Positions 1 to 64,000 of a stretch of 64,000 bases of DNA are shown in pieces. Within the stretch, counting starts at the first letter, position 1; every line of letters begins with the position of its first letter. The position numbers and the translations under genes are program-made. The notes below the pieces were generated by a model that did no database searches, was not told the origin of the DNA, and was given only the letters and a program-made list of their open reading frames with translations. Source of the DNA: Xanthostigma xanthostigma (Eukaryota; Arthropoda; Insecta; Raphidioptera; Raphidiidae); contig OY754464.1 of NCBI GenBank assembly GCA_963575645.1, positions 30,147,501-30,211,500 of the forward strand, given 5' to 3'.

Positions 1-152
1 CTAGACAAAACTCATGGCTGTATAACGCTATCTATATACCTATCTGAAGTACTTTTCTATTTCGGAATTTTCATATCTAATTTCTGTCGTCGCAAAGCAT
101 ACAAAATTAATTTTGTGTTTAATTTACTTGCAGTTCTTAGACACATAATTAA

Positions 153-662
153 GGAGGTTGGGTCAAAAATCCAAAATGATTAAAATTTGTTAAAATTTCA
201 AAGATATTTTCTTCTCAGTGATATATACATTATACATCATATTTCAAATGTTGAACATTATGGGCAGTCTCATTGTTAAAAAAATAAAATTCAAAATATA
301 TTTTTAATATACATACATGCAATCAAATGGCAGACAATGAAATAGTGACATAAAACAACAGAAAACTCATAAAATCAAATATAAGTCATGATAGGATTAA
401 TTTCAAAAATAACTATGCTATATTATGAAATATACATTTTCAAAGTTAATACTACAAAACTTAAACTTTTCTCTGGACTAATAATGAGAAAACTAATTAA
501 ATAAAACAAAGATCCCGATTTAGCGAGTTTTACATAAATTATCAATAAGTAAATGGCAATCATATATATAAGATGGCAACCATATATAAACTTACGAGGC
601 TTGTGTATAAGCATAGAGGTTTCCCCGCAACACGTCCCAGCAAACGTGTCCACCCAACCTCC
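153..662. mobile_element. MITE with TTAA target duplication
   Basis: Both ends carry the inverted 11-mer GGAGGTTGGGT, and each end is bordered by TTAA (149-152 and 663-666). A TTAA duplication with short inverted repeats is typical of piggyBac-like and some THAP/Kolobok-type DNA transposons, but the GGAGG terminus is not the usual piggyBac CCC start, so the superfamily is open. The 510-bp interior is AT-rich with no coding remains, so this is a non-autonomous copy. Confidence 0.6.
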
Positions 663-666
663 TTAA

Positions 667-1167
667 ATGGAAAACCGTTCCTAATAGTAAGGATGTTTTT
701 ACAGAGAGCCCTCTGTAATAATATTTCAGGTGCCATGTAAATAAGTATATAATTCAAGTTCGACTTGATCAAATTCGTTTCAAGTCAATGACTTTTAATG
801 GGGTTGTTAGTGTCTCTTTTATGACTAAGCGAAAAGGTATGCTAGAAATGCAAGTTGCAATAAAAGATTCCTTTAATAAATTCAAAATATCAAAAATTTA
901 CGAGGATATATTGTCACCGTAAATGCCAACAGCAATTAAATTTCTTACAAGTTCAAAAGACCGTGACATGTAAAGATAGTATAATAATATAAAGTCATAT
1001 ATTTTAAGCTACGTCGTATAAAAGCATACTGACAATAAGCATTTCGATTCTTGTTTTTCATCGTTGTTACATTGCATTTGATTGCGGATGGAATTCATTA
1101 GAGTTTTGTTTTTGTTTGAGAGGATTCTGAATTTGAATACTAAACAATAACACTATAATATATAATA
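667..1167. other. AT-rich stretch, nothing recognised
   Basis: No coding frame, repeat copy or inverted repeat was recognised here. Confidence 0.5.
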
Positions 1168-1498
1168 TAGTAGAACCTCTGTAAGTCGAGCTTCTAGGGA
1201 GACGCCAAAAAAAATCGAATTATGGAGTTTTCGACTTATGAAGGATTTTGAGGCGGATTCTGTACGGAGATATTCGACTTGTAGAGGTTAAGATTCCTTC
1301 TAACTAATTGTGAGTTACTATGTTGAGATACAGAGATTTAATTTATTTTTTGAGTTATGGAAGAAGAATATGTACCGAAATGACTTGTAGGGACTAACTG
1401 ATCATTTCGACCTATAGAGTATAGAGGATTGAGATTTTGAGTAATGGAGGTTTTGGGGCTTGAAGGGAAGGGAACAAAACATTTTTTCGAGTTTTTTA
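1168..1498 (+). mobile_element. Tigger/pogo-like left end, degenerate
   Basis: The segment opens with TAGTAGAACCTCTGTAAGTC, close to the CAGTAGAACCTC start known for pogo/Tigger elements. It continues with several degenerate sub-repeats of the type TCGACTTRTAGAGG (near 1214, 1269, 1380 and 1408). No right terminus is visible; it appears cut off where Helitron-like sequence starts at about 1499. No transposase reading was found. Confidence 0.5.
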
Positions 1499-1641
1499 CC
1501 GCGAGGTAAGACTATAACAAGGTGGAGACGTAGGCTCCACAAAGGGAAGCGACAGAGAACCTACGGTTCTCAAAGTTTTGGCGATATCAGCATATCAGTA
1601 TTTTATTTAACTTTCCGAGCAAAGCTCGGTCACCCAGGTAC
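1499..1641 (+). mobile_element. Helitron-like 3-prime end fragment
   Basis: This matches the last 145 bases or so of the element at 35039-36054: the GCGAGGTAAGACT start, the GTGGAG...CTCCAC hairpin, and the terminal hairpin CCGAGC-AAA-GCTCGG (1615-1629) followed by TCACCCAGGTACT. A GC-rich hairpin a few bases from the 3-prime end is a Helitron trait, though the expected CTRR end is replaced by GTACT. The 5-prime part is missing. Confidence 0.65.
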
Positions 1642-1767
1642 TGGAATGTTAAACTCATAACACTTCCTTTTGGCATCGCCATAGTCGTGTAAAAAACAGG
1701 TCAGCTTTTCGGCTATCTGAAAGAAATAACAAAATGTAAAAATGTAGTCAAGTTCCTTGCCTATACG

Positions 1768-2023
1768 CAGGGCCGGATTTAAAGATGTGGAGGCCCTGGG
1801 GCAACGAAGGAGTGGAGGCCCCTAATTATTTTCCAAACAAGTTAAACCATTTTTTTCTTTTAAGTGTTCCAAAAATTTATTGCGAAACAAATCAAATTCT
1901 TTTCAAAAACATACGTATAGATAATAGTAAAATGTAAAATACAAGAAATAAACCAAATTAAATTATAGAGTTAACGAATGGAACCTTGCAGGCCCGAGAA
2001 GGCGGTGGAAGGTTACATTTTTT
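1768..2023 (+). mobile_element. hAT-type left end
   Basis: CAGGGCCGGATTTAAAG followed by a G-rich stretch ending in GGCCCC is the common layout of hAT termini in insects. The sequence is interrupted at about 2024 by a compound repeat. A possible right end (GACGATCCTG) lies at 3325-3334, but the flanking 8-mers do not match, so the pairing is unproven. No transposase remains were seen. Confidence 0.45.
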
Positions 2024-2069
2024 TTAACCGACGAAAAACAAAAACGGAGGAGGTTCTCAAGTCGACGCG

Positions 2070-2100
<31 letters not shown>

Positions 2101-2595
2101 ATTTATGTATGACCACGCATAACTTTTTACAGAGCAGTCCGATTTTGATAATTTTTTTTTGTTTGAAAGGGTATACCCCGAAGTTGGTCCCATATAAATT
2201 TGGTAAAAAAATTCCAACCCTAAGGGTAGGAAAACAGGGGATAATTGATTGTTCACTCACTGATTGTAATGTATGACCACACATAACTTTTTACCGAGTA
2301 GTCCAATTTTGATAATTCTTTTTTTATTGGAAAGGGTATACCCCGAAGTTAGTCCCATATAAATTTGGAAAAAAATTTCAACCCTAAGGGTAGGAAAACG
2401 GGATTATTGATTGTTCACTCACAGATTGTAATGTATGACTACGCATAACTTTTTACAGAGTAGTCCGATTTTGATAATTATTTTTTTATTGGATAGGGTA
2501 TACCTCGAGGTTGGTATCATATAAATTTGGAAAAAAAATCCTACCCTAAGGATGGGAAAATAGGGGTGATTTATTGTTCACTCACAGATTTTCAT
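2101..2595. repeat. Tandem repeat, about 163 bp x 3
   Basis: The motif GTATGACYACRCATAACTTT recurs at 2107, 2271 and 2433, each followed by the same order of blocks: TCCGATTTTGATAAT, a T run, GGTATACC, CCCATATAAATTTGG, CCCTAAGG and TTCACTCAC. Units differ by scattered substitutions. A related array of about two units, reverse complemented, lies at 8885-9215. Confidence 0.75.
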
Positions 2596-2647
2596 GCTGA
2601 GTTGTGTATTACAATTATAAATTATATAGCCACAAAAAATTATAAAA

Positions 2648-3146
2648 TAAAAACTTTTTAACAAAAAAATTAAACCGCCGAAAAACTGAAAAGCAAAAAA
2701 TAATAAATCTTTTTATTTAACTAAGTTCTATCTAAGTAGTTGAACGTATGTGACAGTCTAGTATATCTAAGTAATTTTGAGTCGGCGTCAAACAATCAAT
2801 GAACAAAGATCACTAAAAGAAATAAACAAATCAAATTAACAATGATACGTGAAATCTCCAGCGATAAACATTAACATTCCAAACATGCGTTCTCCACACG
2901 ACCACTCGCAAAGACGTGTGTCCTCAGTGTGTGCCCGTTCGGGTTGCTCTGTCGCTGACATTAACTTCGTGAACGCTCAGAGATTTTCGGCGAAGGATTG
3001 TTGACGCCGACTCAAAATTACTTAGATATACTAGACTGTCACATACGTTCAACTACTTAGATAGAACTTAGTTAAATAAAAAGATTTATTATTTTTTGCT
3101 TTTCAGTTTTTCGGCGGTTTAATTTTTTTGTTAAAAAGTTTTTTTT
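2648..3146. repeat. Long-arm palindromic MITE (copy 1)
   Basis: Arms 2648-2791 and 3001-3146 are inverted copies starting AAAAACTTTTTAACAAAAAA and ending near GAGTCGGCGTCAA. The loop is about 210 bp. The copy at 8475-8826 has the same arms and a shorter loop in the opposite direction. Arms longer than the loop and no coding content suit a foldback-type MITE. Confidence 0.75.
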
Positions 3147-3334
3147 ATATCACGAATCAATATAGTTGGCGAATATGTTATAGTTATATCAATTAAAAAA
3201 AAAACTATTTTACATGGATAGATTTGACACCTGAAACTAGTAAGAATTAACTGGAAAAAAAAAACTGGAAAAAAGTTGGAGGGCGGGGCTTGAAAAATTT
3301 CGTCCGAGGAGTATCCTCGCTAAGGACGATCCTG

Positions 3335-4433
3335 CGTACCACTCTAGTATAAAGTCTAATAGAGACAGAATTTTAGGCTCCATTGAAAGTTTTATTTTTA
3401 TGTTTGCTTTAATTTAAATGCATGGTAGAAAATTGTCATACTGATTATTGTGTTTGTGAAATTTCTGGAAAAGTAGATTAAGTAGGTATAATATTTCTTT
3501 TCTTTTATGTGTTTGTTACGCCATCGTCTTCGGTAGTTGTATGGTCTATGTTCTTATGACCTGCGCATATATAAAATTAGGTTGTTCAACCTGTACCAAA
3601 TAAAAACACTGTCAAGTGTAATTTTGGAATCGGCAGTTGCACGCACTGCATCGGTTCAAGGACATGTTTTGTTTATACTTTATTGCGCATCGACTATTAT
3701 GCGTTATCTATTTCCACCACGTGCATTATGCCATTATGTTCTGCTATATAATATTATGTACTTTGTAGTTTGTACACATTTATTATTAGAACAAATGTAG
3801 GCGTGGCATACGAGCTTGTTAACTAAAGCGACTTATATTTTTTAGAAACTTTTATAATTGCTATTTAATTTTTCATTTTGGATTGCAGCTTTCTTATTGA
3901 CGTTGTGGATAAGTTACTGAATTTTGTAAATTAAAGAAAAAAAGACAAAGTTCTCTTCAAACAGATCTATTTCCTGAAGAATTTACTACCTGTGAAAGTA
4001 GAACAGAACCCGGTTTGTATAGACGTAGGTAACTAAATAAAGCAAAATTGTTAACCAACAAATAAATAATACTATGTTAAGTACAATTAAATAGCATAAT
4101 AACCCTTAGTAAGAAACATCCACTTGTTTGCATTATTAGAAACATCAGGTTTGCATTTTTCATAACATTTTTCCGCGGATTTATCAGATTTGGTATAATG
4201 AATTTGTTACAAGAAGTTTTATTTTTTTTTTGTCAATAAACGATGATGCATCTTAAAATAAATAACAAGCTTCCCTCCCGTGAAATATCCAGTCTTACAG
4301 ACCTTGTATCGTATTACGTCTTGAATCTAAAGGCAATTAATATACCATACGAAACATCCGATCTGTGAGACCGGCACGTTTCCAAAGTTGACAATTACCA
4401 ATTATCATAATTATAACTAACAGTGACGAACTG
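3335..4433. other. AT-rich stretch, nothing recognised
   Basis: A possible hAT right end (GACGATCCTG) finishes at 3334. Beyond it I see only AT-rich DNA. The open frame at 3537-3800 resembles no family I know and is probably chance. Confidence 0.5.
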
Positions 4434-4500
4434 CAGTGGCGGATTTATCTATTTACTAGTAGTCCGTTCAATTTCTGCCCACCTCTATAAAGCAAAATAA
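4434..4500 (+). mobile_element. hAT-like terminus
   Basis: CAGTGGCGGATTTAT at 4434 resembles hAT termini such as the one at 43804-45091 in this window (right end reads CAGTGGCGGATTTG in reverse complement). No partner end was found nearby, so this is either a truncated element or a chance match. Confidence 0.3.
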
Positions 4501-4611
4501 AGTGATATAAATAGTAAGCAATGGACAGTTTCTCTATTTCGACCGTAACATAAAGCAATATAAAAGGTCTCATAGACCGATATGTCTCGAACTAGGGTTA
4601 ACATACAGACG

Positions 4612-5003
4612 AGATATTATATTATGCTATAACGTTGTTTTTTTTTATGATAATAGTTTATATTGCCTAACGGTTTATTATTCTATTTATTTTTACAAGA
4701 AAGTTATGTAGAAATTTTTTTTTAAACTTTATAGTTGCGAAAATATATCGAAAATTTGTTCTTTTGTTCTACAGATCTGTCAAAAAGAAATTACTCGGGC
4801 AACTGATAAGTATGCTTTGATCATTTTTTACATGCCGTGATAATATATGTAAGCAACCATACATATCATAATATACTAGCTTGTATCCGCATCACTACAC
4901 GCGTTTTCAGAAATTTTATTTTCTTTATTATAAAATATGTCAAATGTGAACATTTTTGAAGTTGCAATGGTCCTGTCGCCTATAATTGGCCGGAATTTTT
5001 TTT
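4612..5003 (-). repeat. Family A repeat, partial
   Basis: Reverse-complement match to the 5-prime two-thirds of family A (compare 29338-29943). Shared blocks include CTATAACGTTGTT, ACAGATCTGTCA, TTTACATG and AAGTTGCAATGGTCCTGTCG, ending in a degraded CCAATTGGGCGAC box. The 3-prime third is absent. Divergence is higher than in the copies at 10057 and 29338, suggesting an older insertion. Confidence 0.65.
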
Positions 5004-5803
5004 TATTAGGTAACAATCAGTTGTTAGGTAATCTAACTACAGATAGAACTAAGATTAGACCGTAAGAAATGGAAGGGGAGGAGAAGTGAATCTATTGAAC
5101 ATTGGCTTTATTTACGCGATGGCGATCGTCGATGTTTTAATGGCGTTTATGCGCGTTACCATTTTTAAGGGTTGTTAGTTGAATTTCTGATAGCTGATTA
5201 AATAAACTGTTTGAGTTCAGGTTTCTGATTGTGTCAGACTTCACAGTTGACACGTGTAGCAGAGCAGCCTACACTAGTACGCTGATATGCTGGGTTGTAG
5301 AAAGAATTGTCAGAAAAGCTGATTTGACAATGGCCTTTGATCGTGACCACACATATTTCTACATAAGAAAAGCGTTGTAGTATTTGAAATTGATCTTGGT
5401 CGAAACATTATCGATCGATTGTAACGACATTTTTTTTAAATTTTAAAATAGTTTTTTGCACACTTTACACATCGAAACAACGGTTTTCTACGCATTTTGA
5501 TCCAAATTTTGCTTGAAAACTGATCTATTTCTTTATAAGGTTATTGTTTTTTTTTGTGAGTACAATCTAATAATGTTTCTATATGACAGCGAGTTTCGCT
5601 ACGACATTAGACTGCTCCTGCATCATTTAATAACTGTAAATATATGATCACAATCTAAGGTGACCGTCAAATAAAATTTTTTGACAATACATAAAACTGG
5701 TTAAAGCGTTCACGCATAATTCCTAACTCCTAGATGGACTAATTTAACAGATTTACTAAAACTTAACAACACTAAGCTAAGTAGGTACCTACCTATGATG
5801 TTA
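5004..5803. other. AT-rich stretch, nothing recognised
   Basis: No coding frame, paired inverted repeat or repeat family copy was recognised. Confidence 0.5.
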
Positions 5804-6211
5804 ATAGTTAGGGCCGCGGTGACAAAAGTGCCTTGCAACTCCCAAACGGATGAGAAGCACGTTTTTGTATAGTTCGAGTGTCGTTCTCGAAATCCGTGTT
5901 GTCGAGTAGGGGTCTGGCGTCCGGCCTTGAGCGGCTATAGTATTTTTTCCGAATTTTGCCCAGCGGTTCCAAAAATCATTTCCCAAACGGATGAAAATTA
6001 CTGGAGGGCATCTACGCAAACCCCCAATTACCGGAAAAATATTTTCATCCGATTTGATCCTTGCCGTAGCCTGCAGTACAATTAAATGGACCCAGACTCC
6101 GAAATGAAAAAATCATCAGCCGCATGCATGCAACCGGACTGATATGAATGGTTATTATTTATGTTATTAGAAAAAAACTCCGGGTCGCAGTGCGAAACCC
6201 TGCCGACAATA

Positions 6212-6698
6212 TAGTGTATTTGCTAATATTATAGGCAGTGTGGCTTCCTTATATAAACTTAACTTAATTTTTGAACAAAATACAAAATTTAACCCCTTAA
6301 TACACCACTTAAAATAATATTTTTTTCTTAATTTTAATATTACTATCAATACAACAAAGTAAATTCACCCTTCACTAAATAAATCCATATCTACAAACTG
6401 TTTTCATAAAATTTTTAAGTCCGGTCCTGTCGGGCCGATTTTAATAAAATTTTGATAGCACAATTTAATCATTACTAAAGGGTTAAATTTCAATTTTGAA
6501 ACCATTCGGAAAAATTTTTCGGTATTTTTGGGCCCAAAAATATTTTTCAACCCCTAAAACCTACCCTTAAAGTGGCCCGATTGGGCCCATTTTAAATAGG
6601 CTTCGTGCGGTGATTGATTTCAACATGTGGTCCAAATTTCGTTAAAATCAATTAACTCCTTCGAAAGTTATAGCCCGTACACATATATACCTATATAT

Positions 6699-6747
<49 letters not shown>

Positions 6748-6879
6748 TAAATAGACTTTTCCAAAAATGGTGCCAAACTTCTTAGGAGGCTATGAAACGT
6801 CGAGAAATTTTGGTCCGACCTCTAGGTCCCGCCATCCGACCGACGCCAATAGTGTAAGTGCCTTATGGCAAATACACTA
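6212..6879. mobile_element. Nested element, family G type ends
   Basis: Left end TAGTGTATTTGCTAATATTA and right end, in reverse complement, TAGTGTATTTGCCATAAGGC are inverted repeats inside the 5807-7857 transposon. The interior 6400-6690 is repeated at 49836-50110, with shared blocks AAGTCCGGTCCTGTCGGGCC and CTAAAGGGTTAAATTT. An AT microsatellite lies at about 6687-6745. Related end sequence is seen near 47500. No coding remains. Confidence 0.55.
6687..6745. repeat. (AT)n microsatellite
   Basis: An almost uninterrupted AT dinucleotide run inside the nested element at 6212-6879. Confidence 0.9.
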
Positions 6880-7860
6880 AAAAAGTTTTCATCCAAAATG
6901 CGCCTGGCTAAACTATGCCAAATAACAAAAAACCCCGCCAGCGCGCGTGATTTTGATCCCGGAGTTCTCCGTAAATTTTCTGATAATATGTGGCTATACA
7001 TATATACTTTGGTATCAATCGGCCTATATAATAACCAAATTTAATTCACGAGCAAAGCGAGTCAAACGCTAGTAAAGAGATACTAGCTAATTTGTGGATG
7101 AAGTATGCGCTTGGAGCGTTCACACGGTCCAAAAGTCGGAGTGTTCCCTTCATAATCGTCAAATCAGAGGAAAATAGTCTCATCAATGTTTAGGACAATA
7201 ATACACAATTTGATTGTAATCGGCCTTTCCACATTAAAGATTGAACATTCAGATCCTGCATATATGCAGTTTTCCGTGATAATGAATATATCGGAGCATT
7301 ATTATGGATGATCTGGACTTGACCGCAACAAATCTGGATGAAAATAATTTTTCGATGTTCTGTAGGTGTCAAAGAACCTGTGGGCAAATTTTCATCCATT
7401 TGGGAATTACTTTATCAAATTTGGCCCATTTAAATTTTGGAAAATTGTTACAAAGCGATCGCGAAACATAGAGCAAAAAAAATTTTTTTACATATTCTCA
7501 GACACGAACTATATCTCCCTGCCAAATTTCAAGTTCAAAAGAGGAAATTTTTTTCCCCACCTTTTTTTCATTTTTTTAGAGCTTCTGGAAGAGCTCTTTG
7601 CAAATATCAAATCGGATGAAAATATTTTTTCGGTAATTGGGGGTTTGCGTAGATGCCCTCCAATAATTTTCATCCGTTTGGGAAATGATTTTTGGAACCG
7701 CTGGGCAAAATTCGGAAAAAATACTATAGCCGCTCAACGCCGGACGCCAGACCCCTACTCGACAACACGGATTTCGAGAACGACACTCGAACTATACAAA
7801 AACGTGCTTATCATCCGTTTGGGAGTTGCAAGGCACTTTTGTCACCGCGTACCTAACTAT

Positions 7861-8414
7861 AAGGTGTGTTTATAAGCGAAAAAATCGATGTCGTGATCGT
7901 TCTTAAGAGATTTTAAGTTAAAGCTTAATTCTTCGCGTAAGCAATGCCAATTATTATTTCAAGTCTTAAAATTGTAGTTTTACATGAGAAATTGAAAATT
8001 AAAACGCGTTTCTTTCCTAAATTCATTATTAATTATTGACTTGTTTATATAAAAATTATAGAAAACCCCACATTTACGTAAAATATTAGCTTATCGGTTA
8101 TTGCGTTTGTAAAGTTCCAGGAAAACTTTCGAAAATGTTAAAATTGCGGTTTTATTGTAAATAAATAATAATAACACATATTTTTTTGTTTATCGTGTTA
8201 ATTTAATTCAAATATGAAATTTAAAAAATCACCACTGATAAGTGTTACGAAATTGTACGTTATAATAGCACAAGAATAGTGATAGTCTGGTTATCAGCAT
8301 AAAATTGGTACATATTATGTTAACAAAATATGTGGGGTGCAACTACAAGAAAGTCATATTGGCAAAATGGCGGTTAAAAACTATTTTTTTTATTCTTAAC
8401 CAAGTGACAATATT
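7861..8414. other. AT-rich stretch, nothing recognised
   Basis: No gene or repeat copy was recognised between the 2-kb transposon and the split family A copy. Confidence 0.5.
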
Positions 8415-8469
8415 TTTAAAAAATCCAACCAACTGGGCGACAGGACCATTCCAACTTGAGATTTGACAT

Positions 8470-9290
8470 AAGATAAAAACTTTTTAACAAAAAAATTAAA
8501 CCGTCGAAAAACTGAAAAGCAAAAAATAATAAATCTTTTTATTTAACTAAGTAGTTGAACGTACGTGACAGTCTAGTATATCTAAGTAATTTTGAGTCGG
8601 CGTCAACAATCCTTCGCCGGAAATCTCTGAGAGTTCACGAGAGTTCTCTAATTTGATTTGGTTATTTCTTTTAGTGATCTTTGTTCATTGATTGTTTGAC
8701 GCCGACTCAAAATTACTTAGATATACTAGACTGTCACGTACGTTCAACTACTTAGTTAAATAAAAAGATTTATTATTTTTTGCTTTTCAGTTTTTCGGCG
8801 GTTTAATTTTTTTGTTAAAAAGTTTTTATTTTATAATTTTTTATGGCTATATAATTTATAAATTATTGTAATACACAACTCAGCATGAAAATCTATGAGT
8901 GAACAATAAATCACCCCTATTTTCCCACCCTTAGGGTAAGAATTTTTTTTCCAAATTTATATGAGACCAACCTCGAGGTATACCCCATTCAATAAAAAAA
9001 TAATTATCAAAATCGGACTACTCTGTAAAAAGTTATGTGTGGTCATACATTACAATCAGTGAGTGAACAATCAATCATCCCCTGTTTTCCTACCCTTAGG
9101 GTTGGAATTTTTTTACCAAATTTATATGGGACGAACTTCGGGGTATATCCTTTCAAACAAAAAAATATTTATCAAAATCGGACTACTCTGTAAAAAGTTA
9201 TGCGTGGTCATACATAAAAAAAAAAAATTAAAAAAAAAAAATATACGCGTCGACTTGAGAACCTCCTCCGTTTTTGTTTTTCGTCGGTTA
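8470..9290 (+). repeat. Compound repeat, copy 2
   Basis: Reverse-complement counterpart of 2024-3146. The palindrome (8475-8826) comes first, then two or more tandem units of about 155-165 bp (8885-9215), then an A run and the end TTTTTCGTCGGTTAA. It lies inside a family A copy. The open frames seen across 9063-9386 run through the tandem units and the A run and are not genes. Confidence 0.75.
8475..8826. repeat. Long-arm palindromic MITE (copy 2)
   Basis: Arms 8475-8606 and 8696-8826 are inverted copies with the same termini as 2648-3146. The loop is about 90 bp and is the reverse complement of part of the first copy's loop, as expected if the whole compound unit was copied in the other orientation. 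Confidence 0.75.
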
Positions 9291-9660
9291 ATAATAAAGA
9301 AAATAAAATTTCTGTTAACGTGTGTGGAGGCGCGGGTAACAGCTAATATTATGCTAGCCATGGTTAGCTGCATAATAATATGTTAACACGTCAATTAAAA
9401 TTTAACCGAAGCATGCTTGTCACTTACCTAACTAATTTCTTTTTGACAGATCTACAGAACAAAAGAAAAACTGATTTTTTTTTATTTTCAAAATATTTCC
9501 GAACTATAGAGTTTAAAAAAAATATATAAAACTTTCTTGTAAAATAATAAACCGTTATGAAAAGTATACCATTATTATATAAAGAGACAACGTTTAGCAT
9601 AGGTATATCTTTTCTGCGCATTCGCCAATGTTTCTTAAAAATAATAGGGCTTTCCATATT

Positions 9661-9823
9661 GTTATTTTTTCATTATTTTGATAATAATTGATAATTTTGA
9701 AAGATTTTATAAAAAGCTAATTAGATTTTAAATATTAATTATTTTTTATATTTTTTAGATCAGTTCTGAAGAAGGTCCAAATCCGGATTGAAACGTTAAT
9801 GTATTAATGATATACTTTCCATA
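9661..9823 (+). mobile_element. Family F insertion with 11-bp direct repeat
   Basis: A segment of about 163 bp inserted in family A and flanked by CTTTCCATATT on both sides. It carries the family F core CTGAAGAAGGTCCAAATCCG followed by GATTGAAACG, also found at 46217-46260, 47092-47131, 55129-55171 and 55341-55370. A target duplication of about 11 bp points to retrotransposition or a related nick-based route rather than cut-and-paste. No coding content. Confidence 0.6.
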
Positions 9824-10056
9824 TTATCATAATATCAAACATCTTCCCAAAAGGTTTCAATCTGCTCATCCATTTGACCTGATGTATCGTGTTCACAGAC
9901 AAACGCAGACGATAAGACTGTTTCAAAAAAATTTTTTTTATGATTCGGGGAGCTTCAAAACGAAAACATTTTGTAAAATGTGAAAAGTAAATTTTGACCT
10001 AAATTAGTACTTTTCCGACACTTGTAATGCTGAAATAGCAAAAAAAATTCCAGCCA

Positions 10057-10643
10057 ATTGGGCGACGGGATCATAATTCTATTTGATTTAGTATAATAAA
10101 GAATAAAATTTCTGATATCGTGAGGTGACGCGGGTAATGGTTAGTATTCAATATGATATAATTTGCTATTCGTTGCCATGGTTACCTAATTATATGTTCC
10201 ACGTCATGTAAAAATTAATCAAAGCATGCTTATAACTAGTTTATTTCTGACAGATCTACGAAACAAAAGAACAGCTGATTATTTTTTTTATTTTATAAAA
10301 AAATTGTCTTGAAAAAATAAATAGAATAATAAACCGTTATGAAAAGTATTCCATTATTATTTAAAAAAACAACGTTTTAGCATATATCTCTTTTGCGCAT
10401 GCGCCGATTTTCCCCATAAACAATAGGGCTCTTTATATTTACGTATCAATTATTCTCCCAAAATTTGGTTTCAATCCGTTCACCCGTTTGACCTGTATCG
10501 TGTTCACAGACTCACAGACGCACAGATTTTTTCCAAAAATATGTTTTTTGGATTCGGGGGACCTCAAAACGAAAAGATATTGTAAAATTTTGAAAAGTGA
10601 TTTTTGACCTAAATTAGTACCCACCTGTGGGTTGGAATGGTAA
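10057..10643 (+). repeat. Family A repeat, near full length
   Basis: Begins ATTCCAGCCAATTGGGCGAC and ends TGTGGGTTGGAATGG, about 587 bp. The subterminal boxes CATTCCAACTT and GTTGGAATGG are weak inverted repeats of each other. It contains ACGCGGGTAATGG, a GACAGATCTAC box and TGCGCATGCGCC (10394-10405), the consensus of NRF-1-type sites. No open frame of note. The family is unclassified; two other near-complete copies are at 29338 and 43993. Confidence 0.75.
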
Positions 10644-10699
10644 TTAGAAGCAATTAGAGTACGCGGAGAAGTTCTTTCGTGCTGATATCAATATTTTGA

Positions 10700-11160
10700 A
10701 AACTTTTCATGTTACATACATGCCCAAGAGCCCGCGGCAGCCAGACCTTCATTTTTTTATAAAAGCTGAAAGTTTTTCTATGGATTTCTCCAATACAGGT
10801 AAGAATGATCCCCACCCATGAAACCTGAGTAGTGGTGGCTTTGGCAGGTAACAGGTATTAAAGGTGTACAAAATTCCATCTCAAATTCGTCATTGTATAA
10901 AACTCAATTTTTTAATATTTCATTCGTAACAATATTAAAACTCGCGTCGCTCATTGCCAGACACTTAGTATGGTTCCAACCCCCTGCCAGACACCCTTAA
11001 ACTATTATAATTTGTATAATTATATTTACGTTATTTTATAAAAGCTGAATTTTATATATATTGTTTGGAGAACTATTAAATAATGTTTCATTAGTAGCCA
11101 GACAGTTTCGAGGGTTCTATCATCCTGCCAGACGCATTAAAGTGTACAATTTTCAAATTG
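10700..11160 (+). repeat. Degenerate tandem repeat with GCCAGAC boxes
   Basis: The box CCAGAC recurs in paired form near 10971/11014 and 11099/11137, each pair separated by a GGTTC-containing spacer and followed by TTAAA. TATAAAAGCTGAA recurs at about 10758 and 11037. The spacing of the pairs is about 128 bp. I see no coding content and do not know the family. Confidence 0.5.
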
Positions 11161-11261
11161 TTTTTGCTTTATAACTTTGAAACGGCTCATGAGATTTTAC
11201 TCAAATTTGGTACGTTGGCATAGCTTTATTGGGCAATAAAACCCATATCATAATAATGATG

Positions 11262-11503
11262 AAAGTGTCACTAAGAAAAGTTGTTCACTATGAAAAATTA
11301 TGGCGTTATGCAAATTTTCAGAATGATCGGCCTACTTTGATAAAATCCGCTTTTGTTTTGTTTTGTTTGAAAAACAATCGCGTCGTAGTAAAGCAAACAA
11401 TTTACTGTCATTAACTTCTATTATCAAAGTAGGACGATCATTCTGAAAATTTGCATAACGCCATAATTTTTTATTGTGAACAACTTTTCTTAGTGACACT
11501 TTT
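11262..11503. repeat. Inverted repeat with ~80-bp arms
   Basis: Arms 11262-11342 and 11422-11503 are near-identical inverted copies starting AAAGTGTCACTAAGAAAAGT and ending TACTTTGATA, around an 80-bp loop. Such a transcript could fold into a long hairpin. It is probably a MITE; no target duplication was established. The open frame across the left arm is not credible as a gene. Confidence 0.75.
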
Positions 11504-12522
11504 GCATACTATGAACGGAAAAGGTACTTTACCTGAAACGAAAAGAGGTTTTGCTCAACTGTAAAGGTCTACTTGATTAAAAAAAAATCGAAAGTAAACT
11601 AAAAATAAGTTTGAGACCAAGCAGGGCGGAATCCCAAAATATGATATTCTAATTCGAAAATTTTTTGTCAATCTCACCTATTGTGAACTCAATCCGGGGA
11701 CACACTGTATATATAGATATTTATATTATTCAGTGCGACGTATATTCTTGCCAAAATTTTAGCACATTCATTGATAATAATTTGTTTACAATGACAGATT
11801 TTTTTATTTTCCACATGTCGATTCAATTTTGTATCCGTCAGATCGCCGTTTTGGAAACTATTGGTTTTTATAAGGATTGCAGAATATGTAAAGGTTTTTG
11901 ATCCATTTAAATTAATTTAGATACGGTTTTCAGGGTTGGCACTGATGAAACAAATTCAACTGAAGTCAATGATACTTTTTCAAAATATCACAGCGTTTGC
12001 AGATACAACGATGGTATATTATGTTGATAGTTGGAAGTTTTTTGAATAAATAATTAATCTATTTATTTATACGTGAAGAATTGGTAGGCACCTTTTTTAA
12101 GCACATTGCGCTCATGGAGAAGATTTGGGATAGTTCAAATTCGTATGGAAAAAGATCAAATTTATGTATAATGTGTGTTACAAATACATTAAATTAAATT
12201 AAATAAATTACACTGTAAAAAATTATTCATTATTTACGTTCATACACTATAAAAAATAGCGAAGTAAATGCGGAGTGAATTACGGTCGAATTTCGACCAC
12301 AGACTGGGCCTTTAGAATATTTAATGCATTGAATATCTTTGTTTATGTAGTAGTTTAATACCAAACACGTGTTAATATTATTTATACAATCCATTGTTCG
12401 CTTCTGCTTTTAACTGTCTAATTGAAAAATAAAAATAATATTTATGTAAACATAAAATTTAGAATCATTAACGGCGCTACATTTTGCATGTGAATAATAC
12501 ATTATACTTCACTTTAGCCGTA
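11504..12522. other. AT-rich stretch, nothing recognised
   Basis: No family copy or inverted repeat was recognised. The open frame at 11665-11901 shows no domain I know. Confidence 0.5.
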
Positions 12523-12600
12523 CAGTACAATCTCGATTAACCGAGTAGGTACCTAGGTTGGAACCAAAGTATCTGAATTTCCAGTTAAAAAAAAACAATT
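12523..12600 (+). mobile_element. Tigger/pogo-like left end, truncated
   Basis: CAGTACAATCTCGATTAACC, preceded by TA, resembles pogo/Tigger termini and the complete MITE at 30418-30784. No right end is visible downstream, so it is a fragment. Confidence 0.45.
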
Positions 12601-12868
12601 AATGTCGAGTTGTGCCGCAATGAAAAATATGTCTTATTTGTATATTATAAACAAAAACAATTTTTGAAAAAGTTAACCCCACTTTTACATAAAAAGATTG
12701 CAATGTGTCTTAAATAAAAAGAATTATCTCGATAATTGGAGTTTACTCCTTAAGAAATGACTTTGATTTTATAAGGCCCGGTACGGAGATTTTATGAGTA
12801 GTAAAATCAATTGATTAGGCGTTACGCTCCACTGCTTTAAGTGTGGCGTTACGCTCGTCCACTTTAAA

Positions 12869-13040
12869 AGAGACAAACGTATAATATATCTGTAGGATTT
12901 AACGTGCGAAAGAATCAGATGGAATACATTACACTTGTGCGTTGCTAGACTAATCTTGTATATCTAAATGTACAGAGACAAACATATAGACATATCTGTA
13001 GGATTTAACGTGCGATAGAATGAGATGGAATACATTACAC
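12869..13040 (+). repeat. Direct duplication, 66-bp units 105 bp apart
   Basis: AGAGACAAAC...ACATTACAC occurs at 12869-12934 and again at 12974-13040 with a few substitutions; both units contain CTGTAGGATTTAACGTGCGA. Just upstream GGCGTTACGCTC occurs twice (12818 and 12845). This is a local tandem duplication of unknown role. Confidence 0.65.
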
Positions 13041-13965
13041 AGCGCATCTAAGGAGTGAACTTCAGTCGTGCGTCGGAGTGAGACACACACACACTTTTAT
13101 TGTGATTTATCAACCAAAATAGAAGTTTTTGTAAAATTACTCCCGAGTTTGATTTGTTTATAAAAATTAAATTTCCAAAGGTTTTTTGGTGGCATGTGTA
13201 AATAATAAGATCAGCAGAAGAAAAAAAGAGGCAGAGGAAAACTCAGAACGGGAAACAGTAAGCCGTAATGCTAGACGTAGAAGAAATCTGTGATAGCGCA
13301 GGTAGTACAAGTTTTCAGCGGCCACTCGCCGTCTTTAGACGTAAAGCAAAGTAGCCATGGAAAATCATCTGAAAGGCACATTTGCTTGAAAATTATTATT
13401 CATTGACGGCGAGCAATTTTGGGTGTATTTTTCGGGCACAGGCGAGATTATTGTTGGAATCGCTTCGTTTTAGGATGTAGTTCAACCCCCTAAGTTTGCT
13501 TACAAATTTTTGGTGTGCTTGATTTTATAATTGACAATTAGTGACGAAAATAGTGCTTTTTTCTCTATTTCCTTCAATATCTCCGTTCCTCTTGACTTTT
13601 AGTATAGCATATGCATTGAGAAAGTTGTTCCTTATGAAATTTCCTAAAAAATGAGCACTGACAGAGGTCGCTAAGTGCAATTGTTAACTTGCAAATAGCC
13701 ACGAAAGTTAAAAAAGCACGTTTTTTTCACTAAGAAATGACCGCACATAGATGGCTATTAAAATTTTCAAAAAGGATGTCTATGTTGACCCAAACATGCA
13801 TGAATAATTTTAGCGTCATCGGTCAATTACTTCTCGACTAATTAACTATCACCTTTTTTTGTTTCCTTAATTGCAAATTGCGCCATCTTTTTCACGGACG
13901 GGTTTCACTGGTCGGACCAAGCCAGAAAAATCACAAATCCATTCAACTTTAGTATCCCGTTGGAA
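13041..13965. other. No clear feature
   Basis: A 28-codon open stretch at about 13208-13291 is rich in Arg, Lys and Glu and ends NARRRRNL. It recalls low-complexity N-terminal repeats of some insect transposon proteins, but it is too short and compositionally simple to annotate. Nothing else was recognised. Confidence 0.4.
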
Positions 13966-14093
13966 TTTTTGGAAAAAAATAATTCTAACCGATTTTATAA
14001 CGATTGAATATTGGAAAAGTTATATGGTTTTATACGTTTGTATCGCTAACGAAATCGTTATAAAATCGGTTAGAATTAATTTTTTCCAAAAAT
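13966..14093. repeat. Inverted repeat, ~45-bp arms
   Basis: TTTTTGGAAAAAAATAATTC...CGATTTTATAACGATT is mirrored by AATCGTTATAAAATCGG...TTTTTTCCAAAAA, with a loop of about 45 bp. The right arm runs directly into a family A fragment at 14095, so the hairpin may have truncated that copy. Confidence 0.65.
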
Positions 14094-14094
14094 A

Positions 14095-14391
14095 TAGTTT
14101 CGGAAATATTTTGAAAATAAAAAAAAATCTGTTGTTCTTTTGTTTTGTAGATCTGTTAGGTAGTTGACAAAAATGTTATGATAAATTTTTACATGACGAT
14201 TGACGATTGACGTGTTAACATACATATATAGATTACCATGAAAACGAATAGTAAATACCATAATATTTAATACTAGCCGTTACCCGCGTTACAGCACGCG
14301 TTAACAGAAATTTTATTTTTTCTATTATATGTCCAATTTTAACATTTTTGAAGTTGGAATGGTCCCGTCGCCCAATTGGCTGGAATTTTTT
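14095..14391 (-). repeat. Family A repeat, 5-prime half
   Basis: Reverse-complement match to the first half of family A: TAGTTTCGGAAATATTTTGA, TAGATCTGT, ACTAGCCGTTACCCGCGT, AAGTTGGAATGGTCCCGTCG and CCAATTGGCTGGAATTTTT. The rest is missing beyond the hairpin at 13966-14093. Confidence 0.7.
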
Positions 14392-14540
14392 AAAAGTAAC
14401 GTGAACACTGCGTTTAGTTTACGAGTAGCGCAGGTCACATTATTGACTTGATGTGAGATTTATGAGTATGTGTATTTGGACAGATAATATTTGGTTTATT
14501 GCATTCTTTTGTTAGAGAGTTAAGTGATTTTTTAAAATAT

Positions 14541-15055
14541 TTATGTACCGATTCTCAAACCAAAAAAATATCTATAGTATAGTTCTAAAGAATGTAAATA
14601 TGTTAAACAATACCTTTCAAATTTTGTAATCTTTTGTAATGTGAATCGCGATTTGTGCTGCAATAAAAAAAATTGAAAAGAAGTTTGACTCTGCAAGCCA
14701 TCCTTGAAACTTCCCGCTATTCTCGAGTTCAAAACGCTCAAAAATATATAAAATATAGCAAGAAGTTTATTTTTGTTTGAGGCAATCGACGCAGTTTTTT
14801 GAGTAGAAGATTTGATTAGATTTTGGAATTAATAGGTTTAGTAGTTATTAGAAAATATTCCAATAAAACAAATTTCGGTTTCGCTCGAATTTGTAGATTG
14901 ACGCCGTTTTTCCGTCGACTTAGGTACGTTGCAAAATTGGTCTCCACTTAGTGAAAAAAGATTTGAAATCGGATGAGTAGTTTCGGAGATTATTTCCTAC
15001 ATGCAAACTTACAAACTTTACCTCTTTATAATATTATTATACTATAGATAGACAA
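14541..15055. repeat. Family G fragment
   Basis: Shares blocks with 47570-48490: GAAAAGAAGTTTGACTCTGC near CTTCCCGCTATT, AAAACGCTCAAAAATATA, AGCAAGAAGTTTATTTTT, GGCAATCGACGCAGTTTTTT and TTTTGGAATTAAT. The tandem 155-bp units of the second locus are not expanded here. No coding content recognised. Confidence 0.6.
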
Positions 15056-16333
15056 CTTTCTTCAAAAATGCAGAAAGGGGCTATCACATATTTTATTAAT
15101 GTGATAACTATAGTTATTTGAAACAGAAGTATCGCGTGATTTCTTCCTTTAAAATGTATTTTGAACGTTCGTTAAAATGATTCTTGTAGGGTTCAAACAC
15201 GTGGAACGTGTGTCTCTTGGGAGTTGTGACACACCACTGTCCAAGACGTACCGTAACCTTTTATGGGCCCGGTGGGAGCTTTTATAACTACGTCCTCAAA
15301 AAATGTTCGTATCTTAAAATTTGGTTCTGGTCTGATAATTTCTCTAGGGTTTGCGCCTTGTGCCTGGGCACCGCCCTAGTTACGGAACTAGTCCTAGAAT
15401 CTAAATATAGCACATTATAATTTTCAAAACAAAAGAAATTAGACTTTTAAATTACATATAATATCTGACGCTTTTATGTTGTGTAAAAAAATCTTTGGTT
15501 ATTTTAAAATTATTAGTATTACTGCGATTATCCTATATAGTATTTATTTCAACAGTATAATATGTAATTAAGAATATTTGAAATTGCTAAAAATTTTCCC
15601 AGACTATCACTGGCTCATTATAATTTATAAATTATAAATGTTTGTTAGTCAAGTTTTAAAGTCTGAACTGGCTCTGAACTACTAAAACATGTGTTGACAG
15701 TACAAATTCTTCGAACCATTTTAGTCAAATTCTGAGTTGTAAGAACCTAGAACTGCTAAAATCAAGTTCAAATAATCCGAAGAATCCAATAATTTAAACA
15801 GCAAACGTGCAGTTTACGAAGAGGCCTGTATTTCCAACCTAGATTTTACCAGTTCAGAAACATACAGAAAACTTATCAATAAGTAGTACATAAGCACACC
15901 TTAAATTTTTAGCATGGGGAAAGTAGTACCTTTGCGTTAAAACTGTGTTGGATCCAGTGCTGTATTTTTGTCGTAGATGTTTTGAACGGGCCATAATAAT
16001 AAAACGACACAAACTTATTTGCATGCAGGACACTTGACACTTTTAATAATTTATGGTTTATTTGGCGACGATTTTAATGTCGTTTAACCTGCATTCGTGC
16101 AATACAATTGCAAGAGAAAAAAAACGAATATGTATGTCTAGTGCATACTTTTTTATATGGTACCTATATAATCTTCGCTATATTAAAATTCTACTGTATC
16201 ATACTAATAAATATAAAATTATATGAGGAAATCTTTGTTTGTAAATCCGTTTTCTTACGAATAATTCGTCTTTTGGATGATATACGTATTACGTAAACGA
16301 GAGAACGGGTGTTAAAAATTAATTATTAGTATA
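15056..16333. other. AT-rich stretch, nothing firm
   Basis: CCTGGGCACCGCCCTAGTTA (15362-15381) resembles hAT ends but has no partner. Otherwise no repeat family or coding frame was recognised. Confidence 0.45.
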
Positions 16334-16440
16334 CAGTGGCGTAACATTAGGGTGGCAGAACGGGAAAAATGCCATGGGCCGTTAGGACAGAAGGAACCTA
16401 ATATTTATTACAAAATTTGATAAAAAATGTTAATTTAATA
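16334..16440 (+). mobile_element. hAT-like left end
   Basis: CAGTGGCGTAACATTAGGGT at 16334, followed by a G-rich stretch and GCCATGGGCC, matches the general look of insect hAT ends. No partner end or target duplication was found. Confidence 0.4.
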
Positions 16441-16504
16441 TTTAATTAATTTAAGTTAGCTATATTAACTCAAGAACATATACGAATTATACAAATTTAA
16501 AGTA

Positions 16505-17067
16505 TGTAAACGCGTAAGGTGCACATAGGGAAATTAGCATTGGGAAAAAATACTTGGATCAGAGTTAGCCATGACTGCATTAATTGTTATTTCTATTGAA
16601 TTATCGTGGTAATCTTGAGGATTTCTATTTTATTTTGATTTATTTTCATTTTACTTGGCTTTTTTAATAATAAAAAGCTTTTATAAATCATTATTTTATT
16701 TTTTTTTGTACAAAAATAAAACAAAAAAACAACTCCATCTGTTTGGAAACATTTCATTCAAAAATTGTCCGACTGGTATGACGTATGCGCGTTGGTAATT
16801 CAGTGACCCAATGTCTTAGGTTCAACACGAATAGGCGAAGATATTTGATCTCGCACCATATTTAAGTATTTTTGGGAATTTAATGTCCCATTAATAAAAA
16901 AAGTCCGATTATGTTGTAATCATTTGAATATTTTCTTCGGTAGTATACACATTCATTTTGCAAAAGAATATTATCTGCCAAATTGAAAAACAAGATTTCA
17001 AGGCTCACTCTGATCCAGTCATTTTTTCCCAATGTTAATTTCCCTATGTGGACCTTACGTGTTTACA
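16505..17067 (-). mobile_element. Tc1/mariner-type deletion derivative
   Basis: Inverted ends start TGTAAACRCGTAAGGT and extend about 60 bp (GGGAAATTARCATTGGGAAA, then TGGATCAGAG). TA borders both sides (16503-16504 and 17068-17069), as expected for Tc1/mariner/IS630 elements. Remains of a transposase are present on the minus strand (16800-16956). At 563 bp this is an internally deleted, non-autonomous copy. Confidence 0.75.
16800..16956 (-). pseudogene. Mariner/IS630-like transposase remnant
   Basis: On the minus strand, a frame starting at 16956 reads MNVYTTEENIQMITT then a stop. It resembles the N-terminal helix-turn-helix start of IS630-type transposases. Directly after it, in another frame, FINGTLNSQKYLNMVRDQIS resembles the region just after the second catalytic Asp in DDE transposases, running to a stop at 16802-16800. 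The middle of the gene is missing and the parts are out of frame, so no active enzyme is encoded. Family assignment is by motif likeness only. Confidence 0.5.
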
Positions 17068-17071
17068 TACT

Positions 17072-18063
17072 GTATATTTTACTTCGTGATTTATAAAGAT
17101 GAAACTTATAATAACAATAATAATGCGTTTAACGTCCGTTTCTCGACTTTATGTCAGTACAGACGCCATTCGCACCATTACTATTTTCCATCTACCACAC
17201 CTCCCGTTGTTTTTTACATTTTAAACTTCTACTTAATTAAAATAGCAATGGGCGAATGACAGAATTTTAGGACATTAGGATAAGGTAGGTAAATTTTGTG
17301 TACATAGGAGTTTGACAGGTAATAATCGGACATGGCCTTGAAAAAGGAACCATATCGATATTTATCTGGGATTATTGAGGGAAACCATGGAAAACCTCAA
17401 CAAGATGACCGGAGAGCTGTAACAGTTTTTGGGCGAGGAGACAAATTTAAGATGAATTTAAGAATGCAGAGGGTATTTATATGTAGGTTGCTCTTAAAAC
17501 TAAATATTTTGCGTAATTTAATTTTATAATATTTTATAGCGCGCATATTTTACTATAATTAATTATTATTACTGTAAAAAATGTAGGTATTACAAAAGTA
17601 ACTCGCAATTTTAACGTTGCTTTTATAAAATGCATATTAATCTTATCAGTTTTCTTTCCGCTATCTTTTGTACTTTATGATAATAAAGTGTCTTTATTGT
17701 AGTTAAATAATAGTTAATAAGTGATGTCACGGTTTTTAAATTAATAATTACGTTATAATTATACAATTGAGTGTTAATGAAGACTGCGGCAAATAATAAC
17801 GCAGTTAAAAGGCATGTACAAGAAACGCCCGCCATTTCTTTTTTGCATGATTTATGGTTGATCATTGATTTATTCGTTACTATACAGGCAAAGATTAGTA
17901 AAATAATTATACACTATAGATATATTTATATGGAAAAATTCCTTACATTTGGGCACGTTTTAGTTAACATTTTATTTCAAAAGAATTCGTTTATTTATAT
18001 AATTAGTATCAAATATAATTTTCAATGTTATAGATTAACGCTGGATGACATTAATAGACCTAG
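17072..18063. other. No clear feature
   Basis: A small open frame at 17332-17529 reads YLSGIIEGNHGKPQQDDRR. It looks less random than its neighbours but I cannot assign it. The frame at 17771-18145 has no recognisable domain. Confidence 0.4.
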
Positions 18064-18067
18064 ATCC

Positions 18068-18601
18068 CAGACCTACGCCATGTCAGTACTGCTAAGATCA
18101 CAGAACAGTAAAGATTTTATCAGTAAATGTACAATATTTAGTTAAGAACGTATGTCAGTTTGCTACCTTGAAAGCGGGGCCCTTTTAGAGATAACAGGCT
18201 CTAAAGGTACATAAAACACGTGCTTACGCAATGGTATTGCATGCATATGAGTGCGAGTGAGAATATTAGACAGCTTCATGAAATGTAGGTTGTTTATTTG
18301 TTTCCATGGAGTTTTTCTCTTTTAAACTCATAGACTACTTTGTGTGTGTGTGTGTGTAAACAAATAAAAAACCTCAATTTCATGAAGCTGTCAAAAAAAT
18401 CATCTAATGCTCTCACTCGCACTCATATGCATGCATACTGCCATTGAGTATGTAGGTAAAGCACGTGTTTTATGCCTACCTATAGAACCTGTTATCTCTA
18501 AAAGAGTCCCGCTTTCAAGCTAGCAAATTTGCATATGTTTTTAACTAAATATTGTACATTTACTGATAAAATCTTAGCAGTACTGAAAGACGTAGGTCTG
18601 G
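18068..18601. repeat. Foldback, ~235-bp arms
   Basis: Arms 18068-18300 and 18355-18601 are inverted copies, starting CAGACCTACG and including GTCAGTACTGCTAAGAT, ATTTTATCAGTAAATGTACA, GATAACAGGCTCTA, ACACGTGCTT and CATATGAGTGCGAGTGAGA. The loop holds a (GT)n run at 18341-18357. Arms are slightly diverged. No coding content; probably a foldback MITE. Confidence 0.75.
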
Positions 18602-18639
18602 CCGGTCTGAAATCTTGGAATATAATGTTTTAAATACAT

Positions 18640-19107
18640 ATAATGTTGCCAATCTCCTGAAGCGTTTAGTGCACCGATTTTGATTAAGTTATTTATCGTT
18701 AATTCTAATCGTGAAAACTAGGCATCTGCCAAATTTCATGTTTTCAAACAGTCTTCAAAGGCGCCCGGAAGACACCATTATAAACCACTTTGCGGTCTCC
18801 CCCACGTCGCCATTTGGAATTAAAAGAAAAAAAAAATGATTTTTACTCTACTTGTTGAGGCCTACATCAGGCGCACTTTTTAATATAAATCCAAAAAAAA
18901 ATTATCATCTGTCTGGGTGTAACCCAACACATAATATAAATAATATTATGTCAATTTCATTACTTTGTTCTTATAATTTAGGAGCGAGAAAACTGTAACA
19001 GACATAGACAGACAGACTGAATTCAAATTTTAGATTAGAGGGGCTCAACAGAGACAGAATTTAGTGAGAACAAAAGAGTTCCATCTTTTGGGTACGGAAC
19101 TCTACAA
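18640..19107 (+). repeat. Dispersed repeat, possibly non-LTR 3-prime end
   Basis: Contains AGACATAGACAGACAGACTG and ends TTTGGGTACGGAACTCTACA. Runs of this kind, with GGTACGGAACCCTA at the end, are widespread in insect genomes and often belong to RTE-like or SINE-like 3-prime regions. Only one copy is seen here, so the call rests on general resemblance. Confidence 0.4.
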
Positions 19108-19302
19108 AGAGTAGTACTCAATTAGAGAATTTGTATACGTCGTTTTTTCTGCACAAAGAAAGATGCGACCAAAAACTTAAATGTGAAAAAAGGGTCAAGT
19201 TCAACCCAAAAAACAAATGGCTTTGCCGAAAAAAAAAAATTGAGACCTAAAAAGGTGCCAAGTTTTTACTAAACAAATTTTTGTTTTATTTTATAAATAA
19301 AC

Positions 19303-21355
19303 TAGCTGATACCCTCCCGCTTTGCTGGACGTAACAATACATCCCTATTTAAATCGAATTTTGTTCATAATTTGATGAGTTTTATTTTTTTTTTTGCGCG
19401 GAACCATAATTATTCTTTTTCTAAAATAAAATTAGTCTAAGTTACCCTTATAACATCAGCTATCTGCCAACAAAAGTCTCGTCCAAATCAGTCCAGTCGT
19501 TTCGGAGTTTAGCCGGAACAAACAGACAAACAAAAAATTTTGAAAATTGTTTTTTTTTTGTTATAAGTACCGTAGATATAAACTAGCGGAAACAATTAAA
19601 GGATCAAAAAAAATTTCCAAATTTTTCGAGGTTTTTCAAGTGGCTGTATTTCCCTTAAAAATTGTCGTACTGGAATTTTAAAAAAAGGATTTTAAAGCTC
19701 GAAGTTTCTAGTTTTGAGATCTTATGATGAAAAATTTTTTCAAGCAACGTGTTCCGCTCAATCCTAATGAATACCGAAGAAAAAAATTTTTCGAAATTTT
19801 TTCGGTTCTTTTTTTTGGTCTACGAACTTGTAAAAAATTTTTCCAACTTAACCACTATATGGATCGGATAACTTGTTCATTCAGCTTTAATTTGCTTTTT
19901 TGAAAAGTTCGATACGACCACTTCTCGCTGAGATATCGATCTTTGAATGGAAAAGGATCTCTTTGTCTTTAACCATCAATATCTCAGCAACCACTAATCG
20001 CAGAAGAAAATTAAGGAGGGTTTTGAAATCTTGAATAAATTTCCCACAAAAATCAGCTACGGTTTTTTGAAAAAAAATTTTTTTCTATTTTTACAATAAT
20101 TTGAAAAATCAAGGAAAAAAGGGCTTTTGGTGGCTTTTGGGATAATCAGGCGCTAAGTTGGAAATATCGAGAAAGCCAGTAATGTTGAGTGTGCCTTTTA
20201 CAGTTCAATATGCCCTCAAAAACCTCACAAAGTTTCAATTCAATCCATCGAGCCGTTTTTTTGTTTTATTCGATCGAATTTTTGAAAAAAAATTAAAGGA
20301 TCACGATTTTAACTTTAAATGATCTTTAACAAAATGCAAAAAAAAATGTTTTTTTCAGTTTTTTTATGCATTTTTATTGGTCAAAATGTTTAAATTTATG
20401 CGAAATTTATGCATTAGAGCGTGCACTTCTGCAAATTTTTTTTTGCATAAATTTAAACATTTTTACCAATAAAAATGCATAAAAAAACTGAAAAAAACAT
20501 TTTTTTTTTTGCATTTTGTTAAAGATCATTTAAAGTTAAGATCGTGATCCTTTAATTTTTTTTCAAAAATTCGATCGAATAAAACAAAAAAACGGCTCGA
20601 TGGATTGAATCGAACTTTGTGAGGTTTTTGAGGGCATATAGAACTGTAAAAGGCACACTCAACATTACTGGCTTTCTCGATATTTCCAACTTAGCGCCTG
20701 ATTATCCCAAAAGCCACCAAAAGCCCTTTTTTCCTTGATTTTTCAAATTAATGTAAAAAATAGAAAAAAAAAATTTTTCAAAAAACCGTAGCTGATTTTT
20801 GTGGGAAATTTATTCAAGATTTCAAAACCCTCCTTAATTTTCTTCTGCGATTAGTGGTTGCTGAGATATTGATGGTTAAAAACAAAGAGATCCTTTTCCA
20901 TTCAAAGATCGATATCTCAGCGAGAAGTGGTCGTATCGAACTTTTCAAAAAAGCAAATTAAAGCTGAATGAACAAGTTATCCGATCCATATAGTGGTTAA
21001 GTTGGAAAAATTTTTTACAAGTTCGTAGACCAAAAAAAAGAACCGAAAAAATTTCGAAAAATTTTTTTCTTCGGTATTCATTAGGATTGAGCGGAACACG
21101 TTGCTTGAAAAAATTTTTCATCATAAGATCTCAAAACTAGAAACTTCGAGCTTTAAAATCCTTTTTTTAAAATTCCAGTACGACAATTTTTAAGGGAAAT
21201 ACAGCCACTTGAAAAACCTCGAAAAATTTGGAAATTTTTTTTGATCCTTTAATTGTTTCCGCTAGTTTATATACTTTCATAGGCATTTATATAAAAGTTG
21301 TTATTTTGACATTACAAACAGACACTTCAATTTTATTTATCTGTATATAAATGAC
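19303..21355 (+). repeat. Family E repeat split by palindrome
   Basis: Left part 19303-19575 starts ACTAGCTGATACCC and includes CAGTCGTTTCGGAGTTTAGC and TATAAGTACCGTAGATAT. Right part 21273-21355 includes GTTGTTATTTTGACATTACA and AATTTTATTTATCTGTATA. Such sequence is common at insect RTE/SINE-type 3-prime ends. The right part recurs at 52571-52645, again interrupted by a different element at nearly the same internal place. Confidence 0.6.
19576..21272. repeat. 1.7-kb near-perfect palindrome
   Basis: The left half from ATATAAACTAGCGGAAACAA reads almost identically in reverse from 21272, with arms of about 825 bp and a loop of about 40 bp centred near 20424 (around GCGTGCACTTC). GATCCTTTAATT boxes occur at both the outer and inner ends of the arms, so each arm may itself be an element with inverted ends. 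No frame is open across it. It is inserted in family E. Arm identity is high throughout, suggesting youth or gene conversion. Confidence 0.85.
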
Positions 21356-21491
21356 TCGGGTATGTAAACTTGCCTAGTGAAAACTTGGCACCCTATTTCT
21401 CACGTCTTTTTTTGGGCAAAACTTGCAAACCCACTTGTTGTTTGTTTCGAACCTGGCCCTTTTTTCACATTTATATTTTTGGTGGGATTGT

Positions 21492-21891
21492 ATTTACGTC
21501 AAAGAAAACTGTAAACGTAAATATTTCCGATTGACAACAAACTTTTGATCATATCATAAAATATAACCGATCGGAAGTTTCAAAGTTAACATGGTTTTTG
21601 TCTCTTTATAGTAACTTGTAATTATTATAAAATAGCTGTAAAACTGTAAGGTCTATTAAATTTATCATCATTAATTATTGTTATCATAATTTATTTTTAT
21701 CACCTTGGCCCAATATCTTCCTTTTTGAGATTTAAAAAATAATTCATGAGCTAAGTACTGGGGAAAGTTGCCTAAGTTCATGAATAAAATTACTTTCACA
21801 ATTTAGTTATTGAGCTTTCCCATGGTGAAAGCACTAAACATAAAATTGTACCCCTCAGGTAGCTTTATATTTTTGCGCTATTAAGATTTTT
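21492..21891. other. AT-rich stretch, nothing recognised
   Basis: No repeat family or coding frame was recognised. Confidence 0.5.
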
Positions 21892-22025
21892 GGTGGTATT
21901 CTGTATGGTCAATGTAAAAATTAGCTGCAGCGCTGTCTTTCTGTTTCACTTTAACTTAGGTGATGTCTTTGTTAGTAACTAACAAAAAATTAACAGTACA
22001 GTAAATTGGCCATATAGAATAGCAC
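21892..22025. mobile_element. Family B MITE, copy 1
   Basis: About 134 bp with ends GGTGGTATTCTGTATGGTCA and, in reverse complement, GTGCTATTCTATATGGCCAA. TTTT borders both ends. Related copies lie at 38590, 53399 and 56682. No coding content. Confidence 0.7.
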
Positions 22026-22806
22026 TTTTAAAATAGACTTTGACGGATATTTTTTTAGCACACGGAAGGTACTTTTAACAGCAGGTATCAAGTATACTAT
22101 ATTTTTTCATTTCAATAGATTGCTGATGATCCACGCACTCATTCGGAAGGAAAGGTTAAGAATAAGAATTAGTCAGCTTTCCCAAAAAATTAAAATTTTA
22201 TTATCTTCGTGTTAGTAAATATATTACTATCCTTATTTGATTTTCATACATAATATGAAATTTAATTGCATATATTATAATTAATGATTTGTATGATTGA
22301 TTGTCAGGTAATATAAATTTATTTATCAACGATTTTATAATATAAAGATGATGATCGAAGGTCGTTGATTAACGAGTTGGCCTGTCAATCAGAGGACGAT
22401 TAAAAAAAATACAATCACATTTGCAGATTATCAGACTCCAGACAGCAAAGTTTCCTAGTCTAACATTTATGGTGATTGGCACTACTAGAAACTGGGTGGA
22501 TTTCGAACTATAGAAGACACTAGCGATTACCAAATGGTTTATTATTAATTTGAAACTGATAAATGTATAAATAAAATTTTCAGATAATTATTATTTAAGA
22601 AATAATGAATTGAAAGTCTAGATTATGGCGACCTTTATTTGAGTCAATGATTATTCGTATACTTGACCGAAAATTGGAGAAGAAAGGAATTCAGTATTTT
22701 CCAAATTGTATTAAACAAAGCCCTTTCGAGCAAAGAAAACAAAGCAAAAGTTTGTATCAAAGATCGTCCAAACATTATTCTCCAGTTTTTGCCAGAAAGG
22801 TGCAAT
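22026..22806. other. AT-rich stretch, nothing recognised
   Basis: No repeat family, inverted repeat or coding frame was recognised. Confidence 0.5.
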
Positions 22807-22958
22807 AAAATATCACATAGCTAGAGAGGAGTACCAAAGTTTGGAAATCGTTGATAATGTCTTTTCAATCAATATACTAGTTCCTATTATATTGATTGAA
22901 AAGACCTTATCAACGATTTCCAAACTTTGGTACTCCTCTCTAGCTATGTGATATTTTG
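22807..22958. repeat. Near-perfect 152-bp hairpin
   Basis: Arms of about 70 bp, starting AAAATATCACATAGCTAGAG and ending TTTCAATCAATATA, are mirrored with one visible mismatch around an 11-nt loop (CTAGTTCCTAT). It could be a small foldback MITE. If transcribed, it would give a long double-stranded stem of the size class of insect hairpin RNA precursors. No target duplication was established. Confidence 0.8.
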
Positions 22959-23069
22959 ACGTTGACTAATTTTTGGAACTGTTTTTATTTTGTAGATAGA
23001 CCCTATAAATAAACACGAATTTGAAGAAAAAATTGAAAAATAAAAATAATTTTTATATTTCCCGCTTAA

Positions 23070-23210
23070 ATACACAAATCTGGGACTGACTCCAACTACG
23101 TCACGAACCGCTATATGTGTCTATTGAACTTGCTTGTGAATTGAGATTATCGTATAAAAAGCCTTTAATTACTAATTTGAAATCTAATTTCATTATAGAA
23201 AATACAACCA
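23070..23210 (+). repeat. 5-prime fragment of THAP-element family
   Basis: Matches 43720-43803 plus 45092-45150: CTGACTCCAACTACGTCACG, GAACTTGCTTGTGAATTGAG and ATTATCGTATAAAAAGCC. At this locus no THAP coding sequence follows, so only the non-coding leader is present. It shows what the uninterrupted family looks like at the site where the other copy was split. Confidence 0.65.
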
Positions 23211-24169
23211 TTTATTAACAAGGAGTTTCAAAAACGCGAGAGATATTTCTTTGAAAATGACATTAGCGGTCTATGACGTAATGCCGATGCGTTCTGCTTG
23301 GTGTTCGCAGTCACGTGATAAAGGTTACAATTTATAGCACTATACCTAAATTAACTTTATTTAATTGATTATGATTAATTATGTGTAAAAAAATATTTTA
23401 GACCGTATATAACTAATCGTTTAAACATTTTTCATGAAATAACAACTAGTGGAAACATCCCTGTTACAAAATGTTTTTATATTTAAATATCTACACACAT
23501 TTTCAAAAATATTATCCAGCCTATTTTAAAAAAGAGAATTTAATAAAGCTTCTATTATATCCTATTTTAATCTATCGTTTCAGTTAATTCGTTTTTTATT
23601 CTATGAAGGCTGCAAATTAATAATTTATAAAATAAAATTGTGCATTTCAATTCGAGTATTTATTACACGTAGATATAAAAAACCAGGAGTACCTGGAGGT
23701 GAAGAGAAACACGATTTAACAACAAACCATGGTGATGTGATCCTTGACCCGACTTCGACTGATTAGATCAGATGTACGTTTATTACAGTCAGTCCTCACG
23801 CCGTCTGTACAGAGTGTCTCACTCAGTATTGAAATACTTATAAACTAATTAAGGTAATTTTTCGTCATAAAAATAATGTTCAAGACTTTAGTTAGCTGAA
23901 TACAAAGGTATATTATATTGGTTTTTCGTATTAAAATATCTGCTATTTTTGTACATTTGCCGTAAGTTTTAGTAACTGCCTTTTTTAATAATTTTCCGCT
24001 TCGAAAATGTAATTTTTTTTAAATGTTTGTTTTCACATTAATTAATAATCCGTTTTCAAATTACTACACGCGATTTTAGTAAACGAAAGTTCGCTTGGTG
24101 TGGATTTTTAGAAACTAGTAAATGTATATACGAACGGAATGAGCTTATTATCTATTGGAAGATTGTTGT
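23211..24169. other. No clear feature
   Basis: AT-rich with a short GC-richer patch near 23740-23830. No repeat family was recognised. Confidence 0.45.
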
Positions 24170-24480
24170 TCTACACACCGATAGTGTTTTCAGCATTCGT
24201 GTGACGTCACTTCCGTCACAGAATCTTATAGTGCCCGCGGTTAGAGTTGAAGCCAGGCACGTCATCAATAATATGCTAGTGAACGCCTACTTGCACGCAG
24301 ACAATGGCGTGTGGAATAAATTCGACATATCCATTTATAGCGGTAGATATAGCGGTAGAATAAAAATAAACACTCGACGCACATGGATCTCCGAAACAGC
24401 CAATAGCAAGCTAGAAGGCGGGGCGCAATGAGTTCACGTCACTATGACGCGGTGGCTTCATCTTTCGCCGCAGCTAGTAT
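24170..24480 (+). promoter_or_regulatory. Candidate promoter-like GC-richer segment
   Basis: GTGACGTCAC (24202-24211) is a full CRE-type palindrome. About 190 bp downstream lie AGCCAATAG (CCAAT-type) and GGCGGGGCGCAA (GC-box-like), and another GTCACTATGACG follows at 24437. The segment is clearly richer in CpG than its surroundings. A 76-codon open frame (24201-24431) overlaps it but has no recognisable domain. Promoter function is inference; a degraded transposon could look alike. Confidence 0.3.
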
Positions 24481-25074
24481 ACCTTTACCACAAACTAAAT
24501 ACATCACAGAAAACCGTTCCAAATAAAATGCAACATATAATGGGCGCCCAAAGGAGATTCTTATGCATTTTAAGTGGAACGATTTTCCGTAGCTACCATA
24601 TCAACAAAACTCGTGTATATATTGCGTTTTAAATGAAATTCACTGTATATGTAATGCAATACCTATAATAACATATTTGGTTTAAGACTATATAATTCGG
24701 TATATTATTATTGAAACATCGAAATGAATAAACAAAATGAATGAACATTTAAGTACATGTTATTATATTATAGCCATCGGAATGAAACATCTGCGCATCA
24801 ATATATTAAACAATAGAATAGTGTCGATGATGAAATTTAACACTTGACAAACTGACGTAAGTTAAAAACCTTCAGTATATTCATTATTTGACACTGAAAG
24901 ATTATCTTTATATTATATACAAAATGTGCGGAACGATAGTTTAATCGGTGCATAATTAAATAAAAAATCACGAACTTAATTTAGTTTAGTATTCAAACAT
25001 GGTGCACTCACGTTTTTTTTTGAGGATTAAAAGCTACATTACAAATAGACTAAAAACATTTTTTAATAGTATAT
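24481..25074. other. AT-rich stretch, nothing recognised
   Basis: No repeat family or coding frame was recognised; the frame at 24444-24632 has no known domain. Confidence 0.5.
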
Positions 25075-25112
25075 TGTGCAACTGGTGCGACAATGCCGCA
25101 CGAGTTGCACAT
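25075..25112. repeat. Small imperfect hairpin
   Basis: TGTGCAACT..GTGCG is mirrored by CGCAC..AGTTGCACA around a short loop. Isolated; possibly the end-to-end junction of a lost element. Confidence 0.45.
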
Positions 25113-25705
25113 ACTATTTTTTATTACGAATTAAATTAAATTAAAATTTTATTACGAATTAAAAAAAGAAATTAGAAGTAATAAAAATTAAAATTAAATC
25201 ATTAAAAAGTTGAAAATTCAGTTAAAATTGTTAAAATTGTCAAGAATAAAAGTCCATAATCGAAAATTTTAAATCTGCTTCAAATGACAGTTTGTTTCGT
25301 TGACATTAACACCGTTATTATTTTGTTTTTTTCTTTGAATTTGCGTGCGGCAAACAATAATTTCAGTGCGACAAATAAAGTTTCCGCACGCAAATGAAAA
25401 TAGCTACTTTTCAACCGTAACAGCATGTGTAAAGATACCACTTTTCACGCATGAGTAATAAAAAGAATATTTTAGAGTTTATTGTGCAATACATTTTTTT
25501 TTTCAATGTGTATTACAAGCTTTTTTTCTTTGCTTGTTAGCACACGCACCTATGTTGTCAGTACGTTTAGGTGAAATTTTGATTTGTTTTAAGTAACATT
25601 TTTCACACTCGTTCAAGTATTCTGTGAGAATGCAATATAATATTATGTAATATTGTTTTAAATTCAATATGGCGGACACCCCAAACTGGCGGACTATTTG
25701 TTTTC
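25113..25705. other. AT-rich stretch, nothing recognised
   Basis: No repeat family was recognised. The open frame at 25503-25766 on the minus strand runs into the inverted-repeat element that follows and has no known domain. Confidence 0.45.
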
Positions 25706-25992
25706 CGTGAAGTCTATAACCAGGAGACCCAGCTCGAGCATAGCGGTGGACCGATATCTGTCGCATGAGTCAATATGACGATAGCTACTGGGTAACGCAT
25801 ACACGTTCATGGCTTACATGTGCGTAGGGTCTGTGAAGTTAAACAACTTTGGTAACTGTGGCCAAAACAGGTGGAAAGAACCGAAGTTTTTCCAGGTAGT
25901 TGTAACAGCGCCATCTCGCGTGCGCCAGAAAACGGTCTGTCTCGAAACACGGCAAGCATAGGAAGCTAGGTCTCCTGATTACAGACTTCACA
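25706..25992. mobile_element. Short inverted-repeat element
   Basis: TGAAGTCTATAACCAGGAGA at 25708 is mirrored by the reverse complement of TCTCCTGATTACAGACTTCA ending at 25992, about 28 bp with few mismatches. ATGGCGGAC boxes lie outside both ends (25669 and 26045). Interior 230 bp with no coding content. MITE of unknown superfamily. Confidence 0.55.
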
Positions 25993-26194
25993 TGGATTTG
26001 ACGAATGGAATACAATAAGCTATGTAACGTAATTCTAAACCCACATGGCGGACGCCTCAACATGGCGAAAATATTCAATTAATAATTATAAGTTATGACG
26101 ATTACAAGGTGCGATAAAAATTCAACAATCATTTTGTTGATACCGTCATGTACCTATAGACGAAGTGTAAGTAATCTATAGTCTACACTCTGAC

Positions 26195-26734
26195 TAGTGA
26201 TGTGCCGGATCGTTAAAAATATATATTCGCGGATACGGATCTGAATACGGATATTTGGTTTCAAGATCCGCGGATACGGATACGGATCTTAACTTTCTAA
26301 GAGTATACGCGGCGGTAAATATTGCACATCGACCTTTGGAAAGAGACTATCTGTTATGGGAAAAAGTTATTGACTTCTTTAAGAGTTAACTCTCATAACA
26401 GATTGTCTCTTTCCAAAGATCGATGTGCAATATCTCATTATAAAGATAGTTTTTTATTAGTACCTTTGAGTTATGTACTATTGGTATAGTACTCACTACG
26501 ATAAATTTTTGCAATATAAAGGTGCCAAATACGATTTTAAGAAATAAAAAATAATCTGAATGCAGTTTAACAGTTTTTCATTATTACCTAATCACCTATA
26601 TATAAAATTTCATCTATGAATTGAAAATAAAAAGGTAAAAGATCCGTAAAAGATCTGCCATAAAACTAACGGATACGGATACGGATCTTTTCTCCCTCGG
26701 ATATCCGCGGATACGGATATCCGGCACATCACTA
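26195..26734. mobile_element. hAT MITE with 8-bp target duplication
   Basis: Inverted ends TAGTGATGTGCCGGAT are flanked by ACTCTGAC (26187-26194) and GCTCTGAC (26735-26742), an 8-bp duplication with one change. TAG-type ends and 8-bp duplications are hallmarks of hAT elements. Subterminal repeats of GGATAC on both sides would suit transposase binding. A second inverted repeat lies inside (26318-26434). No transposase is left, so the copy is non-autonomous. Confidence 0.85.
26318..26434. repeat. Inverted repeat nested in hAT MITE
   Basis: ATTGCACATCGACCTTTGGA...CTGTTATG is mirrored by CATAACAG...TCCAAAGATCGATGTGCAAT around a loop of about 40 bp, with few mismatches. It may be a separate small MITE inserted in the hAT element. 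Confidence 0.7.
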
Positions 26735-26742
26735 GCTCTGAC

Positions 26743-27835
26743 TTGTTCTATTATGAACAGTTTTTATATGTAGTTTATTGAATATGATTATTGTGTAACA
26801 CTGTCCAACTGCTTAGATTATTATTAGAATTAACTCGACTGACTCATTTAAACAAAAATTATTAAATAAGTTTATACTCTATTTATTATAAAGATTCAAT
26901 ACACGTTTACTCGGAGAAGGAGCAACTCAATGTATCGAATAAATCATTTAATAATTTGTAACTATATTTTTATATACTTTCTTAAACTAAAAATAGTTTA
27001 CCTGATTTCTGTGGCTCATCATTACTGTCTTGAGGTATTTTAAATTCAACCAAAGAATTTTCATTTCAAACAATTTTTTCATTTTCTTCATTTAAAATAA
27101 TTGTTTTTTCTTAGTCACTCGTATCATAATATAATTAAAAAGTTAATTTATGTCTGAAAAAAGAAAAATTAAAAGGCCTCTTTAATTATTAGTTTGTAGT
27201 TTATGTAAAATATGAAAATTCGTATTAAATCTTAACTCCAGGTTTCAACACACAGTAAATACTTTACAATAAAATAAATGAATGATTAATAGTCTTATGA
27301 CAAAAAACATCACGTATAGTGAATCCCAATCGATGTTTCATAATAAGGATATCGTCGTTTGGAACAGTAGGACATGTAATAAAAAAAAACGTTTCATAAT
27401 AGGGACATGCGGTTGTTATAAATATTTAAGTATCTAAAGTACCTAAACAAATTTAATCGATCAATTGCAGTATATTATAATTGATTTTGATTTCTGAAGA
27501 GTAGCGCAATATAAATTAACAATCCAAATGGTATTTTTTACTTTTATATAATTTTTATACGACCACTTTGAAGTTTTGCTATCAAAATCGTTTCATAACA
27601 GGGCCATAAATACCTTATAGCACTAAAAATCATTAAGAACGTTAAAAAAGTACGGTCTATTTTAAATAAAATAGTTTACAGTGTCAGTAAACTGTTAAAT
27701 CAATTAAGAAGAGATGGTTATGGTTTAGTGCCTGGTAAATCTACATTAAGAAGTTCCTTTCAAACTTTTATTCGGATCAGTGCAATAGATTTTGAATAGC
27801 TAATTTGTTAAATTGGACCAAAAATTGCGAAATTA
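26743..27835. other. AT-rich stretch, nothing recognised
   Basis: Strongly AT-rich with no repeat family copy or coding frame recognised. Confidence 0.5.
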
Positions 27836-27844
27836 AATAAAATT

Positions 27845-28522
27845 GGTTCCACCAGGAAATCTCCCCTGAAAAAATCTCCCCGACAAAATCTCCCCGACAA
27901 AATCTCCCCACGACAAAATATCCCCACGACAAAATATCCTCAGACAAAATATCCTCAGACAAAATATCCCCGGAATTACAATTCGCATACCCGTTTATCG
28001 TTCACCCCGGAATTGTTTTTTTAAAAACTCCACATTTGCCCCTTCCCGTTTCACTGCGAGACAATTCGCATACCCCTTTATCGTTCACCCCGGAATTACA
28101 ATTCGCATACCCGTTTATCTTTCACCCCGGAATTGTTTTTTTAAAAACTCCACATTTGCCCCTTCCCGTTTCACTGCGAGACAATTCGCATACCCCTTTA
28201 TCGTTCACCCCGGAATTACAATTCGCATACCCCTTTATCGTTCACCCCGGAATTACAATTCGCATACCCGTTTATCGTTCACCCCGGAATTGTTTTTTTA
28301 AAAACTCCACATTTGCCCCTTCCCGTTTCACTGCGAGACAATTCGCATACCCCTTTATCGTTCACCCCGGAATTACAATTCGCATACCCGTTTATGTTTT
28401 GATAAAAAATAAATGTTATAATCAATAAAATTTTCTCGTGGGGATATTTTGTCATAGGGAGATTTTGTCGCGGGGAGATTTTGTCGGGGAGATTTTTTCA
28501 GGGGAGATTATATCGTGTTACC
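27845..28522. mobile_element. MULE-like element with 9-bp target duplication
   Basis: The direct repeat AATAAAATT flanks both sides (27836-27844 and 28523-28531). Ends start GGT and share ATCTCCCCTGA in inverted orientation. The left end holds about seven copies of a 14-16-bp unit (AAAATCTCCCCGAC and variants); the right end holds about four inverted copies. A 9-bp duplication and repetitive long ends suit Mutator-like (MULE) or foldback elements. The interior is a modular tandem array. The 130-codon open frame (28036-28428) is that array read as protein and is not a gene. Confidence 0.7.
27976..28396 (+). repeat. Two-module tandem array
   Basis: Module A (about 37 bp, AATTCGCATACCCSTTTATC then GTTCACCCCGG) and module B (about 46 bp, GTTTTTTTAAAAACTCCACA then a C-rich part ending CACTGCGAG) alternate as A-B-AA-B-AAA-B-AA. 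Copies are nearly identical, so the array is recent or kept uniform by unequal exchange. It fills the centre of the MULE-like element. Confidence 0.8.
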
Positions 28523-28531
28523 AATAAAATT

Positions 28532-29337
28532 GACTTTACCGGCATTTGGGCGCTAGAACAGTTCAAGTTGCCGGGTTATACGGATATTATTATTTCAATG
28601 TTTCTTCAGGAAAACCCAGTTAGCCCGGTACGTGGCACATAGCCCAGTTTGGTGATGGCCCGTCTTTATAACAATCACAGAACAGACTGTTCTCTGATAA
28701 CAATAATAGAATAAGAAGATAATAAGACATATGGGTCTCAAAAAAATAGTATATGCACAACAAATCCTAACAACAAAGACATGAAATATTGAATTTCGAG
28801 CGACACGTGTCCTTATTATCATGTAATTTGTTCAAAACAATAAATTGTTTAAAACAATAAACGGAAAATATACGTGGGTAAAAAATGCTAAGCGAAACTA
28901 TCTAAGGAGCACCCTGTACAATATTATTGTATTTATGCAAGTATGTGGATATTTGTTCTTTGTAATAGACTTTCCTTTTACTAGTTACCAGCAAATCCAA
29001 TTTGGTGAATATTGCTAACGTCAGTCAGTTAAATTACGTCCGAACTCCGAAGTGCATGTGTTGTGTTTATGTAATCAGAGAAATCAATTCTCTTGTGGCA
29101 ACTACTCATTTTACAATTTTTAATATTTTACAATCAAACCATTTAGCAAAAGAACACACTGTAAAAAATTAACATATATACAACTGTTTACAGAGTTAAC
29201 ATTTTTTTCGCGTAGCCAATGACTATGTCAAAGCTACATAGAATAGTATAAAATATAATGACTACACTATGAACGTTGTAAAACAATGGAATACACCCAA
29301 AAATTTCTAAACAGAAAATTGTAATTACTGCGAGATG
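28532..29337. other. AT-rich stretch, nothing recognised
   Basis: No repeat family copy or coding frame was recognised; the frame at 28595-28822 has no known domain. Confidence 0.5.
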
Positions 29338-29943
29338 AAAAATTCCAGCCAATTGGGCGACGGGGTCATTCCAACTTCAAAAATGTTGACATTTAATTAT
29401 AGAAAATAAAATTTCTGATATCGCGTGAGGTGACGCGGGTAATGGCTAGTATTCAATATGATATTTGCTATTCGTTGTCATGGTTACCTACATAATATGT
29501 TCACGTCATGTAAAAATTAATCAAAGCATGCCTAACTGGTTTATTTCTGACAGATCAATCAAAACAAAAGAGCGGCTGATTTTTTTTATTTTGCAAATAT
29601 TTACGAAACTATAAAGTTTAGAAAAAAAATGTTTAACGAAACTTTCTTAAAAAATAAATAGAATAATAAACCGTTATGAAAAGTATACCATTATTATATA
29701 AAAAACAACGTTATAGCATATATCTCTTCTGCGCATGCGCCGATTTTCCCCAAAAACAATAGGGCTCTTCATATTTGCATACCCAACATCCTCCTAAAAT
29801 TTGGTTTCAATCCACTCGTCCGTTTGACCTGTATATGTTTTTTGGATTCGGGGGACCTCAAAACGAAAAGATATTATACAATTTTTGAAAAGTGATGTTT
29901 GACCTAAACTAGTATCATTCCCCACTTGTGGGTTGGAACGGTA
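29338..29943 (+). repeat. Family A repeat, full length
   Basis: Best-preserved copy, about 606 bp: starts ATTCCAGCCAATTGGGCGAC and ends CCCACTTGTGGGTTGGAACG. It lacks the CACAGACAAACAGAC stretch present in the copies at 9880 and 53220, so it carries a small deletion near 29832. TGCGCATGCGCC at 29731-29742 is intact. No open frame. Classification unknown. Confidence 0.75.
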
Positions 29944-30049
29944 AAATTTTATTCATGTTATCAAATAAAATTCTACCTCATATACCTATCTATTAATTAA
30001 TTATATGAATCCTTGTCTAACTACTCTATATATTTAATAATTTACTATA

Positions 30050-30182
30050 ATATGAATCATTGTCTATCTACTCAATGTGCGGTGAGCGAAGGCAACAAAG
30101 CGTATCGAAAATATATCTGCGTCTCTTTCTTCGATGTAATTCCCTGATTTCTCCGATGATAGGATTGGTTGATGTACTTGCA
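30050..30182 (+). repeat. Dispersed repeat, inverted partner at 42097
   Basis: Near-identical over about 130 bp to the reverse complement of 42097-42229, including CAATGTGCGGTGAGCGAA, AGCGTATCGAAAATATAT and CCAATCCTAT (reverse complement). The overlapping open frames on both strands are explained by this repeat and show no domain. Confidence 0.7.
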
Positions 30183-30210
30183 TACTTTGTTTTTTCTATG
30201 ATGTTAACAT

Positions 30211-30291
30211 GGGCGTACCCAGTTATGGGCTCAGGAGGAAGCAAATTAGTTTCCGGGTTTGTAGTGCTTGTTTTTATCCCCTGGATACGCC
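30211..30291. mobile_element. Possible tiny hAT-like MITE
   Basis: GGGCGTACCCAG at the left and CTGGATACGCC at the right form an 11-bp inverted repeat with one mismatch, resembling hAT ends with GGCGTACCCAG. The element would be only 81 bp and no target duplication is seen. Confidence 0.3.
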
Positions 30292-30417
30292 AATGCTTAC
30301 TGCTTTCAAAAGACAGAAATATATCTTTGCACCCTAATGGTTCGATTGCGATTTTATTCCTATGTTCGGTATAGAATAAAAGTATATACATACGGTATGT
30401 TCTACCTAAATAAAATA

Positions 30418-30784
30418 CAGTAGAACGCCGATTATCCGAACGCCGATTAACCGAATCGCCAATTATCCGAATCGCCAATTATCCGAATCGGTCCTAAGCG
30501 TAATATAAAAAATTAAAACCAAGTAATTTTTCAATAAAAACAAGTTTTGTGGGGACGCAAGAATACAAAAATGCGAGTGACAATTGCCGTGTAGACGCTA
30601 CAATGGTATCAGCACACGTCGAAGTTGGAACTCGCTGGAGTCCAGATATATTTAACTTAATAAAGTTTATTCTATGTGTGACAGTTCGTTTTTCTTTATT
30701 AACAATCTATGTCCGATTATCCAAATTTTCGATTTTCCGAATCGACCCCGATCCCAATTAATTCGGATAATCGGCGTTCTACTG
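30418..30784. mobile_element. Tigger/pogo MITE with TA duplication
   Basis: Inverted ends CAGTAGAACGCCGATTATCC are bordered by TA on both sides (30416-30417 and 30785-30786). The ends contain repeated CCGATTATCCGAA-type sub-repeats, five or more at the left and three at the right. Ends and TA target are typical of pogo/Tigger elements. 367 bp, no transposase left. Confidence 0.85.
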
Positions 30785-30786
30785 TA

Positions 30787-31143
30787 TATATGAAAAAACA
30801 CAAATCAAATACGAAGTAATTTTACTCTGCACATGATCTTTGCATGAACGTTTACCACATTTTTGACAAATTCTTATAGATTTATTACGACTTCTCGAAC
30901 AAAATATGTAGCAACAACCACTGCAATTCGCGGGTACATCGGATGGGGGAGGGGTAAAATTTCTTCTAGTCTAAGAATAGGTGCCGCGCTCGCTGCCGAA
31001 TTTCTTTTGGTAAAGGGTTAATCTATGTTCAATTTAGGGTTTTATTAGTTCACAAGCAAAGTTTTCAATAAAGACAGATCTTAAATCTCCCTTCAGGCGT
31101 TAACTCCAGATAGGTATAATTAGCAAATACTATTATTGGTCAT
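30787..31143. other. No clear feature
   Basis: AT-rich; nothing recognised. Confidence 0.5.
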
Positions 31144-31200
31144 CAGTGTCGTAGCTAAATTCATCGGCGTCCAAGGCAAGATTTTGATTTTGTGCCCTAA
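31144..31200 (+). mobile_element. hAT-like left end
   Basis: CAGTGTCGTAGCTAAATTCA followed by TTTGATTTTGTGCCCT resembles the common hAT terminus with CAGTGGCGTAGCTA and GTGCCC. No partner end was identified. Confidence 0.4.
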
Positions 31201-31903
31201 AAATTTTGTTGGTTGGTGTATTCAAATAAAAATCATGAAATTTATAAAAAAAATGTATCATAATTAAATATTGATTTAGGAATGCTATACTTTGCTCACG
31301 ATTCCATTTCGAAACTAATAATAATAATAATTCTTTATTAGGGTACGGACAGGCCAATATGGCTATCTCGTCCGCCCTCTACCAAAAACTACGTAAACTA
31401 CGTAAAATTTTTAATTTTTAAACATGCTTTCAAACTCCAAAGTAAGCATTTTGCTAAACTATATGGCAATGACATGCGTACGAAATTACCAATGTTATTA
31501 AAATGGCTTCACAATACGAATAGGGCGTGCCGACACAAAACCGTATATCTTTATGTTATTGGGTGTACACTAATATTGAAAAAAAACCTGCATTATTGTG
31601 CTTATGTATTTGGTTTGTAACGAATATGAAACTATCGGTTCACCCGCGGTTATAAATAATTATGATTATCATGCGTTCAATACCTTCAGAAATACAGAAA
31701 TTAATTATTGTTAGTAATACAATACAGTAGACCAACGTTTTACGATCCTTCGTTCAAAGATCAGCCTTTTTCAAACGGAAAAATTCAAATAAAAGTTGAA
31801 AAGTGCAGCAGCTCAGCTTGGAAAAAAAACGAGGAATTACTCACTTTGTACACAATCACGAAATCTGGAATGGTAAACACCGTAACGATCATTTTAAGAT
31901 AAT
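31201..31903. other. AT-rich stretch, nothing recognised
   Basis: No further feature recognised; TTCTTTATTAGGGTACGGAC at 31332 hints at an old non-LTR fragment but is not enough to call. Confidence 0.4.
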
Positions 31904-32456
31904 GAACCACTTCAAAATGCACGCATGAAATCCAAGATGGCGGTCAAAAATTGTACGTTTTTTATATCAAAGGGAACCAATTTTTATGCAAAAATCATTC
32001 CTGCAACTCTAGCCCACTGCGGGGGGTAGCAACCCCCCCAATTTTTTTAGTGGGACGGGGGTCAAATTATCTCTAATTTGGAAGGGTTTTCCATTACTTA
32101 CACAACCGTATCTGTTTTTTTCAATTCGATCGATTTGTTACCGAGAAATTGTTTCTTGATTTTTCGAAATTAGGAATCATTTGACCCCCGCACCATTAAA
32201 TAAAATAGGGGGGTTTCTACCACCAGCACAGGACTAGAGTTTCAGGAATGATTTTTGCATAAAAATTGGTCCTCTTTGATATAAAAATCGACATGTTTTT
32301 TAATTTTTGTCAAAACGTTTTATGGGAGTACAAGTTTTCGTTGGGACACCGTGTACATCTTTGAACTGAAAATCAATCAAATCAAACTATTATAAACAAA
32401 TAAAATTTAAATTTGATCGCTACCTCTGATTTTCAGAACTCTTTTGAAGTGGTTCA
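31904..32456. repeat. Foldback element, 553 bp
   Basis: Outer ends GAACCACTTCAAAA and TTTTGAAGTGGTTC are inverted copies. Inside, 31934-32018 is mirrored by 32232-32313 (CAATTTTTATGCAAAAATCA, TTCCTG and CTCTAG in one arm). The arms then continue into G-rich/C-rich blocks (GGGGGGTAGCAACC; GGGGTCAAAT) mirrored near 32160-32220. AAGATGGCGG at 31933 is a YY1/Pho-type core. No coding content. Confidence 0.7.
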
Positions 32457-34535
32457 ATTTCTTGATTCATTTTTAGCGTATATTCATCATGTCAAGTTTC
32501 ATGCTTTTATACAAAGAACAATTATTTTGCTAAGCTGACGCGACCGTACTAAATTATTTTTTTTTTTATAAGACATGATCATAAGAAAACATAATACTTG
32601 ATTTTATATACTCATTTTACAAATGTTTTACCATACCTACACCCAAAAAAGAGGGAGGAGCATAGAAAAATTAAGATAACTAAACATAAGATATTCTGCG
32701 CTCACGAAGTTTGCTTAATAATTTGTATGAATTTAAAATTTAATTCATGTTAATTCCTTGGGTTGGAAGATGAAATTTATGTATGTATTGTTCTTTAAAA
32801 TACTTGTTCTAAAAGGTGATGCATTTAAGTATGTTTCCACCTCAGTTGTTATTCGTAATCAATTGCGGTGTTTTACATATTACAAAGGTAGAGATTTGAA
32901 TGAAAATCAGTCAATTAATGTTGCTTTCCTATTATTATTTCTTATGTCAGATGTCAGATTTAATAATATTAATCAGAATACACGCTGAGATAACCAATGC
33001 TAGACATAACACACCTACACACATCCAATTACAAATCAGAATATAATAAATCTACGTATACTGCAGGAAATTCTGTTTTAAAAAACATATTAAAAAACAT
33101 TAAATCAACGTATGAATTAAATGAAATATAGTTACAGTGAGTGTAGGTACCACGCTTTTACTAAGTGGGAAAGAAATTTATTTTCTACTTTTTGGTGTAT
33201 TGATTTAAGCATGTTTTTTTAATTTAGGTATATTTATTTCCCTTTTTCAATTTTCATTACATATGTATATTATGCTATATTCGAGATTTGACATTTATGC
33301 ATCCATCAGCACCGCCACTTTCAGCACCTATTTTTTATTCCTATTTTTTGACTTGTTAAGTAAAAATTAGTACAGCCAAAATATCAAAATATTGTATTGT
33401 CATGAAAATTGCACACGGCTGCAAAGTTTCACGTTAATTTGGCGGAAGAGAGTGATACCAAGATATTATACTTCTTTTGACGCGTTATGAAAGCAATTAG
33501 AATTCTGTAACCATTTTCCTTCAGATTAAAACAAACATCATTGGCTTGTGTGGAGAGTGCTAAATTATTCAGAAAACGTTTACATCCACCGGAGTTTAAA
33601 ATCTGGATTATTCTCTAGATCTAATCGTGGTCATTATTCTCAGTATTAAACGATATAGATTATACGTAATTTCTAGTTAAATTATGAAATTATCGAACGT
33701 TTGGTACACTAAAGAAAATTGTAGGTACGTTATCTTATCATTAAAATATAGATAACAATATTTAATTTATTCGGAACAGAGACCTGTATTTCCATTTTAA
33801 AGGAAGGAACTAACCGCACCAACAAAATTTTACTTCACACTGATACCAGGATATTGTGGTATCTTTTATACCAAAACGTTTCCTGAACTTTATCTAAACA
33901 CAGAACACAAAACGGGTTTTCCATACATTTACCTATTCTTCGAGTTTTAGTAACGTACAAGTTTTCATTTTGTGAGTTTTTATCAATTTCTTGATATTCA
34001 TCAAGATGACGTAATATTGAGACAATTTGTGAAAAACGCAGTAGTTACAGTTTTCATCCCCCCTCTACTGTGGTAGGGAAGTATTGGATTCAATGCAATT
34101 TTTTTTTTTGAGATCTTAAAAGATCTTTTAGTTTTGTTCTAGAAATCGCTTGATTTTTTTTCTGATTGAGGGCTGTGTGTGTACCTATGTAGTAATTTTT
34201 TTTCCGAACTATGTTTTATTTACGAACGTATTACTGGGTGGGAAGACTGGCTTAGTGCCCAGTAATGAGCTTATTAATCGCTAGTCGCTACTTAGGTGAC
34301 AGCGATCTTCTAAGAACTGGTGATTTTTAGCAGCGATCAGTTAACACTGGTAAGACTATGCGCGTGCAGTGCAGATAGGTTATGAACACAGCATAGAAAG
34401 CCGCTGGTAAGTCACCGGTAACTAGTCTGAACTGAACTCACGGCTCACTGGCGTCTGCAGTGAACAGTGAAATCCAAAAAATTGCCTGTATAAGTCGTTT
34501 TTTTTTTGTTAAACAAAATGAAAAGGGCAATAATA
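32457..34535. other. AT-rich stretch, nothing recognised
   Basis: Two kilobases with no repeat copy, inverted repeat or credible coding frame recognised. A GC-richer patch lies at about 34250-34460 without a recognisable motif set. This is one of the least repeat-like parts of the window. Confidence 0.5.
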
Positions 34536-34810
34536 GGGGGCCATTGAAGTATTACCTAAGCAGAATTATTGTAATGTTTGATCCCCCCTTCCCCATTGTC
34601 AGCAAATATAAGCAAAACTCTATCCCCTCCCCCTATGTTTACGTAAACATTGTAATATATTTTTTTTAACTCTGTTCAAGTTTCTTTATTGCTATAAATA
34701 AATATTGCCGACGTCATCACCATCTAGACCCCCCGTTCCCCATTTCATCAAAAGTAAGCTAAGCTTAGACCCCCCCCTTTGGTGCTTACGTTATACTTGA
34801 ATTGCCCCTT
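34536..34810. mobile_element. MITE with GGGGGCCATT-type ends
   Basis: GGGGGCCATTGAAGTATTAC at the left is mirrored by the reverse complement of the right end, AGGGGCAATTCAAGTATAAC. CCCCCC-rich tracts follow on both sides (GATCCCCCC at 34580; GACCCCCCCC at 34766). CA/G-rich ends with CATTCAAGTAT are known from insect hAT-like MITEs. No target duplication seen. Confidence 0.6.
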
Positions 34811-35038
34811 GTGCATTTTAGTATTTTTTAAAAAATATTTCTCGGATCTAATATATTACATATCTATACATACCTATTTAATATTTATACTGGGAATTTG
34901 GTCGAGTGGACCTAAAGTGTCGCATTTCTAAAATCCCAATAAAACGAGCCACCTGATGGTTTGCTTTAAATTATAATAATAATTATAATCAGCAGTAATC
35001 AATCGACCAGGTAATATTATTTCATGTAATCTAAATAA

Positions 35039-36054
35039 TCCCTATATTATTAAAAGAGCTAATCTTGTACCTATGTACCTATGTCCCTAAATATTTTCTC
35101 GAAAACGGCCCTAACGATTTGGATGAAATTTACTGAAAAGGGATTTTGGGGGGCAAAAAATCGTTTTAGCTAGGTCTCATCTCTCGAAAAAATCGTTTTC
35201 TTACAAATTTTATCATTATAAAAATCAATTTTTTGACGTATGAAAATACTTAAATATTGTAAGTAGGTTTTGGAATTTTATACAATGAAACAATAATTGT
35301 TTTCAAAATATTATGACAGTTAATCTTTAATTACTATCCAAGTGAGACTTAATTAAAATAAATACGTATATGAAAGAAAGTTAAAAACAATTATTATTAT
35401 GTATAGCCAGGTGAGTAATTTTAATAAATAAATTTTTAACCTAAATTTGAAGCGAAAGATGCAATATCATAGATCAAGATGACGGCGAATCAGTTTTACA
35501 AGTACCGGATTGCCATAAGGGCCGACAATCCTCTCCACAAAGGAGTCAAACTGTTTCAGCAATATTATCTTATTGCTCCTTATATGGAGAGCCGAAGGTT
35601 CGACTAGTGTCGTTTGCAACCGAGCGGGGCGCAGCCCCGTGAGGTAAGACTGTAACAAAGGTGGAGACGTAGGCTCCACAAAGGGAAGCGAAGCTTCCCC
35701 AGAGAACCTACGGTTCTTATATGGAGAGCCGAAGGCTCGACTAGTATCGTTTACAACCGAGCGGGGCGCAGCCCCGCGAGGTAAGACTGTAACAAAGGTG
35801 GAGACGTAGGCTCCACAAAGGGAAGCGAAGCTTCCCCAGAGAACCTACGGTTCTTATATGGAGAGCCGAAGGCTCGACTAGTATCGTTTACAACCGAGCG
35901 GGGCGCAGCCCCGCGAGGTAAGACTGTAACAAAGGTGGAGAAGTAGGCTCCACAAAGGGAAGCGACAGAGAACCTACGGTTCCAAAGTTTTGGCGATATC
36001 AGCATATCAGTATTTTATTTTACTTTCCGAGCAAAGCTCGGTCACCCAGGTACT
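35039..36054 (+). mobile_element. Helitron-like element with hairpin-string array
   Basis: Starts TCCCTATATTATTAAAAGAG after an A, then CTCGAAAACGGCC and GATTTGGATGAAATTTACTG, typical of Helitron 5-prime regions. It ends with hairpin CCGAGC-AAA-GCTCGG and TCACCCAGGTACT. The centre (35580-35990) holds three 137-bp tandem units. Two relatives exist here: a fragment at 1499-1641 and a deleted form at 63482-63821. No Rep/helicase coding was found, so it is non-autonomous. The end is not the canonical CTRR. Confidence 0.65.
35580..35990 (+). repeat. 137-bp tandem units made of small hairpins
   Basis: Units start at 35580, 35717 and 35854. Each contains five small inverted repeats, each with a 3-nt loop: GAGCC-GAA-GGCTC, GCGGGGC-GCA-GCCCCGC, GTGGAGAC-GTA-GGCTCCAC (one mismatched pair), GGGAAGC-GAA-GCTTCCC and GAACC-TAC-GGTTC. 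The third unit lacks the GAA-loop GGGAAGC hairpin's right half. GNA triloops closed by C-G pairs are known to make very stable DNA mini-hairpins. Open frames across the array (minus strand) are by-products. Confidence 0.85.
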
Positions 36055-36092
36055 TATTCAATAAAACAGAATAAAAAAGGCATACTTTACCT

Positions 36093-36268
36093 AAAAATAA
36101 AAAATAAAGAATAGTTACTTTTTACCACAACTAAGTAACTAAACAAAAATCTAAAATTTAAGATTTTTATTTAGTAACTTGTTTAGTGTTTGCTCCCGAA
36201 ATGTACATCCGCTAGCGCTAATAAAACTGTTGTAGTAAGAAATAACTATTCTTTATTTTTTATTTTTG
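36093..36268. mobile_element. Family C MITE, copy 1
   Basis: Inverted ends AAAAATAAAGAATAGTTAC and, on the other side, GTAACTATTCTTTATTTTT-type sequence, with CCACAAC further in; about 176 bp. The second copy is at 52701-52828. AAACTAAAC/GTTTAGTGTTTG inner boxes are shared by both copies. No coding content. Confidence 0.7.
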
Positions 36269-36956
36269 TTTCAACCACAGTGCTCTTAATATTTGTACAT
36301 AATTTACTTGTCTAATTTCTACCTGCACCTAAAATTTAAGGAAGAAAAGTTGCCAGATATACAGATTCTAAGTGGAGAACACGTATAGTATTTTTATATC
36401 ATTTTACTTTACGCAGAAACTTCAGAAAAACCGTTGCAAGCTCTCCACAAACTTTATTTATCAACTAAAACTGAGTTTTTTTATATAGAACTTGTCAGGA
36501 GATTGGTAAATGAAATTTCACGAAAATAATATGTTCACATTTTTTTAATTTAATTTTATGATCTCTTAACAAATTATTGTTTTTGTAAAAAACTCAGAGT
36601 AACTTTAGAGAACTGTTTTAGAAATTAACCTCTTTGTTCTAATTTGTTTAGTTGAAAACATTAAAAACATCATCATTTTATTTTTACGACTGGCAGGTGG
36701 TACTATTGCGCATTTTTTCGTGTATGGATTTTTGCATGCATATATTTCTAGGCGACGATGATGATTATGAAAACTTTTAATAGCAAATGTCCATCAAATG
36801 TTAAGTAATAATGATTGAATAGTTTTGTACATGTCTACTATCGCCGCATTTATCTCCAGCCATTCTACACCCGGATTGATGTAATTATTGAGCAATTTTT
36901 TTCTACAGAAAACTTGATAGAAAACCTATTTAAATTATACGAACCTATTGTTTTTA
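36269..36956. other. AT-rich stretch, nothing recognised
   Basis: No repeat family copy or coding frame was recognised. Confidence 0.5.
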
Positions 36957-37706
36957 TCTATACTAATATATAAAGCTGAAGAGTTTGTTGTTTGTTTGAA
37001 CGCGCTAATCTCAGAAACTACTGGTTCGAATTGAAAAAAAAAATATTATTGGATAGCCCATTTATCGAGGAAGGCTATATTATATACTACCTATATAGCC
37101 ATATAGTATATAATATTACGCTACGAATAATTGGAACATAAATGAAAAATGTTGCAAGATGTATCTCAAAATTAGTCCGTCCGACAAATATTATCAGGTG
37201 AAATGCTTTCACTAAATACTGCAATATTAGCGCGTCAAGAGTACAAGCCCGGATAGCTCAGTCGGTTAGTGTAAGACTCTTAATGACAGGATCTAGGGTT
37301 CAAGCCCCACGTCAGCGAATATATATATATTTTTTTATTTTCTCCATTGCTTTCTTCTAAGGCTTACATTTCAATTTTTTAAAATTTTGTTACGACTAAT
37401 TAAAATTAAATAAATCTAATTAATAGCTCATTTGAAAACTATTACAACTAGAGGCACCTATATAAAAATAATTTTCCTACAGTGTTTTCAATTAAATATT
37501 TATTATATTAAAAGAAATTTATTAGGTACTTAAAAAAAGTATAAATACTGCTTTTTAACGACAAAAACTTTTGAACGGTAACGCCGATCATTATGAAGTT
37601 TGGACACAACATTCATCTCGGTAAACTAAGATGAATGTGCGTACTCATGTCCCTTCCTTCTCTATTCGTTCTTTTGCACCCGAGTGAAACCGGGCGGGAC
37701 CGCTAG
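36957..37706 (+). mobile_element. Non-autonomous Helitron
   Basis: Starts TCTATACTAATATATAAAGC after A and ends CACCCGAGTGAAACCGGG..GGACCGCTAG before T. This fits TC...CTRR ends, insertion between A and T, and a 3-prime hairpin (CCCG/CGGG) just before CTAG. The 5-prime block GAACGCGCTAATCTCAGAAA is common in insect Helitrons. At 750 bp it has no Rep/helicase. A tRNA-like sequence lies inside at 37247-37319. Confidence 0.85.
37247..37319 (+). tRNA. tRNA-Lys-like sequence, degenerate
   Basis: GCCCGGATAGCTCAGTCGGT matches the 5-prime part of eukaryotic tRNA-Lys. The loop CTCTTAA would give anticodon CTT, and GGTTCAAGCCC is a good B box. But the anticodon stem and the 3-prime acceptor (GTCAGCGA) do not pair with the 5-prime side. 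So this is a tRNA pseudogene or the head of a tRNA-derived SINE, with both internal Pol III promoter boxes kept. An AT-rich tail with a T run follows. Confidence 0.6.
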
Positions 37707-38589
37707 TTAAAAATAAACCTTCAAAATATTTATTCAAAATGTAAAATCATAGGTTAGTTCTCATATTTTGTACAATTGCCTATATAATTATTTACTTATT
37801 ATTTATTTGAACGCCCAATCTGCTCGTAAAAACGCACACATCTCCCTCCAAAATTTGTTTTTCTGGTTGTACTACTGGTTACAACTATTATTTTTGAGAA
37901 AGAAGACAATTTCGTGTAAGGGGGCTCAGTGATGACGTCTTGCCCAGGGCACAAAAAAAAACTAGTTACGGCCCTAATTGTAACCGTGAATTAACTCCGG
38001 TTAAGGCAGAGTCTTACAGTCTGGGAGCCACTGGTGTATGTTGTTTGTGTGTTAACAGTTGAGTAGAGGCAAATAGCGTGATGATTTGGTGATACATAAA
38101 AACAATAATAGCGCAGACACCACAGTCTGACCTTGACATTTATTGTCGTTGCAGAGATGATCGCTTCCCCGCCCACGCAAATTAGGTTTTCCGGTAGCAA
38201 AATGATATTTAAATCTCTTTTGGACGGTTATATGATTATATCTAATGCACATGAATGTATATATTATATTCAATATTATATTATTGTGTACTAAAGTCAC
38301 GATATCTGCTACCAATGTTTCTGTCGTGACATAGTGAATCGTGATTTCTTAAAAAAATATAATGTCTTTTATTTTTACAATTTTTTTAGATACTTCACAC
38401 GTTTACGAGTTTCTGGGATCTTTTCCATACATCGTGGCTTTTCTTGGCATTATAATAGATAAATGATGCTCAGAAAAAGGAAAAAATATTTATTGTTATT
38501 TTTTACATATTATATAAGCCAGATAATTGACTCAGCTGTTGTTCTATCACATAATATACATAGATAATAGATATACATGCTAATATATT
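37707..38589. other. No gene; one hAT-like end
   Basis: GGGCACAAAAAAAAACTAGT followed by TACGGCCCTAATTG (37946-37979) reads in reverse as a hAT start (TTAGGGCCGTAACTAG...GTGCCC). No partner was found. Open frames on the minus strand at 37991-38315 have no known domain. Confidence 0.45.
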
Positions 38590-38726
38590 GGTGCTATTCT
38601 GTATGATCAATGAAGTATTTAGATTGCTATACATTTAATTTGCTATACGTTTAATGCCTACCACATATAAGTGAAAGTGAGACGGAAATTTATCAACGCT
38701 GTTAATTTTAGTATTGTCTATGCATA
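38590..38726. mobile_element. Family B MITE, copy 2
   Basis: GGTGCTATTCTGTATGATCA at the left and TTAATTTTAGTATTGTC at the right match the family B layout. The right terminus is degraded. Compare 21892, 53399 and 56682. Confidence 0.55.
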
Positions 38727-39560
38727 TACCTAATAATGATTTTAACTGAACAAATTCATATATAATTGCCAAAGAACAATATTGTTCAAATTTGGCAATT
38801 AGTATATATTATGTACAGTTAAAATCATTCATAAAAAGAGAATTCAATGTTACATTAACAAATGTAATACACCACCTGAAAGTAGACATTTTAACGAAGA
38901 AAACCCCATACTACGATTTTTGAAAATCTGAAATTTTTACATTAGTTTCTTAGGTTGAAGTTAGGGGTAATTTTTCGGTTTTTTGTTAATATAGTACATT
39001 GGCAAACTGATTTTTTAATTCGAAAAAATTACAGCTTTTTAGGACATAGAAAGGTAAGTCTCCTAAAAATTTCATGAAAAAAAAATCATTTTTGCAGGAG
39101 AAAAAAATTAAAAACAAACAATACGGTTTTTTCGATATTTCTCTGAATCTTTGAGGTTATGTGAAAAAATTATATTAATAAAAGTTGTAGATCCTTTTAA
39201 TACCTACAACATTGCTATACAACATATTTCGATTGGAGGTCAACTTTTGCCGGAAATAACGGAAAACTGCGTTGACCCCTAAAACGCGCCCCCCACAGCC
39301 CCCCGGCCCTTTACGCATTTGGTTTTTTGGTTTCTGTATTTCTGACGGCAGTTTCTTCCCTTCCTCATCATTCATTTTCTGTTATTAATTTTTTCATTGT
39401 CAAAAGCTAACTTCACTGGTCTATACAGTTTGCTCTTGTGAATTTATTTATGTATTGTTTATTAACCTTTTGCGAAGTGTATATTTGTAAAACATTTAAG
39501 TTAGTGGAAGTTTTGTGTGCAATTGTCTCAGGATAAAACATTATTATTTTGTGAAACTTT
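38727..39560. other. No clear feature
   Basis: A GC-richer patch (39260-39320) with runs of C and AAACTGCGTTGACCCCTAAA looks transposon-like, but no ends were found. A small pairing (GAACAATATTGTTC at 38775) is a simple palindrome. Confidence 0.4.
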
Positions 39561-39612
39561 TTTTGACGTTTACACTAACTCCATCGGTCGGATTTTTGGG
39601 TAAACGTCAAAA
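39561..39612. repeat. Short hairpin
   Basis: TTTTGACGTTTAC is mirrored by GTAAACGTCAAAA around a 26-nt loop. Probably a MITE remnant. Confidence 0.55.
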
Positions 39613-41083
39613 TATTCAACTAAAAGAGCAGGGAGTATAGCACAGTGTATATTTATTCTTTAACTAACTTTTCTACCTGATAATTTGTTTGTGAATTGAA
39701 AAGTAAATTACATTTGTTCGAAGATTATTAACTTCTATCTTTAATAGTGTTCGGTGAATATGGGCATAAGTTACACAGTTTTATTGGATAATGGATGGTG
39801 TACTAAAAGCTAGAAAATAATTGTGAGTGAGCAATCTGAGGATTTGATCAGACTCAAATAAAATGTTGCTACTTTAAAAAAAAAACATGAGTGCGTGTAA
39901 CACGTGCGTTTGAAGTAAAAATTCTTTTAATTTGATTTTACCACTCTCACCTCTCAGCCGATGCCCTTAAATAGCGAAAACTGCGTAAACACGCTATTTC
40001 CATCCGAATACTTCCGTCCGAAAAAAGATCTGAGTTACTCTCAAGTCTCGCTTAAAGAGTTTTACTTCAAAAATCATATTTTAGTTTAATAGATTGTTTC
40101 ATTATTCAGTTAACGGGAAGTGGGTGAAAATTTAGTTACGATGTCAATCGAAACGTGTTACCGTCATTTCTACCCGAAAATTTGTCTAGCCGAGTAAATT
40201 TTACACAAAATCTCGCGAATTTTTAGGGTGCCTATCGAAGCACGTTGATGTTTTTTTGATCAGAAAGAAATTTTGTCAAATACGGTCGGCCGTTTTTTTG
40301 TTTGAACAAGAAGACCGTAAAAAAAGTTTTTTTGATTTTTTGAAAATGTTTCCGTGGATGTAATTTTTTAAAATATGTACTTAATATTCAATATTGACAT
40401 ACTGGGAGGCTGGTCCTAATACACGACCTATATTCACGGCTATTGTTTTAATTTATAACTCATCCTTACTCATTTTTAATACAATATGTTTAAAAGTCGT
40501 TGTCCATAAAATTTTATTGATTCTTTAACGAAAAATAACAAATCAATTATGAAAATGATAGTCATCGTTAACCAATAGTGAATAAAGACAAATTAAGCCA
40601 ATAGAGCTGCGTTTATCATACATAGTATGAAGAATTATTAAATTCCAAGTATTATTACAACGTTTGGAAAATAAAATGTATTGATTACTTTTTTATCTAG
40701 ACGCTAAAGTATAAGTAAAATACCTAAGCTTTGTTTATATCAACACATTTAACAAACACACATGTACTCTGTAGAACAAAATGATACCTTACTAGGGGTA
40801 ACATGCGAGTACATGAGTTTAAATGTTACACAATTATTTTTCAAAATCATTTTAATATGAAAAATGTAGGTGGAATTTGCCAGAAAGTCCTTAGAAGTTG
40901 CTGTTTGTTTGTTACGTTTGTTTGTTACGTTATTTTTATTTCAGTTTTCAATTATATAAGAGAAGAACTTTTAGTTAGTTTGTTTATTACTTTTGTTAAC
41001 ATCTTTATTGTTGTAAATAAATATTTATCACCACAGCAAAGAGCAGTTTTAAATCTTAGATTAACATCTGAATAGAACTTTTC
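39613..41083. other. AT-rich stretch, nothing recognised
   Basis: A weak pairing of TGAAGTAAAAATTCTTTTA (39913) with AAAGAGTTTTACTTCA (40055) exists. The 90-codon frame at 40803-41075 is hydrophobic-rich but has no known domain; chance in AT-rich DNA is likely. Confidence 0.4.
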
Positions 41084-41126
41084 AAATAAATAAAATTATC
41101 GACCGGTTGGTCGATAAAATTTATTT
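41084..41126. repeat. Family F ends joined without interior
   Basis: AAATAAATAAAATTATCGACC is followed at once by GGTTGGTCGATAAAATTTATTT, a 43-bp palindrome. The sequence equals the outermost terminus of the family F foldback (55062 and 55437). It looks like two termini joined with the interior lost. Confidence 0.6.
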
Positions 41127-42096
41127 AAAGAGCAGTTTTGTTTCAATATCAAATACTAATTAATTATTATAGATCTAGATCCCATAGTCCAGTCAAAAAA
41201 TTTAAACTTCTAACTCATTGCAATTAAAATATACAACTTCTCAAGGCGCGAGTTCTACTCGAACTTGTCCGTCTTTATTACAATATCATCTCTATAGGTA
41301 TAATATATAAAAATTTTCATACGATCAGGTAACATGGAAGCTTTGTTCTGTGTTCTGAACTATTTTGTTACACCCAATATTCCACTTGTAAATTACGTAT
41401 AATTGTATATTTGTAACAAGAGATTATATTTGGTCAATATTTAACACGTGTTCATAACATCTACATATTTTCAAGTATAAAACATGTGATAATGGTAATT
41501 AGTAATCAAGAAGAGAATGGCGTGGATTATTGTGAACAAAGATTTTGCATTACAAAAAATATTTAAGAACATAATAATCAAAGCAAACTAGACCAAAATA
41601 AATTACATTTATGTTTTTGGTGGAATTTCACTACTTTTTGTAAATTTATATTCTTACTTATTCTACTAGAATATTATCTAGACACATAATATTATAGTTA
41701 TATATCACACATCATGTATATCCCAGCACCAACTAGACACGAGTAGTCTTCGGATAACCAGTTGATGGCATTCGGATCAAAATGAATGCCCAAAATCGTA
41801 TTATGGCCACTCGTATCTTAGAAACCATTCCATCTAGACATATGAAATTCTGAATACTACTTGTTTCTGGTAACCTTAACTCCCCTGAAAAGAAATAAGT
41901 TTTGTAACGCAATTAGTCTCGGAGATAGAGGGGACTCAAAAAGAGCTCAAAATGGTTCGTGTACAGTGCACAGTGTTTTGCGGATCCACGCTATAATCTG
42001 TGCTGAAATCGAATGTACTCATATACTTTTATTCTATATTAACGTCATAGAAAAAGACAAAGTTTTTGAAACAGAGATACTTTATTCAGATTGAAT
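41127..42096. other. AT-rich stretch, nothing recognised
   Basis: No repeat family copy recognised; the frame at 41861-42094 has no known domain. Confidence 0.5.
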
Positions 42097-42229
42097 GCAA
42101 GTACATCAACCAATCCTATAAACGGAGAAATCAGGGAATTATATCGAAGAAAGAGACGCAAATATATTTTCGATACGCTTTGTTGCGTTCGCTCACCGCA
42201 CATTGAGTAGATAGGCAATGATTCATATA
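42097..42229 (-). repeat. Dispersed repeat, inverted partner at 30050
   Basis: Near-identical reverse complement of 30050-30182, about 12 kb away. No coding content; not flanked by a visible target duplication. Confidence 0.7.
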
Positions 42230-43086
42230 GTTAATTAATAGATATATGAATGTACTGCTATAATATAACCGCAATTTCCCCACCCCTGACACTGTATCAT
42301 TGTTACAGCTGCAATACAATAAATTTATGTTCACAAAGTAAGTAGAGTAATAATCATATAATCGAGCGTGTAAATAGTATACTGAACTAGAATATATCAC
42401 GGTATTTGTTCGGAAACCGCCCACGCGCGACCTCTGGTCGAAGCTAATAAAGCCTGTTTAAGGCGCGATAATGAAACGTTCCCGCTCCCCCTTTGCCCTT
42501 GTCTGTCTTTCTTTAATAATTGTTTTGTTTAAACAATACAATAATAGTATGCAGAGGCTCAAGGAGACACAATATTACGTGATTTATACTGGCTGATTTT
42601 AAAACCAGAATACATTGAGCAATAACGTACATACGAATGATAGATAATACCGTTAAATGGCGTAAATAGGTTTTTGTTTTAATTCGAACATTTTGACAAT
42701 TTTATATATTTTGATTTTTTTTGTCAAAGGTTCGTTGTAATCGGGTGGGTGGCATAGGAACGCATAGGTCTCGAAAAGACCCTTAATAAACACTAACAAA
42801 TATTTTAATGTTTGATTTTGATGAAAAAATTGATAAATTAAAATCAATTGCACATACCGCTAAACTAGCGGTATGTGCTTTATTATCGCTTTGTGCGTCA
42901 GAGCTGACTTTCGTTCATATAAGAAGTTATATTTAAGTTAATTTCACACGAAATCCATTCAAATTGAAGCTTTTTGAAAAGAGGAGATTCTAATCTATAA
43001 AATAGAACCATTTTTAAATCAATTTGAGTTCATAAATACTATTAAAATTGTAATTGAAAATCACAAACAGCAGTTGTCGGTTGGTC
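42230..43086. other. AT-rich stretch, nothing recognised
   Basis: A short palindrome GCACATACCGC...GCGGTATGTGC (42850-42878) is present. Otherwise nothing recognised; open frames here lack known domains. Confidence 0.5.
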
Positions 43087-43122
43087 TGTACGTATGTACG
43101 TACGTATGTACGTACGTACGTC
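43087..43122. repeat. GTAC/GTAT microsatellite
   Basis: Tetranucleotide repeats of GTAC and GTAT in tandem. Self-complementary, so it can cross-pair. Confidence 0.85.
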
Positions 43123-43380
43123 ACGACTCTACAGATCGCAATTTTGGTCGGATTGCCTTGGGTTATATTTTATTCACTTTGTTTACTATCAGACCAGAAC
43201 CCTATTTAAATTCACTAAAATGTGTTCAGTATTTTAATTTTTATAAACAGTTTTATTTTTTATTATTTTTGACAGCTAATATAGTTTAAAAACAATATAA
43301 TAATCGCTGTGAAAATATAGTGTAATCCATAAAACAAGTGCTACACTTGTATACCGTGATAACACCACTAGACGTATTAG

Positions 43381-43453
43381 GCAGCCGTGGCGTAATGGTT
43401 ATGCCGTTGGATTCCCAAGGGCAAGGTCCTGGGTTCGATTCCTTACGCTATCA
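43381..43453 (+). tRNA. tRNA-Gly-like sequence, degenerate
   Basis: TGGCGTAATGG fits the A box, GGTTCGATTCC fits the B box exactly, and the loop suggests anticodon CCC (Gly). The acceptor arm does not pair (GCAGCCG against TACGCTATC) and the anticodon stem is poor. The sequence is followed by long T-rich runs. It is best read as the head of a tRNA-derived SINE or a tRNA pseudogene. Confidence 0.55.
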
Positions 43454-43662
43454 TTGACTTTTTTCTTTTTTTTTTCTTTTTATTTTGTTTTATTTTATTC
43501 CACTTGATATTAATTATATATTATATTATGTATAGTTCTTAATTTTTTTTATTTTTGCAAACTTAAAAAAAAATATTTTTTCAATTTTTAATTATTTATT
43601 TCTTTAAATTTTTAAATCTTTTTAAATTTATTAAAAATATTTTTTAATTGTTATTTTTTTAT
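43454..43662. other. T-rich low-complexity stretch
   Basis: Runs of T and of TTTTA dominate; no other feature seen. It may be the body or tail of the SINE-like sequence upstream. Confidence 0.5.
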
Positions 43663-43803
43663 CATACAGTGGAAAACTTGCGGGATGTGCACTTTTGGTT
43701 TTGCCAACTATTTTAAGTGTGCCGCTGAAACACTCAAATCTGTCACTGACTCCGACCTATGTCACGAACCTCTATCAGTCCTCTGCTGCCAGTCTATCGA
43801 ACT

Positions 43804-45091
43804 CACTACTAAGTGGCGGATTTGCCCTAAGGCCCAGTAGGCTCGGGCCTAGGGCGGCCAATCGTCACAAAACACATTATGGCGTATGGCGGGGGTGCAA
43901 TCTGCACTGCATCGTATATAACAATAATCTTTTTAAAAAAGTGATCGGAATACCTATAATTTAGATCAATATTTTTGACAGTTGAGTTTTTTTTACCATT
44001 CCAAACCACTAGTGGGGAATGGTACCAGTTTAGGTCAAAAATCACTTTTCAAAAATTTTACAATATCTTTTTTTTGAGGTCCCCCGAATCCAAAAATTTT
44101 TTTTTGAAAAAACGTCTGTTTGTCTGTCTATTAGTCTATTTGCCTGTGAACACGATACAGGTCAAACGGATGAGCGGATTGAAACCAAATTTTGGGAGGA
44201 TGTTTGCAAATATGAAGAGCTCTATTGTTTTTGGGGAAAATCAGCGCATGCGCAGAAGATATATATGCTATAACGGTGTTTTTTATATAATAATAGTATA
44301 CTTTTCATAACGGCTTGTTATTCTATTTATTTTTTCAAGAAAGTTTCGTTAAATTTTTTTTTCTTAACTTTATAGTTTTGGAAATATTTTGAAAATAAAA
44401 AAAATCAGCCGCTCTTTTGTTTTATAGATCTGTCAGCAATAAACTAGTTCGGCATATTTTGATTAATTTTTACATGAGGTGGAACATATTATTATGTAGG
44501 TAACCATGACAACGAATAGCAAATATCATATTGAATACTAGCCATTACCCGCGTCACCTTACACGATATCAGAAATTTTATTTTCTTTATTATAATCAAA
44601 ATATGTCAACATTTTTGAAGTTGGAATGGTCCCATCGCCCAATTGGCTGGAATTTTTTAAATACATTTAAAACAGATAACTGATTAAAACCAACAATGTT
44701 GAGATATTGTCGAGGATTTTGAGTTAAGGTCACATGACGCTCTTCTAAGATGATTTTACGTCAGCTTTGTTGAAAGCGCGCGTCTAAGTCAAAAATTAGT
44801 TTGTGACTCGTGAGAGTCTATATAAATATAATATATATATAGTGTATAGGTACCTATTAAATGTTTTATTTAAATGTGCAATTATCCCTGAAACCTCGGA
44901 AAATATTTCAAGCTAGCAGCTATTATAGTTAACTAAATTTCTGAATCGATTTCTATAAAAGTTGACAATAAAGTAAATTCATTATCGTATAGTGATAGTC
45001 TATTGACTATTCTGTATGATGGGTGCTGAGAAAGGGGCGCCTGGTACTTACTACATGGCCTAGAGCGGCTAAGACTGCAAATCCGCCACTG
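43804..45091. mobile_element. hAT element with 8-bp duplication ATCGAACT
   Basis: ATCGAACT occurs at 43796-43803 and 45092-45099. Between them, the left end carries GTGGCGGATTTGCC and the right end in reverse complement is CAGTGGCGGATTTGC, followed by GGCCCAG/CTAGGCC-type G-rich blocks on both sides. This is a hAT insertion into the THAP element. Its interior is largely a later family A insertion (43993-44658). No hAT transposase was seen. Confidence 0.8.
43993..44658 (-). repeat. Family A repeat, full length, reverse
   Basis: Reverse complement of family A from TTACCATTCCAAACCACTAG to CCAATTGGCTGGAATTTTTT, about 666 bp. It keeps AGCGCATGCGCA (44242-44253). The open frame across 43975-44310 is explained by the repeat and has no domain. 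Confidence 0.75.
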
Positions 45092-45161
45092 ATCGAACTT
45101 GCTTGTGAATTGAGATTATCGTATAAAAAAGCCTTTAATTATAAATACAAAGTTTTATAAA

Positions 45162-45350
45162 TACTGTACAGTGCCCATGTGCAAATCCACATCGACAAGC
45201 ACACCAGAAAAACTCTTTATTCACGTTTCGAAAAAGAAAGTTTTTAGAAAAAATTGGTTAACTTTTGCAAGAAGAAATCCGACTTCATTAACAACAACTA
45301 CAAATTATTTTTGTGAAGATCACTTTGATATAAGTTCTGATAAGACCTAA
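45162..45350 (+). pseudogene. THAP zinc-finger fragment
   Basis: A 62-codon reading from 45162 to the stop at 45348. YCTVPMCKSTS gives the C-x4-C start of a C2CH THAP finger. RKNWLTFARR supplies the conserved Trp, and FCEDHFD gives the C-x2-H end. The reading stops shortly after, before the AVPTIF-type box and any catalytic domain. A possible ATG is at 45177. Upstream DNA matches a repeat leader, so this is an element-derived domain rather than a host gene. The domain is recognised by spacing and motifs only. Confidence 0.7.
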
Positions 45351-46195
45351 CTACCAATTACAATAATAATATTATGTTATATTGTCTAAATCATTTTATC
45401 TTAACTGTGTGAAAGAATTAAAAACATCTGGAAAAGGCAATCTGTTGATAACGTTATACTATTGTTTCTATAGATATGTCAAAACATTTTTGGTAATTCA
45501 AGCCGCGCGCGGCGCTAGTGTTGCTTGTACGCCAGAGTTGCACCTTTTCAAAATTCTATAGTATTTGCTAATAGTGATCGGACAATTTACAGCTTATTTT
45601 TTGTTTAAAAATTTCAGGATATTTGTATTAGTATGTTAATGCAATAACATGTGCACACAATGCCTTAATGTTCCCAGCTGCTGTTTATCTATTGTTTTAC
45701 ATGTTCACAATGGTATTGCGGGTTTTACGTTTTACTTTTTCTTGGTAAATAATATTTGGACTAGGTAAACAAAAATAAAATGATAATGTTATTTTGTACA
45801 GGTGTACTGACGTACACACTAAATAATAATATTTACTTTAAACAAAAACTGACTCATTTTAAAATTTCATATGTACTAGCCGCTACCCGCGACTCCGCGC
45901 GCGACGGAGATGAAACTGTGTTTTATTAACAGTATTGGAGTCTTCGGCTTCACCGTATTACAGTTTTATTTGTTGGCTATTTATCGGATGTCTGCAATTT
46001 TTAGTATCATCTAAAATTACCCGATATTTGACATTTTTTTTAATTTATAGATTAAATATTTAACCTCTTAGGAGGTGTATTTTCAAAAATCTATTTCTAG
46101 TGTTCACGTACGTTATATAAGGAGCTCTAGTAAAAAATGTCAGGCTTCTAGACCCGTCGGTTTAGGTTGTGCGTTGTCTCTGTCTGTTAGACGTG
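45351..46195. other. No gene; fragment of common insect repeat
   Basis: ACTAGCCGCTACCCGCGACT at 45877 followed by CGCGCGCG recalls the end block ACTAGCCGTTACCCGCG of family A and of many insect repeats. No boundaries could be set. The rest is AT-rich. Confidence 0.4.
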
Positions 46196-47155
46196 TATAA
46201 AATTATTATTCAATACAGATGACGTTTCGGTCCGGATTTGGAATTTCTTCAGAATTAATCTAAAAAATATAAAAATTAATTAGTAATATTATTTTCTAAT
46301 GGAATTGAGTTTGAATTTTTTATTATAGAAATATTAATGAAAAAATAATTATAATGTTATTATTTTTGACGTGATAACGTCTTATAAATTGATGAATCAC
46401 CAATCTTATAAATTGATAAAACACCGGCTGCATGCACGAAAAAGTGTAACGTTCCTAAATCCGTAACGCGTAACGTTCCGCCTGACCCTGTGCGTGCTTT
46501 TTGCTAATTTCTCGCTCAATTTAAATCAGATCGGTTTGAAACCAGTCATAAACGAAAGAGGAGAACATTTTACATAGATTTCGTATAACAGAATTTGCCT
46601 AAACAGTTTTTTTATACAAATTTATATAGAAAAATAGCTTTATAAATGCAATGTTGTCTAATGCATGGCGCGACGCGGTCGGTCGTCTTTGTTTGCCGTA
46701 CATGGAAATTAGAAGATAACGTATGTCTTGTCTTAACATGAAAACGGCTGTATTTCTAATGTTTAATTCAATTTTTTGACATTAGTGTTTTGTGAAATGC
46801 AACGCCTTCTAAGTTAAGTATTGGAATAACTAATTATTATTAGAACATAATACTTTGACAGTTGCAAACGTCACTTTTGACATTTCTTATCATTCCGACA
46901 CCAAGGATAAGCGGATTGAAACCAAATTTTGGGAGGTTTAGGTTATGTATTACGGAATACGTTATCACGTAAAACTATCGTCCGTAAACCGACTTTACAG
47001 ACAACCAATTTTTTTCATAAATATTTCGATAATAAAAAAATCTAACGCCATTCCATTAGAAAATAATTACTAATAAATTTTTATATTTATTAGATTAATT
47101 CTGAAGAAGCTCCAAAACCGAACCAAAACGTCATCTATTGAATTATAATTTTATA
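46196..47155. mobile_element. Family F foldback with element in its loop
   Basis: Arms 46196-46318 and 47038-47155 are inverted copies: ATAAAATTATTATTCAATAC, the family F core (46217-46260 and 47092-47131) and CATTCCATTAGAAAATAAT. The loop contains family J (46367-47010), which also exists alone at 61449-62014. Compare the F foldback at 55062-55437 without J. Confidence 0.7.
46367..47010 (+). mobile_element. Family J repeat, copy 1
   Basis: Near-identical over its length to the reverse complement of 61449-62014. Ends are TTGACGTGATAACGTC and GTTATCACGTAAAAC...CAGACAACCAATT, so ACGTGATAACG is a subterminal inverted repeat. TTTT-rich flanks hide any target duplication. The interior includes GGATAAGCGGATTGAAACCA, a block shared with family A. 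No coding content. Confidence 0.7.
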
Positions 47156-47494
47156 ATTTTTGTTAATAGTCTGAAAAAATTGGTCTTAAATTTTGTTTAT
47201 TTATATGAAGAGTTTTATTCAGACGTTAATCAAAGTTTTGAATTCGGTATTAAATAGATACTCGTGAATATATTATGCGTTATGTGCTAGTAATTGGTTG
47301 TTTGTCTCTTATTTTTAAATTGTCTTAAAATGTTCATATCGTACTATTGGAATCTGTATATCGCTTAAATGTAACCGTTTTATGGGATAAAACAGCACTC
47401 AAAATTTTAAATATTGTCACATGCACATAACTGAATCATTTATTTTTAATGTCAAATACCGTGTTAGTATATTAAAAAAACTCGGTTCAGCTAG
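47156..47494. other. AT-rich stretch, nothing recognised
   Basis: TCTGAAAAAATTGGTC near 47165 resembles the outer terminus of family F. Otherwise nothing recognised. Confidence 0.5.
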
Positions 47495-47699
47495 GCCTAA
47501 TCCTGTCGACAAAATAGTGTATTTTGTCACGTGGTGCCATAGCACCGCGACAATTTTTTAATATTAGCATAAAATTATTATAAAAAATTTGAAAAGTAGT
47601 TTGACCCTGCAGGCCATCCCTGTAACTTCCCGCTATTTTCAAATTCAAAACGCTCAAAAATATATCAAATATAGCAAGAAGTTTATTTTTTAGCTCTTC

Positions 47700-48290
47700 G
47701 AGCTCAAAAAAAAACACTTTGTTACGAAATTTTCGTTCACGATATCTCATGAACAAATGAACCGATTTTGATGCGATTTGCGGCAGTCGACGCAATTTTT
47801 TACCCTAAAAAAGTAATTTAATACAGAAAAATCGATCTCATAGGAATTTAACGAGCAATTAAAAAAAAAACACTTTTTAAAAATTTTTCGTTCACGATAT
47901 CTCATGAACAAATGAGCCGATTTTGATGCGGTTTGCTGCAATCGACGCAGTTTTTTTAACCTAAGAAAGTAAATTATTAAAAAAATCGATTTGATAAGAA
48001 TTTTACGAGTAATTTTAAAAAATTACTTTTTTCCTAATTTTTCGTTCACGTTATCTCATGAACAAATGAACCAATTTTGATATGGTTTGCGGCGATCGAC
48101 GCAGTTTTTTTAGCTTAAGAAAGTAATTTATCACAAAAAAATCAATCTGATAACAATTTTAAGAGTAATTTTAAAAAAACACTTTTTTACGATTTTTTCG
48201 TTCACGGTTTCTCGTGAACAAATGAACCGATTTTGATGCGGTTTGCGGAAATCGACGCAGTTTGTTAAGGAGAAGAGCTGATTAGTTTTT
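47700..48290. repeat. Tandem repeat, ~155 bp x 4
   Basis: Anchor TTCGTTCACGATATCTCATG recurs with spacings 155, 154 and 156. Each unit then has GAACAAATGARCCGATTTTG, ATCGACGCAGTTTTTT, AAGAAAGTAATTTAT and AAAAATCGATTTGATA, with mild divergence. Only one such block, without expansion, is found at the related locus 14765-14850. Confidence 0.8.
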
Positions 48291-48493
48291 GGAATTAATC
48301 GGTTTAGTAGTTTAGAAAATTTTTTACAAAAACAAATTTTTAAAAATTTTTGAAACTTGTTTTCTTAAGATTTCTCAAAATTTTTTGGGCCGAATCGTTT
48401 CAAATTTTCAGGAAGTCTAAGTTCACCAAGATCACGTCAGATGCCGCAAACCGCGTTTCAGTCGGACACTCCGTTCAAAAGATATAAAAGGTT

Positions 48494-48503
<10 letters not shown>

Positions 48504-48541
<38 letters not shown>
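48504..48541. repeat. (AC)n microsatellite
   Basis: Uninterrupted AC run of about 38 bp, bordered by ACATAC on both sides. Confidence 0.9.
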
Positions 48542-48545
<4 letters not shown>

Positions 48546-48719
48546 TACAGCCCTACGGACATCATCGTCAAAATAGTTTCAATAGCTTCCTAGGACCTCA
48601 AAACGTCGAGATCTGGCGAAAACTCGATTTTCGAAAATCGGGGTGAAATCAATAACTTCCCGATTTTTGAAAAAAAAAATTTTTTTTTTTTTTTAAAGCG
48701 AGAAGTTAAAAAAATATAA

Positions 48720-49835
48720 ATAAGGAAATCTTAAGTCACTAAATTCGCGGATATTTGCATGCGCGGTACGATTTGGATCGCGAGGCTTGGACTTATAAAC
48801 ATAAGTGTGTCTATCGTGTGATCCAGTCGGCTGACTCTAAAAACGCGGTATCTGTGATTTCAAAAGTGAAAAGTGACAAACAATAGTTGTTAGGTTTGAA
48901 AAAATTAAAATCAATATTTATTAGTTACGGAAAAATAACAAACATTAAGTTGTTTTCCGGGATTCGAGGTGGTCGCACGAAAAGGACGCTCATGGAATAA
49001 ACCACAGAATCATCTTCAAGCTACTTCTCCAAGCTAAATTTTAGACTTCATTGTACTACAATGAAGCGCCTAACTACCCGTAGTCATCCACGAATTATGT
49101 AAAGTATTAATAGAATAAGTAATGTTCATGTGTAAGTAAAGTACTCTTCAAAAAGGTATGAAGCTCACGCCTAGTTTTTTTTTTTCCTCTTTCACGTATT
49201 TTTTTTTTTAATTTAAACAATCTTATTAAATGTACTTCCCTAGATAATTAAGTGATCACCTTGTCAGGGTTCTACCCCCAGCTCCTAATTGTTAGTCATG
49301 ATCAAACCGTATTGTTAATCCTAAGAATGTTATTGCTCAAACCATATTGTTAATCGTAAGAATGTATTTTGTAAATCAAATTTCCTTGTACCTTATCACC
49401 GTCACGTTTTGAAGTGATTATTAAATATAATTGTTATCGATCAACTGCATATTCTTTTCTTAGTTACAATACTGCACAAGTTTCTCAGAATGGTAGAGGA
49501 AGTGGTGCTGTACCCTCTCTGATCACTATGGGCCCAAAATAACACCGGTACCCCCCAAACAATCCACCGTTTTGAGAAATCTGTCCGTCTTTCCTTTTTA
49601 TTTATTCACAGGTGGGAATGGACCTACGTTACCCGAAAACCTTCCACTGCCGTGCTATAATTTATACGCGCATACTGTGATTTATTCTGGAAACTTAAGT
49701 TTGTTTTTGGATAAATTAAAAAATGTAACCACTTAATACATCAAAGTTTCAATAATCAACATGTATTTTATCAACACATCTCCACAAAATTATGTTCAAA
49801 AAATCATCATCAACAAACTCATGTGATTTTATAAA
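48720..49835. other. No gene; possibly an old LTR
   Basis: TGTTAGGTTTG at 48897 and a TTACAATACTGCACA stretch at 49463-49477 could mark a solo LTR of about 580 bp, but no matching target duplication, primer site or second LTR is visible. Left uncalled. C-rich text near 49540 is unexplained. Confidence 0.3.
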
Positions 49836-50110
49836 ATTTGTAAGTTCAGTCTTGTCAGGCCAATTCTGTTAAAATGTTAGCAGCACGTTTATATCTCTAC
49901 TAAAGGGTTCATTTTGAATTTTGAAATAATTCCTAAAATGTTTTGGATATTTTCGGGTCCAAAAACATTTTTAACTCCTATAAAAAGAATCTTTAAAATT
50001 ATCCATTTAGACATATACATAAATTTCGTGCGATGAAGAATTTCAACATAGTACCAAATTTCGTTTAAATCAGTTTTCGGACGTTTTTGAATTCCATGCA
50101 CACTATTTTT
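49836..50110 (+). repeat. Dispersed repeat shared with 6400-6690
   Basis: AAGTTCAGTCTTGTCAGGCC, CTAAAGGGTTCATTTTGAAT, GGTCCAAAAACATTTTTAAC and TTTCGTGCGATGAAGAATTT match the interior of the nested element at 6212-6879 with clear divergence. The small open frame on the other strand is a by-product. Confidence 0.6.
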
Positions 50111-50799
50111 GTTTACATTTGTGTATATTTGATAATCTCGAATGCCCTCAAAATGATTTGAATTTGACCTGATTAATAAACATTTTTTATTTAAATCTAA
50201 TTTACATTTCTACATATCAATCGATAATAAAAAGCAATTTAAAAACAGTTTTTTGTTACTGATTTACGGACATGCACTTTGACATCGTGCTAATCAAAAC
50301 GATACAACAGTAAAATATTTTTTTGTTATTGATAACATAAAACATTATTTATATTTTAGAATTTAAACTAACATCTGTTAACGTTCATATTAATTAATTG
50401 TGTCACGAAACTGTCTTTAAACATCTGTCTGTCAAATATTGCCGGATTAACAAAAAGAAACTAAAAAACGACTTGTCATCAACTGGCTGTCGTCCAGATT
50501 ACAAATCTGAATTAACTCATCAGAGGAAAATACTCCAGTTAGCCGTTGCTGCACACGGTGCTCGCAAGAATGTGGATCACATAGATTTGGGATCATTGGC
50601 GTCGTAAGGGAGGTTTGAGGGTCTAAGATCCCCCTCCTAAATTGTAGACTATACACTGTCAACAATGTTAACATTGATAAGTGATCATGAATATTCACAT
50701 TGTGATGAAAGTTCACAATATACGAGTATGTTTCATTGGTCGTCACGATGTGTACCTACAAATTAACACAGGTAAAATCGATTCACATGAAATCCATAT
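50111..50799. other. No gene; weak hAT-like end
   Basis: TTGGCGTCGTAAGGGAGGTT at 50595 followed by GGGTC and CCCCCTCCTAA resembles hAT ends, without a partner. The overlapping frames at 50398-50746 have no known domain. Confidence 0.4.
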
Positions 50800-50818
50800 A
50801 ATAACAAAAAATCTCAAT

Positions 50819-50945
50819 AATTGACATCTAAAGAGGTGCCAAGTTTTCACTTAGCAAGTTTTCATGGTTTATATTATATTATAAATAAATAGCTCGTGTG
50901 TGAAAAGTTATTAAGTGAAAACTTGGCACCTGTTTAGATCTCAAT
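50819..50945. mobile_element. Family D MITE, short intact copy
   Basis: Inverted ends AATTGACATCTAAAGAGG and GTTTAGATCTCAATT enclose the inner pair AGGTGCCAAGTTTTCACTTA / TAAGTGAAAACTTGGCACCT (50834-50931). The loop contains ATAAATAAATAGCTCG, the site into which family E inserted in the other copy (19303). About 127 bp, no coding content. Confidence 0.75.
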
Positions 50946-50989
50946 TCTTTTTTAATCGAGTTTTTTTACATTTATGTTTTGTGCAGTAC

Positions 50990-51560
50990 CAACGCGATAC
51001 TTGACTGCATTTTCACATGAAATGTTTTTGATGGGTTCAATATACAAGTCAAATACTATTCTGGCAACAATGGTCATCGCATAGACTATGGTTAATGTTT
51101 GTGTCCAGAATATCAAATACAATCTCCATTTCCGGCGTTTTCACTTTTCGGCATGACGCGCACGCAGAGAAGCGCACCAGCCATGTTGCATACAGTAAAT
51201 ATAGTATGTGTCCACACATAGACGAAAACGAATAATTTCAATTGTTAACTGTCCTAACCAATACCGATTATATTCTAAAATTTTATACCCGGCGCACTCT
51301 ATATAGTACACAAATTCGATATTTAATATTCTCTACAATACGTTTTCCATAAGTGACCCTCTGAATATACGGAAAGGTATCATCATTTTCCAACTTTCTG
51401 CCAGACCAAGAATAGTGTCAAAAATACCAGCAAAAAAATTAAAAAGATTTGAAAAAAATTAAAAGTTCATAAGCGTCGCTTAGATTCATACATTTATTTA
51501 GTTTAGTGGAGTTGTTAGTGGCGGCACAGACTGACAAAAACTTAAAAAAAAATTGTTGGG
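50990..51560. other. No clear feature
   Basis: A CpG-richer patch at 51140-51190 (GACGCGCACGCAGAGAAGCG) stands out, with no repeat or gene recognised around it. Confidence 0.4.
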
Positions 51561-51584
51561 AAGTACCGTATATAATTTCATATG

Positions 51585-52570
51585 TGTTACGCTCAAAGAA
51601 CGAAAACGCTCAGTGAGCGAAAAAATAGCTCACAACGCGTTGTGGTCACAGTAAAACATCCACATCGCGAAATTCGTGTTATGGCTCTAATGAAAACGCG
51701 CACGACGCGTTGTGGCAATCACAGAAAGACCAAATAGCGAAATTCGTGTCGTGGCTGACATGCTATTCGATCTCAACGCGTTGTGGCAATGAAGAAAAGC
51801 CATGACGCGTTCTGAGCATTCATTGTTTTAACCATATCACGACGTACAGGTTGTAACTTGTGTCCCTGTGTCGGCTCTAGATGTCAAGTTGATTTAATCG
51901 ATATGTAGTCTGAACCAGATAAAGATTATAAATTTATTATGAATTATCAAGATCACTTGAAAAAATAAATTTTATTTCTATTTCTATTTCTAAATTTACT
52001 ATATTAAGACCAATCGAAACGACGACTGCTGAAGAAGTAGCATATCAACTTTTAGATATATTTTGTTTGTTCGGCGCTCCATGTATACTGCAAAGCGACA
52101 ACGGTCGTGAATTTTCAAATAAAGTCATCAAAAATTTAGCTGAAATGTGGCCAGGGATGAAACTTGTTCATGGAAAACCTCGACATTCTCAAAGTCAAGG
52201 TTCGCTCAGGATCTATATTAGTGCAGTGATTTTATAAAATAAAAAATATTTCCTAAGGACATCTACCAAAACGTTTCCAGCCTAGGCCTAGTAGGATCCA
52301 TATCGGAAAGTAGTGTGCGTCGTAATCAAATAATAGTCCATACGCGTCATGGCCTTTCTTCTTCATTGCCACAACGCGTTGAGATCGAATAGCATGTCAG
52401 CCACGACACGAATTTCGCTATTTGGTCTTTCTGTGATTGCCACAACGCGTCGTGCGCGTTTTCATTAGAGCCATAACACGAATTTCGCCATGTGGATGTT
52501 TTACTGTGACCACAACGCGTTGTGAGCTATTTTTCCGCTCACTGAGCGTTTTCGATCTTTGAGCGTAACA
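51585..52570. mobile_element. Ginger-like DNA transposon, defective
   Basis: 986 bp. Inverted arms 51585-51810 and 52342-52570 are nearly identical and start TGTTACGCTCAAAG, so the element reads TGT...ACA. TATG is duplicated on both sides (51581-51584 and 52571-52574). Each arm has repeated MluI-like cores: CACAACGCGTTGTGG, CACGACGCGTTGTGG and CAACGCGTTGTGG, with GCGAAATTCGTGT between. TG..CA-type ends, a 4-bp duplication, long inverted ends and a Gypsy-type integrase remnant inside together suit the Ginger superfamily of cut-and-paste elements. The exact Ginger group is not established. Confidence 0.75.
51849..52237 (+). pseudogene. Gypsy/Ginger-type integrase core fragment
   Basis: Two plus-strand frames together show most of an integrase (rve) core similar to the transposon-derived KRBA2/SCAND3-type integrases. 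The first (about 51849-51959) reads CQVDLIDM, giving the first catalytic Asp, then an in-frame TAG (51906-51908), then YKFIMNYQDHL. A spacer of about 32 bp with TTTCTA repeats follows and shifts the frame. The second (51992-52237) holds FGAPCILQSDNGREF, with the second catalytic Asp, and HGKPRHSQSQGS. Likeness ends at 52204, before the catalytic Glu. One stop, one frameshift and a lost third residue make it inactive. Confidence 0.8.
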
Positions 52571-52700
52571 TATGCATTTAGTAAAAAGCTGTTATTTTGA
52601 CATTAACAGATACTTCAATTTTATTTATATGTATAGATATAGATAAAGCTAGTTTAATGCGCGTATAATAAGGAAAGTATTACAAATATTAGCACTGTGT

Positions 52701-52828
52701 TTGAAACAAAAATAAAAAAATAAAGAATAGTTACTTCTAACTATTCTCTCATCTTCAGCAAACACTAAACTAAACGTTTAGTGTTTGATGTTGTGGTAAG
52801 AAGTAACTATTCTTTATTTTTTTAAATT
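52701..52828. mobile_element. Family C MITE, copy 2
   Basis: GAAACAAAAATAAAAAAATA then AAGAATAGTTACTTCT at the left; AAGAAGTAACTATTCTTTAT at the right. The centre is AAACACTAAACTAAACGTTT then AGTGTTTG, itself a palindrome. About 128 bp; compare 36093-36268. Confidence 0.7.
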
Positions 52829-52924
52829 TTAAGAAAAGTACTAGCGATTTTTATACTAGCAGTTCTACGAACAGTGGACTTCGTTCCATCCATCTTTGCA
52901 AGTTAAGGAGCCACATGTTATCAT

Positions 52925-53392
52925 GTCTTGTAAAAATTGAATTTACAGAATAAAAGAACAGTTATTTTTTGTTTATTTTCAAAATATTTCCGAAACTACA
53001 AAGTTTGGAATTTTTTTACAAGGCTTTCTGATAAAAATAAATAGAATAATAATCCGCTATGAAAGATATACAATTATTACATAAAAAAACAACGTTATAG
53101 TATATATCTCTTCTGAGCAGGCGCCAATTTTTTCCGAAAAACAATAGGGCTTTTCATATTTGCATATCAAACATCCTCCCAAAACTTGGTTTCAATCCGC
53201 TTATTCGTTTGACCGGTATCGTGTTCACAGACAAACAGTGTTACAGACAGACCAAAAGACGCAAAGAGTTTTTGCAAAAATATGTTTTTTGGATTCGGGG
53301 AAGCTCAAACTGAAAAATATTATAAAGTTTTGAAATTTTCATTTTGACCTAAATTAGTACCATTCTTGACTTGTAAAGTCGGAATGGTAATA
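52925..53392 (+). repeat. Family A repeat, 5-prime truncated
   Basis: Begins within the family near TGTAAAAATTGAATTTACAG and runs to the normal end TTGACCTAAATTAGTACCAT...GTCGGAATGGTAA. It contains GTATCGTGTTCACAGACAAA. The NRF-1-type core is mutated here (CTGAGCAGGCGCC). A family B MITE follows directly. Confidence 0.7.
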
Positions 53393-53398
53393 ATAACG

Positions 53399-53527
53399 GT
53401 ATTCTGCATGGTTAATGTTAGAATTTACAAAAGGTACCGTATACCTTATGTAATACTAAATTTGTTAGATAATGACAAAAATTTAACAGCATTGTAACTT
53501 CTAATATTTACTCTACAAGATAGCACC
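53399..53527. mobile_element. Family B MITE, copy 3
   Basis: GGTATTCTGCATGGTTAATG at the left and TACAAGATAGCACC at the right form the family B ends; about 129 bp. The inside shares ACAAAAATTTAACAGCATTG with the copy at 56682. Confidence 0.65.
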
Positions 53528-54479
53528 ATAATTCAGGCAATTTGGACCTATCTAAACAGAAGATCGTAGTCAGTTAAAAACCACTCAAACTAAAGAAATC
53601 ATTTGTCAGTAACTGATGTCAACAATTTAAAATAATCCGGACCTGCATTTATAACGACCAGTTGCACATTATGCTACCGCCGCCGGCCGATTAATTAACG
53701 CTGTTGGATCACTTTCCTAAAGTTTCTCAGGGGTTCCGCGGTGAGAGACGAGGTAGACGATAAATATATTTTGGGCGGATACTTTTATTGCGATGTCTCA
53801 CTCCAACATCGCCTCGTCTCATTTTGCACACATACTGCTCTTATGATATAGGGTAAAACCGTGAAATATGATTTTATTTAGTACTTAGATAGGCAAGCGA
53901 AAACAATCATATTATTGAAGTAAACATCTCTGTGCATTAGTACCTACGTATTATGGAACGCTCTGAGAATACAGGCGGGGAAATAAAAAACGACTCAGGT
54001 TATGGGTTCCTCGGAAAGCGAGGAAAGGTTTTCGCAGAAAAAATAGCAAACATGAAAAAATCTTCTTTAGGTATACCTACCTAATAAAAAAAAATAATTA
54101 TTTGAAAATGTAATAGTTTAAAAACTTTGCTTCTGTTTCTAAAATAATATAGGAATTGAAATCCAGCACGAGGCGGTTTATTTAAATACAGCTTAGGAAA
54201 ATGACGGAGACGTAGTTGTTAATCAAAGGAATGAAAATGTTATAAATTATGACCTGGTAGATACTGATAAGGTAATATTTCTTTTTAATAAGTGAGTTGC
54301 CTACTAGCAAAGGCGCATGCCCGGGATCTAGTATCAAAGAGGATCTCAAAAGACCCTTCCATTTCTTTTTGCAATGTAAATTTCTTTGGGACCCTAATGA
54401 GTGCAATGCGAATACTGCCACAACTGTTATTTAGTAGTATCGTGAAAGCATAACTCCCAAATAAAACTAACAGACCGTA
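53528..54479. other. No clear feature
   Basis: GAGAGACGAGG (53741) faces CCTCGTCTCA (53812), a short imperfect inverted repeat. The frame at 54182-54421 on the minus strand has no known domain. Confidence 0.45.
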
Positions 54480-54591
54480 CAGATGAACAATATCTTTTTG
54501 AGCTTCAAACCAAAAAATATTGTAAAATTTTGAAAATTAAATTTTGACCTAAATTAGTACCGTTGCCCACTCGCAGAGTTAAAATTGTAAA
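54480..54591 (+). repeat. Family A repeat, 3-prime tail only
   Basis: GAGCTTCAAACCAAAAAATA, AAATTTTGACCTAAATTAGT and ACCGTTGCCCACTCGCAGAG match the last 110 bases of family A. The rest is missing. Confidence 0.6.
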
Positions 54592-55061
54592 ATACTAAAA
54601 GCAGACTATTGTTTTATTTGCAAATTGTAGCTATTACAATATTTTTTATGTACCTATTGGTTCGACATGTCACACGTATAACCTGAGTAATTGCGTTAGT
54701 GTGTGTGTGTATACGACACACAATCACAATATATATGTATGTTGTATACGCATGATAAGTAATATAAGATTTGAAAGAAACAAATTGTATGGAATGCATA
54801 CAAATAGCTGCACTGTGTCAATAATCATCGGCTGAAATGCAACACGGACATCAAATTCTTATTATTCACATTTAGCAAATTTTCAAAAGGAAAAATATGT
54901 GTTAATTTTTTTTTTTTGGCTTAAAAATGTTCGAAATATTATGTGAAATATGCCTACAAAATTTCAATACGATAATAGTAAGATATAAATAATTAGAATA
55001 TACAATTCATACAACATAAAACAAAAGAAGTTTCGCCGGTTGTTAAGGGATGATATTCTTC
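54592..55061. other. AT-rich stretch, nothing recognised
   Basis: A short GT run at 54700 is present; no gene or repeat copy recognised. Confidence 0.5.
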
Positions 55062-55437
55062 AATAAATAAAATTATTGACCAATTTTTCAGACAAATATA
55101 TTAACAAAAAATATAAAAATGAATACATTAACGTTTCGGTCCGGATTTGGATCTTCTTCAGAACTGATCTAAAAAATATAAAAATTAATTAATAATCAGT
55201 TTCTAATTGGTTTTTGAATAAAATTCGCTTTAAGTTTTTAATTATCAAATATTGAAAAAATAATAACAAACATTTTTTTATAAATTTTTTTCAAAAACCA
55301 ATTAGAAACTAATTATTAATTAATTCTTATAATTTATTTTAGATCAGTTCTGAAGAAGATCCAAATCCGTTAATTTTTATATTTTTTGTTAATAGGTATA
55401 TTTGTCTGAAAAATTGGTCGATAATTTTATTTATTGA
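55062..55437. mobile_element. Family F foldback, complete
   Basis: Outer ends AATAAATAAAATTATTGACC and GGTCGATAATTTTATTTATT are inverted. The arms also share TTTTTCAGACAAATATATT, the core CTGAAGAAGATCCAAATCCG (forward at 55341; reversed at 55129-55171) and TTTCTAATTGGTTTTTGAA. The right core lacks the GGACCGAAACG part. About 376 bp, no coding content. Confidence 0.75.
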
Positions 55438-56681
55438 TTAATTCAATTATATTATTTAATTTTTATATTTATCTCCTCTTATAGTTATTAAAAAAAGATA
55501 TGATGATCTTTTGTAAACATTTTTTTTGAACCCTCTCTCATGAGTTGAAAGTGTAATCAAAATATTTTTTTCCGCCTTATAGTTTAATTGAGTGGGGTGT
55601 ATTTCTTAAAATGCAATAGAAATGTTATAAAAACGAAGAATTTGCTTTAAAATTCTTTATCCAAAAGCCCCACCTCCAATTTCTAAACTATCCATACAAA
55701 AAATTATAGAAAAATTCTTTAGTTACTACTTTCAATCAAAATTACACGATATGAAAACAAAACGGTCCTGAGGTAGGATTTTTTAACACAAGCAAATTTT
55801 TATGTTAAAATGTATCAAATTTTGACAGATATCAACTACAACAGTTTGCAACTATTCGTGAGAATATTTTTATAAATATATTATCGTCGTGCGAATACAA
55901 CGAAACCCTAGCATGTGCGTTCCCAACATGTGATTGACTTTTTTTTAAATATAAAATCTGAATATAGAAATATAAATACATATTATTCGATGTTTGACAC
56001 CACTTTCCTCTACTATTTACAAAAGCGTTTGTCGTAATTTTGTATTCGCAGGCGGGGTTAAATATCAGTTTGAAATATTGTCACCAGTTGCCGCTACACC
56101 ACGATGCAAAAAAAAGCCATTGCAAGGGTACCGCTCCCAATAGATTACACCATTTTTTTGGACATATTCGAAAATTTTTTGAGCTTTTTCGAAAAAGGAA
56201 GGTTCACTTTCGGTTTCTCACGGAACAGTTTTATCAAATAAGTATTAATAAAGCTGTAGTGTGACTTTGAAAATTAGCATTTTTCGCGCAATTATTATCA
56301 ATTTTTTTCTAGAAAATAATACATTAATTAAAAAAGTACTCCGCTAGGAACCGAGATTGGTCTTTTATCTTCCTTATAAAAAAATAATTTTTGCAAAATG
56401 TTGACTAATAAGTCAATAATCAATTGGGAGCCGAAGCCCTATTTTATGTGTAATCTCAGAGCGTTCCGACAGCCTTAATATTCGCGTTGGCGCCTTGTCG
56501 CCCCCTCGACACAGTCTGAAGTCTGAACACTGTTAGTACCCATCGCGGGTCTCTTCATTTCTGTAACGCAACCAGGGCTACCGCGAAATCGCTACCATGC
56601 TAATAATTCATAAATCTAATAATAGTCTATGTTGAGTCATTTACAACCATGTGTATTAAAATCAGCAAGTCAACTACAATT
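55438..56681. other. AT-rich stretch, nothing recognised
   Basis: A CpG-richer patch at 56460-56600 (TTCGCGTTGGCGCCTTGTCG) has no recognisable element or gene. The frame at 56040-56264 has no known domain. Confidence 0.45.
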
Positions 56682-56810
56682 GGTGTTATTCTGTACATAT
56701 GTTAATTTTTTGTCACTTTCTATCAAATTTAACATTACCTACATAAGTTAGTGTGAGACAAAAATTTAACACCACTGTTAATTTTAACATTGACTATACA
56801 GAATAGCGTA
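56682..56810. mobile_element. Family B MITE, copy 4
   Basis: GGTGTTATTCTGTACATATG then TTAATTTTT at the left; GTTAATTTTAACATTGACTA then TACAGAATAGCG at the right. About 129 bp, the clearest inverted repeat in this family. Confidence 0.7.
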
Positions 56811-57239
56811 TAGATATATCTGTAAACTCAGATTTTCCACCTTCAACAATCGATGAAATAGAACAATTAAAGTCACCTAAAGTTTCAAACACGATTGAAG
56901 TTATATTTGTTCTCAAAATACGACACAGTATCGAATTTTTTCTAATATTTCTTATATCCTCATTCCTCACATAGACTTTTTATCTCTACTTTGTATAATC
57001 ATTATCATATTATGTCAAATTTTTCAAATCTCAATAAATTCCACACAATCTGCAGTTCAAAATGGATTATTCAGTGAAATCCATAACTTCTGCTAGCCTA
57101 CATTTTCTCGAAATGATTCAGCGTATTTTTGAACCCTTACTTCGGTTCAGTTCTCAAATTTTCAGGTACCATGGAGTCAAATTTGGTATGCAGGCTTACA
57201 ATTAACGAGAAAGTTAAAAAATCGGTCAAATTTTACTGA
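56811..57239. other. AT-rich stretch, nothing recognised
   Basis: No repeat copy or coding frame recognised. Confidence 0.5.
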
Positions 57240-57511
57240 ATTAACGCTTCCGATTTTGGCCTTTCGAGAGACTTTCTTATAACGGGATGGTGTCGATGCG
57301 ATGACGTGTTTTTTGTGCAGTGAAAAGGGGAGGGCGTTTCGGGGGAGTCCTTTAAAAAAGCGATAACGGGGCGGACGATAACGGAATGGTTTTTGTGTTT
57401 TAAAATTCGCCAAAATCAGAACCGTTTATTCAGTAAACTGTTACCAAAAAATCTGTGGTTTTCTCAAATTTGTGGGGGGTATGTATTATTACAATACGAG
57501 GTTTCTGCTGT
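57240..57511 (-). mobile_element. Tigger/pogo-like right part
   Basis: The right edge reads in reverse complement CAGCAGAAACCTCGTATTGT, close to pogo/Tigger ends, followed outward by TA. Repeated CGATAACGG-type boxes (57360 and 57375) are like the sub-repeats of that group. No left end found. The frame on the minus strand (57177-57413) reads through these boxes and is not a gene. Confidence 0.5.
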
Positions 57512-58060
57512 ATATTTAGAGTATATGTATAGTTTTCAGTTAAACTTCATCGTCTCGTTTTTATTAAATTAGGAAAAACAATATCGTTAGCGACCCTGTT
57601 TTCATGCGCTTGATCAAACTTGTCACCGCGCGTACACGATTGCACGAAATGTTTAAAATTAAAATACATTCTTTGACTTGCGGATGTGCTTTGGAAAAGT
57701 TAACATTACATTATTTATTGCAATCTTATACCACTTGTAAAAATGATGAAAGTATATCAACGACGTGATAAGTATTGAGCGATGAAATGGCTAATATTAA
57801 AGAACAAGAAATTTGGATCAATCATCATGTCAAATTAAAATGGGAAAAATTGTAAAAGTCAATTGTGTGGAAACTATAGATTGTGTAGTATAATTGTAAA
57901 CAAATATCCATTTTAAAATGTTTGTGATTTTGAAATTTAGTGGCCGATTGCACAAACACCCGCCTCTTTCGGAGTTTAAACAATGATAACAATACACTTG
58001 ACTCCCTGTAAGAACAATGCTATTGAAGCAAAATAAATTTTTCTTAGTGACAAATCTCAT
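57512..58060. other. AT-rich stretch, nothing recognised
   Basis: No repeat copy recognised; the minus-strand frame at 57830-58060 has no known domain. Confidence 0.5.
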
Positions 58061-58995
58061 AATAGCTTAAGCTCCCATGACACAAAAAGTTACCCCAAAG
58101 AACACCTCAAAATTATAAAGTGAAAATGGCTGAAAAACATGTCAGAAACATGTTACGCCCGCCAGACAAGTAAAAATTTGTTAATTGTTATTTTTTATGA
58201 GTTTTTGAAATTTAAAAAAAAAACATGATTTTACTTTCCAAAACACCTGCTTGAAATTTATACAATTTGTAGTAAATAATGAACCATTTTTGAAAAAATT
58301 GGTCTGGCTGACAATTTTTGTTAATAAGCTAGCCAGACTTCATTTGTTATAAACTATTTTTTTTTATGAAAATACATTTCATAACACCTCCTTGAATTTT
58401 TTTTTTAAATAAAGTTTAAGATCTCTTCTATCTAATACAACTGGTCTGGCTGACATTTTTTGTTAATAAATTGGTCAGAATTCATTCGTTATAAAATTTT
58501 TTGTTTATGAAGTCTGTCATAGTAAAAAACATTTTTTCGCTGACAGACCAATTTTTATGCATAAAATAGATGTCAAACCTTCGTTCAGAAAAAAAATTAA
58601 GGTGGTGTTTTGACACGGCCCTTGTAAAAGCTAATTTGTTTATAAAAAAACGCTGTCACGGCGCTTAAAAATTGAATTTGGCATGGTAAAAAACAATATT
58701 TTGATGAAAAATGTATTAAAGTATAAAAAAGGGATCTACCGTATTAATTTAGAATAAAAAAAAAAAAATTGTTTTCTAGTTAGCAACGATTATACTATAT
58801 TTTTCATTAAAAATGTTGGAAAGTAAAATCATGTTTTTTTTTTAAATTTCAAAAATTCATAAAAAATAACAATTAACAAATTTTTACTTGTCTGGCGGGC
58901 GTAACATGTTTCTGACATGTTTTTCAGCCATTTTCACTTTATAATTTTGAGGTGTTCTTTGGGGTAACTTTTTGTGTCATGGGAGCCTAAACTAT
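58061..58995. mobile_element. 935-bp element with ~195-bp inverted ends
   Basis: ATAGYTTARGCTCCCATGAC then ACAAAAAGTTACCCCAAAG... runs inward about 195 bp on both sides, including ACATGTCAGAAACATGTTAC and GCCCGCCAGACAAGTAAAAA. TA-type flanks are possible. The middle repeats GGTCTGGCTGACA..TTTTTGTTAATAA twice (58301 and 58441), with inverted partner GCCAGACTT. No coding content. Confidence 0.7.
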
Positions 58996-58999
58996 AAGA

Positions 59000-59199
59000 G
59001 CCGTAAGTCGTAACTATCAAGTGTAGCTATGGCACAAGATTATCTCGTTTTCAGGGTTGCCAACTCCTAAAAATCTTTCCCCCCCAACACAATTTGAAAT
59101 ATCCCTAATATCCCCTAAAAAATAATTGTTTTACTTTGAAAAAAATATATACATATCTACCTATCGTATTACGATAGACCGCGCTCGGTGTCCTTACAT
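59000..59199. other. No clear feature
   Basis: AT-rich with nothing recognised. Confidence 0.5.
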
Positions 59200-59356
59200 A
59201 GCAGAATAGACAATAGTGAATAGCTTCGTCAAAACGGCAAACTTTGTTGACGAAAAGTTAACAATAAAAAAATACTGTTCTACACTTACAATAATCGGAA
59301 TTCTTTGTTAACTCATTTTCAACAAAGTTTGCCGCTTTGACGACGGCATTCTGCTA
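59200..59356. mobile_element. Short inverted-repeat MITE
   Basis: TAGCAGAAT at the left edge is mirrored at the right, and CGTCAAAACGGCAAACTTTG is mirrored by CAAAGTTTGCCGCTTTGACG. GTTAACAA/TTGTTAAC follow inside. About 157 bp with an AT-rich loop. Confidence 0.65.
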
Positions 59357-60125
59357 TTGAAGGATATCGAGCGCCACATGATGATACTATATTATTAGAA
59401 CTTCGGTAAGTACTTAGTAAACAGATATTTAACAATGAGTCGGTTTTGTAAGTCATCTAATGTTTGATAGAAACATTTTAAGTATTTTTGTGTTCCTAAA
59501 ATTACACCTAAAAATATAAGGGTCCTAAACTTTTAAATTAGAATGCCGAAAATATAATTATAATTTTTAAATTATTAAAGCCAGTGCACTGTGCACGTCC
59601 ATAATTTTTCCAAATGAAACAAATATGATACACATGTTTACACACAAACTCTTGTGAGTAGTACCTACAGCGTCACTCACACGTTTCGCCCCTTTTTTAA
59701 CCTCTATATCATTCAATAACGATCCGATATGGAAAGTGGAAACATCTGTACTTAGCTATTATTCTTATTAGTGTACAAAATACAAAAACCTGTTTATGGA
59801 TAAATAATTATATTTACATAATAAACAAAACAAACATGTGTGCGAGAAACATGCATGTCGAACACATTGTAACATTATGCAAATGGAATGAACTCACATA
59901 ATATTTTAATGTCATATTACTGAATATCCTTGGCCTAGCTTTTGAACATAAAATAATGTCTGACGGTTTTGTTGGTCGAACGGATATATGCTAGTAGCTG
60001 TGGTCATCACAAGGCAAAGTGGTTTATCTCAGATTTTTAGTCAGTGATAGATTAGACTAGATTTACATGGACCGATAAGACAGTTCTCATAATCGCTGTG
60101 ACCTCAAAGATCTTTTATGAATCCC
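59357..60125. other. AT-rich stretch, nothing recognised
   Basis: The palindrome GTGCACTGTGCAC occurs at 59584. Otherwise nothing recognised. Confidence 0.5.
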
Positions 60126-60560
60126 CACACATTTTTATTCCCATTTGATGAACCTTACTACCTTACTGGGAGTTGTCCTCCATACTTTAGGCTCTAAAAA
60201 AGACGTGTTAATATATTGCAGCCCTTTTGAGAGGACTGCTTCACATGCGCAAAGGATATGTTCAGTAGTTTCTTTTACTGCCTTGCGGAAGTGACATTTG
60301 TCATCCTGAACATTACCCACCTTTGAGAGGTGATACCTTAGAGGGCAGAGAGTCGTGAAAAATCCTGTCAGTATATTCTCAGTTCTGCTTTACTGAGAAT
60401 AAGAAGCTCTTTTATCTTTTTATTTGACTGCGAGATAAATCTCTCTGATTGCCGAAGTTCTGAAGCGAACTTCCAGCAAGAGTCTTTCATTTCGTCCTCC
60501 CATTTGCAGACCTCTATTTTGACAAGGCTTTTAGAATAGACACAAAAAAGTTTAAAATCA
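60126..60560 (-). pseudogene. Jockey-like ORF2 C-terminal remnant
   Basis: Minus-strand reading resembles the end of a Jockey-type non-LTR retrotransposon protein, after the reverse transcriptase and RNase H-like region. FTTLCPLRYHLSKVGNVQ is followed by a Cys/His cluster (KCHF, then TTEHILCACEAV), and by FLEPKVW and SKVVRFIKWE before the stop. The part upstream (60360-60560), LLILSKAELR, is in a different frame, so at least one frameshift is present. The N-terminal and catalytic parts are absent, as expected from 5-prime truncation. Type is by motif likeness. Confidence 0.7.
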
Positions 60561-61282
60561 ATAACAATTTAACCTTTTAATGGTCTGGCATATCTAGATT
60601 CTAGATTATACCTGTGGACAATGAGGCGCGAATTTTACTGAAATTATCACGTAGGCCCCGGAGAATGTTACGCTTCTCTTTTGTTTGATGTCTGGAACGA
60701 GTTTGAAAGCAGTTTAAGATAAATTACTATTACAAAACTGTTCTTGTTCGTGGCGGAAAAGATTTATTTACAATAGTAAAACTTTAACAAAACAAATAAG
60801 CAAACAAACTAAAAGCACTTCTCTATAAAGTAACAGAAACAAAACAACAAATTCTAACTAATAAAATAAAATAATAACTAATAAAGAATACAAAGTCACT
60901 ATTTATGTACACTCAACACTATATGACTATATATAAGAGATTATTTATGTTAAACTAGATTTATATAATTGAAATCAATGGTCTAATAACCACTCCGCAC
61001 TGTTTATTTCGCGCACCGTTTATTTACACAGTTCATTTATCTATTTATCTCAGCAGTTACCTCAGTACTGTTCACGGTACTGACTGTCAATTTATGACAC
61101 AACTATAATTTGTCGATTGTTAACTCGATGAAGCACACTGTATGAGTTATGACTGTCTTTCTACTAAGCTATCGCGGTGGTATATATATGTGCTGGATAG
61201 TTCTTTCTTTTTCTTGCATTCATTGTTGTCTGGAATTTGGCAACAAAGCCTTTTTTTACCTACGCATATTGTTATTGTTTGA
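60561..61282. other. AT-rich stretch, nothing recognised
   Basis: An A-rich segment with AAACAAA repeats (60770-60900); no gene or repeat copy recognised. Confidence 0.5.
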
Positions 61283-61410
61283 ACAATCAAATCGATTGTT
61301 GTCCCACAACAAGCTGTGTGTTAGAATACCAAGCCGATTGTTATCCCATAACAATATGTGTAACATTGTTAGAACAACAGGCCAATTGTTGTCCCACAAC
61401 AATCTGTGTG
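61283..61410 (+). repeat. Three small hairpins in tandem
   Basis: Units of about 43-48 bp each contain an inverted repeat: ATTGTTGTCCCACAACAAG, ATTGTTATCCCATAACAAT and ATTGTTGTCCCACAACAAT, each followed by TGTGTG or TGTGTAA. The middle unit changes a G-C pair to A-T on both arms at once. The overlapping open frames (61149-61482) are repeats read as protein and not credible genes. Confidence 0.75.
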
Positions 61411-61448
61411 TTTAGTGGATTTGCAATTAAAAGTCGTACGAAAAAAAA

Positions 61449-62014
61449 TTGGTTGTCTGTAAAGTCGGTTTACGGACGATAGTTTTACGTGATAACGTAT
61501 TCCGTAATACATAACCTAAACCTCCCAAAATTTGGTTTCAATCCGCTTATCCTTGGTGTCGGAATGATAAGAAATGTCAAAAGTGACGTTTGCAACTGTC
61601 AAAGTATTATGTTCTAATAATAATTAGTTATTCCAATACTTAACTTAGAAGGCGTTGCATTTCACAGAATACTAATGTCAAAAAATTGAATTAAACATTA
61701 GAAATTCAGCCGTTTTCATGTTGCATTTATACAGCTATTTTTCTATATAAATTTGTATAAAAAAACTGTTTAGGCAAATTCTGTTATACGAAATCTATGT
61801 AAAATGTTCTCCTCTTTCGTTTAAGACTGGTTTCAAACCGATCTGATTTAAATTGAGCGAGAAATTAGCAAAAAGCACGCACAGGGTCAGGCGTAACGTT
61901 ACGCGTTAGGAACGTTACGCGTTAGGAACGTTACACTTTTTCGAACATGCAGCCGGTGTTTTATCAATTTATAAGATTGGTGATTCATCAATTTATAAGA
62001 CGTTATCACGTCAA
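61449..62014 (-). mobile_element. Family J repeat, copy 2
   Basis: Reverse complement of 46367-47010, starting TTGGTTGTCTGTAAAGTCGG and ending TTATCACGTCAA. It differs by an added copy of GCGTTAGGAACGTTAC near 61910 and a deletion of about 80 bp. It stands free of family F here, showing that J is an independent unit. Confidence 0.7.
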
Positions 62015-62016
62015 AA

Positions 62017-62659
62017 CCGAGCATTAAAGATACTTTTCTAATCAACGCTGATGTTGACATAATATCTACGTATCACACAATATATTATAATAAAAACATT
62101 TTTGTAAGTCAATCTCAAAAATACCCTAGTCCGCTCAGTTTTGCAGCCTGAACATGAGATTTAATTTTTGTTTAAATTATTTGTTTCCTTCGTTAAAACG
62201 CTCCCAAAACTTTGCCGCCCTAAGCCCGTCCCTCACGGGTCTAAGCCTAAATCCACGGCCGTTGTGGTCACGAAACTAAACGACAGATGTTACATCCTTA
62301 GTAAAATGAATTAATAACGACTAACTCTTCAGAGTTTAGAAAATTTAGATTATACAATGATGATTTACATTTAACACAAATTCTTCAACTGCGCGACTAA
62401 ATATTATGAATAGGTTTTTTTAATTTGTAGTTTTCCTAATTAAAAAAAAACAGTTGTGTGGTTTTAAGAAACCACGACGCAAGTGAAACTTTTATTGGAT
62501 TGTAGGCGATGGATTGTAGACACTTATCCATCACGATTAATTATAAACAACAATATTCACATGAATGCACGAATAAAAACATGTAAACACTGTACAGCAC
62601 TTGCCCGCATGACAGACTGACCATGTGTTATACATACTACACGGTCAGCTGAGCTAACC
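62017..62659. other. No gene; weak hAT-like end
   Basis: GCCGCCCTAAGCCCGTCCCT (62213) and TCTAAGCCTAAATCCACGGCCGTTG nearby (62241) resemble hAT right ends, without a partner. The rest is AT-rich. Confidence 0.4.
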
Positions 62660-62780
62660 ATGGGCGCCGCCATATTGGCCTTGGCTGCTCTACCGAGCGC
62701 CTACTCCGAACGCCTTTCTCTTTACCCCTACTCCGCGGCCGCCTGTAATGCGACATGCAACAGACGGCCAGAAAAATTCG
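62640..62780 (+). promoter_or_regulatory. CpG-rich island with YY1/Pho-type core
   Basis: A GC-rich stretch with GCGCCGCCATATTGGCC (reverse of the AANATGGCGGC core of YY1/Pleiohomeotic) and CCGCGGCCGCC. It contrasts sharply with the AT-rich surroundings. It could mark a promoter, a silencer-type site or a foreign element. No flanking repeats were found. Confidence 0.3.
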
Positions 62781-62794
62781 GGGCGATAGAATAA
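62660..62794 (+). CDS. Short ORF in GC-rich island, doubtful
   Basis: A 44-codon frame with start context AACCATGG, close to an animal Kozak consensus. It opens MGAAILALAALPSAYS, which has the look of a short secretion signal, and holds two Cys near its middle. The frame is followed at once by AATAAA (62790-62795). It lies in the only strong GC-rich island of the right half of the window (62640-62780), which includes GCCGCCATATTGG, a YY1/Pho-type core. It may instead be a promoter or first-exon region read by chance. No homologue recognised. Confidence 0.2.
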   Translation: MGAAILALAALPSAYSERLSLYPYSAAACNATCNRRPEKFGAIE

Positions 62795-62795
62795 A

Positions 62796-63481
62796 AGTTT
62801 CACTTTAAAAATATTTTCTTTGATAACATCCATTATTGTTAAAAAAACATTGTTCACGAACTGGCAGCTTCATGTTAATAAGCTCTACTATGTTTATTCG
62901 ATGAGAATAAAAGACTGTGCCAACTTAACCAGAACGACTAGCACAGTTCGAACCTGCAACCTGAACGATTTCGCACAGTAGACCAGCACAAACCAACACG
63001 GATCAGCAACTTTTAGTACAGGTTTCGTGTAGGGCAGACATTTTACAATTTTCAAGTAGTGAGTGTGAACCTGGACGCGTGTAGTTCGGTGGAAGATTTT
63101 TTTTATTTTGACAATGTGTGAAAAAAAGGAAAAGGAAGAATCCAGGAGAAAAGAAGGTCTTGGGTTCACCCTGTTAATGAAAATTAATTAATGGAGACGG
63201 TCGTTAGCACACTAGATCGGTCCAGCACGGCTAGACAGAAATTGAAGGCGACCGATTGACGCTCGTTGCTGTTTGCAGGTTGCTGGTGCTGGTCTAATGT
63301 GCGCTGCTTTGTGAAATAACATGAGAGTACCTTTACGAATAGGCTTTTCTGCTCCGTGCTTTGCTGGTCGTGCTGGGTAAGTGTGCGCGGTCTTTTATAC
63401 TCTTTCTGAATTGTCATTGAGCCTAAAAAAACTCTCAATTAGTTTTTACAAAAGTTAAACGAAATTAACCAACAAACATTA
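62796..63481. other. No clear feature
   Basis: GACCAGCAC (62982) and GGTGCTGGTC (63286) are inverted relative to each other with GATCAGCAAC/GTTGCTGGTGC-type context, so an old inverted-repeat element is possible. Two minus-strand frames (62894-63169 and 63184-63438) have no known domain. Confidence 0.4.
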
Positions 63482-63821
63482 TCCCCTATATTATTAAACG
63501 AGCTAATCTTACCTATGTCCCTAAATATTTTCTCGAAAACGGCCGTATCGATTTGGATGAAATTTACTGAAAAGAGATTTTGGGGGGCAAAAAATCGTTT
63601 TAGCTAGGTCTCATCTCTTGAAAAAATCGTTTTCTTACAAATTTTATCATTATAAAAATCAATTTTTTGACGTATGAATTGGAATTTTATACAAACAATG
63701 AAGCAATTGTTTTCAAAATATTATGACAGTTAATCTTTATAATTACTATCCAAGTGAGACTTAAAATAAAATATCAGTATTTTATTTAACTTTGCGAGCA
63801 AAGCTCGGTCACCCAGGTACT
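63482..63821 (+). mobile_element. Helitron-like element, deletion derivative
   Basis: Starts TCCCCTATATTATTAAACGA after A, follows 35039-35380 closely (CTCGAAAACGGCC, GATTTTGGGGGGCAAAAAAT), then jumps to the last 60 bp of that element with the terminal hairpin GCGAGC-AAA-GCTCG and TCACCCAGGTACT. The central hairpin array is missing. 340 bp. Confidence 0.7.
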
Positions 63822-64000
63822 AAATATAAATAAAGTTAACATGAATTCACATTACACATTCTTGTGAAGATGTTACAGTGATTCTAGTATATTTAAATTT
63901 AAAATCGACCAGTAATGTTAATTGCTGTTGTTAACTAAGAATTTGACATAAGCTACTTTGTCTAATGACCGGAGATATTATCTAAAACATAATATGTATA
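63822..64000. other. No clear feature
   Basis: AT-rich end of the window; nothing recognised. Confidence 0.5.

Follow-up and report, generated by a model that had tools for sequence, protein, structure and literature searches.

Among described transposons, the closest counterparts of the element reported here are the Ginger elements. Ginger2/Tdd elements, in the description of Bao et al. (2010; PMC2836005), have TGTNR ends, 4-bp target-site duplications at RTATAY sites, terminal inverted repeats (TIRs) of about 50–180 bp in the animal families (260 bp in TDD-4 and 297 bp in TDD-5), and a transposase with H2C2 and DDE parts that is without the GPY/F or YPYY motifs. Ginger1 elements are likewise DNA transposons with an integrase-like transposase, TGTNR ends, long TIRs and 4-bp duplications, but they duplicate CCGG or CCGT (CCGT/ACGG), carry GPY/F and YPYY motifs and OTU or Ulp1 domains, and excise by a mechanism that the same description calls unknown (PMC2836005). 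Another account gives the Ginger2 duplications as 4 or 5 bp and describes IS3EU/GingerRoot, also eukaryotic DNA transposons with a DDE enzyme, as having 6-bp duplications, mostly TA..TA ends and no HHCC motif (PMC10045372). Related enzymes are found beyond the transposons themselves: two papers relate that the host gene KRBA2, whose integrase core is said to be of GINGER2 origin, was thought to derive from a GINGER2 transposon (PMC13359818, PMC12139883, both with reference to Llorens et al., 2012, for how SCAND3 and KRBA2 arose from transposons), and KRBA2 and SCAND3 are both listed among rve-derived host genes (PMC3257199). The endogenous nimaviruses of sesarmid crabs, inserted in AT/TA repeats, also have a Ginger2-like DDE enzyme and TIRs, but there the enzyme serves viral genomes of 265–285 kb rather than a 1-kb non-autonomous element such as the one described here (PMC10871703).

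The stretch that we analysed (hereafter the window) comprises 64 kb of Xanthostigma xanthostigma contig OY754464.1 (G000:C1:30147501-30211500), from a home genome of 623,323,696 bases on 28 contigs. It holds a 986-bp element on the forward strand (Table 1) that we assign, with a probability of about 0.9, to a cut-and-paste family of the Ginger2/Tdd type, as a non-autonomous, internally deleted member; the assignment is set by the published diagnostic features. The original prediction had called the element Ginger-like, a name that can now be sharpened to Ginger2/Tdd on the basis of TATA-type 4-bp duplications at RTATAY, TGTNR ends, and relatives with an H2C2-DDE enzyme that is without GPY/F and YPYY. 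The structure that it had described was recovered by BLAST and by direct reading: the inverted arms, 226 and 229 bp long, are 96.9% identical (BLAST E 2.5e-107) with 3 mismatches in their outer 211 bp, the termini are TGTTAC..GTAACA, thus TGTTA at both ends, and TATG stands on either flank. Compared with the Ginger2/Tdd description, these arms exceed the range of the animal families and fall within that of the group only if TDD-4 and TDD-5 are counted (PMC2836005). No further copy of the arm was found by BLAST inside the window, and the integrase remnant is the sole recognisable content of the 531 bp between the arms (one frame scanned with Pfam).

Table 1. Features of the element and of the repeat in which it lies (positions within the window).
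Feature	Position	Strand	Basis or remark
Left target-site duplication TATG	51581..51584	.	flank comparison; empty site
Whole non-autonomous element, probably Ginger2-type, 986 bp	51585..52570	+	arms, ends, other copies
Left terminal inverted repeat, start TGTTACGCTCAAAG	51585..51810	+	arm alignment
Palindromic box 1, CACAACGCGTTGTG, perfect 14-bp palindrome	51631..51644	.	
Palindromic box 2, CACGACGCGTTGTG	51701..51714	.	70 bp inward of box 1
Palindromic box 3, CTCAACGCGTTGTG	51772..51785	.	71 bp inward of box 2
5′ internal deletion junction, approximate (within ~15 bases)	51862..51875	+	inferred from 8-copy alignment
Integrase remnant, first piece (VDLIDM 51888–51905, TAG 51906–51908)	51876..51959	+	
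29-bp A/T-rich frameshifting insertion	51961..51989	+	copy alignment
Integrase remnant, second piece (QSDNG 52091–52105; QSQGS 52190–52204)	51992..52204	+	
3′ internal deletion junction, approximate, common to the L081 copy	52203..52221	+	inferred from copy alignment
Right terminal inverted repeat, end GTAACA; boxes 52370–52383, 52441–52454, 52511–52524	52342..52570	-	
Right target-site duplication TATG	52571..52574	.	flank comparison; empty site
Disrupted repeat (family E), left part including first TATG	51561..51584	+	genomic copies
Disrupted repeat (family E), right part	52571..52645	+	window paralogue; genome search
Undisrupted family E paralogue, site TAGG	21268..21347	+	joined-flank match

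The element belongs to a multicopy family. A search of the 623-Mb genome with the arm, as the original prediction had proposed, gave 41 matches including the window when the best 40 of 395 candidates were scored in a first pass; within that sample the 40 further matches are 97–99% identical, two of them being the ends of one element, and this degree of identity suggests recent activity of the family. A scan of viral contigs with the 15-base arm end gave 42 matches of which the longest, 21 bases at 95%, is at chance level. Where both ends of a copy could be read, the 4-bp flanks are identical in eight of nine cases, the window included: TATG in the window, CATA in L044 and L047, GATA in L046, and TATA in L045, L050, L081 and L082, the exception being L083 with AAAC/TAAC. 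The original prediction had also proposed listing target duplications over many copies, and had named as observations against its reading other copies without 4-bp duplications and an integrase-like sequence confined to this locus and continuous with an unrelated retroelement; what we found is the duplication in nearly all two-ended copies and, as described below, the integrase elsewhere in the genome.

With readings from one-ended copies (20 places, from which L116 was dropped as the same copy as L083), the 4-mers of 27 copies are TATA in 13, GATA in 4, TATG, CATA and TATC in 2 each, and TACA, TTTA, TGTA and GGTA in 1 each; in the one-ended copies the 4-mer was read towards the matching arm, and GATA and TATC may therefore represent one site seen from its two sides. 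Position by position the counts are T20 A24 T26 A23, the base preceding the 4-mer is a purine in 25 of 27 copies, and the base following it is a pyrimidine in 7 of 8. From the composition of the window, TATA would be expected in 0.3 of 27 copies, against the 13 observed, and adding the one-ended L048 (TATA) and L049 (TAGA) brings TATA to 14 of 29. Judged from these sequences, the target site of the window family is RTATAY, as in Ginger2/Tdd.

The repeat interrupted by the element, family E, is present in high copy number and provides the empty site. Within the window, the joined flanks match the undisrupted paralogue at 86% over 80 bp, ungapped at the joint, and the site there reads TAGG. A genome search with the right flank including TATG returned 1082 candidates, of which the best 40 were scored. 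From these we set aside the window copy and compared the 60 bases around the site in the first 16 listed of the remaining 39. In each of the 16, a single TATG is followed by CATTTAGTAAAAAGCT; agreement on TATG at the site was favoured by a query that started with it, whereas the occurrence of a single 4-mer between matching flanks was not. To the left of the site most of the copies continue like the left flank of the window: over 16 columns, 154 of 256 positions agree in register as against 63–92 of 256 in six shifted registers, although L122, L124 and L132 have no visible continuation of this kind. The lone 4-mer between matching flanks in these uninserted copies shows that insertion of the window element duplicated 4 bp. 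Taken alone, the window copy could also be read as carrying a 6-bp duplication, because the target is CATATG and the element ends in CA; of the eight other two-ended copies, seven have equal 4-mers, and, among the copies measured for it, a longer equal stretch at standard ends was seen only in L082, which lies in a TATATA run. The empty site that the original prediction had taken from the disrupted family E sequence is thus upheld by the paralogue and the genomic copies alike, while its ‘dating by nesting’ is right as to order, the disrupted repeat having come first, and yields nothing beyond order.

Inside the element, the broken integrase with two catalytic Asp motifs is present as had been predicted, and to this we add the loss of the zinc-finger part and of the catalytic Glu, by which the window copy differs from the Ginger2/Tdd transposase as described (PMC2836005). 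The motif QVDLIDM (51885–51905) is followed directly by a stop, QSDNG (within ILQSDNGREF) lies in a different frame from this first Asp motif, and the frame of the second piece ends at QSQGS, where unrelated sequence (reading QSQGSLR) replaces the expected Glu. The 29-bp insertion is missing in L081, the sole other aligned copy that retains that stretch. The second piece has a weak match to the Pfam rve profile (E 5.6e-5; 23.8 bits, under the curated cut-off of 32.6), and in the PDB the integrase piece finds retroviral integrases, none better than E 4e-4. Searches with the integrase piece found 10 pattern-matching stretches in viral contigs and 75 in a collection of genome contigs, none of them confirmed, and no tblastn match in phages and plasmids; degenerate motif scans gave 0 matches, and Rfam and tRNA scans of the 64-kb window were empty.

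Relatives with open frames occur in the same genome. A protein search of the genome with the integrase piece returned 1239 candidates, of which the best 150 were scored, and 18 integrase loci (L081–L098) were examined with 8.5 kb around each. A TIR pair with identical 4-bp flanks encloses the match in 11 of the 18 (L081, L082, L084, L087, L088, L089, L091, L092, L093, L094 and L095), a count to which L081 and L082, as part of the window family, do not contribute independently; the flanks are TATA in nine, including L092, whose position in a TA run means that its flanks say little, TATC in L087 and TACA in L094. Against the Ginger2 reading stand the unlike flanks of L083, the TATA/TATC flanks of L090, and five loci (L085, L086, L096, L097 and L098) in which no TIR pair was found around the match within the 8.5 kb.

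Three of these relatives, L084, L089 and L091, combine an open frame with TIRs and a TATA duplication. L089 and L091, both 2515 bp, have arms that are 100% identical over 241–243 bp including the duplication, TATA duplications and an open frame of 504 codons between stops (in L089 with its first Met at codon 25), and are possibly active, as far as their sequences tell. L084, 2303 bp long, also has a TATA duplication; its frame runs to 473 codons, the first Met being codon 7, and its identity to the window integrase piece is 66%, the open-frame integrases in TIR elements ranging from 55 to 66%. The frames of L089 and L084 both have the H2C2 spacing, both Asp motifs and QSQGSxER, hence all three of the D, D and E residues, and neither matched the GPY/F or YPYY patterns, a lack that the window copy is too short to show. 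Pfam reported H2C2 in L084 below its cut-off (E 5.1e-4) and did not report it in L089. The termini of the relatives are TGTTA, TGTCG and TGTCA. A structure predicted for the L089 transposase is of low confidence (mean pLDDT 50.7, pTM 0.37, with blocks of 34–82 across residues 51–260) and is a model usable for fold class only; its first PDB match, the PFV integrase (TM-score 0.24 by query), agrees with a profile search of the same protein that reached PFV at E 1.1e-19.

Several further features were seen at the integrase loci. The 504-codon frame ends in a cysteine-rich tail. At L087 the integrase frame is held by a 7.9-kb TGTTACCG..CGGTAACA pair with TATC flanks (L087:43-7928), and inside this lies a further 1139-bp TIR element with TATA flanks, so that Ginger2-like insertions are nested there. 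At L099 (G000:C1:2394500-2403500) and L100 (G000:C1:6382000-6391000) there is an LTR-type element in which a gag frame (341 aa) overlaps a 633-aa frame holding an aspartic protease, H2C2, an integrase and a Tf2-like SH3 domain; Pfam reported no reverse transcriptase domain in L099. Dozens among the 150 scored integrase matches (of 1239 candidates) have open frames of about 622–637 aa and presumably belong to this L099/L100 family.

How far do these data separate Ginger2 from its neighbours? The integrase of our element may be KRBA2-like. The original prediction had inferred a Ginger-like or new related group on the ground that KRBA2-type integrases are usually treated as host-domesticated genes; the contrast falls, KRBA2 being already tied to GINGER2 in print (PMC13359818, PMC12139883). 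KRBA2 and SCAND3 differ from the present sequence in being genes of the host, where ours is a mobile element. A group apart from Ginger1, Ginger2 and IS3EU/GingerRoot, yet with the target and ends of Ginger2, might be argued from the fact that our assignment was made by described features and not by protein identity, and from the cysteine-rich C-terminus of the 504-codon relative, which we did not find in the Ginger description (PMC2836005). We consider such a group improbable and unnecessary: wherever a Ginger2 feature lent itself to testing, in the family or in relatives, it is present (the TIR length only with TDD-4 and TDD-5 counted), and the KRBA2 likeness, if it holds, itself leads back to Ginger2. 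Membership in Ginger1 is very improbable and is contradicted by the features examined, despite the enzyme type, ends, long TIRs and duplication length in common; CCGG- or CCGT-type duplications occur in 0 of 27 copies, GPY/F and YPYY are missing in L084 and L089, and Pfam reported neither OTU nor Ulp1 domains in the seven transposase-type frames scanned. IS3EU/GingerRoot is likewise rejected, the duplications here being of 4 bp and the ends TGT..ACA.

A retroelement source must also be weighed, namely that a fragment of an LTR retrotransposon integrase was caught by chance between inverted repeats. The genome is rich in Gypsy-type integrases, which match with an identity of about 40% (among the best 150 of 1239 candidates scored), and in a tree of integrase cores they form a clade of their own (1.000, on a long branch) that joins beside the window group, where the support at the two nodes is low (0.359 and 0.849), so that the tree of short cores, taken alone, is compatible with a retroelement origin. 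The nearest neighbour of the window core in that tree is L052, which is identical with the L081 copy (support 0.841). However, the integrase of the window recurs, at 94% and 89% identity, in L081 and L082, two other elements with window-type arms, related open-frame integrases reside in TIR elements, and the arms are inverted and not direct LTRs, and we reject the chance capture as barely credible. No better placed is the capture by a MITE of a decayed exon from a KRBA2/SCAND3-like host gene, a source suggested by the listing of both among rve-derived genes (PMC3257199), for what remains of a single transposase differs, with partial overlap, between the window and L081, L046 and L082, as internal deletion predicts, and the three best integrase matches after the window itself (93, 90 and 77%; 150 of 1239 candidates scored) are deletion forms that all lie in or beside elements with window-type arms.

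The preferred reading, a deleted Ginger2/Tdd-type element, can be followed further in an alignment of eight copies. These have in common a left part of about 265–277 bp, shorter in L046, and a right part of about 349 bp, reduced to 194 bp in L046, with unrelated middles in L044, L045, L047 and L050. Of the transposase, L046 retains the stretch around the first Asp motif, L082 the second Asp motif with the Glu region, and L081 nearly the same integrase piece as the window copy. At the 5′ junction of the window copy, the left side is the upstream part common to other copies and the right side consists of transposase codons. The window copy and L081 have both deletion junctions in common (908 of 946 compared bases identical, 270 gap columns), yet they lie on different contigs with different duplications (C1 with TATG and C5 with TATA), which indicates that the deleted form itself moved and, as it is without an enzyme, that it moved in trans. 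No open-frame copy with exactly window-type arms was found among the 150 of 1239 candidates scored, and the window family may therefore now be stranded.

Target duplication, multiplication and movement of the deleted form can be read from the copies, and around them we propose, as most likely, a course of events in which excision, arm binding and gap repair are the presumed steps. An autonomous ancestor would have carried the gene for an H2C2-DDE transposase, which, once bound to the arms, excised the element at its TGT..ACA ends and inserted these into the two target strands at RTATAY with a 4-bp stagger. Most of the gene would have been lost when a donor gap was misrepaired, and the deleted forms would have been moved in trans, by the transposase of the lost parent or of a related element, and so have multiplied. 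The window copy would then have landed in a family E repeat and since decayed, acquiring the stop and the 29-bp frameshift.

The arms of the window element contain a ladder of palindromic boxes that we did not find mentioned in the Ginger2/Tdd description (PMC2836005). Boxes that fit C(A/T)C(A/G)ACGCGTTGTG begin at three places, 51631, 51701 and 51772, at spacings of 70 and 71 bp, and two copies of GCGAAATTCGTGT, 70 bp apart, lie between them. We compared six arms, all from this one genome, with 200 shuffles that preserved base composition only. Self-match at a fixed offset exceeded all shuffles in five of the six, with offsets of 70 in the window, 78 and then 68 in L089, 69 in L094, 81 in the inner element of L087, and 38 (by one point) in L084; the L095 arm did not exceed all 200, and the period is thus near 70–80 in four of six. 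For the best palindrome, L089 (24 bp) is the one arm that beats every shuffle; the window and the L087 element equal the shuffled maximum, and the palindromes of L084, L094 and L095 are unremarkable. The box CAACGCGTTG stands at arm position 49–58 both in L087:5694-6021 and in window 51585-51810, families with different ends.

It is at most a fair guess that the ladder is an array of putative enzyme-binding sites. A retroviral intasome is not known to contact more than the tip of the end. We suggest tentatively, as a wider conjecture that may well prove wrong, that Ginger2-type arms are ladders of palindromic boxes about 70 bp apart, family-specific in sequence and similar in layout, with several integrase dimers lined up in register on each end, in an end complex larger than the retroviral intasome. 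Were the ladder a binding array, it would be a feature new to the group relative to its description (PMC2836005).

This unusual ladder aside, the element is a typical representative of an already known type, one of many closely similar copies in its genome, and the Ginger2 origin of KRBA2 is already published (PMC13359818, PMC12139883) and not new here. Its interest is as a clean, sequence-level case of the Ginger2 type, with the target rule, the empty site, movement in trans and open-frame relatives all in one genome, and the pair L089 and L091, given their identical arms, could open a Ginger mechanism to bench test.

Other repeats are found in the window. Inverted arms of 566 bp (19576–20141 and 20707–21272), 96% complementary and with more inverted repeats between them, end beside the family E paralogue at 21268. 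Two shorter inverted-repeat pairs lie at 58062–58241/58816–58995 (180 bp at 98%) and 2642–2791/3001–3150 (150 bp at 99%), and tandem arrays with units of 137 bp and 120/157 bp, at 98% identity, occupy 35579–35965 and 27968–28395, respectively.
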